A stretch of 52,851 nt of DNA from Methanosarcina sp. Ant1 (GTDB lineage Archaea > Halobacteriota > Methanosarcinia > Methanosarcinales > Methanosarcinaceae): assembly GCA_001714685.2 (NCBI GenBank), contig MDTP02000055.1, forward strand, positions 1-52,851. The letters run 5' to 3'. A program made the position numbers and the translations under genes. Below the pieces are notes generated by a model that was not told the origin of the DNA, did not search any database, and saw only the letters and a list, made by a program, of their open reading frames with translations. Below are positions 1 to 52,851 of the stretch, piece by piece (positions within the stretch are counted from its first letter, which is position 1; every line of letters starts with the position of its first letter).

Positions 1-90
1 TCTCAACATTCAAGTCGGAAAATCACTATACGTGGTATTCGAAGTTGTGCATAAAATTCGTTAACCGATGACAAATGGACCTGAATCTGA

Positions 91-246
91 TTATTGATGC
101 TTCATTTTTGGAGGGGTTATTGATGCTTCATTTTTGGAGGGGTTATTGATGCTTCATTTTTGGAGGGGTTATTGATGCTTCATTTTTGGAGGGGTTATTG
201 ATGCTTCATTTTTGGAGGGGTTATTGATGCTTCATTTTTGGAGGGG
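91..246 (+). repeat. Six exact 26-bp tandem repeats
   Basis: Six consecutive identical 26-bp units start at 91, 117, 143, 169, 195 and 221. Each unit contains GATGCTTCATTTTTGGAGG followed by GGTTATT. That is nearly the leader of rpoH (742-767, GATGCTTTATTTTTGGAGG), so every unit carries a strong Shine-Dalgarno sequence. Each unit also spells the mini-ORF MLHFWRGY, whose TGA overlaps the next ATG by one base (TGATG). The last ORF runs to a TAA at 275-277. Copies are seen directly; any function is inference. Confidence 0.97.
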
Positions 247-325
247 TGACTGTCCGGGAAATCAGGGCGTTATTTAAAATTGGGGCAAAAGTTTCCATTT
301 ACCCGGGTCTGTGGAGAAATAACTC

Positions 326-361
326 GAATTTTTATTCTTACTTTTAAAAAAGTAAAAATTC
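326..361. terminator. AT-rich hairpin, possible terminator of an upstream gene
   Basis: GAATTTTTA at 326-334 is the reverse complement of TAAAAATTC at 353-361. An inner stem ACTTTT (340-345) pairs with AAAAGT (348-353). It lies between the 26-bp repeats and the tRNA promoter region, with no gene within reach in the window. It could end transcription from an upstream gene; it could also be a simple palindrome. Confidence 0.35.
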
Positions 362-477
362 TCGTACATATAGCTTTCTGGAAAGGTCGGAATTATTTTT
401 GTAGAAGTTCAACACGTAATAAATAAATTCATGTCAGATTCACAGGAGAACTAGGAAAAAAAGAGAGGCCACCATAA

Positions 478-490
478 ACTATTTATACAA
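478..490 (+). promoter_or_regulatory. TATA box upstream of the tRNA-Lys/rpoH region
   Basis: The AT-rich stretch at 478-490 contains TTTATA at 482-487, a good archaeal TATA element. A start site about 25 nt downstream would fall near 508-512. No comparable box is seen directly before the tRNA (577-605), so the tRNA may be processed from a longer transcript starting here. TTATAATTA at 494-502 is a second possibility. Confidence 0.4.
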
Positions 491-499
491 TAGTTATAA

Positions 500-576
500 T
501 TAGAGGGTTGCATCGGTGTAAGAGGTGCTCCCTAATGCAGCGGGGCAATAGGGTGGCGTACAAAACAAACCTCTAA
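500..576 (+). ncRNA. Candidate structured RNA or large inverted repeat before tRNA-Lys
   Basis: TTAGAGGGTTG at 500-510 pairs with CAAACCTCTAA at 566-576 (10 of 11 positions). Inside, CCCTA (530-534) pairs with TAGGG (549-553) and is extended by TGC/GCA. The block is richer in G and C than its surroundings, as folded RNAs are in AT-rich archaeal genomes. The TATA box at 482-487 predicts a start near 508-512, which would cut the outer stem, so a DNA-level inverted repeat cannot be excluded. I do not recognise a known RNA family. Confidence 0.35.
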
Positions 577-605
577 GGTGCAAAGAAAAGTGGAGATAAA
601 CAACT

Positions 606-682
606 GGGCCCGTAGCTCAGTCCGGCAGAGCGTCTGGCTTTTAACCAGACGGCCTAGGGTTCAAATCCCTACGGGCCCGCCA
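606..682 (+). tRNA. tRNA-Lys (anticodon TTT), CCA encoded
   Basis: The acceptor stem GGGCCCG (606-612) pairs perfectly with CGGGCCC (672-678). The D-arm is GCTC/GAGC, the anticodon stem TCTGG/CCAGA encloses loop CTTTTAA (anticodon TTT), and the T-arm TAGGG/CCCTA has loop TTCAAAT. The discriminator base is G at 679, and CCA at 680-682 is genome-encoded. No intron is present. A run of T at 735-740 may end the transcript. rpoH follows 85 bp downstream. Confidence 0.97.
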
Positions 683-767
683 TATTCTTAATCATACCCG
701 AGGAAAAGGCTATCCGCGGGAAATCTGACCATATTTTTTTAGATGCTTTATTTTTGGAGGAAATTAT

Positions 768-1004
768 TTGACAAAATTCAGCCTGCTCGACCATGAGTCG
801 GTCCCTAAACATGAAATTATGTCTGAGGGCGAGTTAAAGTCTGTTTTAAGCAAATTTTCTATTGAAAAGGAACAACTTCCGAAAATCAAGGTGCAAGACC
901 CTGTTAGTAAGGAAATAGGAGCTGCCCTCGGAGATGTAGTAAAAATCACAAGAAAAAGTCAAACTGCAGGGGAGGCAGATTATTATCGACTTGTGATCGA
1001 GTAA
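768..1004 (+). CDS. rpoH: DNA-directed RNA polymerase subunit H (RPB5 C-terminal-like)
   Basis: This 78-residue protein is the small archaeal RNA polymerase subunit H. It corresponds to the C-terminal assembly domain of eukaryotic RPB5 and sits on the lower jaw of the enzyme. The usual start of the family is present (LLDHESVPKHEIMS), as is the conserved core PKIKVQDPVSKEIGA with the C-terminal motif DYYRLV. Length is normal. Translation begins at TTG 768, placed 7 nt after the strong GGAGG at 756-760. It is the first gene of the polymerase cluster and is separated from rpoB2 by about 210 bp. The leader at 742-767 is nearly identical to the 26-bp repeats at 91-246. Confidence 0.95.
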   Translation: MTKFSLLDHESVPKHEIMSEGELKSVLSKFSIEKEQLPKIKVQDPVSKEIGAALGDVVKITRKSQTAGEADYYRLVIE

Positions 1005-1218
1005 GCGGAGGGGAAACGTAACCGTTTACAAGATCATAATTTTTTTCAAGGAATGTCTTTTTGAATCCCATGCACCATCGTAAGGAAATACTCAACGACT
1101 GCATACAGATCTGAAGTTCATAGCTTATCGATTTTCACTTTAATAAAGCAAAGAGGGTGCTATCATCACGTTAGACAGTAGTATACTATCGCAGGCTTAT
1201 TTTACACGGGACAAGATA

Positions 1219-2814
1219 GTGCAGCACCATATCGATTCATTTAATAAGTTTATCGATTACGGGCTGCAAAAGATCATAGACGAACAAAGAATTATAGAAA
1301 CTGACATTGAGGAGACCTATCTCAAACTCGGCAAGATCAGAGTAGAACATCCCGTGGTAAAAGAGGCAGACGGGGCAATCGAAAAGCTTTACCCAAATGA
1401 GGGAAGACTCAGAAACCTCTCATACTCAGGCCCTCTCTACCTGGAAATGAGTGTGGTAAAAGAGGGAATCGAGTCCGAGGTCATGGAAGCAAAGATTGGA
1501 CAGCTTCCGATTATGATTAAGTCCAAGATCTGCAACCTTCTGGGGCTTAGCGAGATTGAAAAAGTCCGCTATGGAGAAGATCCCCTTGATCCTGGGGGGT
1601 ACTTCATTATTGGCGGTACCGAAAGAGTGGTCATGACCCTTGAAGACCTCGCCCCGAACAAAATCCTTGTCGAGTATGGAGAAAGATACGGCGATGATAT
1701 CGAGGTTGCAAAAGTCTTCTCCCAGAAGCGCGGGTACAGGGCACTCGTAATCGTAGAAAGAGGGAGAAAGTCCTTGCTCGAAGTTTCTTTCCCTTCAATC
1801 TCAGGAAGAGTATTTTTTATTACCCTCATGAGGGCTCTTGGAATTGTAACTGATGAGGATATCGTAAACGCAGTTTCAAGTGATCCCGAAATTATCAAGT
1901 TCATGCTGGAAAATCTGGAAGAAGCAGAGGTCGAAACCCAGGAAGAAGCAATCGAGAAGATCGGGGCAAGGGTTGCTGCAGGGCAGGCCAAGGAATACCA
2001 GATAAAAAGAGCAAATTATGTCATTGACAGGTACCTTTTCCCTCATCTCGGAAATGATATGAGAGATAGACTCTCAAAGGCCCACTTCCTTGCAAGGATG
2101 GCTGAGTCCTGTTTCGAGCTGGCTCTTAAAAAGCGTTCAGAAGACGATAAAGACCACTATGCAAACAAAAGGCTGAAACTTGCAGGAGACCTGATGGAAG
2201 ACCTCTTTAGAGTATCTTTCAACAGGCTGGCAAGGGACATAAAGTACCAGCTCGAGCGCGCAAATATGCGGAACAGAGAACTGAACGTTGCTACAATAGT
2301 TCGTGCAGACGTCCTAACTGACCGCCTTCAGCACCCCCTGGCAACTGGAAACTGGGTTGGAGGAAGAACCGGTGTGTCTCAGCTTCTGGACAGGAACGAT
2401 TATATCTCCACTCTTTCTCACTTGCGCCGTGTAATTTCCCCCCTTTCCCGTGCCCAACCACACTTTGAGGCCAGAGACCTGCATGCAACCCAGTGGGGAA
2501 GGCTATGTCCTTCAGAAACCCCTGAAGGTCCGAATTGTGGCCTGGTGAAAAACTTTGCTGAGATGGTTGAGCTCTCTACAGGTGTAGAAGAGACAGAAGG
2601 CATGAAGAAAATACTCTATGACCTGAACGTCGAACGTGTGGTTGTAAAGGTGCCGGAAATCCCGGCCAGAATAAAAGAGATCTTACTTGACGAGTTCGGA
2701 GAAGAAATCATCGAGGAGTTTGAAGAAACTCCGGCAGCTGAAAGCAAATACAAAGATGAGGAATTCTACGATTATTCAGAAATGGACGATACCGGATCAA
2801 TTTTCGGTGATTAA
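1219..2814 (+). CDS. rpoB2: DNA-directed RNA polymerase subunit B'' (N-terminal half of beta)
   Basis: This is the N-terminal half of the split archaeal beta subunit, containing the protrusion, lobe and part of the fork. It ends in an acidic tail after about 531 residues. The conserved signature [19 protein letters not shown] lies near residue 428, and the family motif [15 protein letters not shown] opens the protein. GTG 1219 is the first canonical start, but it is probably not the real one. The same frame is open back to 1147 and encodes [18 protein letters not shown] (from 1171), which matches the conserved RpoB'' N-terminus. A good ribosome site (GAGGGTG, 1153-1159) lies just before it, yet there is no ATG, GTG or TTG in that stretch, only ATC, ATC, ACG and TTA. 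Initiation at a non-standard codon, a sequence error or a mutated TTG at 1171 are the options. rpoB1 follows after 14 bp. Confidence 0.95.
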
Positions 2815-2828
2815 GGGGTCGATGCCAG

Positions 2829-4643
2829 ATGACTAAAGCAAAAGTATTCATAAACGGGGAGCTTGTCGGGACCCATGATAACCCTGCTGAACTTGCGAGC
2901 GAACTCCGAAAAATGAGGCGCCAGGGGTTCATATCCAGGCAGGTCAACATAGCTCTTAACGACAGCACCAGAGAAGTAATTATAAACTCCGATATGGGCA
3001 GAGCAAGAAGGCCTCTGGTAGTTGTGGAAAACGGAGCTCTCAAGGTAACTGAAGAGCATATACAGAAACTCAGGAACAAGGAAATCAACTTTGATGATCT
3101 TGTAAAAGAAGGCTGTGTAGAGTATATGGATGCTGAAGAAGAGGAAAATGCCTACATTGCCCTCTACGAAGCTGATATTACCATCAGACACACTCACATG
3201 GAGATTGATCCCGAACTTATGCTCGGTATTTGCACAGGAATGGTCCCTTATCCGGAACACAATGCATCTCCGCGTAACACCATGGGTGCAGCCATGATCA
3301 AACAGTGTATCGGAGTTGCAACAGCAAATCAGAAGCTCAGACCCGATACCCGTGCCCACGTCCTTCACTACCCTCAAAAGGCACTCACAAAGACAAGAAC
3401 CTCTGAGGCAATAGGTTTTGATGACAGGCCTGCAGGGCAGAACTTCGTGGTCGCAATTCTTTCCTATGAAGGGTATAACATTGAAGATGCCCTGATTTTC
3501 AACAAAGGTTCAATCGAAAGAGGGCTCGGGAGAAGTCACTTCCTCAGGACTTTTGAGGGAGAAGAAAGGAGGTATCCGGGAGGGCAGGAAGACAAGTTCG
3601 AAATTCCTGACTCCGAATACCGTGGATCCCGCAGCGCTGACGCATACGCAAATCTGGATACCGACGGACTTGTAAATCCTGAAACTCCGGTTGGACCTAA
3701 CGATGTACTGATCGGAAAGACCAGTCCCCCAAGATTCCTTGAAGAACCTACGGACTTTGGAATTGCAGTCGAGCAGAGGAGAGAAAGCTCGATTACCATG
3801 AGGTCTAATGAAACAGGGGTCGTAGATACCATCATTCTCACAGAATCCATTAACGGGACCCGTCTTGCCAAGGTAAAGGTAAGAGACGAAAGGATTCCTG
3901 ACATAGGCGATAAATTCGCTTCCAGGCACGGGCAAAAAGGAGTTATTGGACTGAAGGTTCCGATTGCGGATATGCCTTTTACTGAATCGGGCCTGACTCC
4001 GGACCTTATGATTAATCCGCACGCAATTCCATCACGTATGACTGTAGGGCATGTACTGGAAATGATCGGCGGAAAAGTAGGTTCCATGGAAGGCAGAAGA
4101 GTAAACGCAACAGCTTTCTCAGGAGAAAATGAAGATGACCTGAGGGAAGCCCTGAAAAAGCACGGCTTCGCCCACACCGGAAAAGAAGTTTTCTATGATG
4201 GGGCAACAGGCAGGATGATCCCTGCAGACGTTTTCATTGGTGTGATCCTTTACCAGAAACTGCACCACATGGTCACCTCCAAAATGCATGCCAGGTCACG
4301 CGGTCCGGTACAGGTGCTTACTCGCCAGCCAACCGAAGGTCGAGCCAGGGAAGGCGGTCTCAGGTTCGGTGAAATGGAACGTGATGTGCTGGTAGGACAC
4401 GGAGCAGCCATGTCTTTAAAAGAGAGGTTGCTGGACGAGTCTGACAAAGTGGTGGAACTTGTCTGCTCTCACTGTGGAATGATTGCAACATTTGACAAGC
4501 AGCGAAGCGTCTCTTTCTGTTCTGCCTGCGGGGCTGACACGGACATATATCCGGTAGAAATGAGCTATGCTTTCAAGTTGCTGCTGGACGAAATCAAATC
4601 TCTGGGAGTTGCTCCCAGGCTTAATCTTGAAGATGCAGTGTGA
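2829..4643 (+). CDS. rpoB1: DNA-directed RNA polymerase subunit B' (C-terminal half of beta)
   Basis: This 604-residue protein is the C-terminal half of the split beta subunit. It completes the wall, hybrid-binding region, clamp and anchor around the active centre. The conserved [18 protein letters not shown] segment lies near residue 214, and the catalytic-core motif [13 protein letters not shown] near residue 361. A zinc ribbon (CSHC, CSAC) lies at about residues 544-570, as in the family. Start ATG 2829 follows the rpoB2 stop by 14 bp. The gene overlaps nothing and precedes rpoA1 with a 9-bp gap, consistent with a single transcript and equal production of polymerase subunits. Confidence 0.97.
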
Positions 4644-4651
4644 GGTGGAAG

Positions 4652-7294
4652 ATGGCAAACGTACCTCCGATTCCGAAAAGAATTGCTTCTATTAAATTCG
4701 GGTTACTGTCCCCAAAAGAGATCCGTAAGATGAGTTCAACGCCCATTATCACGGCCGACACTTATGATGATGACGGATTTCCAATTGACATGGGGCTTAT
4801 GGACACAAAACTCGGGGTTATTGACCCCGGGCTTCGCTGCAAGACCTGTTCTGGTCGGGCAGGTGAGTGTCCAGGACACTTCGGGCATATTGAACTTGTT
4901 GCCCCTGTAGTCCACGTTGGCTTCAACAAAGTGATCAGAAAGCTCCTTCGGGCAACCTGCAGGAAATGCAGTCGGATTCTGCTTGAACCCGTCCAGAAAC
5001 AGAAGGTCCTAGGTCAGCTTTCAGGCATTGAGGAAATCGGACACATGCCCGATGACCTTATCAACGAGGCTTATAAGGAAGCCAGTAAAGTAAAGACCTG
5101 TCCTTACTGCAATGAGGAACAGCTCGACATTAAATTCGAAAAACCCACCGAATATCTTGAAAACGGGGAAAAATTGACCCCTACCGAGATAAGGGATCGC
5201 TTCGAGAATATCCCTGATGAGGATATAACAGTTATCGGAATGGACCCGAAGAACGCAAGGCCTGAGTGGATGATCCTTACCGTCCTGCCGGTGCCTCCTG
5301 TCACAGTTCGCCCCTCAATTACCCTTGAATCCGGGCAGCGCAGTGAAGACGACCTGACACATAAGCTGGTAGATATTATCAGGATCAACCAGCGTTTCCA
5401 GGAGAACAGGGAAGCTGGTGCCCCTCAACTCATCATTGAGGACCTCTGGGAACTCCTTCAGTATCACGTTACTACATTCTTTGACAACTCTGTCTCAGGG
5501 ATACCCCCTGCAAGGCATAGATCAGGCAGACCTTTGAAGACCCTTTCCCAGCGTTTGAAGGGTAAAGAAGGGAGGTTTAGAGGAAGCCTGTCAGGTAAAC
5601 GTGTAAACTTCTCTGCCCGTACCGTGATCTCTCCGGACCCGAACTTGAGCATTAATGAAGTAGGAGTCCCCATGCCCATTGCACGGATCCTGACAATGCC
5701 GTGTATAGTGACGCCAAGAAATGTCGAACGGCTTAAAGTCTTTGTGCGTAATGGAGAGGATATCCACCCGGGAGCAAACTACGTGCTGCGTTCTGACGGC
5801 AGGCGCATAAAGGTAACCAATGTAAACAAAGACGACCTTGCCGAAAAGCTGGAATTCGGATGGGTAGTGGAGCGCCAGTTGAAGGATGGAGATATAGTGC
5901 TCTTTAACAGGCAGCCGTCTCTGCACAAAATGAGTATCATGGCTCACTCTGTTAAGGTTCTGCCTAACAAGACTTTCAGGCTGAACCCGGCAGTATGTCC
6001 TCCATACAACGCTGACTTTGATGGGGACGAAATGAACATGCATGCCTTGCAGACTGAAGAGTCCAGGGCTGAAGCAAAGATCCTTATGATGGTTCAGGAA
6101 AACATCCTCTCCCCACGTTTCGGTGGTCCCATTATTGGAGGAATCCACGACCATATATCAGGGCTTTTCCTGCTGACCCGTTTTGAAAATCACATATCCA
6201 GTCACGAAGCTTACGACATTCTCCGGAAAAGTAGAGCCCGCAATTTGCCCAAGCCTACAGGTTACGATGACGACGGAAAGCCCTACTGGACAGGAAAACA
6301 GATATTCAGCCAGATCCTGCCCGAAAACCTGAATGTACAGTTCTCAGCCCAGGTCTGCGCACACTGTGACACCTGCAAGAAAGAAGGGTGTCCGAACGAT
6401 GCCTATGTGGTAATCCGGAACGGGGTGCTACTTATGGGCACAATAGACGAAGCAGCTATTGGGGCATTCAAAGGGAAAATCCAGGACCGTATTATCAAAG
6501 AAATAGGGCCTGAGGCTGGATGCAGCTTCATAGACGATATGACCAAGCTTGCAATTCGGGCGATAATGCGAACAGGCCTGAGTTTCGGAATAGCTGACGA
6601 AGATATTCCAAAAGAAGCTAGGATCCAGATCAATGAGGTTCTTGGCAAAGCCGAAGAAGCCGTGCAGAAACTTATCAGATCTTACCAGAATAAGGAACTT
6701 GAATCCCTACCTGGCAGGACACTTGATGAGACAATTGAAATGAGCATCATGCAGAAGCTTGGGAAGGCCAGAGACGAGACAGGAGGAATTGCAGACAGCC
6801 ATATGGGGCTCGAAAACTCGGCAGTTATCATGGCTCGCTCTGGAGCCAGGGGTTCCATCCTGAACCTTACTCAGATGGCAGCCTGTGTCGGCCAGCAGGC
6901 GGTGCGTGGGGAACGTATTCGCAGAGGATATGGAGGCAGAACTTTGCCTCATTTCGAAAAGGGAGACCTTGGATCGGATGCCCATGGATTCGTAAAGGCA
7001 AGCTATAAGAGTGGATTGAGTCCGACTGAATACTTCTTCCATGCAATCGGTGGTCGGGAAGGGCTTGTGGACACTGCGGTCAGGACATCCCAGTCAGGCT
7101 ACCTGCAGAGGAGACTTGTCAATGCCTTACAGGACCTGGAAGTCCAGTATGACCTTACAGTCAGGGATACTAGAGGTGTACTTGTACAATTTAAATACGG
7201 AGAAGATGGGATTAACCCCACAAAAAGTGACTTCAGTAAACCTGATACTATCCACAGGATTGTTAGTTCCGTAATAAACAAAGAGGTGGCCTGA
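4652..7294 (+). CDS. rpoA1: DNA-directed RNA polymerase subunit A' (N-terminal part of beta')
   Basis: This 880-residue protein forms the clamp and active site of archaeal RNA polymerase. The universal Mg-binding motif NADFDGDEMNMH is at about residue 453. The N-terminal zinc site (CKTCSGRAGECPGHFGH) is near residue 63, with further pairs CRKC and CPYC. An additional Cys cluster, CAHCDTCKKEGC, lies near residue 568. ATG 4652 is chosen over the in-frame GTG 4640 because GAGGTGG (4642-4648) is the ribosome site just upstream and the archaeal protein begins close to this position. The stop TGA overlaps the ATG of rpoA2 by one base, indicating coupled translation. Confidence 0.96.
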   Translation: MANVPPIPKRIASIKFGLLSPKEIRKMSSTPIITADTYDDDGFPIDMGLMDTKLGVIDPGLRCKTCSGRAGECPGHFGHIELVAPVVHVGFNKVIRKLLRATCRKCSRILLEPVQKQKVLGQLSGIEEIGHMPDDLINEAYKEASKVKTCPYCNEEQLDIKFEKPTEYLENGEKLTPTEIRDRFENIPDEDITVIGMDPKNARPEWMILTVLPVPPVTVRPSITLESGQRSEDDLTHKLVDIIRINQRFQENREAGAPQLIIEDLWELLQYHVTTFFDNSVSGIPPARHRSGRPLKTLSQRLKGKEGRFRGSLSGKRVNFSARTVISPDPNLSINEVGVPMPIARILTMPCIVTPRNVERLKVFVRNGEDIHPGANYVLRSDGRRIKVTNVNKDDLAEKLEFGWVVERQLKDGDIVLFNRQPSLHKMSIMAHSVKVLPNKTFRLNPAVCPPYNADFDGDEMNMHALQTEESRAEAKILMMVQENILSPRFGGPIIGGIHDHISGLFLLTRFENHISSHEAYDILRKSRARNLPKPTGYDDDGKPYWTGKQIFSQILPENLNVQFSAQVCAHCDTCKKEGCPNDAYVVIRNGVLLMGTIDEAAIGAFKGKIQDRIIKEIGPEAGCSFIDDMTKLAIRAIMRTGLSFGIADEDIPKEARIQINEVLGKAEEAVQKLIRSYQNKELESLPGRTLDETIEMSIMQKLGKARDETGGIADSHMGLENSAVIMARSGARGSILNLTQMAACVGQQAVRGERIRRGYGGRTLPHFEKGDLGSDAHGFVKASYKSGLSPTEYFFHAIGGREGLVDTAVRTSQSGYLQRRLVNALQDLEVQYDLTVRDTRGVLVQFKYGEDGINPTKSDFSKPDTIHRIVSSVINKEVA

Positions 7295-8478
7295 TGAGTA
7301 TCAGCGAAGCTACGATCGATAGCATGATAAAAGACCTGCCTTTTCCTTCGAATGTTCTTAAAGCTCTCAAGGAAGATGTAATCAAAGCCGGAGTGAGCAA
7401 GAAGGAAATGGAAGAGATTATAGAAAAGATAATGGAAGAATATGAGGTCTCATGCATGGAGCCCTGTGACGCTGCGGGAGTGATTGCAGCCCAGTCCATA
7501 GGGGAGCCGGGCACCCAGATGACAATGCGTACCTTCCACTACGCAGGTGTGGCCGAGATTAACGTTACTCTTGGTCTGCCCCGCCTTATAGAAATAGTGG
7601 ATGCCCGGAAAATTCCGAGCACTCCGATGATGACAATTGCCCTCTCCAAAGAGCATCCTGAAGACTTCGCTTACGACAGGGAAAAAACCAGAGCCCTTGC
7701 CTGGGAAATTGAAGCGACAAAAATCGACCATATCGCTGACGTGACAACTGACCTCTCCCAGATGAAACTGATAATAGACCTGCACGAAAAAGCAATGGAA
7801 GGCAGGAACATTACTATAGAACAGGTAAAGGAGAAATTTAACGAAGAACTGAACGTAATGGTCACTATCTCCCCTGATATAGATAATCAGATTATCATCG
7901 CCCCAGGAGAACCCTCTTACAGGGAACTCCTCCAGCTTGCAAAAAGTATCCACATTGTCACCCTGAAAGGGATAGAAGGAATCAAGCGAGTGGTGGTCCG
8001 GAAGGAAGGGGAGGAGTACACCCTCTATACTGAAGGCTCGGCTCTGCGTGATGTGTTTCAGTTCGAAGGAGTGGACAAGACAAGGACCAGCACAAATAAT
8101 ATCAATGAGATTTACGAAGTGTTGGGAGTCGAAGCTGCAAGAAATTCAATTATCAAGGAAGCCACAGATACCCTGCGCGAACAGGGTCTTACCGTAGATA
8201 TCCGACATATCATGCTCGTGGCAGACCTCATGACCTGCGACGGAGAAGTGAAGCAGATCGGAAGACATGGAATCTCAGGTGAAAAGGCCAGCGTATTTGC
8301 ACGCGCAGCTTTCGAAGTGACTGTCAACCATCTGCTGGATGCAGGCATGCGCGGAGATGTGGATAAGCTGGAGGGTGTCACAGAAAATATCATTGTTGGT
8401 CAACCTATTAGAATGGGTACAGGCGACGTGCACCTTATAAGCAGAAGGAAAGAGGAAATAGAAGTAGCCGAGGAGTGA
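7294..8478 (+). CDS. rpoA2: DNA-directed RNA polymerase subunit A'' (C-terminal part of beta')
   Basis: This 394-residue protein supplies the trigger loop, jaw and cleft of archaeal RNA polymerase, completing the largest subunit together with A'. The trigger-loop/bridge region motif GEPGTQMTMRTFHYAGVAE begins near residue 70. The C-terminal cleft segment (GDVHLIS) is present and length is normal. ATG 7294 overlaps the rpoA1 TGA, and GAGGTGG just before it serves as ribosome site. It is the last polymerase subunit gene of the cluster; the ribosomal genes start after about 320 bp with their own promoter-like sequence. Confidence 0.96.
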   Translation: MSISEATIDSMIKDLPFPSNVLKALKEDVIKAGVSKKEMEEIIEKIMEEYEVSCMEPCDAAGVIAAQSIGEPGTQMTMRTFHYAGVAEINVTLGLPRLIEIVDARKIPSTPMMTIALSKEHPEDFAYDREKTRALAWEIEATKIDHIADVTTDLSQMKLIIDLHEKAMEGRNITIEQVKEKFNEELNVMVTISPDIDNQIIIAPGEPSYRELLQLAKSIHIVTLKGIEGIKRVVVRKEGEEYTLYTEGSALRDVFQFEGVDKTRTSTNNINEIYEVLGVEAARNSIIKEATDTLREQGLTVDIRHIMLVADLMTCDGEVKQIGRHGISGEKASVFARAAFEVTVNHLLDAGMRGDVDKLEGVTENIIVGQPIRMGTGDVHLISRRKEEIEVAEE

Positions 8479-8728
8479 AGGCTTCAAGATAAGAGCCTGT
8501 GCTCCCTAACCTATAATTATTTAAATGTTTAACCTGATAGAAAACCGCTTCAGGTATGAATAACCTTTATGACACTCACCAAATCCTGCTGCAGAAACTT
8601 AAGTCCGCGAGGCTCATAACCAGAAAATTGATATAATGCATCAGGTATTTAGAGTACCATATACATGCCAGCCTGGATATCTTTGTCTAAAAAAAGCTAG
8701 AGTGGATGAGCTATTTGAGATAAAGCCG
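8479..8728 (+). promoter_or_regulatory. rpoA2-rpl30e spacer with a promoter candidate
   Basis: CTATAATTATTTAAATG around 8511-8527 holds TATA-like elements, predicting a start near 8540-8550 for the rpl30e group. A 26-codon ORF at 8556-8636 (MNNLYDTHQILL...) has no ribosome site and is probably chance. The stretch 8707-8742 is an imperfect copy of the rpl30e start region (8777-8813). I see nothing else. Confidence 0.4.
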
Positions 8729-8800
8729 GTGAAAATGAAGATCAGGCAGGCAAAAAGAAAAAAGTGGCTCCGTAGAAGAGCTAATTTGAGACAGAGTTGA
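8729..8800 (+). CDS. Possible 23-codon very basic peptide (L41e-like?) coupled to rpl30e
   Basis: A short ORF from GTG 8729 (or ATG 8735) encodes [14 protein letters not shown] followed by RRRANLRQS. Ten of the last 21 residues are Lys or Arg, and the TGA (8798-8800) overlaps the rpl30e ATG at 8800. Size and composition recall ribosomal protein eL41, a basic helix of about 25 residues, and the TGATG overlap is typical of coupled genes. Against it, the ribosome site is weak. Also, the first codons arise from an imperfect duplication of the rpl30e start (8707-8742 versus 8777-8813), so the ORF may be a by-product. Confidence 0.4.
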
Positions 8801-9096
8801 TGAAAATGAAGATTAATGTTGATAAATCTCTTATCAAGGCTGTGAAAACAGGAAAAGTAATCTTTGGAGCCAATCGGACCGTGGATACAGCAGCAAAAGG
8901 CTCTGCAAAAATGGTAGTTCTGGCATCAAACTGCCCCGAAGATATTAAAAAGAAAGTTCAGGCAACAAATGTTCCAATTCTGGAATATGAAGGCACAAGT
9001 GTAGAACTCGGGCCCGCTTGCGGAAAGCCCTTTACGATTGCAGCCATGGCAATCCTCGACGTAGGAGAATCGGATATCCTGGCAGCTACAGTTTAA
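8800..9096 (+). CDS. rpl30e: 50S ribosomal protein L30e
   Basis: This 98-residue protein belongs to the L7Ae/L30e RNA-binding fold. It carries family signatures [18 protein letters not shown] near the start, LVVLASNCP-like [12 protein letters not shown], and the strongly conserved [16 protein letters not shown] at about residues 61-76. It binds large-subunit rRNA. ATG 8800 is preferred over TTG 8797; ATG 8806 is also possible. The gene is followed after 20 bp by the NusA-like gene, the normal archaeal order rpoA2-rpl30e-nusA-rps12-rps7. Confidence 0.94.
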
Positions 9097-9116
9097 TAAA
9101 AGGAGTTGGCAACGTC

Positions 9117-9542
9117 TTGGGTGAAATAAGACTTACCGCAGAAAGCATCCATTACATTGCATTATTTGAAAATATGACGCGAGCAAAGATTCTCGACTGT
9201 ATCCTGGAAGAGGAAAGGCTCGTATATGTAGTAAAACAGGGTGATATGGGGCTTGCGATAGGAAAAAATGGTGAGAGTATAAATCGCGTTAAAAAAGTCC
9301 TGGACAAACCCATAGAACTTGTGGAATATTCAGAGGATCCTGTCATCTTTCTAAAGAATGCCTTCGGGCCTGTGTCCTTGAATTCGGTAAACATTATAAC
9401 TAAAAATAGTAAGCGATTAGCTTATGTAGAGGTACCAAATAAAGAGAAGGGGCTTGCAATAGGTCGCAGCGGCAAGAATATCGGAAAAGTAAAAATGCTT
9501 GCCCGTCGCCATCATGACATAGAAGACGTGATCCTGCAGTAA
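9117..9542 (+). CDS. nusA: NusA-like transcription factor (two KH domains)
   Basis: This archaeal NusA homologue of about 141 residues consists almost only of two KH RNA-binding domains. Their GxxG loops are visible as GLAIGKNGESINRVKK and GLAIGRSGKNIGKVKM. It lacks the N-terminal polymerase-binding domain and the S1 domain of bacterial NusA, as usual for archaea. TTG 9117 is chosen because AGGAG (9101-9105) lies about 11 nt upstream and the protein then begins GEIRLTAESIHYIALFE, the family start. The gene sits between rpl30e and rps12 and is expected to act in transcription elongation or rRNA transcript handling. Confidence 0.93.
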   Translation: MGEIRLTAESIHYIALFENMTRAKILDCILEEERLVYVVKQGDMGLAIGKNGESINRVKKVLDKPIELVEYSEDPVIFLKNAFGPVSLNSVNIITKNSKRLAYVEVPNKEKGLAIGRSGKNIGKVKMLARRHHDIEDVILQ

Positions 9543-9624
9543 TCTACCCTTACCTTAATTTACTTTGATCCATAATCCGTCGTTAAAGGACAATCCGGCA
9601 TCTAATGACTACAGGAAACTGTGA

Positions 9625-10646
<1,022 letters not shown>

Positions 10647-10716
10647 TCAATTGTGTGAGTTGCCCCGATTAAAAAGTATCATATTACTAAATTATGTTTG
10701 TTTAAAAGGTATCAGC

Positions 10717-12909
10717 ATGGGACGAAGGAAGAAAATGGTCGAGCGCGTAACAACGCTCATGAATGAACCGGCTAAAATCAGGAACATCGGGATCGTTGCG
10801 CACATCGACCACGGAAAAACTACATTATCGGACAACCTGTTAGCAGGCGCCGGCATGATTTCAAAGGAACTTGCCGGAAGACAGTTATTCATGGACTCCG
10901 ATGAAGAGGAACAGTCAAGAGGTATTACAATTGATGCCTCTAACGTTTCCATGGTTCATACTTACAATAATGAAGACTACCTGATCAATCTGATTGACAC
11001 ACCCGGGCACGTTGACTTTGGTGGGGACGTTACCCGTGCTATGAGAGCTGTGGACGGTGCAGTAGTGGTCGTGGATGCAGTAGAAGGCACAATGCCCCAG
11101 ACCGAGACCGTACTCAGGCAAGCTCTTAGAGAGCATGTTAGACCCGTACTCTTTATTAACAAGGTAGACAGGCTGATCAATGAACTGCAGGTTGATTCTC
11201 AGGAAATGCAGGTTCGCCTTGGCAAAGTAATTGACCACGTGAACAAGCTCATCAAGAACATGAACCCGGCAAAGTTCAAGGCCGGCTGGAAAGTAGATGC
11301 ATCAACCGGAACCGTAGCATTTGGCTCCGCTCTATATAACTGGGCAATCAGTGTGCCTATGATGCAGAAAACCGGGATCTCATTCAAGGAAGTCTACGAC
11401 TATTGTAAGGTAGCGGACATGAAGTCTCTGGCAGAAAGGTGTCCCCTGCACGCAACTGTCCTTGATATGGTAATTACGTACCTGCCAAATCCTCTTGATG
11501 CCCAGAAGGGAAGGGTACCTGCTATCTGGCACGGAGATCCTAACTCTGAAATTGGCAAATCCATGGCCACTGCAAATGCAGCCGGTGACCTTGCTTTCAT
11601 GGTAACGGACATTTCCGTAGATCCTCATGCAGGAGAAGTCGCAACCGGAAGGCTATTCAGCGGATCTCTTACCCGTGGAATGGAAGTTTACACATCCGGG
11701 ACTGCAAAAAAGAGCAGAGTCCAGCAGGTAGGCATCTTCATGGGCCCCGAAAGGCTCGAAGTGGAGATAATCCCTGCAGGAAATATTGCTGCAGTTACGG
11801 GCTTAAAAGATGCAATCGTAGGGTCCACAGTTACAACCCTTCAAGATATGATACCTTTCGAAAGCATCAGGCATGTAAGCGAACCTGTGGTGACTGTGGC
11901 TGTGGAAGCCAAGCACACCAAAGATCTGCCAAAACTAATCGAGGTCCTCAGACAGGTTGCAAAGGAAGACCCAACTCTTCAGATAACTCTGGACGAGGAA
12001 ACCGGGGAACACCTGATGGCAGGTATGGGAGAACTTCACCTGGAAGTTATCGCCCACAGGATCCAGAGGGACAAGAATGTGGAAATCACCACAAGTAAGC
12101 CCATTGTTGTCTACAGGGAAACCATCAAGAAAAAGATCGAGCCTATAGAAGGTAAGTCTCCTAACAGGCACAACAGATTCTATATTTTTGTGGAACCCCT
12201 TGACACTGCAATTGTCGATCTGATTAAGTCCGGCGATATCAGCATGAACATGCCTGAGCTTGAACGCAGACAGAAGCTCCTCGAACTCGGCATGGGAAAA
12301 GAAGAAGCAAAAGGCATTGCTGGCATCCACAATTCCAACATCTTCATAGACATGACCAAGGGTATCCAGTATCTGAACGAAACAATGGAACTGGTGCTCG
12401 ATGGATTTGAAGAAGTTATGCGGGCAGGCCCCCTTACCAGAGAGCCTGTAGCAAACGTGAAGTGCGTGCTTGTAGATGCAAAACTTCACGAAGACGCGAT
12501 TCACAGAGGTCCGGCCCAGGTCATTCCCGCAGCAAGGCAGGCCATTCAGGCAGGGATGCTTATGGCAGAAGATAGCCTTCTCGAACCTTATCAGAAGGTC
12601 TTTATCCAGGTGCCCCAGCTCACAATGGGCGGTGCAACAAAGGAACTGCAGGGTCGCCGCGGAATTATCCTTAACATGACCACTGAAGGAGACCTGGCAA
12701 TTATCGAGGCCAGGGTGCCTGTGGCCGCAATGTTCGGATTTGCCGGCGAGATCAGGTCCGCAACCGAAGGACGTGCCATGTGGAGTACTGAATTCGGAGG
12801 CTTCGATATAGTGCCGTCCAGCATCCAGATTGATGTAGTAGGCCAGATCAGAGAGAGGAAAGGCCTCAAGAAAGATCTGCCCAAAGCCGTTGACTACCTT
12901 TCAATGTAA
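10717..12909 (+). CDS. fusA: Elongation factor 2 (EF-2)
   Basis: This 730-residue translocation GTPase has all G-domain motifs: AHIDHGKTT (G1), RGITID (G2), DTPGHVDF (G3) and NKVD (G4). The C-terminal domain IV contains [16 protein letters not shown], whose His in IHRGPAQ is the diphthamide site in archaea and eukaryotes. ATG 10717 is used; the open frame extends further upstream but only through AT-rich spacer, and archaeal EF-2 begins [11 protein letters not shown]. It is the third gene of the str operon, followed by a 350-bp gap before tuf. Confidence 0.96.
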
Positions 12910-13261
12910 GCGGAGTTTTCCGCGTCTCCTTAATATTTTTAAGGTGATACCTGTCTCCTTCAGAATGAATCAAAAATATCTCGACTGACCTGGAAGGGAA
13001 AAGAATCCCTATCGGTTCGAGGATAAGGCCAATCGGAAAGCTTTAAGACAAGGTATGCCTATATTGGGGAAAAACATCCAGGTCGCTGGATATTCATAAA
13101 GTATTGGCTCAAGAAAAAGGCAGAAAGGGAAAACGAACAATATTGATTGGATAAAAGAATATAGAAATGAATAAATCAATATTGAAACCTGCCCTAATCT
13201 TAATATAGTAAATATTTGATATACGTTTGAAACTCACCCATAACTAGAGGAGAATTATAAT
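12910..13261 (+). promoter_or_regulatory. fusA-tuf spacer with terminator-like palindrome and tuf promoter
   Basis: CTTAATATTTTTAAG (12938-12952) after fusA is a small AT palindrome that could end transcription. The middle (12990-13100) is comparatively GC-rich with short hairpins such as ATCCAGGTCGCTGGAT (13077-13092). TTAATATAGTAAATATTTG near 13200-13219 is a TATA-type promoter for tuf, giving a start near 13235 and a short leader with the ribosome site AGAGGAG (13247-13253). Confidence 0.4.
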
Positions 13262-14880
<1,619 letters not shown>

Positions 14881-14887
14881 ATGCAAA

Positions 14888-14950
14888 AAAAGACAGGTTA
14901 CAGAAACCCTCTGTAACTGGTCTTGCAAACTTCTTTTTAACTTTTGTGTT
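14888..14950 (+). terminator. Hairpin plus T-rich tract ending the str/tuf operon
   Basis: GGTTACAGA is followed, after a 3-4 nt loop, by CTCTGTAAC, and the stem is extended by flanking AAGAC/GTCTT. A T-rich stretch (TTCTTTTTAACTTTTGTGTTTTCT) follows. It sits 10 bp after the rps10 stop, where the plus-strand operon must end. Archaeal termination relies mainly on the T-tract; the hairpin is an additional, clear signal. Confidence 0.8.
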
Positions 14951-15738
14951 TTCTAATATCTTCCTCAATATCAGTTTTGAGGAATTGCCGGCGGTCGTCA
15001 ATATGACGCGCTCGCCGCCAGGCATCTCTTGAAATCTCTTCGAATTTTGGCAGATCGACTAATGTTTTGTATGGAAAGTTTTGTATGGAAAGTAAATGGT
15101 TTCCAGCTAAAACGCCATCAGTAAAACTACTAATAAAGGATCTTCGCTGTTATCAAGCAATTTAAGAATTCTGATTGAGGTCCCTTTCGAAAAAAGCCGA
15201 GCAATTTTCCTGGAATCTTCGGAAAGCTGCAGAATCAGCAATTTTTCCTCTTGGATTATCAGGCATTTTTATCCCTGTTATATATTTCTGTATTATAACA
15301 ATTACACTTTATTTACAACCTACAACAGGTTGCATTCTTCTCTTTATCTCCGTACTTTAATTGAATTTCAGGTTTTCAATTTGTTTTATTACGGAACCAT
15401 TTCGCTAGTTTATTCCCAATCAGTAAGTTTCAGAACCATTTTTTTGTAATCAGAAACTCGATTGATTGTTCAGAGTACGATATTAAGAAAAGCAACTTTG
15501 AATCATGGGATGAGTTCAACATATAAATTTGGGTTCTTTTAATTTTTTGGGTGCTAATACTATGATAAACCATCTTTATCGTTAGTAATTGCCTTCGTTA
15601 AAAGGAACTACTCTTATAGCATCCGAAGGCCAAACAGAATTTAAATTTAAAATGAAAATGTATTTAATGTTAAAGGATTGACAGATAATCGTCAACCATT
15701 TAACAAATTACATATCAAAATCATATATGGAGGTTTAA
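14951..15738. other. Non-coding AT-rich spacer with promoter for the secreted protein
   Basis: There is no convincing gene in this 788-bp stretch; the only longer open frames lack ribosome sites and coding character. TTTTGTATGGAAAG is repeated twice in tandem at about 15066-15093. ACATATAAATTTGG near 15519-15532 is a TATA-type promoter that would start the 15739 gene near 15545, leaving a leader of about 190 nt. Confidence 0.5.
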
Positions 15739-16314
15739 ATGAAGCCAAAAAACGCTGCAAAAGTGTTTTTAACTCTAATATCTCTTTTTCTTGTCTGCAC
15801 ATCTTCAGCACTTGCAATTGATCAGGTGCAGCAGCAAACAGGGATAATTGATGAGCTAAAAAATAACTGCAATACACTCTTGCTCCATGGAGAAGTTCTG
15901 CTTTCCGAAGCATCCTACAAAATAAGCCATCTCACCAATAATGATGCAGAAGGGGACACTGTAACTACTCAAGCTGACCTGGATTTCTGGAATAAACTTA
16001 AAGCTCAATATCCATTCTCTGAGAATCCAGTTTTCATAAGCATGGACAGTGCATGTGGACCAGCTTATGATTATTTCCAGGCAGGAGTAACCGAAGTCAC
16101 AGTCATGGACAACTCAGGAAATGCTCTGGATTCCTACACTGTCACTAAAAAAGAAACCGGGATTACAATTCAAAAGGGAGCTCTCAGTAATCCGGATAAC
16201 AGTTACACAATAACTCTAAACAAATTAGAGGAACTGGATGCGATATATGGCAATATCGGGCAGGTTAAAGCCGGTGAAATGTACATAAAAGAGCAGATCC
16301 AAGTTCAGGCATGA
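15739..16314 (+). CDS. Secreted hypothetical protein
   Basis: I do not recognise this 191-residue protein. Residues 1-26 form a signal peptide (basic MKPKNAAK, hydrophobic VFLTLISLFLVCTSS, cleavage after ALA). The mature part is hydrophilic, mostly alpha/beta in appearance, with single Cys at about 42 and 105 (SACGPAYDYF) that could pair. Two later segments (VTEVTVMDNSGNALDSYTVTKK, ITLNKLEELDAIYG) look like beta-rich repeats. Start ATG 15739 has TGGAGG 8 nt upstream. It is monocistronic between a terminated operon and a convergent methyltransferase gene, so it probably acts outside the cytoplasmic membrane. Confidence 0.8.
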   Translation: MKPKNAAKVFLTLISLFLVCTSSALAIDQVQQQTGIIDELKNNCNTLLLHGEVLLSEASYKISHLTNNDAEGDTVTTQADLDFWNKLKAQYPFSENPVFISMDSACGPAYDYFQAGVTEVTVMDNSGNALDSYTVTKKETGITIQKGALSNPDNSYTITLNKLEELDAIYGNIGQVKAGEMYIKEQIQVQA

Positions 16315-16363
16315 ACTTAATTTAATTTCTTTTTTCTACCTTTTCTGTAAAGTCTTCCGGGAC

Positions 16364-16999
16364 TTATACACTTGAGGTAGCAATAACTATAAAATATTTT
16401 TTCAATTTCTCTCCCTTAGTTTCCCATTTAATTAACTTGAACCTGCACTTTTCAAGCAATTCGTGTATTTCGTTTTGGGAATAAATTCTCACATCTCCGC
16501 TCTTGCTGAAATTCATGAATAAATTTACAAAAAACCGCAATAGATTGTTAGGAGTAAATGGATCTGCTATCATCAGAATCCCACCTGGTCTCAAAACGCG
16601 TTTCATTTCCTTCAAGACGAGTTCAGGACTGGGATAATGATGAAAAGAGGCACTGCAGGTAACAATATCAAAGGACTTGTCGTTCCAGGGTAAATGCTCA
16701 GAGTCCCCAACTTTTAGATCCGCGCGCCCATCCAGTAATTCCTTGCTTTTTTCTATCATTCCGGGTGATATATCAATCCCGGATACTTCTACATCGAATT
16801 TATTCAAAACCATTGACAAGAATGTACCATTTCCACATCCCAAATCCAGTAAGGTCTTGAAATTTTTACCATCCAATTCTTTTATCAATGCATAATTCAT
16901 AGGCTCAGTATATTTTCCTAATGTATTGGAATAATCCGAGGACATTTCATCAAAATGGGTTTTCGATTTATCTTTATACTCTTGAGGATTATGCTTCAC
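16364..16999 (-). CDS. Class I SAM-dependent methyltransferase
   Basis: This protein of about 211 residues is a Rossmann-fold methyltransferase of the Methyltransf_11/UbiE type. Motif I is LLDLGCGNGTF, the acidic end of strand 2 is VSGIDISPGM, then GDSEHLPW, the motif IV region FDIVTCSASFHHYPSP, and the post-motif RVLRPGGILMIADPF. The substrate cannot be read from the sequence. GTG 16999 is preferred because GAAGG lies 8 nt upstream; an in-frame TTG at 17068 would add 23 residues but has no ribosome site. The gene is convergent with the secreted-protein gene and stands alone. Confidence 0.88.
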   Translation of the reverse strand: MKHNPQEYKDKSKTHFDEMSSDYSNTLGKYTEPMNYALIKELDGKNFKTLLDLGCGNGTFLSMVLNKFDVEVSGIDISPGMIEKSKELLDGRADLKVGDSEHLPWNDKSFDIVTCSASFHHYPSPELVLKEMKRVLRPGGILMIADPFTPNNLLRFFVNLFMNFSKSGDVRIYSQNEIHELLEKCRFKLIKWETKGEKLKKYFIVIATSSV

Positions 17000-17356
17000 G
17001 ATTCTGCCTTCTTTATTGAGCTTTTTTATCGAGCTTATCCCGTCGTATCCTAAAATGGTTTCGCACAATTAATAATTTTCAATATTTTAATTTTTTAAAA
17101 TAGTAGCAACTCAAAAATTTATAAGTTGAGAGATTTCAATTTCATCATGGTTCTATAAGATGGACATAAATAGTGAACTAATTTGAAGTCGGAATAGTGT
17201 TCATCCGGACTTGACATGTAACTTTGAGTAAGAACTTTAAAAAGTGAAATTATTTCGAGATAAAACACTAAAAATAGAAATCGTTTACAGACGTATAATA
17301 TAACGTTGATGCATTTACTGTACATGCATAAAAAATATTAAGTTAAATGAATTTTT

Positions 17357-17719
17357 TTACTTAAGCAGTTTTAATGCGTCTCTGCATGCTGCTACAGCAG
17401 GAGCCCCTGAAGTTATGAATATAACATCCATCACTTCCATTATTTCCTCTTTGGTAGCACCGTTCTTGAGTGCACTTTGCATCTGCACAACAGTGCACCT
17501 TTCACACTGCTTGGATGCAACGACTGCAAGAGCTATCAGGATTTTTGTCTTGGCAGGCAGGGCTCCATCTGATAGTAATTTTTTATCGCATCTGTTATAT
17601 TTTCGCAGGAATTCGCTATCAAGATCTCCAAGGACTTCCAGAATATGCGGGGTAAAACCCAGCTTTTCACTCATACTCTCAAGTAACTCTTTATGTTCCA
17701 GTTCTTTATGTTCTCCCAT
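17357..17719 (-). CDS. Carboxymuconolactone decarboxylase/AhpD-family protein
   Basis: This 120-residue helical protein is of the CMD/AhpD family, members of which reduce peroxides through a CxxC pair or act as decarboxylases. The redox pair is CERC (about residues 72-75) within [19 protein letters not shown]. The His normally four residues after the second Cys of AhpD is Gln here (CTVVQ), so true AhpD-type proton relay is doubtful. The C-terminal [22 protein letters not shown] is typical. ATG 17719 has GGGAG about 9 nt upstream. Its neighbours are other redox/stress genes. Confidence 0.88.
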
Positions 17720-17905
17720 GTTTGTTAACTCCCAATTGTAGTTATATTAGTATTTTATATTAGATACATAATATTTATCTATTCCTGAGATTCCGGAATG
17801 TAAACTCACAAAAAAGTCAAGCTGAAAGAGAAAATGAAGTGCAACTCGCCGGAGATGGGGATGTAGTCAGATTTTGAGTTTTTAATATAAGGAGTGGAAA
17901 GCAAA

Positions 17906-18458
17906 ATGAAACCAACGGATGATCTAAGAGAGGAGCATAGGGCTGTCAAACTAATGCTGAGAATCCTTGACGGCGTATGCATAAATCGAATCTCGGAGAA
18001 GTGTTAAACAGGAGAACCTTGAGGAACTCGTAGAATTCATGAGAGTATTTGTTGATAAATGCCATCACACAAAAGAAGAGGCTTACCTTTTCCCTGAAAT
18101 GGAGAAATCAGATATTCCAGATTCAAGAGAACTGATAACTTCCCTTAAAAATGAGCATGAAGAGGGAAGGCAGTATGTCAGCAGAATTGAAAGGGCAGTT
18201 TCCGAAAAAGAAGAACACAGGGAACTACCGACTTTGGTTGAGAATTCAAGAGCCTATATTCAACTTCTGACCCTGCATATTGACAAAGAGGAAAATAACC
18301 TTTTCCCGATGGCTGATGCCTATCTCTCGCAGGTTGTCCAGAAAGATTTGCTTGAGTCTTTTGAAGCTGTGGAAACTGAAATAATAGGCCCTGGGAAGCA
18401 TGAGGAATTCCACAGGTGGCTGCACGCTATGGGAGAAGTTTATGCAAAACCCAGATAA
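17906..18458 (+). pseudogene. Hemerythrin HHE-domain protein, frameshifted
   Basis: The gene starts at ATG 17906 after a good ribosome site (AAGGAGTGG, 17889-17897) as MKPTDDLREEHRAVKLMLR, typical of the HHE cation-binding family. That frame reaches a stop at 18005. The rest continues in another frame, open from 17985, as QENLEELVEFMRVFVDKCHH and then HTKEEAYLFPEME, LKNEHEEGRQYV and LLTLHIDKEENNLFP. These supply the His/Glu ligands of a di-iron four-helix bundle that binds oxygen. The shift falls between 17985 and 18004. It may be a true decay product, or a sequencing error in an otherwise intact gene of about 183 codons. Confidence 0.85.
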
Positions 18459-18506
18459 GTGCATATGAAAACAATAATCCTAAATTGCGCCTGCCTAGTT
18501 GCGCCA

Positions 18507-18619
18507 CCCGAGTTTCGCTTCGGGACCAGAAAAATCTATGATTTTTCTTTTAGTTGCACTGCAAGTGCAACAGCACGAGGTCCTTTCACTCGCTTCGCTC
18601 GCTCAAGCGGACTAATTTT
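18507..18619 (+). repeat. Dispersed palindromic repeat, copy 1
   Basis: The element has four parts: CCCGAGTTTCGCTTCGGGA (hairpin), an AT-rich imperfect hairpin, GTTGCACTGCAAGTGCAAC (perfect 8-bp stem), and CACGAGGTCC...CGCTTCGCTC...AAGCGGACTAATTTT. The same parts in the same order occur on the minus strand at 50004-50139, and a shortened form occurs at 23887-23966. No ORF is present. Confidence 0.85.
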
Positions 18620-18666
18620 GGTGAAGATTTTTAATAATTTTTTTTTAGGTAATATAAATTAAAAGA

Positions 18667-19035
18667 TCAACCGTGGATCAGCTTAGGAAGGCAGCGAGTG
18701 CAGACCCACAGGCTTTGCATTTTGTGTCTGAGGGGGAGGAGATAATGGGTGTATTCTCCTGCTCCGCAGGCGAAACAGTGGATGGAAATATCTGTTTGTT
18801 TGGGCTGGGCTTCTGCTTTTTCTCGATTAAACTCGACAGTGTATCTTTCTTCAACTGAGATTGCACCTTCGGGACAGATGCCTATGCAGAAACCCATGCC
18901 ATCACAGAGCTCTTCGGATACGACTTTTGCCTTTCCGTTAATGATTTGAATAGCCCCCTCGGCACAGGGTGCGACACATTTTCCGCAGCCTGTGCATTTT
19001 TCTTCGTCAATTTTTACGATCATTCGTTTTGCCAT
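18667..19035 (-). CDS. Ferredoxin-like 4Fe-4S protein with C-terminal Cys pairs
   Basis: This 122-residue protein has an N-terminal ferredoxin domain with the canonical cluster motif CTGCGKCVAPC (about residues 14-24). A second, variant motif CDGMGFCIGICPEG follows. A C-terminal segment carries two further Cys pairs, CFAC (about 87-90) and CTRC, with a His-rich middle (YTHYLLPLRHKM), likely a metal site. It should carry electrons in the cytoplasm; the partner is unknown. ATG 19035 has a G-rich ribosome site (AAGGGGGGTTG) about 8 nt upstream. It stands alone between repeat copy 1 and a hypothetical gene on the same strand. Confidence 0.88.
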   Translation of the reverse strand: MAKRMIVKIDEEKCTGCGKCVAPCAEGAIQIINGKAKVVSEELCDGMGFCIGICPEGAISVEERYTVEFNREKAEAQPKQTDISIHCFACGAGEYTHYLLPLRHKMQSLWVCTRCLPKLIHG

Positions 19036-19104
19036 GAAATCAACCCCCCTTCAAGATAATTGTACAAAAATTTTACCATATATTGTGCCGTGAACTGCTG
19101 ATAA

Positions 19105-19560
19105 TCAGATGTTAGCCAGCAATAAAGGCATTCTGATATCAGGCAAATATCCCTCTCTATGCAGTATTCTTTTGTAATCGCTTATTTCTTTGCACATTTT
19201 ACAGGTGTACTTTATAAGGTCAGTACCTGTTTCCCCTTTGAATAAAAGTTTCTCAATTTTCTCTAAAAGTTCCGGATAAACAAATACCAGTTCTTCTTTA
19301 GTTTGCAAAAACAGAGCTGAAAAATCCCTGTGAATGCTCATACTCCGCTGTAGCAATTCCTTATCTAAAGTTTTTTCAGAGATATAGCCCTTGAACTTCG
19401 TATAAGCATAAAAGTTAGCAACATTATAATTTAAAGAGTTCAAAATTGAATATAGCATATTTTCTGTGTTAGGAAGGGGAATATCCCGAAGCTCAGGATT
19501 TGCACCTTCATAATTCTCGTTTTCTTCCATTTTTCGGTCCCTGTTCATATCTTGGTTCAT
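19105..19560 (-). CDS. Hypothetical protein, helical, about 151 residues
   Basis: I do not recognise this family. The N-terminal 30 residues are hydrophilic and probably disordered (MNQDMNRDRKMEENENYEG). The remainder looks all-helical, with NMLYSILNSLNYNVANFYAYT, then a Leu/Glu-rich middle, and CKMCKEISDYKRILHREGYLP near the end, where CKMC is a possible metal or redox pair. There is no signal peptide or membrane helix. ATG 19560 has AAGGGC about 7 nt upstream. Orientation is shared with the ferredoxin gene 70 bp downstream, so they may be co-transcribed. Confidence 0.7.
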   Translation of the reverse strand: MNQDMNRDRKMEENENYEGANPELRDIPLPNTENMLYSILNSLNYNVANFYAYTKFKGYISEKTLDKELLQRSMSIHRDFSALFLQTKEELVFVYPELLEKIEKLLFKGETGTDLIKYTCKMCKEISDYKRILHREGYLPDIRMPLLLANI

Positions 19561-19829
19561 TTCATTGCCCTTGATAATAGATTATATTTTCATTATGGAC
19601 TAAAATATCGGTCATGGCCCATATATTGTTGACATTTCATCTATGGATATTCCTTCCATTTGCACATTCTCTCTTAACTTATCTGCGTACGGGAAATGCA
19701 CCAAAACCCGAATGAGAGGCAGAATGCAAGTATGGGAATGTTCTAGAGAAATCTCAACCTATTATTGATAGACCACCGCGTTGCGTAATGCAGATGAATT
19801 TGAAGAGAATGCGGCGCACTTAATGGAGT

Positions 19830-20258
19830 TTAACCCTGGGTCCCAGGCACAGGAAAAATTCCTAGCTGCTGCATCAGACCAAGAAGATTAGCTTCACCCC
19901 ACAACTCAATAATCTTACCATCCTTAATGCGAAAGATCTCTATACCGGTCATAGTTATTGGCTTTCCTGTAGCCGGCAGACCCATAAAATCGCCTTTATG
20001 TATACCATGGGCTGTGAAACGAGCAGCCACATTATTACCCTCGGCAATCATATCTTCAATTGTAACATTGAGATGCTCAAAGGCTGCCCTGCAAGTGATA
20101 ATTACTTCATGTATCCCCTCGATTCCTGGAGACACAGGAAGAGGAACATGAAGGGTGAAGTCAGATGATAGCAATTCGTCAGCAATGCTCAAATTTCCTT
20201 TAGAGGGCCCTTCTTCAAAGAATCTACGAACTACTGCTTTGTTCTCTTCTGTAGACAT
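19830..20258 (-). CDS. SnoaL-like ester cyclase / NTF2-fold protein
   Basis: This 142-residue protein has the SnoaL/ester-cyclase pattern: NKAVVRRFFEEGPSKGNLSIADELLSSDF at the start, a central variable region with GIEGIHEVI, and the strongly conserved ending GxPxTMTGIEIFRIKDGKIIELWGEAN. The family has an alpha+beta barrel with a hydrophobic pocket. Many members in archaea and bacteria have no known substrate, so a catalytic role is not claimed. ATG 20258 has GGGGAAAAC immediately upstream. The gene is about 75 bp from the next gene on the same strand. Confidence 0.88.
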   Translation of the reverse strand: MSTEENKAVVRRFFEEGPSKGNLSIADELLSSDFTLHVPLPVSPGIEGIHEVIITCRAAFEHLNVTIEDMIAEGNNVAARFTAHGIHKGDFMGLPATGKPITMTGIEIFRIKDGKIIELWGEANLLGLMQQLGIFPVPGTQG

Positions 20259-20332
20259 GTTTTCCCCATTTGTGTTTTGTCTGTCCTGTTTTTGATATCT
20301 TTGTTGGTTATATGTGTCTTTGAGGTGAATTT

Positions 20333-20676
20333 TCAGTGGTGGGTGCCTTCCACAAACTCTATTCCCGCGTCCTGAATTGTCTTTCTGACACTATGCAGAT
20401 TGGGACATTTAGGGTAAGTATCTTCCATAAGCATGCAGGAACTGAGGTGCACAACATCCAGATCATGCTTTTTCAGGGCATTATCAGGCGGTATACTCTC
20501 CTTCCAGAGCAGCCTCCACACGTAAAAAAGGCGATTATCTGCGCTTTATTATCGTAAGTCTCAAAGTGCGACTTTCTATCGTTGAAAGCTTTAAAGCAGC
20601 CCACTCCTGGGCAGGCTTCAGAGACTATGTCACAACGGACGACAGCTATCGTTGTAGGATTTGTTTTTTCTGTCAT
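20333..20676 (-). pseudogene. CGGC-domain metal-binding protein, frameshifted
   Basis: From ATG 20676 the first frame reads MTEKTNPTTIAVVRCDIVSE, ACPGVGCFKAFNDRK and IAFFTCGGCSGRRVYRL, then stops at 20473. The second frame continues without a gap as NALKKHDLDVVHLSSCM and YPKCPNLHSVRKTIQDAG, ending EFVEGTHH at 20333. Together they make one CGGC-domain protein (about 115 residues). These are small putative metal-binding proteins whose conserved Cys occur in CGGC, SSCM and the CP motif. A single indel near 20480-20486 breaks the reading frame. It lies 30 bp after the cupin gene on the same strand. Confidence 0.82.
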
Positions 20677-20706
20677 ATCACACAAACCATTTTGTGTAGT
20701 TCAGTC

Positions 20707-21045
20707 TTACAGCAAGCGTGTGGATTCAGTTTGCCTTGGGACTTTAACAACAAGCACTCTGAAAATTCCATCTCCGGGATTCAGAAGGCGGTGAGGAACT
20801 TTTGCAGGACTCTCAATTAACATATCTCTGCTGACTTCCTGTTTTTCGTCCCCTATTTCAACAACGCCTTCTCCCTCAAGAACATAAAAGAACACATCCA
20901 CAGGTGTGGCGTGTTTTTTTAAGGCTTCTCCGGGTTTGAGTTCTATGTGCACTGCCTGAGCATGCTCCGTATCATAGAGCGTGCGGACGCTTACATTGTG
21001 AGGATTCGGCTTTTCTGGTGAAGATTTCATCTCAATAACTTTCAT
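20707..21045 (-). CDS. Cupin-domain protein
   Basis: This 112-residue single-domain cupin has the first motif as GEALKKHATPVDVFFYVLEGEGVVEIG, with the His of the metal site retained. The second motif is weaker, at about SPAKVPHRLLNPG, with a conserved His. Such proteins bind a divalent metal and serve as sensors, isomerases or dioxygenases; the substrate here cannot be told. ATG 21045 follows GGGGAG by 8 nt. It is the first gene of a short unit with the CGGC gene, downstream of the terminator of the siroheme reductase. Confidence 0.87.
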   Translation of the reverse strand: MKVIEMKSSPEKPNPHNVSVRTLYDTEHAQAVHIELKPGEALKKHATPVDVFFYVLEGEGVVEIGDEKQEVSRDMLIESPAKVPHRLLNPGDGIFRVLVVKVPRQTESTRLL

Positions 21046-21251
21046 ATTATTCTCCCCTTTTGACCACAGTTTCCGTGTTTTTCAGCATTATGCCGGTAAT
21101 TTTTGGAAGTGTGCTATAAAATTATTTTCTTTGACTACTCTTTTTGTCTGCATATTCAATTCTGATATTTGTCTCATTTATGCCCTATCAGTAAAAATAT
21201 CCATTGACATCAAAGGGAAGCCATTATAAGTTAAAACCTTTACATGAATTA

Positions 21252-21290
21252 AAACCTTTTAAACCCCAAATTTATCGGGGTTAAAGGTTT
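21252..21290. terminator. Long hairpin downstream of the siroheme reductase gene
   Basis: AAACCTTTTAAACCCC is followed, after a 9-nt loop, by GGGGTTAAAGGTTT, giving a stem of about 14 bp with one small bulge. It lies 54 bp beyond the stop of the minus-strand reductase gene and upstream of the cupin gene, so it most likely separates the two transcripts. Confidence 0.6.
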
Positions 21291-21343
21291 ACAGGAGGAA
21301 ACGTTTTTTAATTGCCTATCCCAACGATCTAAAAACTGTAATT

Positions 21344-22003
21344 TTACAGCCCGACCTGGGTTTTGAAATTCTCAAGGCCTATGTCTTCAATATACTTTCC
21401 GAGCCTCTTTTTTGTACCTGAGCCTTTGTAGAAATTAAATATTTTATCAACCGCTTCAAGGACTTCCTCTTCAGATAACTCCTTTGCGACAACTTCGGCA
21501 AGTCTTGGCATGGCAGCCGCAGAGCCTCCAACCATCAGGGTATATCCTTTGGCAGTGCCCATTATCCCGATGTCCTTGATAGCAGGCTCAGCGCAGGAGT
21601 TTGGACAGCCACACACGGCCATTTTTAGCTTTGAAGGCATGGGCATTCCGTGATATTTCTCGTCGAGTTTCAGGCCAAGTCCAACTGCATCCTGCTTTCC
21701 CTGCTTGCAGAAAGTTGTCCCTGGGCAGAACTTTATACTTCTTACGCAAAGTCCTATGGCTGCTCCGGGCTTGATATCAAGATCAGCCCACACATTATCC
21801 AGGTCCTCCTCTTTCAGGCCGACTATTGCAATTCTCTGGGCAGAAGTCATCTTGAGGGCGGCTGCCCCATACTTTTCTGCAACATCAGCGATTTTCCTGA
21901 GGGTTGCAGGGTCTACAAGTCCTCCGGGAAGATGGGGAGCGATTGCGTAGGTCTCACGATCTCTCTGAACTATTGCGCCTTTTTCCGGTAAGTTGTCTTT
22001 CAT
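21344..22003 (-). CDS. Small siroheme-[4Fe-4S] nitrite/sulfite reductase-like protein
   Basis: This 219-residue protein is a short member of the nitrite/sulfite reductase family. The ferredoxin-like half (residues about 1-75, with PHLPGGLVDPATLRKIADVAEKYGA) precedes the siroheme/4Fe-4S half. The cluster ligands are present as CPGTTFC (Cx5C, near 105) and CPNSC (Cx3C, near 142). Methanogens carry several such small forms (dissimilatory sulfite reductase-like proteins), some reducing sulfite, others of unknown substrate. ATG 22003 has AAGGAT 6 nt upstream. It is divergent from the HxlR regulator at 22253, a common sign that the regulator controls it. Confidence 0.9.
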   Translation of the reverse strand: MKDNLPEKGAIVQRDRETYAIAPHLPGGLVDPATLRKIADVAEKYGAAALKMTSAQRIAIVGLKEEDLDNVWADLDIKPGAAIGLCVRSIKFCPGTTFCKQGKQDAVGLGLKLDEKYHGMPMPSKLKMAVCGCPNSCAEPAIKDIGIMGTAKGYTLMVGGSAAAMPRLAEVVAKELSEEEVLEAVDKIFNFYKGSGTKKRLGKYIEDIGLENFKTQVGL

Positions 22004-22186
22004 TGTTATCCTTTCTCCAAATTTTACATTCTGAATTTTACTGAATAATGAAACTACTTGACAGTTTTTGTATAACTAAGCCAAAATGTCTCAGTCATAA
22101 ACTGATTATAAGTCTGTTTTGCTATATACTAGAAAACTTTTACTATATTTATAAAGGTAAATTTTATATATCCAATTATATACAAG

Positions 22187-22219
22187 TATCCTTTTGATAC
22201 CAGTATATTAGAAATACTA
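22187..22219. promoter_or_regulatory. Two inverted repeats between the reductase and HxlR genes
   Basis: GTATCCTTTTGATAC (22187-22201) and AGTATATTAGAAATACT (22203-22219) are adjacent palindromes in the 249-bp divergent region, surrounded by TATA-like sequence. They are good candidates for binding sites of the dimeric HxlR-type regulator encoded just downstream. This is inferred from position and symmetry only. Confidence 0.4.
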
Positions 22220-22252
22220 ACTTATATATTGGACAGTTTCTATGTCTATACT

Positions 22253-22609
22253 ATGAAAGACTGCACAGTCTATAAAACTATGAATATAATTGGGAAACGA
22301 TGGACGATTCATATCCTTCTCGAATTGCACAAAGGGGAAAAGAAGGAGAAACGCTTTAACGAGCTGAAAAGAAAGCTCGGGTACATAACCCCAAAAATAC
22401 TTTCGGAAAGGCTGACAGAACTGGAAGATGAAGGCTTGATTACAAAGAAGGTAGACGATTCGGCAAATCCCCCGAAATCAGAATATTACCTTACCGACAG
22501 TGGGGTGGATTTTGTGAAAATAATACAGGCGATTAAACGCTGGGGATTGAAGTGGAAATTCCAGAACGAAGAGTGTGAGAAGGCCATTTGTATGTACTGT
22601 GACCACTGA
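22253..22609 (+). CDS. HxlR-family winged-helix transcriptional regulator
   Basis: This 118-residue regulator shows the HxlR pattern. An N-terminal Cys (MKDCTVYKTMNIIGKRWTI) comes first; in several family members this Cys senses electrophiles or oxidants. Then come the helix-turn-helix FNELKRKLGYITPKILSERLTELEDEGLI, and a wing containing PPKSEYYLTDSG. A second CxxxxCxxxC-like tail (CEKAICMYCDH) could bind metal. ATG 22253 is preferred; TTG 22229 in frame is possible. It is divergent from the siroheme reductase gene and probably regulates that gene and itself. Confidence 0.92.
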   Translation: MKDCTVYKTMNIIGKRWTIHILLELHKGEKKEKRFNELKRKLGYITPKILSERLTELEDEGLITKKVDDSANPPKSEYYLTDSGVDFVKIIQAIKRWGLKWKFQNEECEKAICMYCDH

Positions 22610-23121
22610 GCGAGCCGAGTGCAAATCCAGTCATTATGTAAAATTCCAGTGAAGTTATTCTGGGATTGCTTAATGTAATTTAATAGAAGAAGAAATAGAG
22701 CGCTTCGAGCGCTTCGAGCTCGATTAAGAGATACATAATTTCGGCCGTGGGTGTGAGTTATTGAAAACCGTAAACACAAGAATCTCTCTACATTTTCCTC
22801 AAATATGGGGGATGTACTCGCTTTTTTGGAATTGATCAATAACTCAAGGACACGACCCTTATACGTTAATTCAAAGTAACAGCCCTTCGTTGGCGCTGTC
22901 AAAAATAGAATTGGGAACTTATTTATTATGTGTGCAGGTATTACAGGTAAAATTATTCTCCAGGATATAAATAATTGTGTTTAGTACCTGCTTGCGATCT
23001 AGTTTGTTAGTTAAAAGATGGCGATAAATCTTTCTATCCTCTGTCGATAATTCTGGGTATTAGGCTTAATGTTCCAAAAAAAACTGAGGTGTTGAATCTG
23101 GTAAAAAATATTCTGAAAAGT
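22610..23121. other. Non-coding spacer before the Fae homologue
   Basis: About 510 bp without a supported gene. GAGCGCTTCGAGCGCTTCGAGCTC (near 22698-22721) is a small tandem, self-complementary patch. A minus-strand open frame across 22730-22902 (with CYFELTYKGRVLELL) has no ribosome site and no recognised family; it could be the remnant of a gene. GAGGTG at 23084-23089 precedes the fae frame. Confidence 0.4.
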
Positions 23122-23604
23122 ATGGTAGGAGAAGCTCTCATAGGTTCAGGTCCGGAAATTGCCCATATAGACCTTGTTATCGGGCCGAGAGGAGGACCTG
23201 TTGAAACAGCATTTATGAACTCCCTTGCAATGCCCAGACAGGGGCACACGCCGCTTCTTGCAGTCCTTGAGCCCAATGTCCAGCCAAAGCCTGTAACCCT
23301 GCTCGTAAATAAAGTTACGATAAAGAATGTGGCGCAGGCTGCCCTGATGTTCGGGCCGGCTCAGGCTGCGGTTGCAAAGGCAGTAATGGATTCTGTAGCT
23401 GCAGGTATTCTCCCTCAAGAACAGGCCGATGATATCTTCATTATAGTTTCAGTCTTTATCGAATGGGATGCAAAAGATAAGGGCAAAGTTTACGAATACA
23501 ACTATGAGGCGACAAAGCTTGCTATATCACGTGCAATCGAGAATAGGCCAACCGTTGAAGAAGCGCTCGCCAAAAAGGACTCTGCAAAACACCCGTTTGC
23601 CTGA
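23122..23604 (+). CDS. Formaldehyde-activating enzyme homologue (Fae family)
   Basis: Fae condenses formaldehyde with a tetrahydropterin (tetrahydromethanopterin or -sarcinapterin) to the methylene derivative. This 160-residue protein aligns with the family from MVGEALIGSGPEIAHIDLVIGPRGGPV; the His in EIAHIDL is the catalytic base of known Fae. Conserved QGHTPLLAVLEPN, KPVTLLVNKVT and FGPAQAAVAKAVMD follow. ATG 23122 is chosen by homology. The frame is open upstream to GTG 23089/TTG 23092, which lie close to GAGGTG and would add about ten residues, so the true start is uncertain. It stands alone, so whether it works in formaldehyde assimilation or detoxification cannot be told. Confidence 0.92.
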   Translation: MVGEALIGSGPEIAHIDLVIGPRGGPVETAFMNSLAMPRQGHTPLLAVLEPNVQPKPVTLLVNKVTIKNVAQAALMFGPAQAAVAKAVMDSVAAGILPQEQADDIFIIVSVFIEWDAKDKGKVYEYNYEATKLAISRAIENRPTVEEALAKKDSAKHPFA

Positions 23605-24350
23605 ACCTCTGAGTTCAGTACAGTTTAGCTTTCAAAAACAATTCATTCCTGGCTAAACCTGATTAACTTGTTTTAAACGCGGGCAGCCAGCCCTCATGAA
23701 ATTTCACTTTTTCAAGAGGATTCTGCCTGCAATCTTTTCTAAGAATATCTGAATTTGAGCAATCCGTGTTCTAGAACTACTTAAATACCTAAATTCGTTC
23801 ACTAATCTAAGTTAAGAGATGACCCACGGAATACACGGAAAGCACTGAAGAAGGGAAATGAGGGCACAGTTTTTCCAGCAGAGTTGCCCGAGTTTCGCTT
23901 CCCGAGTTTCGCTTCGGGAGCACGAGGTCCGTTTCGCTCGCTTCGCTCCCTCAAGCGGACTAATTTACAAAAGTGATGTTGCAAACCATGAACGAAAGTG
24001 AACACTAGCTCAGAGTTCCGCGTTTTCCACGCTTTCAGCGTTTATAGAGTTTTGAGTGAATTTTTCCCATGCCCTTCATAGTTATCGAATCTTGGATGAA
24101 TTTTCTCTTGCTGTTGATGTTTTATATTGTCACAGAACTCTGAGTGATTTAAGTGTAAATATTTAAGCTCGGAACATAATAGTTACTGGAGGAATTCACA
24201 CGAGCCTGGATTAAGTGTAAGGCTGAATAAGAAAACGGATATAATGCAAGATCAAAATAGAGATAAAATTTCGATTTATACAGTGCTGTAACTTATGTGA
24301 TTATCTACATTAAACTGGCAGGTTTAATCTGGCCATCTGGGGAAAATGGT
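23605..24350. other. Spacer between fae and the persulfide dioxygenase
   Basis: No gene is seen in these 746 bp. The stretch contains the shortened palindromic repeat (23887-23966). AT-rich sequence follows, with TATA-like elements near 24160-24180 and 24265-24285 that could start the next gene. Confidence 0.5.
23887..23966 (+). repeat. Dispersed palindromic repeat, copy 2 (shortened)
   Basis: CCCGAGTTTCGCTT occurs twice in tandem, then the element jumps directly to CACGAGGTCC...CGCTTCGCTCC...AAGCGGACTAATTT. Compared with copies 1 and 3, the middle hairpins (the AT-rich stem and GTTGCACTGCAAGTGCAAC) are missing, so this is an internal deletion derivative in the same orientation as copy 1. 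Confidence 0.85.
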
Positions 24351-25817
24351 ATGCAAATAACTCAATTCTTTGTAAAAGGTATATCTCACAGTTCATATAT
24401 CCTTGCGGGGAAGCAAAATTGCGCAGTTATCGATCCACAAAGGGATGTAGATATCTACCTCGAATGGGCAAAATTCAAGGGTTTGAAAATTACCCATATC
24501 CTGGAAACTCACCTGCATGCTGATTTTATCTCCGGGCACATGGATCTTGCAGAAGTAACAGGGGCAAAAATCTATGCGTCTAGAGCTGCTAGTTGCGAGT
24601 TCGAACACGTTAGGCTGGCCGAAGGAGATACTTTCAAAATCGAAGACATGGTTATACGAGTATTGGAAACTCCAGGGCATACGCCAGAACATATCTGCTA
24701 CGTTGTTTCGGACACCTCGAGAGGTTCTGAGCCTGTTTCTGTTTTTTGTGGGGATACGCTTTTTGTTGGGGATGTGGGCAGACCAGACTTATTTCCCAAC
24801 CGGGCAGAAGAACTTGCTTCAAAGCTTTACGATAGCTTGCACGAAAAACTACTTTCCCTTCCTGATTCTTGTGAGGTCTACCCTGCTCATGGCGAAGGTT
24901 CTCTTTGCGGCAGAGCGCTTGGAGCCAAAAGCTCAAGCACAATAGGCTATGAACGCAAATACAATTATGCCCTGCAGATTCCTGAAAGGACCAAATTCAT
25001 AGAGATTCTTACAACTGACATGCCCCCTGCACCGGATCATTTCAGCCGCTGTACTGAAATCAATCAAAAAGGGCCGACAAAGCTGAAGGGACTTCCGCCT
25101 GTAAGGGGAATCCCTCCAGCGGAGTTTTTCAAGCTTGCACAGGGAGCAGATACGGTTACTCTAGATACTCGTTGCTATGAAGGCTTTGGAGGAGAACACA
25201 TTCCGGGATCATGGTGTATCGACCTTCGGAGCAATTTCGCAACTTATGCGGGCTGGCTTCTGCCTCCCGATAAGCAAATCCTGCTCGTATCAGAAAGCGA
25301 AAAACAAGCACTTGAATCTGTTGTCTGGCTTCACAGGGTAGGACTTGATAATATTGCCGGTTTTCTGGACGGAGGAATGTTTTCCTGGGTAACCGCAGGA
25401 CTCAGGGCTGCCCATGTGCCCCAGATTTCAATTCCCGAACTTCATGAATGGGCTATAAGGGGAAACCCTCTGGTAATTGTCGATGTAAGGGCCAATTCCG
25501 AGTATGAGACTTTCCACATAGAAAACTCAATTAATATCCCGGTGCAGGATCTTAGGAAAAGATACCATGAGCTTGATCCTGAGGCTGAAAAGGTGGTTAT
25601 ATGCAGTACTGGGCACAGGTCAAGTATGGGCTGCAGTATCCTTAAACAGCATGGTCTTTCCAGGGTAAATAACGCAGCAGGAGGGATGACGGGATATAAT
25701 GCTGCAGGCTTTGGGCCTGAATGTCCGATATGTGCTCTTTCATGGGCTGGAAAAGCTGGTAAGGAAGGCAAAATGCCGTTCTCCGAAATGGAAATCAGGA
25801 AAAGTGATGATTTCTAG
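24351..25817 (+). CDS. Persulfide dioxygenase fused to two rhodanese domains (CstB-like)
   Basis: This 488-residue fusion begins with a metallo-beta-lactamase domain (residues 1-240) of the ETHE1/CstB type. The iron-binding motif is THLHADFISGH, later His/Asp ligands are TPGHTPEH and FCGDTLFVGDVGRPD, and YPAHGEGSLCG closes the domain. A first rhodanese domain (about 270-370) lacks the active Cys (ILLVSESEKQ). The second (about 375-475) has it, as CSTGHRS at residue 418. CstB-type enzymes oxidise persulfides with oxygen and transfer sulfane sulfur, giving thiosulfate. ATG 24351 is preferred over GTG 24297, which lies in AT-rich spacer. It suits a role in sulfide or oxygen stress, next to a siroheme reductase and a broken hemerythrin gene. 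Confidence 0.9.
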   Translation: MQITQFFVKGISHSSYILAGKQNCAVIDPQRDVDIYLEWAKFKGLKITHILETHLHADFISGHMDLAEVTGAKIYASRAASCEFEHVRLAEGDTFKIEDMVIRVLETPGHTPEHICYVVSDTSRGSEPVSVFCGDTLFVGDVGRPDLFPNRAEELASKLYDSLHEKLLSLPDSCEVYPAHGEGSLCGRALGAKSSSTIGYERKYNYALQIPERTKFIEILTTDMPPAPDHFSRCTEINQKGPTKLKGLPPVRGIPPAEFFKLAQGADTVTLDTRCYEGFGGEHIPGSWCIDLRSNFATYAGWLLPPDKQILLVSESEKQALESVVWLHRVGLDNIAGFLDGGMFSWVTAGLRAAHVPQISIPELHEWAIRGNPLVIVDVRANSEYETFHIENSINIPVQDLRKRYHELDPEAEKVVICSTGHRSSMGCSILKQHGLSRVNNAAGGMTGYNAAGFGPECPICALSWAGKAGKEGKMPFSEMEIRKSDDF

Positions 25818-26166
25818 TTGAGTCATGATACTTCCATAAATAGGAAATAGCACTGTAATCTCAGCTCACTATAGTCTATAGCTCACTGAAATCTCTAACT
25901 ACTTCCTTTTCGATTTCTGATTACTGTTTTTATCTGATTTATTTGCAGAGAATGCACATATAAAGACTAATGTTTATATTTATTATTACTTTTGCATTTT
26001 TTATCTATTAACATGCGTTTTTTCGACACCTGAAGGATTTGACAGAAGGTCTAAAAATCTAAGTACTGCATAAAAAATAACATTGCGGGTAGATAAATAT
26101 TTATAATGAGTATAAGTAGTTTATAATGAGATTAAAACGAAAAAGAACTTTATAGTGGGGCAGAAT
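25818..26166 (+). promoter_or_regulatory. AT-rich spacer with twin TATA elements before the DUF1699 gene
   Basis: TTTATAATGAG occurs twice, near 26100-26110 and 26119-26130, within a long AT-rich stretch. Either can be a TATA box; the first would start transcription near 26125 and give a short leader to ATG 26167. Nothing coding is seen in the 349 bp. Confidence 0.45.
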
Positions 26167-26574
26167 ATGAGAATTAGAGTAGTTAGTTCCAGAGAGGAAA
26201 TTTTCACTCTCAATCCTAATGAACGGATTGTTCACTTGGCTTTCAGGCCTTCGAACAAGGACATCTTTGCACTTGTTGAAACTTGTCCGAAAATTGAGGT
26301 AATTCAGTTACCCAAATCTTACAGGCGCACGGTTTCAAAATCCATAGAAATGTTCCTTGAGATGCAGAGAATCCAGCTTATTGAAGGAGATGTCTGGGGC
26401 CATAGGAAGGACATTAATGAATATTACAGTATCCCGCCCTCAGTAATTGAGAAAATAAGGGAATTAAAATCTGAGGGCACACCTGCTGAAAGAATTGAAG
26501 AAAAAGTCTCAAGGGAGAGTAAGCTGAACCCTGAGATGGTTGCTTACATCCTAACCAAGGAAGCCTCTGCCTGA
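26167..26574 (+). CDS. DUF1699 family protein
   Basis: This 135-residue protein belongs, to my reading, to DUF1699, a family known mainly from Methanosarcinales. Typical segments are MRIRVVSSREEIFTLNPNE, VHLAFRPSNKDIFALVETCPKI, SYRRTVSKSIEMFLEMQ and EGDVWGHRKDINEYY. The C-terminal part (IPPSVIEKIRELKSEGTPAERIEEKVS) resembles a helix-turn-helix, suggesting a DNA-binding or recombinase-related use, but function is unknown. ATG 26167 lies after a GTGGGG ribosome-site-like sequence (GTG 26155 in frame is less likely). It is monocistronic. Confidence 0.82.
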   Translation: MRIRVVSSREEIFTLNPNERIVHLAFRPSNKDIFALVETCPKIEVIQLPKSYRRTVSKSIEMFLEMQRIQLIEGDVWGHRKDINEYYSIPPSVIEKIRELKSEGTPAERIEEKVSRESKLNPEMVAYILTKEASA

Positions 26575-27373
26575 TAAACATCAGGCAAGATCCACTCAAA
26601 CTTTTGGATGAAGGTAATATCATAAATAATAGTTTCACATCTTCAAAACTTTATTCGTTATCTAATTTCAACTTAAACATTAAACTTAAGGAGCCTTTAA
26701 AGCTCCCTGGTTTTGAACAACAGCGTTAGCTTTCTAGGGCTGGGAGACTCTACCTGTTTTTAATCTGGATCATATCTACTTATTATTCGCTAATTTCACT
26801 CATTATGCACTAATTTCACTCATTATGCACTAATTTCACTCATTATACACTAATTTCACTTATTATGCTCTAATCTCACTCATTATACTCTAATTTTTCT
26901 TATTATGCTCTAATTTTACTTATAAACACTAGATAGATATTTTATACACTTGTTAATTTATTTTTTCATCAAATCTAACCTTCTTATCCTTGAGGAAGAT
27001 GAAGAAGTAACGGAGCTATTGTCAGCTTTCTTGCTTACCGGGTTGTTTTTCGCAGGTAGATATGGCAGAAGAAGCAATTTAAATATCGGTGAGCGATTCA
27101 AGCCTGTATTGAATTCCTCGCAGGAGACAAACCAGTCATGTCTGAAAAATCTTCCTGAAGGTTTGTTGGTGCGGTTGCCTAATCTCCGGGTTTCCTTTAA
27201 TTTGAGGAAAAGCGGTACGTTCCAAAAGGGTCAGGTTTCTGGGAGTTGAATAAATAAATTTAAATATTTTATCATAAATTGTGATAAAAGCGATTTGAGC
27301 CTGAGAACATAGAACAATAATTCGAGATGGAGATTCCGTACACACCTTCAGGCCTGAAGAGGAGTCGAACCGA
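26575..27373. other. Non-coding region with 20-bp tandem repeats
   Basis: About 800 bp without a convincing gene; a 99-codon open frame at 26950-27249 has no ribosome site and low coding character. The main content is the tandem repeat at 26791-26930. AAATTTAAATATTTTATC near 27255-27270 is a TATA-like element for the carbonic anhydrase-like gene. Confidence 0.5.
26791..26930 (+). repeat. Seven 20-bp tandem repeats
   Basis: Seven units of TAATTTCACTCATTATGCAC type follow one another with exact 20-bp spacing (26791, 26811, 26831 and so on to 26911). The first three are nearly identical, and the last three have drifted (TAATCTCACT, TAATTTTTCT, TAATTTTACT). A partial unit precedes at 26781. The array is non-coding. 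Confidence 0.95.
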
Positions 27374-27979
27374 ATGCATCATCCAAATCCCCATGGACAA
27401 TTCCCGAAAATAAGCAATAAATCTTGGATATTTGAGACTGCACTGATAATCGGAAATGTAACTATTGAAGACAATGTATTTGTTGGGCCAAATGCTGTGA
27501 TAAGGGCAGACGAGCCTGGATCTTCAATAGTTATCTGCAGCGGCTGCAATGTACAGGACAACGTGGTGGTTCACTCCCTTTCCAATTCAGAAGTGAGAAT
27601 CGGCAGCAACACGTCTCTTGCACACGGATGCATTGTGCATGGTTCCTGCCAGATAGGAAAAAGCTGTTTTATCGGTTTTGGAGCCGTTGTATTTGACTGC
27701 AATATAGGAACAGACACTGTGATCCTTCACAGATCCATTGTACGCGGAGTTGAAATTTATTCAGATAAAAGTAGTGCATGACGGAGCAATTATTACCAGT
27801 CCTGAAGCCGCAAGCGCTCTTGAAGATCTCACTACAGATCTGGCAGAGTTTAAAGAATCTGTTGTCATATCAAAATCGACCTGGTTGAAGGGTACAAAAA
27901 CTTGCAAGAAGAATTCGGAGGCGAAGTTGTTCTTTTAAGCGCATCACATGAAATTGGACATAAGAATTCATGGCTTTGA
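27374..27979 (+). pseudogene. Gamma-carbonic anhydrase/hexapeptide-repeat protein, twice frameshifted
   Basis: ATG 27374, after GAGGAG, begins a left-handed beta-helix protein with hexapeptide repeats (IIGNVTIEDNVFVGPNAVIRAD). The three zinc His of gamma-carbonic anhydrases are present as VVVHS and LAHGCIVHG. That frame stops at 27779. The C-terminal helix continues in the next frame as DGAIITSPEAASALEDLTT and DLAEFKESVV, and then returns to the first frame from 27875 as DLVEGYKNLQEEFGGEVV, ending at 27979. Two indels about 100 bp apart therefore break an otherwise complete gene of about 200 codons. Confidence 0.85.
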
Positions 27980-28026
27980 GAAATACGGAGTGACAAATTT
28001 CTGATTCTAATTTAGATCAATTAAAA

Positions 28027-28305
28027 CTAGAGATATTTTCCATCCAATTTTGCCAAAACTTTTTTTCCTGTATCTGTCAGAGCATACTTTTTCCATGTGG
28101 TTTTATCAGGAGTCAGACATTGGATTAATTCTTTGCTCTCAAGTTCCTTTAAAGCATGACTGATATTTTGCGTAGATCTGCTTGCTTCATGAGCAACATC
28201 CGAAGCCCGGACAAAGGTATGCCTTTTCATGGACTCCATAAGAATCAAACGGCGGTCAACACTGATAACCCAGTTCAGCAGTTCATCGATTGAGCTTTCA
28301 GTCAT
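28027..28305 (-). CDS. Small winged-helix transcriptional regulator
   Basis: This 92-residue protein is a single winged-helix domain: LNWVISVDRRLILMESMKRH, a helix-turn-helix FVRASDVAHEASRSTQNISHALKELESKELI, and a wing with KYALTDTGKKVL. It belongs to the MarR/ArsR-like archaeal regulators; the target is unknown. ATG 28305 (MTESSIDELLN) is chosen, as the open frame further upstream crosses AT-rich spacer with hydrophobic low-complexity translation and a TATA-like AATATTTAAATATTAA. It is separated from adk by the T-rich repeat terminator. Confidence 0.85.
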   Translation of the reverse strand: MTESSIDELLNWVISVDRRLILMESMKRHTFVRASDVAHEASRSTQNISHALKELESKELIQCLTPDKTTWKKYALTDTGKKVLAKLDGKYL

Positions 28306-28438
28306 ATTAATCAGATTCTCCGTCGCATAGTTCTTGTTGACATAAACAGCCCCATAATATTTAAATATTAATTGTTTGAAACAAATGAAAAACTGAAGCA
28401 GAGACTTTTTAATAAGTAATTTGACCGAAAAGAGAAAA

Positions 28439-28520
28439 TCAATAAAAAACAATAAAAAACAATAAAAGACAATAAAAGACAATAAAAAACAATAAAAGAC
28501 AATAAAAAAAAATAAAAGAA
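28439..28520 (-). terminator. 10-bp tandem repeats forming a T-rich terminator after adk
   Basis: AATAAAAAAC/AATAAAAGAC units follow each other eight times with exact 10-bp spacing. Read on the minus strand, just after the adk stop at 28537, they give repeated TTTTATTG/TTTTTTATT tracts. Archaeal RNA polymerase terminates at such T-runs, so the array probably ends the secY-adk (and ribosomal) transcript in several steps. Confidence 0.65.
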
Positions 28521-28536
28521 AAAAGGAAGAAAGATT

Positions 28537-29187
28537 TCAGGCAAATTTTACAAGAACTGCCTTAATATCTTTAAAGACTTTTTCCATATCCTTAGTGCCG
28601 TCAAGAGTCACAAGGATACCCTGTTTTGCATAATAGGCAATAAGGGGTTGAGTTTGTTTTTTGTAAACACTCAGGCGGTTTTGGACGGCATCTTCTTTGT
28701 CGTCGGCGCGCTGGAAAACCTCACCCTCGCAGATATCACAGATACCTTCTTTTTTCGGCGGGTTGAAGGTCCTGTTATAGCTTGCACCGCACTTGCTGCA
28801 TATAAGGCGGCCGCTTATTCTTCTGATCAGCTCTTCGTCAGGCACTTCAAGGTTGAGAACAACATCTATTGGCTTTTCGATTTCATCCAGAATAACTGCA
28901 AGAGCGTCTGCCTGAGGGACAGTCCTTGGATAACCGTCAAGAATGAAACCCTTAATGCAGTCCTGTTCTGTCAGGCGGTTCTTAATGATCCCTATAAGCA
29001 CATCGTCAGGAACAAGCTCTCCTTTGTCCATATAGGCCTTAGCTGCAAGGCCCAATTCGGTTCCTTCCCTGACATTTGCCCGCAGGATATCCCCTGTGGA
29101 GATCTGCGGAATTCCATAGAAATCAACCAGTTTTTTGGCCTGGGTGCCCTTTCCTGCACCCGGGGGCCCAAAGAGTATTATATTCAT
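28537..29187 (-). CDS. adk: Adenylate kinase
   Basis: This 216-residue enzyme converts AMP + ATP to 2 ADP. It is of the bacterial/eukaryotic long type, as in methanosarcinas. The P-loop is GPPGAGKGT (residues 7-15), with AMP-binding STGDILR and DGYPRTVPQA. The LID domain has a zinc site made of CSKC and CDIC (about 130-153), and RxDD follows. ATG 29187 lies 70 bp after the secY stop. The order secY-adk is standard and couples protein export and energy genes to the ribosomal operon. Confidence 0.96.
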   Translation of the reverse strand: MNIILFGPPGAGKGTQAKKLVDFYGIPQISTGDILRANVREGTELGLAAKAYMDKGELVPDDVLIGIIKNRLTEQDCIKGFILDGYPRTVPQADALAVILDEIEKPIDVVLNLEVPDEELIRRISGRLICSKCGASYNRTFNPPKKEGICDICEGEVFQRADDKEDAVQNRLSVYKKQTQPLIAYYAKQGILVTLDGTKDMEKVFKDIKAVLVKFA

Positions 29188-29257
29188 TCGAAGATCCCGT
29201 TCTTATGCTTTTATTTTATTGTTTCGATTCGCTTAATGTTCGATTTTCTGGCAGGTC

Positions 29258-30739
29258 TTATTTCTCTTCCCCGAAGAAGGAACGAATCATCGGGTGCATC
29301 TCCATCATCTGCTCGGATGCAATGTCTTCATAAAGACGGTACACGATACTCACAGTCAGCAACAGCCCCGTACCACCAGCACCTCCAATGGTACCTAGCA
29401 GGCTTGCAACCAGGGTAAGAAGCCCTATGAAAGCTCCACCTATCACGGTAACTTTCGGAATATAGCGTTGCATGACTTTTTCAATACTGCTTATATTACG
29501 CCTGAAGCCCGGAATCTGCATGCCGGAATTGAAAATCTTCTGGGCTGTGGGTTTAGCACCCATGCCTGTGGTCTCTATCCAGAAGAGGGCAAAGACAATT
29601 CCGCCTACTATAAGCATGAAGGCATCTACGAAGACATGAAGTCCAATCTGCCAGACAGCAGGAGCTGGCACCCCATAGCCTGCAAAAGATTCCCGCACGA
29701 GAGAAGGAATCCAGTCATAGGGGCTGTTTAAGGGGGCAAGGTAATACATGATTCCGTTAACAGGTGTTGACCCGCTGAACTCTCCAAGGAATGTAACTCC
29801 CCGGCCGGCAAGGACAATTCCTACCATCTGGATGTTAGCCTGAAGAGCTCTAACAAGAATCATCGGCAGAACTGATGAATATATTAGCTTGACAGGGAAG
29901 CGGCCTCTTGCCCCTCTTACTGCACTGTGGGCAAGAGGAATTTCTATTCTCGTACTTTCCACATACACCACAAGCAGGAAGATAAGAAGCGTACTCAGGA
30001 GTGCAAGAATTCCTCCCTGGATAAGCATGAACATAATGCCCTGACCTGAAAAGAGGTAATCTGCCCCGACATTCTGGGCGATGTAGACCCACTTCGGGAT
30101 TAACCCTATGGGAAGCCCGGATTGATCAGCCTGCCAGTTAACGACTCCTGTAACGATCTGCTGTGATATTCCCGCAACAATGAAAAGCCCGACTCCTGAC
30201 CCAATACCCCACTTGGAGACCACTTCATCCATGAAAAGAATCAGCGCGCCTCCTATGAAGATTTGGATAAGAAGCAGGAAAGTAATCACTCCCAGGCCTA
30301 CACCGAGAGCAGAAGCAAGCCCCGGATCCGGCTGGATATAACCACCAAGGAGCTGCGGCAGAGCTTCGAGTATGATCATGATAAAAACAAGGAACTTCTG
30401 GGCTCCCTGGAAGAATGCCTGATCTTTGGGGTCCGACAGGTCCATTTTGATAATATCTGACCCAACAAGAAGCTGCAAGACGATCGAAGCCGTGACAATT
30501 GGCCCGATACCAAGAAGAATCAAAGACCCTGCAGCCCCGGCAAGAACAGCACGGTAAGATTCAAAAAGGTCAACAGAGTTCGCGGACATCCCGAAGAGCG
30601 GCACATTTGCCAGAGCAAAGTACAGCAACAGAACTCCCAGAGTCCACCAGAGTTTATCCTTAAAGTGGACGTGTTTTTCCGGACTTGCTACTGCAGGTAA
30701 CTTATTAAAAAACGGTTCTAACGTATCCCTGAGAGTCAT
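29258..30739 (-). CDS. secY: Protein translocase subunit SecY
   Basis: This 493-residue membrane protein is the channel of the Sec translocon. About ten hydrophobic helices are visible, starting with LWWTLGVLLLYFALANVPLFG (residues 31-51). The plug region, GSDIIKMDLSDPKDQAFFQGAQK after TM2 and the long cytoplasmic loops (VESTRIEIPLAHSAVRGARGRFP, NSGMQIPGFRRN) agree with archaeal SecY. ATG 30739 has only a weak ribosome site (GGTG). A 143-bp gap with its own TATA box separates it from rpl15, so it can be transcribed independently. Confidence 0.95.
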   Translation of the reverse strand: MTLRDTLEPFFNKLPAVASPEKHVHFKDKLWWTLGVLLLYFALANVPLFGMSANSVDLFESYRAVLAGAAGSLILLGIGPIVTASIVLQLLVGSDIIKMDLSDPKDQAFFQGAQKFLVFIMIILEALPQLLGGYIQPDPGLASALGVGLGVITFLLLIQIFIGGALILFMDEVVSKWGIGSGVGLFIVAGISQQIVTGVVNWQADQSGLPIGLIPKWVYIAQNVGADYLFSGQGIMFMLIQGGILALLSTLLIFLLVVYVESTRIEIPLAHSAVRGARGRFPVKLIYSSVLPMILVRALQANIQMVGIVLAGRGVTFLGEFSGSTPVNGIMYYLAPLNSPYDWIPSLVRESFAGYGVPAPAVWQIGLHVFVDAFMLIVGGIVFALFWIETTGMGAKPTAQKIFNSGMQIPGFRRNISSIEKVMQRYIPKVTVIGGAFIGLLTLVASLLGTIGGAGGTGLLLTVSIVYRLYEDIASEQMMEMHPMIRSFFGEEK

Positions 30740-30814
30740 CGATTACACCATTCAAAACATTATATTAATTTATGCTGTTTGAAGTATTGGGCTTATTTCA
30801 CAATAAGATATTGC

Positions 30815-30833
30815 TATATAGCACATCTAATAT
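30815..30833 (-). promoter_or_regulatory. secY promoter with a motif shared with the S10 operon
   Basis: On the minus strand ATATTAGATGTGCTAT (30833-30818) runs into a TATATA box (30820-30815), predicting a start near 30790 and a leader of about 50 nt. The same 16 bp occurs at 43153-43138 in front of the S10-operon TATA sequence. Confidence 0.55.
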
Positions 30834-30881
30834 GAAAGAGTTTCCAAAGAATAAAAATAAGTAATGCCATAATGACACTAC

Positions 30882-32408
<1,527 letters not shown>

Positions 32409-32417
32409 TTAATCACC

Positions 32418-33860
<1,443 letters not shown>

Positions 33861-33867
33861 AACCACC

Positions 33868-34398
33868 TCAGGCCTTCTGCACAATATAGATTCCATCCTG
33901 GAAAGTCCTCGGATCGAACCTCTTGATCTTGGTCTTCTGTTCAATGTTTGCGGCAGTCTGCCCGACATCTTCCTTGTTGATTCCGGAAATAAATACCTCG
34001 TTTCCGGTAACCTTAACCTTTGTCTCGCCAAGAATTTTTGCAACTCTTGGCTTCTTTTCTCCAAGGAAGTTCCCGATTATGAAGGTCTTGCCTTCAACTT
34101 TTACCTGCATCGGAAAGTGAGCGTACACAATAGTCATCTTACACTCAAAGCCATCACTTACGCCTGTGACCAGATTTCTGATATGCGAAGAAAAAGTCCC
34201 TACCATAGCTTTCTGCTCTTTTCTGGAGGATTCTGCATCCACCAGTATTTCTCCTTCCCTAGCTTCGATCTTGATGCCGGGGTACCATAACTTTCTTTCA
34301 ACAGTTCCCTTGGGACCCCTGGCTGTAAAGAGATTCTGAGTGAGAGAGACGGAAACTCCTTCAGGAATCTTTATTTTTCTTGCAATTTCCTTAACCAT
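33868..34398 (-). CDS. rpl6: 50S ribosomal protein L6 (uL6)
   Basis: This 176-residue protein has two repeated beta-sandwich domains. It shows the archaeal features [35 protein letters not shown], the [21 protein letters not shown] segment, and the second domain [21 protein letters not shown]. It sits near the factor-binding site of the large subunit. ATG 34398 follows rps8 by 14 bp. Confidence 0.96.
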
Positions 34399-34412
34399 TT
34401 CCTGTTCCCTCC

Positions 34413-36179
<1,767 letters not shown>

Positions 36180-36192
36180 AAAATCACCTGCC

Positions 36193-36543
36193 TCACTTCT
36201 TAATGCTTGATGCTCTACGCCCGTCCTTAGTTTCAAGTTTCGTAATCATAACGTTGGAGGGGTAGATAGGTCTTGGGACTTCAGTACCATCCACCTTAGT
36301 GGAAATTACTCCGTCCACGGAAATTGTGCCGTCCTTAAGGGAAACGGCCTGGACCTTTCCTTCAGTGTCCTTGAAGTCTCCGCGCATGACCTTAACAGTG
36401 TCTCCCTTGATGACTGCAGCGCTTCTTGTACCGTATTCCTTGGAGAGTTCTTCACTAAGTCTTGCACCCATATATTTCTGCCTGACGTGAAGAGGCGCAT
36501 TGTATCTTGCCTTTCTCTGCTTTCTGGGCTGTTTAGATACCAT
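36193..36543 (-). CDS. rpl24: 50S ribosomal protein L24 (uL24)
   Basis: This 116-residue protein has the archaeal N-terminus [23 protein letters not shown] and a KOW domain ([24 protein letters not shown]). ATG 36543 (just after GTG 36549) follows GAGGAG by 5-6 nt. It initiates assembly of the large subunit. Gap to rps4e is 13 bp. Confidence 0.95.
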
Positions 36544-36552
36544 AATCACTCC

Positions 36553-37603
<1,051 letters not shown>

Positions 37604-37614
<11 letters not shown>

Positions 37615-37807
37615 TTAGCTCATGCTGAATTGTCTTTATCCGAGCAATCGTTCTCCTGATCTCCCCGATTCGTCCAGGATTCTCAGGAGCCCCGCCTGCA
37701 GAGGTGAGGGCACGTTCCCTGACAATTTCACTGTTTAGGGCATCGAGTTCGTCAGCCCGTTCTTCAAGTGTCATTGCCCGGATTTCGCTGGCTCTAAGAA
37801 TTGCCAT
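37604..37807 (-). CDS. rpl29: 50S ribosomal protein L29 (uL29)
   Basis: This 67-residue helical protein has the archaeal L29 pattern [22 protein letters not shown], then [31 protein letters not shown]. It sits at the polypeptide exit. ATG 37807 overlaps the rps3 stop by one base (TAATG). Confidence 0.95.
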
Positions 37808-38757
37808 TATTCCTTAGCCTCCTTGTGAACCCGCGCCATCGGATGCCAGTAGTCATAGCTCTCATGCTTGTGCTGCCAGACACCATTGACCTGTCTGCGG
37901 ACTTCTTCCGAGCCCTCGACATAGATAACTTCGACTTCTTCAAAGTCTTCGGATCCCTCAGCCTGGGGTTCTTCCTCAGCTTCTTCGGGCTCTGCGACTT
38001 CTACTTCCTCTACTGCTTTTTCAACTACTTTTTCGGGCGCTGCTGCAGGAGGAACTTTGGGTTTTGCTGCGCGTTCCTTTTTAGGAGGCTCAGCTGGCTT
38101 CTCAGCCGGTTTCTCAGCCAGTTTCTCGGCGGGTTTTTCGGCTGGCTCTTCGATAATTTCGTTCGCTTCCTTAATTCTGTATGAGTCAGGCAGGATGACG
38201 CCTGGCTGGATGATCCGGACTTTGCAGCCAAGGGTCCCGAGCTTTTTGACTGCTACTGCAAATCCTTCGTCTACTACTTCTTGCACAGGGTGTCCGGAGT
38301 GCTTTATGTACCCATCAATGAATTTTTCAACTCTTGACCTGGCACCTGTTAACTTTCCGGAGATTATGACTTCGCAGCCGAGAGCACCTGCATTCATGAC
38401 TGCACGAATAGTATTGTGTCCAGCCTTCCTGAAGTACCAGCCTCTCTCAATTGAAGCTGCAAGCCTGGAAGCCATCATCTGAGCGTTAAGTTCAGGTCTT
38501 TTGACTTCCTGAGCATCAATTTGCGGGTTTTCGAGGTTGTATTTGATTGCAACGTCCCGCGTAAGCTTTCTGATGACCTTTCCGGCTTTCCCAATTACCA
38601 TTCCCGGCTTTTCGGAATAGATAATAATCTGGGTGCCCATTGGGGTCCTATTAAGCTCCATGCCGCCATATCCAGCTCTGTTCAGCTGCTCTGCGAAATA
38701 CTCGTCCATGGAGGCCTTGACATATCCGTCATTGACGAACTTTCTCTCTATTGCCAT
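37807..38757 (-). CDS. rps3: 30S ribosomal protein S3 (uS3) with long acidic tail
   Basis: This 316-residue protein is longer than typical archaeal S3. Residues 1-205 contain the KH domain ([29 protein letters not shown]) and the C-terminal S3 domain ([28 protein letters not shown]). From about residue 207 a Lys/Ala/Pro/Glu-rich tail has repeats of the PAEK type, an acidic stretch, and a distinct final segment ([21 protein letters not shown]). It lies at the mRNA entry site. The tail is probably flexible; its use is unknown. It adjoins rpl22 without a gap. Confidence 0.94.
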
Positions 38758-39219
<462 letters not shown>

Positions 39220-39224
39220 TCACC

Positions 39225-40370
<1,146 letters not shown>

Positions 40371-40377
40371 TCACACC

Positions 40378-41384
<1,007 letters not shown>

Positions 41385-41390
41385 TTTTGC

Positions 41391-42404
41391 TCACCCCTGC
41401 TTGGATTCCCTGCTTATATGAAGGATGTTCGGTTCGCCAAGGTCGGCTTTCTTTGCCCTGATAGGGTCTCTGAGTCTGATAAGCCTCTTAGAAGGTCCGG
41501 GGACACTGCCTTTGATCAGCACATAATCTCCGCGGATAAGGCCGTAATTCAGAAAACCACCATCTGGAGTTACCTCTGCACCGTTGGAACCGATCTTAAG
41601 GATGCGCTTGTTGAATTCGGTTCTCTGGTGATATCCCATCTGACCCATCTGGGGAACTCTCCAGGAAACGTGAGCAGGATGCCAGGGACCAAGAGTACCG
41701 ATCTGCCTGAGGCTGCCCTGTCTGGAGTGCTTGCCTTTCTGAAGCTGAATGCCCCATCTTTTGACAGGACCCTGGGTACCTTTTCCAATGGTAATTGCGG
41801 CTGTGTCAACAAGTATTCCGGTCTTGAAAACGTCGGTGACGCTTACAAGGGTGCCAAGAATTGACTTTGCGAACTCGAATTTGGTGTTGAGATCCCTTGC
41901 GCTGATCCCGGATTCCATGATATCGGGCGTCTTTTTGGGAACACCGGTAAGGCTCTTTGGCAGGGTGTAGGTAACTGCCCTGATGTCGCTTACCTTACCT
42001 TCTTCGATCAATTTCCCAATCGTTTCAAGGGTTTCGTCCACGTGTTCAGCCACTGGTAAATGGATCCTGCGCTTGAGTTCTGGATCGAGATCAGCTGCCC
42101 ATGCTTCAGCGATTGCCTTTTCTCCGAAGCTGTCTTCTGCGTAAGCGCGGACGGCTGCGACCCTTATTGCAGGAGTTTCGATGACAGTCACAGGTACGGA
42201 GATCTCCATACCCTGGGTAAGGCTGTTCTTTATGTCATCAACCATGATTATGTGGGTCATCCCCACCTTGTACCCTGCAAAACTCTGTAGCCTTGGTTCA
42301 CCTGTAGCCTCTGGCCAGGCCCTGAACCGTGGAATGTGGCTCTTCGCCCTTTTGCGCGGACTGAATGCGAGGGAACCTCGTTTTGGTCGGTGTATGCTTG
42401 CCAT
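41391..42404 (-). CDS. rpl3: 50S ribosomal protein L3 (uL3)
   Basis: This 337-residue protein is the first gene of the ribosomal operon. It has the archaeal N-terminus [22 protein letters not shown] and [18 protein letters not shown]. The W-loop region ([27 protein letters not shown]) is followed by [13 protein letters not shown]. It forms a binding site near the peptidyl-transferase centre. ATG 42404 follows GGAGTAGAA. A leader of about 700 nt precedes it. Confidence 0.96.
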
Positions 42405-43132
42405 ATTTCTACTCCGTAAATTTCAATTGAAATACCAGCCCCTCCGGTCGGCGCAACTCAAGTGACAAAAGAAAAATGCACTGGATTCCCCGAACGCTAC
42501 CAGGTATGGGAGGGATGTCTTTCAGACCTGCCTGGCAGAAAAGCCTCGAGCAGACCAGAGCTTTATGCTCCCGGTACCCTAATTCCTTCAGGTATCTGCA
42601 AATATCCGATCCTTTCCCCGCAGTCTCTGCAGGAGCATACGCTTAAAGGACCGATTTTACGACCCTGGCAGACCCAAATCCAGCCATTCGGCCCTGATTT
42701 GAAACATTTAGCAATCTGATTCGAAACTTCAGTATTCAGTAACCTGATCTTGAACTCAGTAACCTGATCTTGAACTCAGTGACCTGATCTTGAACTCAGT
42801 AACCTGATCTTGAACTCAGTAACCTGACTTGAAACTTCAACATTCAGCAACTGCAACCGCAACTCATCGAAAACCTAAACAGTTTCGTGCAATTTTAGGC
42901 GCCTTCGAGGCACCAAAAGCGGGCGTTTCAAAGCATTGGCCCTTTGACACTTATGTTGATCCGACTTTTCTCACTGGATTTATCTTCAATGCAGGAAATT
43001 CTACCAAATCAACGGCAGAAAACCCAATTTCCTGGACACTTCCAGGAACTTAGCATTAAGCATCACATTGATCCTGTTAAACGATTTCAGGCACTTCGGT
43101 GCTTGAAATCTCAATCTCGGATGTACTTTGCC
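42405..43132 (-). other. Long leader of the S10 operon with structured candidate element
   Basis: From the promoter near 43140 to rpl3 there are about 700 bp with no standard gene. The part 42450-42690 is richer in G and C. On the minus strand ATGCTCC pairs with GGAGCAT (42638-42632 and 42571-42565), enclosing a hairpin CCTGCAG/CTGCGGG (42633-42627, 42623-42617, loop AGA). A frame open across 42560-42780 reads CQGRKIGPLSVCSCRDCGERIGYL but has no usable start codon. The leader may be a regulatory RNA for ribosomal-protein control, or hold a decayed zinc-ribbon gene. Confidence 0.4.
42741..42835 (-). repeat. 20-bp tandem repeats in the S10-operon leader
   Basis: Four adjacent 20-bp units AACCTGATCTTGAACTCAGT start at 42741, 42761, 42781 (with one change, GACC) and 42801, followed by a diverged partial copy. 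More degenerate units precede from about 42690. The array lies within the predicted leader of rpl3. Confidence 0.93.
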
Positions 43133-43158
43133 TTTAAATAGCACATCTAATATATAAA
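43133..43158 (-). promoter_or_regulatory. Promoter of the S10 ribosomal operon
   Basis: On the minus strand GGGTTTATATATTAGATGTGC...CTATTTAAAGG holds two TATA-type boxes (43158-43151 and 43140-43133). The latter follows the 16-bp motif ATATTAGATGTGCTAT (43153-43138), exactly shared with the secY promoter. A start near 43105-43125 is predicted. Confidence 0.55.
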
Positions 43159-43159
43159 C

Positions 43160-43742
43160 CCTTTGTAGATACAAGAAGAAAAAGAAGAGAAGAATCAGTG
43201 ACAGGTGAGAAAAATGTAAATAAATTGGACGGCCCGGTCTGGACAAGCTGCCGCTGAAGTAATCAAAATGTTTTATCAGAACCCACGTTTGATCGATTCT
43301 AAAAATTCTGGTTGTGGCTGCGGTTCCAGCAGGATAGTTGCGAACCGGGTTTAATGTAAGGGATATCATCTAAGAGATAGAACACCGGGATAATAGTATT
43401 AATACATACATAACAACTCATTTCGAGTTGCACTATATTATAGTACGGCCAGGGTAACAAAACTCTTCAATACAGGCTGTCTCAAAAAATACTGTAGTAC
43501 CAACTGCCCTGTACAAAGTGGAAATGAATGATGTGAGCTTCAGGATTGTCTCAAGGATTGAAAAGGGTCAAAAATCAGAAAATCCAGAAACTTTTAAAGC
43601 TTTTTTCACAAAAGACATAATCATAAGAAGAATCTTAAAAATAATTATAAGAAGATTTGATTTGGCTCATTCGTTAGCCCTTTTTGATGTTTACCAGCAG
43701 CTTCAGGTAGAACTTATGCAGTTGAACTGAAAAACTAGTAGA
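43160..43742. other. Spacer with IS-end-like sequences
   Basis: No supported gene. CAGGCTGTCTCAAAAAATAC near 43477 resembles the ends of some insertion sequences. A 70-codon frame from 43518 (MEMNDVSFRIVSRIEKG...) has no ribosome site and no recognised family; it may be a transposase remnant or chance. TAGAACTTATGCAGTTGAACTG near 43709-43730 is a second, degenerate left end of the MITE-like element that follows. Confidence 0.35.
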
Positions 43743-43861
43743 TATAGGAGTTACGCAGTTGAAATGAGAAAACATTAGCATGAAACTTAAAAATCTAAAT
43801 CATAATATTTATGATGGCTGTGTCATGCTTTATTTTGATCCTCAAGTGCGTAATTCCTATA
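43743..43861. mobile_element. MITE-like inverted-repeat element, copy A
   Basis: A 119-bp element with terminal inverted repeats TATAGGAGTTACGCA (43743-43757) and TGCGTAATTCCTATA (43847-43861), matching at 14 of 15 positions when reversed. There is no coding capacity. The interior right part (ATGCTTTATTTTGATCCTCAAGTGCGTAA) is nearly identical to copy B at 45290-45405. It looks like a non-autonomous derivative of an insertion sequence; the parent is not in the window. Confidence 0.7.
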
Positions 43862-44040
43862 AGGAAAAATTCCTAATATATTTTTTGATTTAGGTATCAA
43901 GAATCTTACTACTTATGCAATCCGACTCAGAACTGTATGGGCGAATCGTTATCGATCCACATTGTACAGTCAGTTTGGTCCATAGTTTAATCAATTACAC
44001 AGCTGTTGCAAGTGTTGTAGACGATGCCGAGCGAGCCGAC

Positions 44041-44418
44041 TCACAAGAGCCAGCTGGCGCCCAAGACATTATCATCAAGACCGTCCCAGACACCATCATC
44101 AAGACCGCTCCAGCATTCAAATCCATCATTTTTGAAAGCGTTGAAAAACTCCTGCCAGGTTGGGGTGGTATCGCAACATTTATTGCAACCACTGCAACCA
44201 CAGCCGCAATTAGGGCCGCAAACATGGTTGCAACCGCAAGTCGAGCAAGTCTTTGCTACGCAACCACAGCCGCAACCACTGTTGCAAACATGGTTGCAAC
44301 CGCAAGTCGAGCAAGTCGTCGGCCAAGGCGTTGCGCTTACTGACGAAGCAGTCAATGACATTACAAAAAGGACTGCCAGTAAAATACCAACTGTCTTTTT
44401 TACTATTTGTTTCCCCAT
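44041..44418 (-). CDS. Secreted cysteine-rich repeat protein A
   Basis: This 125-residue protein has a signal peptide (MGKQIVKKTVGILLAVLFVM, cleavage after about SSVSA, residue 29) and 18 Cys in the mature part. Two tandem copies of TCSTCGCNHVCxxxCGCGC begin at residues 35 and 57 (period 22), followed by SGCNKCC. The C-terminal 40 residues are acidic and Trp-rich (ECWSGLDDGVWDGLDDN). No known family is recognised; CxxC and CxC density suggests metal binding (metallothionein-like) or many disulfides outside the cell. It is paralogous to protein B (45644-46024), with the same signal type, promoter region and downstream MITE. Confidence 0.82.
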   Translation of the reverse strand: MGKQIVKKTVGILLAVLFVMSLTASSVSATPWPTTCSTCGCNHVCNSGCGCGCVAKTCSTCGCNHVCGPNCGCGCSGCNKCCDTTPTWQEFFNAFKNDGFECWSGLDDGVWDGLDDNVLGASWLL

Positions 44419-44572
44419 CTATGTTCACTCTCCAAACTTTGCTTAATTTGATACTATTTTGATATTGTTGGTTTTTCGATTCGCTCTCCTTCGGAATATA
44501 TAGTGCTGAAAATTATTTTGCCAATTAATCATCAAGATTTATTTCTTGATGGTTATATATTGGTAAATTAGA

Positions 44573-44668
44573 TCCTCATTTATAATCGGATGGAATTGAT
44601 TTCGAATTGTACCAACAAATTGTATCATCAGTAAATTATTATCCCTTGGATATAATATGTAAAGAAAA
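44573..44668 (-). promoter_or_regulatory. Conserved upstream region of Cys-rich gene A
   Basis: A block from TCCTCATTTATAAT to ATTATTATCCCTTGGATATAA is shared, with small changes, with 46177-46274 upstream of gene B. It includes TATA-like sequences on the minus strand (ATTATAAAT near 44586-44578, and TTATATCC near 44652). Another TATA-like ATATATAA lies nearer, at 44561-44553. Similarity between the two copies suggests shared regulation; the exact start is uncertain. Confidence 0.45.
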
Positions 44669-45289
44669 ATAAATTAGAAACCATTATTATTTAAAAACGA
44701 TTTTTTTTAATCTTTTTCTATGTTGGATTAATTTTTATACAACTATCCAAATTCAAATGACATTTGGCCAACATCATCTTTTCCTTTTTAATTAAAGTAC
44801 AATTATTCTTCTTTTTTTCTGAAATTTTGCTATTAGCTAGAGCTGTAATATAAAGTATCATAATGCAGTTCTTATATTATCCGAGAAAGGAAAATAATTA
44901 AAACTTTCATGAATCGTGATCTTTAAAGCCAGTTTTTACAAAACTTCTCCAAAATATTCAGTAATATGAAGTTATAAATGGTAGAAATTTTGGTTTCGGT
45001 GCTTCAAACTTATGGCTATTTTTGCTTCAAATCGATAGCATGCAGGGAAGAAAATTCGTTGTTCAATGAATAAATTCAAAAGTTCAGGTTTATGAATATA
45101 TTTTGGAATCGCAGTAATTGACAGTGGAAACGAGTTATAGAAACCAAGGGATTGTTTCGTGGACTGAAGCAGAATCGAAAATTAGAAACTTCCGAATTTT
45201 TGTAATTTATTAAAAAACGTAGTTGATCATAAAAAATGTAAAATAAACTCATTCGTCTACTTACACCATGGTCGACAGTCAGTTTCAGG
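44669..45289. other. AT-rich spacer upstream of gene A
   Basis: No gene is seen. TTTTTGCTTCAAATCGATAGCA with following AAGAAAAT (45020-45055) recurs near 46585-46620 upstream of gene B, showing that the duplicated unit extends this far. Confidence 0.5.
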
Positions 45290-45405
45290 TAGGACTTACG
45301 CAGTCAAATTGAAAGCCCGGTAGCATGGGCTTTAAACTGATTTAATTACATTATTTATGAGGGTATGCTTATGCTTTATTTTGATCCTCAAGTGCGTAAG
45401 TTCCA
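45290..45405. mobile_element. MITE-like inverted-repeat element, copy B
   Basis: A 116-bp element with ends TAGGACTTACGCA (45290-45302) and TGCGTAAGTTCCA (45393-45405), 11 of 13 positions matching. Its right half, ATGCTTTATTTTGATCCTCAAGTGCGTAA, is nearly the same as in copy A. It is non-coding and lies about 240 bp beyond the 3' end of Cys-rich gene B, as copy A lies beyond gene A. Confidence 0.7.
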
Positions 45406-45643
45406 TCAGGAAAGACTATCTTATAAATTTATAGATTTTGAGAAAGGTTAAGGGCCTTACTGCCCCTGTAACCGACTCCGGGCTCAACGAATGAGTTCTT
45501 GGTTCTACATTTCATAGACTTTGATATAGATTTTTTATTTTTATTCTTCCATCTAAACAGTAGATATTTATCCTAACAGTTTAGTCCATGGTTCGACTAG
45601 TCAGAAGTTAGCGATTGAGATCTTTGCCGAAACAACCGCTAAG

Positions 45644-46024
45644 TTACCAGCCCCAATCGTTGAACCAGTTCCCATCGCCACCCGTGGCACAACCAGCACG
45701 AACAGCAGTTATGAAGCAACCTTTTTTCTCATCATCACAGCCGCATTTGTTGCAACCGTCCCAGCCGCATTTGTTACAACCGTCCCAGCCGCATTTGTTG
45801 CAACCACCACAGCCACATTTGTTGCAACCGCCGTCGCCTAACCATTTACCCGGGAACCAGTTGCCCAATCCTTTCCCGTCACCTAACCAGTTGCCCAATC
45901 CGATGCCGTCGCCGCATTTGTTGCATTTGTTGCAACCGCCGCAACCAGCACTTGCTGCCGCAGCTGTCATTGACACTACAAATAAGACTGCTAGCAAAAT
46001 GCCTATTGTCTTTATATTCCTCAT
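45644..46024 (-). CDS. Secreted cysteine-rich repeat protein B
   Basis: This 126-residue protein begins with a signal peptide (MRNIKTIGILLAVLFVVSMT, cleavage near AASA, residue 26). The mature part has 16 Cys, most in GCNKC units: GCGGCNKCNKC after the signal, then GCNKCGC and two GCNKCGWD repeats of 8 residues at about 74-94. A Gly/Trp-rich linker holds GLGNW twice (42-57), and the end is CFITAVRAGC plus a Trp-rich tail. ATG 46024 is chosen because GGAGTGG lies 8 nt upstream. It is a paralogue of protein A by signal peptide, Cys richness and flanking DNA. Function is unknown; extracellular metal binding or a cell-surface role is inference. Confidence 0.82.
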   Translation of the reverse strand: MRNIKTIGILLAVLFVVSMTAAAASAGCGGCNKCNKCGDGIGLGNWLGDGKGLGNWFPGKWLGDGGCNKCGCGGCNKCGWDGCNKCGWDGCNKCGCDDEKKGCFITAVRAGCATGGDGNWFNDWGW

Positions 46025-46176
46025 TTGTATCCACTCCAAACTTTTGTCTATTTTGATACAATTTCAATTATGAGTTTTTCAATCAACTTTCAGTCGAAGA
46101 TGCATTTACTTTACCAATAAATCCCCATATTTTTTGTTTGATAGAGTGTAGTAAAAGTATGCTATGATAAGTTCGG

Positions 46177-46274
46177 TCCTCTTTTTATACACAGAGGATT
46201 TGCCGACGAAAGTGATTTCTAATTGTATCACAAGGAGATTATTATCCATAGAATATAATATATAACGAAATATA
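46177..46274 (-). promoter_or_regulatory. Conserved upstream region of Cys-rich gene B
   Basis: TCCTCTTTTTATACACAGAGG...AATTGTATCACAAGGAGATTATTATCC...GAATATAATATATAA matches 44573-44668. On the minus strand GTATAAAAAGAGG near 46190-46178 is a good TATA box, giving a start about 25 nt nearer the gene and a leader of about 130 nt. Confidence 0.45.
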
Positions 46275-46954
46275 ACTCAGTAATTTATTGATCATAACCA
46301 ATAATAGTTAGTTTAAGTTTCATATATTTATCTTCAATAATTTTATTTTTAGAATCATTTATATAATGTGATAATATTTCATTAATTAAACCAAATTTAC
46401 AACTTTAGTCTAAAGTCAGTCTATTTTGTATCTTACATGTGATACATAATGATAACTCGCCCTTTAATTGGCATTATCCCAAATAATTCATTTAAATATT
46501 CATTGATGTTACGTTTAAATCCATTAACGGGTAGAGGTTCTGTGCTCTAAATTTTGAACTGTAATTTTGAACGTAAATTAGAATTTTTGCTCTAAGATCG
46601 ATAGCACACAGACAAGAAAATATTTTCACCGAATGATCAAAGGATATTGATTTCATATTTGAATCATCAAGCTAAATTCAATAATTGTAGAAAAGCATCC
46701 CGAAGCCAAAATAAAAAACTATGATTGACTAAAAAGTTAAACAGAAGAGCTACCCTAAACTAAACCAGAAATGAAAAATGAGTAGAGTTTATATCATAAG
46801 ATAAGAGTTTTAGATAAACCAAAATGGGGAAAAGTAAATCGCCATTGATAATTTCAAGATACAACACGCAGAAAAGACTAAAAAGTATGAAAAAAATAAA
46901 GCTGAGAAAAAGCCTAAAAAGGCTATTTTCAGATTACAGGCAGGACAATTTCCG
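46275..46954. other. AT-rich spacer upstream of gene B
   Basis: No gene is seen in these 680 bp. TTTTTGCTCTAAGATCGATAGCA with following AAGAAAAT (46584-46620) is the counterpart of 45020-45055. After about 46640 no further similarity to the upstream copy is apparent. Confidence 0.5.
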
Positions 46955-47362
46955 ATGAAAATTATTGTAGAAACGCCAAAATACAGCTTTTGGAAGTATT
47001 GCAGGACAGAAAAAGGATATGAAAGAGCTTTCTTTTCCCCTTTGCCTACAATTTTCAACTACGGCTTCATAGAAGGAACAGAAAGTCCTGATGGTATGGA
47101 AGAAGACGTAGTCGTGCTGGGTCCTCGCCTGCCGAGAGGAAGTACACTTGAAAGAGAAAATTTTGACGGGATAGTGAGATTCCTGGATGATTCTGTCAGG
47201 GACGACAAGAAAGTGATCTATATCAGCGGGTTTTATTCTCCTTTTCTGCTTGCTTTTTATTTCAGGCTTTACGCCCTTTTCAAAGTCTTCCTCTATGCCT
47301 TCCAAGAAGGAAAAATCACAACATGCAGATTTGAAGGAATTGTGCTCCGAAAATTACACTGA
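46955..47362 (+). CDS. Inorganic pyrophosphatase-like protein, short and degenerate
   Basis: The first 60 residues match the soluble inorganic pyrophosphatase family: IVETPKYSFWKYCRTEKGYERAFF, then PTIFNYGFIEGTESPDGMEEDVVVLGPRLPRG. In real enzymes the loop reads DGDPLDVLVL; here the middle acidic residue is lost (DGMEEDVVVL). The protein is only 135 residues and ends in a hydrophobic stretch (FYSPFLLAFYFRLYALFKVFLYAF) that could be a membrane segment. Hydrolysis of pyrophosphate is therefore doubtful. ATG 46955 has AGGA 9 nt upstream. It converges with, and overlaps by 9 bp, the DUF1508 gene. Confidence 0.75.
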   Translation: MKIIVETPKYSFWKYCRTEKGYERAFFSPLPTIFNYGFIEGTESPDGMEEDVVVLGPRLPRGSTLERENFDGIVRFLDDSVRDDKKVIYISGFYSPFLLAFYFRLYALFKVFLYAFQEGKITTCRFEGIVLRKLH

Positions 47363-47569
47363 TACCTGTGTTTCCTTTTTTATTTCCAGTTCCTCTTCCA
47401 GTATGACAATACGTGCACCTGAAGCATTTAATTTTACGGATTTGATGCCTTTCAGGCATCCCTCCTTACTTTTATAGCACTGACTCACAGCTATTATCTG
47501 CCCATTTCTTGCTCTCAACCTGAAATGGTATCCTCCCATTTCATCCGAATATACTTCAAATTTTGGCAT
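47354..47569 (-). CDS. DUF1508 (YegP-like) protein
   Basis: This 71-residue protein is a single YegP/DUF1508 domain: FEVYSDEMGGYHFRLRARNGQIIAVSQCYKSKEGCLKGIKSVKLNASGA, matching the family pattern (F..Y.D..G.Y.FRL...NG..IA.S..Y.SK..C..GI.SVK.N). The function of the family is unknown; in some bacteria it is stress-linked. ATG 47569 lies after TGGGGG. The 3' end overlaps that of the pyrophosphatase-like gene on the other strand. Confidence 0.9.
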   Translation of the reverse strand: MPKFEVYSDEMGGYHFRLRARNGQIIAVSQCYKSKEGCLKGIKSVKLNASGARIVILEEELEIKKETQVSV

Positions 47570-48190
47570 TTTTCCCCCATTTTTAGTTTATAAAACAAAC
47601 TTTGAAATCTTGTTGTTATGTGCCTGAAATATAAGACGATTTAAATTAGGCTCATTTCCTCCCTGAGTGAGTTATAACTCATGGAAGATATTTAGCTCTA
47701 CTTATTAAAATAATATTCTATGGAAATTTTTTTAGAGTTGAACTACAAGTCCCATGGAGTTCACTAAGGTGTTAGAAAATAGAATAATAATTAAAATAAT
47801 TCAGTATTCCACCCCAATGCCTTTTAATAGCATTTCTGCTTCAGTTATTGGAATTATTCGATATGAATCGCCCAATTACATTTTTGAGATGTTGTTCAGT
47901 TTCTCTACAAATTTATGAATCCTAAACTCGTAGAGACTTTTACTATATTATATTCCTTCACAGTCTGTAAATTATTATTATTAAAATGAAAAATCTTTAT
48001 TTTGCTTTTCACTTGTAATTTTATTAACAGAACAATAAAACAATATTTACTTTAAAAAATAGTTGTGAAGAAAAATGAATGTAAACTGGCGATTTTCTTT
48101 TTTGAAATTGCTGGTATCCTTTTCCTTGGAGGCCCAAAAACTTACAAATTTAAACAAAAATCGGTTTTCCAGCCTCCAAAAAAAGATTTT
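47570..48190. other. AT-rich spacer
   Basis: No supported gene lies in these 621 bp. A 72-codon plus-strand frame from 48065 overlaps the end of the oxidoreductase gene and has no recognisable features. The end of the spacer holds a T-rich minus-strand stretch suited to termination of the oxidoreductase transcript. Confidence 0.5.
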
Positions 48191-49621
48191 TCAGTCTTCA
48201 AACCCCATATGTTTGAGGAAGTGATGGTAGTGTTCCAGTGGCATCCGAGAATAGAATGCTCTGGTTATAACCTCACTCAGTGAGGGGTGGATGTCCATAC
48301 TATGCATGATTGGTTCCGTACTTCTTGATTCCGTATACATTAGAGGGATTATCTGATGGATCAGGATTGAAGCATGAGGCCCTATAATATGGGCGCCCAG
48401 AATTTTCTCTTCCTCCGCATCCAGAATCACCTTTACGAAGCAGTCCTTGATTTTCATGGCCGCTCCTTTTGCAGTATCTTCAAAAAATTTGAGGCCTATG
48501 ACCACCCTATCCTTCCCGTACTTCTCTACGGCTTCCTTCTCCCCCATGCCTACCCCAGCAATCTCAGGATAAGAAAAGACCGCATGAGGGACAGCATGGT
48601 AGTTTGCCTTCACTTTTTCTTTCATGATAGCATTCAGGTAAACTATTCCGGACTCATAGTTCCCTACATGCTTGAGCAGATATTTTCCGTTTGCATCACC
48701 AAAAGCCCACACATTTGGCTGAGATGTCTCAAGATACTCGTTCACCAGAATCCAGCCCTGCATGTCTGTTTTGATCCCAGCCCTTTCGGGATGTAGAATA
48801 TCGGTATTTGGAACTCTTCCTGTTGCTACGAGGATTTCATCTACAGTAATCCTTACCTCTTCTCCCGATTTTTTTTCCTTTGCAACCACCGTTTTCTGTC
48901 CGTTATCTTCTTTTCTAACTTCTATTACTTCGTAATTTGTAAGGATCTTCATATACTCCGACATTTTTATCCTGGCAAGTTTGGAGATTTCGGGCTCTTC
49001 CTGAGGAAGAAACTGGGAATTCCTTCCGATAACCGTGACTTCAGCTCCCATGGCCGAAAAAAAGTTCCCGTACTCGGCTGCAATATAACCTCCACCAAGA
49101 ATTGCGAGACTTTTGGGGCACTCATCAAGTTGAAGCACAGTGTCACTTGTAAGATAGCCAGTCTTTTCAAGTCCGTCAACCGGAGGAATTGCAGGTCTTG
49201 AGCCAGTACACAGGAAAATCATATTAGAGTTAAGCGTTTTATCGCCCACTTTCAGGGTATAAGGAGAAATGAACTCCGCACTTTCATGATAGTAGTCAAG
49301 GTATGGGTTTTCGGTTAACCCCTCCTTGATCGCCTCTATATCTTCTCCTATTTTACTCCGCATTCTTCCCATGATCGCGAGGAAATCAATGTCTTTTATC
49401 TCAAGCTTGATTCCAAAAAGCGGTGCATTTTCCAGTTCCCTCACAAGCTCAGCAGGGTAGAGCAAAAGTTTAGAAGGGATGCACCCTCTGGTAAGACAGA
49501 TCCCTCCAGGTTCGTCCTTATCGATAACAGCAATTTTTATTTTCGGATTCGAATTGATGATAGGGTTTATGTAGTTCATTGCAGAACCCGTGCCTATCAC
49601 AATCAGGTCGTAATTTTCCAT
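48191..49621 (-). CDS. Class I pyridine nucleotide-disulfide oxidoreductase (dihydrolipoamide dehydrogenase-like)
   Basis: This 476-residue flavoprotein has the FAD-binding start YDLIVIGTGSA (residues 4-14). The redox-active disulfide is GGICLTRGCIPSK (about 39-51; Cys separated by four residues). The NAD(P)-binding motif is LAILGGGYIAAEYG, and the second FAD motif is VWAFGDANG. A C-terminal dimer domain carries the catalytic-base region SMDIHPSLSEVI. The family includes dihydrolipoamide dehydrogenase, mycothione and mercuric reductases; the first FAD motif is unusual (GTGSAMNYI in place of GGGPGG). There are no pyruvate dehydrogenase genes nearby, so the substrate is open. ATG 49621 follows GAGGGAAAAGA. 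It stands alone. Confidence 0.92.
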   Translation of the reverse strand: MENYDLIVIGTGSAMNYINPIINSNPKIKIAVIDKDEPGGICLTRGCIPSKLLLYPAELVRELENAPLFGIKLEIKDIDFLAIMGRMRSKIGEDIEAIKEGLTENPYLDYYHESAEFISPYTLKVGDKTLNSNMIFLCTGSRPAIPPVDGLEKTGYLTSDTVLQLDECPKSLAILGGGYIAAEYGNFFSAMGAEVTVIGRNSQFLPQEEPEISKLARIKMSEYMKILTNYEVIEVRKEDNGQKTVVAKEKKSGEEVRITVDEILVATGRVPNTDILHPERAGIKTDMQGWILVNEYLETSQPNVWAFGDANGKYLLKHVGNYESGIVYLNAIMKEKVKANYHAVPHAVFSYPEIAGVGMGEKEAVEKYGKDRVVIGLKFFEDTAKGAAMKIKDCFVKVILDAEEEKILGAHIIGPHASILIHQIIPLMYTESRSTEPIMHSMDIHPSLSEVITRAFYSRMPLEHYHHFLKHMGFED

Positions 49622-50663
49622 TCTTTTCCCTCACAACATGTATGAAATCGATTGTGAATTTCACAGGAACATTTAAAATCTGAATATTCCTAGCCAGATT
49701 GGATTCCATCAATTCTGGATTCCGCCTGTTTACTATAATAGATATCTCTTAAAGAGACATCATACTTTGACAGCTCTGCTTACTATTGGCTGTTTTGGCG
49801 ATTACAAATATACTAACCTGTTTCTGGTTATACTTATGGATCGAAATTTATTAGATCTCTTGAGCCACTCTGGAAGACGGTAGTAAGCTTAGAGAGGCTC
49901 GGAAAGATCGGCAAAATAATGCGAAAGCGATGGGAATGATTGTTAAAAATTTATTTGAATGGTTAACCACCTAAAATAAAAATTAAATCACGAAAATCCC
50001 GCCAAAAATAAGTCCTCTTGAGCGAAGCGAAAAGGACCTCGTGCTGTTGCACTTGCAGTGCAACTCCCAGAAAATCTCCGATTTTCTGTGATCCCGAAGC
50101 GAAACTCGGGAAGCGAAACTCGGGAAGCGAAACTCGGGAGGCGATCTGCTGAGAAAATAGATTTGAAAAAGAGATTTGAAAAAGAGGTATGATAACGATA
50201 TTGGTTGAGATTGGGCATCTGAGTATTGGGGAGTTGGGGGGGGTATGGGGGTTATTAAAAAGAGTTATAAAGATCTTTAATGACCTTTTCAGATGCCCAG
50301 TAACTAATCTACCTCATAATATATGAAATTAAGGATTTAATTCTTATATTTCGAAAGTTCCTTCTTTTTGACATCCGCTAATACGCCTTGAAGATGTGAA
50401 TATCCAGAGCATGACCAGGAACTACGACTGCAAAACAGATCCATAATGCTGTCTGAAGTAAATTGATGGCTCTTCATTATTTTGAGTGGGTAACTCCATT
50501 CATCTCCTTTAAAGCATGGTGTTTTTCATTATGGACTGACAACTGTCTAAATAAATAATCATTTTCAACTATACAGAACAGCGAAGAGCCAAATTGATAA
50601 TCTCCAAGACCTAAAGCTGTGAATACTGGTAGACATGTTGTACTCATAGATATAAGAAATATT
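49622..50663. other. Non-coding region with palindromic repeat copy 3
   Basis: About 1.04 kb with no supported gene. It contains the complete dispersed repeat (50004-50139), a run of G near 50240 and AT-rich sequence; nothing else is recognised. Confidence 0.5.
50004..50139 (-). repeat. Dispersed palindromic repeat, copy 3 (longest)
   Basis: Read on the minus strand, it has three tandem 14-bp CCCGAGTTTCGCTT units, the hairpin AGAAAATCGGAGATTTTCT, GTTGCACTGCAAGTGCAAC, CACGAGGTCCTTTTCGCTTCGCTC and AAGAGGACTTATTTTT. Parts and order match copy 1 (18507-18619), which has a single 14-bp unit; copy 2 has two but lacks the middle. Confidence 0.85.
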
Positions 50664-50801
50664 TCAAGATATGTTAAGGGCGGCGGATCGGGAATAAGGC
50701 TTTTCTCTACAACGCATTTGCTGACCTGTTTTCCCTTTTTGCTTTTCAGCTTGCAACAACTGCCAGATATTTTCCGGTAAATCCTGCGCTATCTCTTCCA
50801 T
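50664..50801 (-). CDS. Small ORF downstream of the atpG relic, unknown
   Basis: ATG 50801, with a GGTAGAGAG ribosome-site-like sequence, starts MEEIAQDLPENIWQLLQAEK and ends at 50664 after 45 codons. Its base composition resembles the atpG relic, and AT-rich spacer starts right after it, so it may be the start of a following gene of the same transferred segment, cut off here. No family is recognised and coding is not certain. Confidence 0.3.
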   Translation of the reverse strand: MEEIAQDLPENIWQLLQAEKQKGKTGQQMRCREKPYSRSAALNIS

Positions 50802-50836
50802 TTTTTCTCTCTACCTGAAGCAAATCCTGAACCTTA

Positions 50837-51601
50837 TTATTTTCGGCGGCCAGGATTGTGAGATTTGGACAGCGCTTCAAAGCCGGAGACGACTTCAAAC
50901 AGTTCTTCGTCGATTCCGCTCTGGCGCAAGCGGTAAAATGATCCGCTGAGATCTTCCAGCAATTCATCGATGTTTTTGTCAGCTCGCTGCATCGCTGCCA
51001 GGCGGCTTGCATTTTCACTTGCAAGGGATTCGGCGCATGCCCGGAAAAGCGACACGAAAAGATATTCGCGGATAAGTGCCCGCAAGGTCGCTGTGCCATC
51101 ACCAATTATTTCAGGCAAGTTTTTGGTCGGCCAGGGAAGTTTGGACAGATCGCGTTGCCATGTTTCATCCAGTGGCAGCAATCGCTGACTGACGGGCTCA
51201 TAAAACGTCCTGGATTTATGGCGATTGTAAAAGAGATGGAGTTCAGTGACTTCACCCTGGCTGTGGCGAGTCTCGCCCTCCACGAGAATCTGCCCGACGA
51301 GCGGGGTAATGGCCTTGACGGAATTCGGCACTGTGAACAGTCCCATCAGAGGTAGCCCCGCATCTGCCAGGCGTGCATGAACACGCTCACCGACAGCCCA
51401 AACCTGAGCTTTGCCTGGCAAAGTTGCCAGCGTCTTGACAGCATAATCGGCTACAACATCATTAAACTGGCCAACCAGTCCCTGGTCTGAACCGAACACG
51501 ATCGCATCAATTGCACCATCATCTTTCTGCCTTTTTCGTTCTACAGAAATGACAGGAAACCTTCTTAATGAACTCATCCCTAAAGCTATTTTATTAATCA
51601 T
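50837..51601 (-). pseudogene. atpG: Truncated F1Fo (N-type) ATP synthase gamma subunit, orphan
   Basis: The 254-codon frame contains the gamma-subunit core of the bacterial N-type ATPase: GAIDAIVFGSDQGLVGQFNDVVADYAV, then PLVGQILVE and the C-terminal helix EYLFVSLFRACAESLASENASRLAAMQRADKNIDELLEDL. The N-terminal helix of gamma (about 70 residues that enter the alpha3beta3 ring) is missing; the frame starts abruptly near MSSLRRFPVISVE. No other ATPase subunit gene lies nearby, and the base composition is less AT-rich than the surroundings. It looks like the 3' remnant of a transferred operon known from other Methanosarcina. It cannot act as a rotor. Confidence 0.85.
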
Positions 51602-51750
51602 TAAAGCTTTCAGGATTGCCTTCAGAACGAAAATCGATTGGATTATTCAAAATACACAAGGTTCAAAAAGCAAATTATGAGTTTAGGAGAACGAAATGGA
51701 AATATTTACTTACAATAAAATCCCACTCTGAACCCTTGTGAGGTATACTT

Positions 51751-52731
51751 TTGAACATGGGAACCTTGGTAAAAGCCATAGCTGCCCTTTTACTGCTCAC
51801 AGCAGGGGTGTTTCTGGTCCGTACCTACTGGATAGATATCGCACCTATTATGGGAGAAATCTTGGGAACTCTCAGGGAAGCCCGGTTACGTTATGTTATT
51901 CTGGCTGTCTTAGTCTACCTGCTAAGTGTGTACTTATTTGCAGTCCGATGGCAGCAGGTTCTTTCCTGTGTTGGTTACGATCTAAAAGCCACAAGCCTTG
52001 TTCCCATTTATTTCGGAGCAGTATTCGTAAATAATGTCACTCCGGGGGGAAATATGGCAGGAGGAGAGTCCCTCAGAATACTATGGGCCAACAAACGCTT
52101 TGGGATAAGCTATACCAACGCTTTCAAAACAATCTTCTTTGAAAGATTGGTTGAAGCAATTCCTATTGCGCTCTTATTAGTTTATATTCTATACTCATTC
52201 CCATCTTTAGAGATTAAATTCTTACCCATAATAAATAGTCTAACGTTAAAATCAACCCATCTATTGCTCTTAGCCTTCCTGACAGTAGCAATGGCAATAT
52301 GGTTTTTCCGAGCGAAATTTGCTTCTCTCTTTAGGAATGTGCAGAAAAACTGGAATCAGTTTAAAAAATCTTTTATTCCTGTTATCCTTCTATCCTGCGG
52401 GGTCTGGACCCTTGATATAATACGTCTCAAATTGGTCGCTTTAGCCCTGAATATTAACCTCCCCTTAAGTCTGATTGTGACAGTCTCGATCCTGTCCTTC
52501 CTGCTTGGAGCCCTGCCGCTAACTCCCGGAGGACTTGGAGTAATTGAAGGAGGTCTGATCTCTATGCTTCTGTATTTTGGGTTACCTCTTGCATCTGCAG
52601 GCAGTTTCGTTTTTTTGGAGCGTTTTATTTCTTATGGGGTGAGCAGCATAATAGGATTTGTGTACCTTTCTTATTACGGAGGATTTAAGATATGGGAAAA
52701 AGCAAAAAAGAAAAATCACAATGATCAGTGA
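51751..52731 (+). CDS. YbhN/UPF0104 membrane protein (lysylphosphatidylglycerol synthase transmembrane-like)
   Basis: This protein of about 326 residues has eight to nine hydrophobic segments (AIAALLLLTAGVFLVRTYW, YVILAVLVYLLSVYLFAVRW and others). It shows family motifs FGAVFVNNVTPGGNMAGGESLRI in the middle and GALPLTPGGLGVIEGGLISM near the end. Relatives include the flippase/synthase part of MprF and proteins of unknown role in lipid or cell-envelope formation. TTG 51751, 7 nt after GAGG (51740-51743), is chosen; ATG 51757 two codons later is possible. It continues to a normal stop at 52731 and is divergent from the atpG relic. Confidence 0.9.
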   Translation: MNMGTLVKAIAALLLLTAGVFLVRTYWIDIAPIMGEILGTLREARLRYVILAVLVYLLSVYLFAVRWQQVLSCVGYDLKATSLVPIYFGAVFVNNVTPGGNMAGGESLRILWANKRFGISYTNAFKTIFFERLVEAIPIALLLVYILYSFPSLEIKFLPIINSLTLKSTHLLLLAFLTVAMAIWFFRAKFASLFRNVQKNWNQFKKSFIPVILLSCGVWTLDIIRLKLVALALNINLPLSLIVTVSILSFLLGALPLTPGGLGVIEGGLISMLLYFGLPLASAGSFVFLERFISYGVSSIIGFVYLSYYGGFKIWEKAKKKNHNDQ

Positions 52732-52851
52732 TTGGTATTTTCCAAATGTAGGTGGAATGGAATACTCCATGTATCTGACCTTCCGCAGATGTCTGTTAAA
52801 TTTGTCTATTTTCCTTATTAATATATAAATATTAAAAATACCGTATCTTGA

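Follow-up and report, generated by a model that had tools for sequence, protein, structure and literature searches.

A covariation-supported 5' leader RNA upstream of secreted-protein genes, two Cys-rich ones among them, in Methanosarcina

Two neighboring genes for Cys-rich secreted proteins

Why should two neighboring genes have similar flanks when the mature proteins they encode differ? The genes, here called P1 and P2, lie in the window, a 52,851-nt stretch of DNA from Methanosarcina sp. Ant1. A sequence-only reading of it had proposed that a unit of about 1.5 kb, comprising a MITE-like element, a gene and its upstream region, was duplicated in tandem to give two paralogues.

P1 (44041-44418, minus strand) codes for a secreted protein of 125 amino acids with 18 Cys, consisting of a signal peptide, 22-residue TCSTCGCNHVC repeats and a C-terminal PTWQEFFNAFKNDGFECWSG. 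P2 (45644-46024, minus strand) codes for a secreted Cys/Gly-rich protein with 16 Cys, in which a signal peptide is followed by GCNKCGWD repeats and a C-terminal CDDEKKGCFITAVRAGC. Its start is the ATG at 46024, which corrects an earlier start and gives 126 amino acids. At the DNA level, a 66-bp (22-residue) tandem repeat is found inside P1 (44194-44317, minus strand) and a 24-bp one with an 8-residue unit inside P2 (45738-45830, minus strand). The sequence-only reading was right in these respects: there are two minus-strand genes for small secreted proteins with the Cys numbers and internal repeats it had reported.

It had also assigned the proteins to no described family, and our searches bear this out. 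Neither P1 nor P2 matched an entry in Pfam or NCBIfam above the cut-off, and P2 had no match in either at E values up to 1. P1 was also searched against the PDB, with no match above the cut-off. Their relatives likewise gave nothing above the cut-off against protein families, with one sub-threshold Gly-rich match. AlphaFold models of P1 and P2, built on shallow alignments, have a mean pLDDT of 42, too low to be informative. The P2 tail, KKGCFITAVRAGC, is similar to what we take to be a CFI-box-like C-terminal motif, a short C-terminal stretch beginning Cys-Phe-Ile; however, two P2 relatives showed no such family at E values up to 10. A text search of the literature for the CFI-box name found no paper. 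The most plausible role of the two Cys-rich proteins would be to bind metals outside the cell or to form a disulfide-linked matrix.

Around them, from the ribosomal protein L3 gene to the Lpd gene (42404-49621), the window lacks synteny with the relatives compared, none of whose ribosomal L3 loci encodes P1, P2, DUF1508 or the Lpd protein nearby. A 20-bp tandem repeat (TCAGTAACCTGATCTTGAAC, 42736-42833) lies in about five copies just upstream of the L3 gene. The window also has a 26-bp tandem repeat in six perfect copies near the contig end (91-247) and an open frame (50837-51601) that appears, from its translation, to resemble a bacterial-type F1 ATP synthase gamma subunit.

We compared the two halves of the locus (43700-45250 against 45251-46700) by blastn. 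Similarity beyond chance, as the sequence-only reading had claimed, was found in three blocks. The E values were 1e-18 for the MITE block (74%), 7e-15 for the upstream block, which spans 362 columns at 66%, and 4e-5 for a shorter block of 39 bp lying further out. The blocks are colinear, with an offset of 1.54-1.62 kb. MITE-like copies are indeed present at two sites, one downstream of P1 (43745-43867, unstranded) with about 17 dispersed matches in the genome, the other between the P1 upstream region and the P2 stop (45283-45413, unstranded), identified by repeat and genome search. They are 75% identical and each other's best match among the ~17 genome matches. The proposed unit aligns only in the MITE, upstream and outer blocks; the coding regions align only in the signal peptide, and the alignment of the two proteins is limited to 16 signal-peptide residues.

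Architecture and distribution of the leader

We aligned the upstream regions of signal-peptide genes from the window's own genome (G000; 342 contigs, 99.99% complete). The conserved upstream flank is a 5' leader of ~165-180 nt that ends ~30 nt before the ATG. In the aligned regions the order is an AT-rich promoter-like block, TGATACAATT, AATCACTTTCRTCGGCA, conserved loops, TGCCGAYTGAAAGTGGATT, AATTGTATCA, a GGAG site and the ATG. The outer stem is TGATACAATT/AATTGTATCA and the second stem AATCACTTTCRTCGGCA/TGCCGAYTGAAAGTGGATT, both predicted by RNAalifold, with ACCAAT/ATTGGT as a weaker inner stem. The AT-rich block lies about 20-45 nt upstream of the outer stem, and from its position we infer that transcription begins at or just before this stem.

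Both genes of the locus have this arrangement. The leader of P1 (44449-44627, minus strand) includes a covariance-model match at 44449-44614, and a further TGATACAATT starts at 44627. That of P2 (46054-46230, minus strand) is a covariance-model match ending 29 nt before the ATG, with UGAUACAAUU/AAUUGUAUCA as outer and AAUCACUUUCGUCGG/UUCGACUGAAAGUUGAUU as second stem. The AT-rich stretches, to which we ascribe a putative promoter role, are at 44640-44690 for P1 (approximate limits, minus strand, conserved TTTCTTTACATATTATATCC) and at 46245-46280 for P2 (minus strand, conserved TTATATTTCGTTATATATTATATTC).

To find further copies, we trained a covariance model, R1, on 8 leaders of the own genome, partly found through this gene family; the genome-wide scan was unrestricted. 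R1 gave about 150 matches in 28 of the 31 Methanosarcina genomes, with 1-23 copies per genome and 23 places in the own genome. The P2 leader belongs to the training set; the P1 leader is outside it and was found at E 2.3e-10. A second model, R2, built from 106 matches, scored the P1 leader at E 4.1e-16 and detected the element again in these 28 genomes; 81 genomes from 13 other genera of the family gave no match, a search that doubles as a false-positive control. Searched against Rfam 15, the window and 20 leader-bearing loci gave no family at its gathering score except a tRNA elsewhere in the window, and a permissive scan of the locus gave chance-level matches only. In the open-access literature we found no paper describing the element, while long Methanosarcina 5' UTRs did turn up. 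Leaders of this kind are known; this uncatalogued RNA family stands out in that it precedes many genes for secreted proteins that are not linked to one another.

The spacing between leader and start codon is mostly 27-31 nt, with a mode of 29 nt, and the orientation is constant. A signal-peptide gene follows within 360 nt in 81 of 103 distinct copies, as judged by a home-made signal-peptide HMM, versus 174 (5.8%) of 3000 segments drawn at random from these loci. About seven further copies appear by eye to precede a signal peptide, bringing the number to about 88 of 103. By the HMM, the share is 11/21 in the own genome and 70/82 in the other genomes. The mature proteins are unrelated to each other. 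They include proteins with Asp/Lys/Cys repeats and an aromatic tail, Lys/Glu repeats with NNWFG, YVTN-like proteins with Thr/Pro/Glu repeats (YVTN assigned by eye), and proteins with Gly/His, GYKDG or WDG repeats; beta/gamma-crystallin, cupin and PKD are the Pfam domains encountered.

Three own-genome leaders (L237, L243 and L244, in G000:C171, C247 and C41) precede DUF2795-like genes coding for no signal peptide and form one clade among the leaders of that genome; the domain was confirmed with Pfam for the C247 protein and assigned by eye for those of C171 and C41. At ten loci (L235, L205, L206, L238, L240, L241, L242, L276, L287 and L291) the leader match has no intact ORF close behind; these could be decayed genes or free-standing RNAs. 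Clusters of genes for small secreted proteins with the same kind of signal peptide and no detectable leader are found at L013 (G000:C16) and L015 (G000:C47). At L033 (G000:C11:1500-7000), a 603-amino-acid open frame (930-2741, minus strand) with a signal peptide, 42 Cys and KDN-C-SDN type repeats is an extreme relative in style of P1 and P2; its leader match is weak only (E 0.68).

The leaders also bear on the origin of the P1/P2 pair. P2 and C194 are grouped in a tree of the 21 leaders (support 96/88). Leader identity is 79.5% for P2-C194, 73.5% for P1-P2 and 73% for P1-C158, placing P1 no closer to P2 than to C158. For the upstream DNA as a whole, the best match of P2 is C194 (76% over 339 bp) and that of P1 is C24. 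Mature P1 resembles only one protein of its genome, encoded on another contig (G000:C5:37719-38045, 64%); the repeats of the two differ and the C-terminal part PTWQExFxAFKNDGFECWSG is kept. Relatives of P2 are encoded on three other contigs of the own genome (C194, C72 and C68) and in one other species (L266), and CDDxKKGCF(I/V)TAVRAGC is their common C-terminus, seen in three aligned relatives and, for C68, in a search match only. P1 and P2 are not each other's closest relatives. Nor are the upstream block and the MITE private to the pair, since dispersed relatives of each are numerous in the own genome. Matches to part of the outer block were likewise found on other contigs.

A single local duplication of MITE, gene and upstream region, after which the mature proteins diverged quickly, would account for the colinear blocks and their offset, for the two MITEs being mutual best matches and for the 39-bp match. 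We nevertheless consider it quite improbable, because the P2 leader groups with C194, P1 is no closer to P2 than to C158, and the mature proteins fall into different subfamilies, each with closer relatives encoded on other contigs. What stands of the duplicated unit is a set of separate similar blocks; the derivation of P1 and P2 as paralogues from it is not supported. The observation that flanks are better conserved than mature proteins was correct as well, although it is explained by a structured leader RNA dispersed in the genus and not by recombination within the pair. The similarity of P1 and P2 is real but, judging by these comparisons, would mostly not stem from tandem gene duplication, with a shared local origin possible for the MITEs or the outer 39-bp block.

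Covariation in three helices

The leader is a folded structure supported by covariation in three helices. Among the 103 distinct sequences, 82.8% of cells at the model's pairs are paired, versus 35-49% with the partners slid. Double-change cells number 189, compared with 73.6+-9.6 after shuffling (0/500 shuffles), and the compensatory changes by which the secondary structure is kept are spread over 24 pairs. Because the alignment behind these pair counts, A2, had been fitted to the model, the counts are inflated. We therefore also swapped arms among the 95 non-training sequences, a test independent of column-by-column alignment. Own arms gave -19.5 kcal/mol and swapped arms -14.7 kcal/mol (z -13.3). 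Taken helix by helix, with arms cut from the model-fitted alignment, the second stem had a z of -10.3, the outer stem -8.0 and the inner ACCAAT/ATTGGT stem -5.2, versus -1.4 and -2.6 for controls. An innermost hairpin, UCUUCCAG/CUGGA, was also tried and is unsupported by arm swapping (z -1.2). The two leaders of the window fold better than their shuffles (z -3.4 for P2, -4.5 for P1). In a free mutual-information scan the signal was dominated by the relatedness of the sequences.

Could the inverted repeats act as DNA, either as a dispersed mobile element (MITE) or as paired operators for a looping dimeric regulator? They have the layout of terminal inverted repeats, copies are dispersed and other MITEs are nearby. 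The excess of G.U over A.C at paired cells (263 vs 143) is not decisive; column make-up alone expects 337/224 and so predicts most of the bias, and these counts do not separate RNA from DNA. We regard a role as DNA as unlikely, though, in view of the compensatory changes over 24 pairs, the constant spacing to the start codon, the inner covarying helix and the agreement of leader clades with downstream gene class. MITE insertion sites would be unrelated to gene starts, whereas the leaders are found ~30 nt before start codons. The MITE-like elements of the window are separate from its leaders.

The agreement with gene class raises another explanation. When 13 gene classes are placed on the leader tree only 17 changes are needed, and leader clades follow gene class; leader and gene are thus mostly inherited together. 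Along with the AT-rich promoter-like block that precedes it, this is what one would expect of a functionless untranslated remnant of a promoter region spread by gene duplication. Neutral sequence would not gather compensatory changes in three helices, however, nor would a remnant be expected to persist, ahead of genes whose mature proteins are unrelated, in 28 of 31 species, and we find this explanation very unlikely.

Proposed role and comparison with known systems

A functional RNA is the reading we prefer, and the leader probably acts in cis at the 5' end of the mRNA, stabilizing or co-regulating part of the secretome. It would begin near the inferred transcription start and end ~30 nt before the start codon, with the GGAG Shine-Dalgarno sequence in between. 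Its ends would pair as the outer stem, with the second long stem next and the third, inner stem inside. Together with the promoter-like block and the common signal peptide, it heads as many as about 20 genes in a Methanosarcina genome. These are unlinked, and most of them, P1 and P2 included, code for secreted proteins whose mature parts are unrelated. The leader may protect the message by capping its 5' end with a double-stranded structure, and/or a common regulator may bind to it, which would allow joint expression of these secretome genes. The ribosome-binding site would remain outside the conserved stems. An effect on stability or translation and a common signal are presumed. Against the leader reading are the own-genome counts: only 11 of 21 leaders precede a signal peptide by the HMM, three precede DUF2795 genes, and some lack an intact ORF.

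Occlusion of the Shine-Dalgarno sequence was considered and rejected. The candidate pairing segments, the 5' strand of the second stem (CACUUUC, which resembles a GGAGAGUG partner) and UCUUCCA, have some complementarity to it and show no covariation with it (z 0.8 and 0.2), a result that speaks against the most common design of a switch. In folds of single sequences, only about half of the Shine-Dalgarno region is unpaired on average. As the stems exclude this region and covariation with it is missing, we favor 5'-end protection and/or a regulator platform over occlusion.

It is possible that the leader is instead a ligand- or ion-sensing riboswitch, or a regulator-binding on/off leader, controlling the extracellular proteins together. 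Consistent with this are the three strongly covarying helices, separated by well conserved stretches, and the presence of one RNA before many functionally linked genes. It is made less likely than cis-acting stabilization or co-regulation by the lack of a covarying alternative pairing with the Shine-Dalgarno region, by genes that have secretion and no metabolite in common, and by restriction to the genus at the model's sensitivity. More tentative still is a genus-wide RNA regulon, in which the leader would sense one common cue, such as aggregation or the state of the envelope, of metals or of redox, and switch an extracellular toolkit of fast-evolving proteins on or off, with new secreted proteins recruited behind the cassette of leader and signal peptide.

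In bacteria, structured leaders common to many unlinked genes are well known; to our knowledge they are poorly documented in methanogenic archaea. The leader provides a ready set of surface and extracellular proteins that are candidates for co-regulation, in a genus for which genetic tools exist, making post-transcriptional control of an archaeal secretome testable. It also offers a handle on small, fast-changing Cys-rich secreted proteins that belong to no family.

Several known elements are similar in part. The dispersed inverted-repeat elements and MITEs of Methanosarcina are likewise dispersed, with inverted-repeat ends and a length of about 170-200 bp; the leader differs in its fixed position and orientation before start codons, its compensatory changes and its inner helix. 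Cis-regulatory leaders and riboswitches in Rfam (release 15) also have covariation-supported structure before coding regions, but none of these families reaches its gathering score on the leader loci. Long 5' UTRs with regulatory roles and post-initiation control have been reported in Methanosarcina (PMC3600222), and a half-life study of M. acetivorans (PMC5112694) is relevant to the question of stability. The leader of cdh, encoding CO dehydrogenase/acetyl-CoA synthase, and the methyltransferase 5' UTRs (PMC3600222) are likewise long and from the same genus. As described, they belong to single operons or isozymes, whereas the present leader recurs as a structured element ahead of unlinked and mostly secretory genes, about 1-20 of them in each genome.
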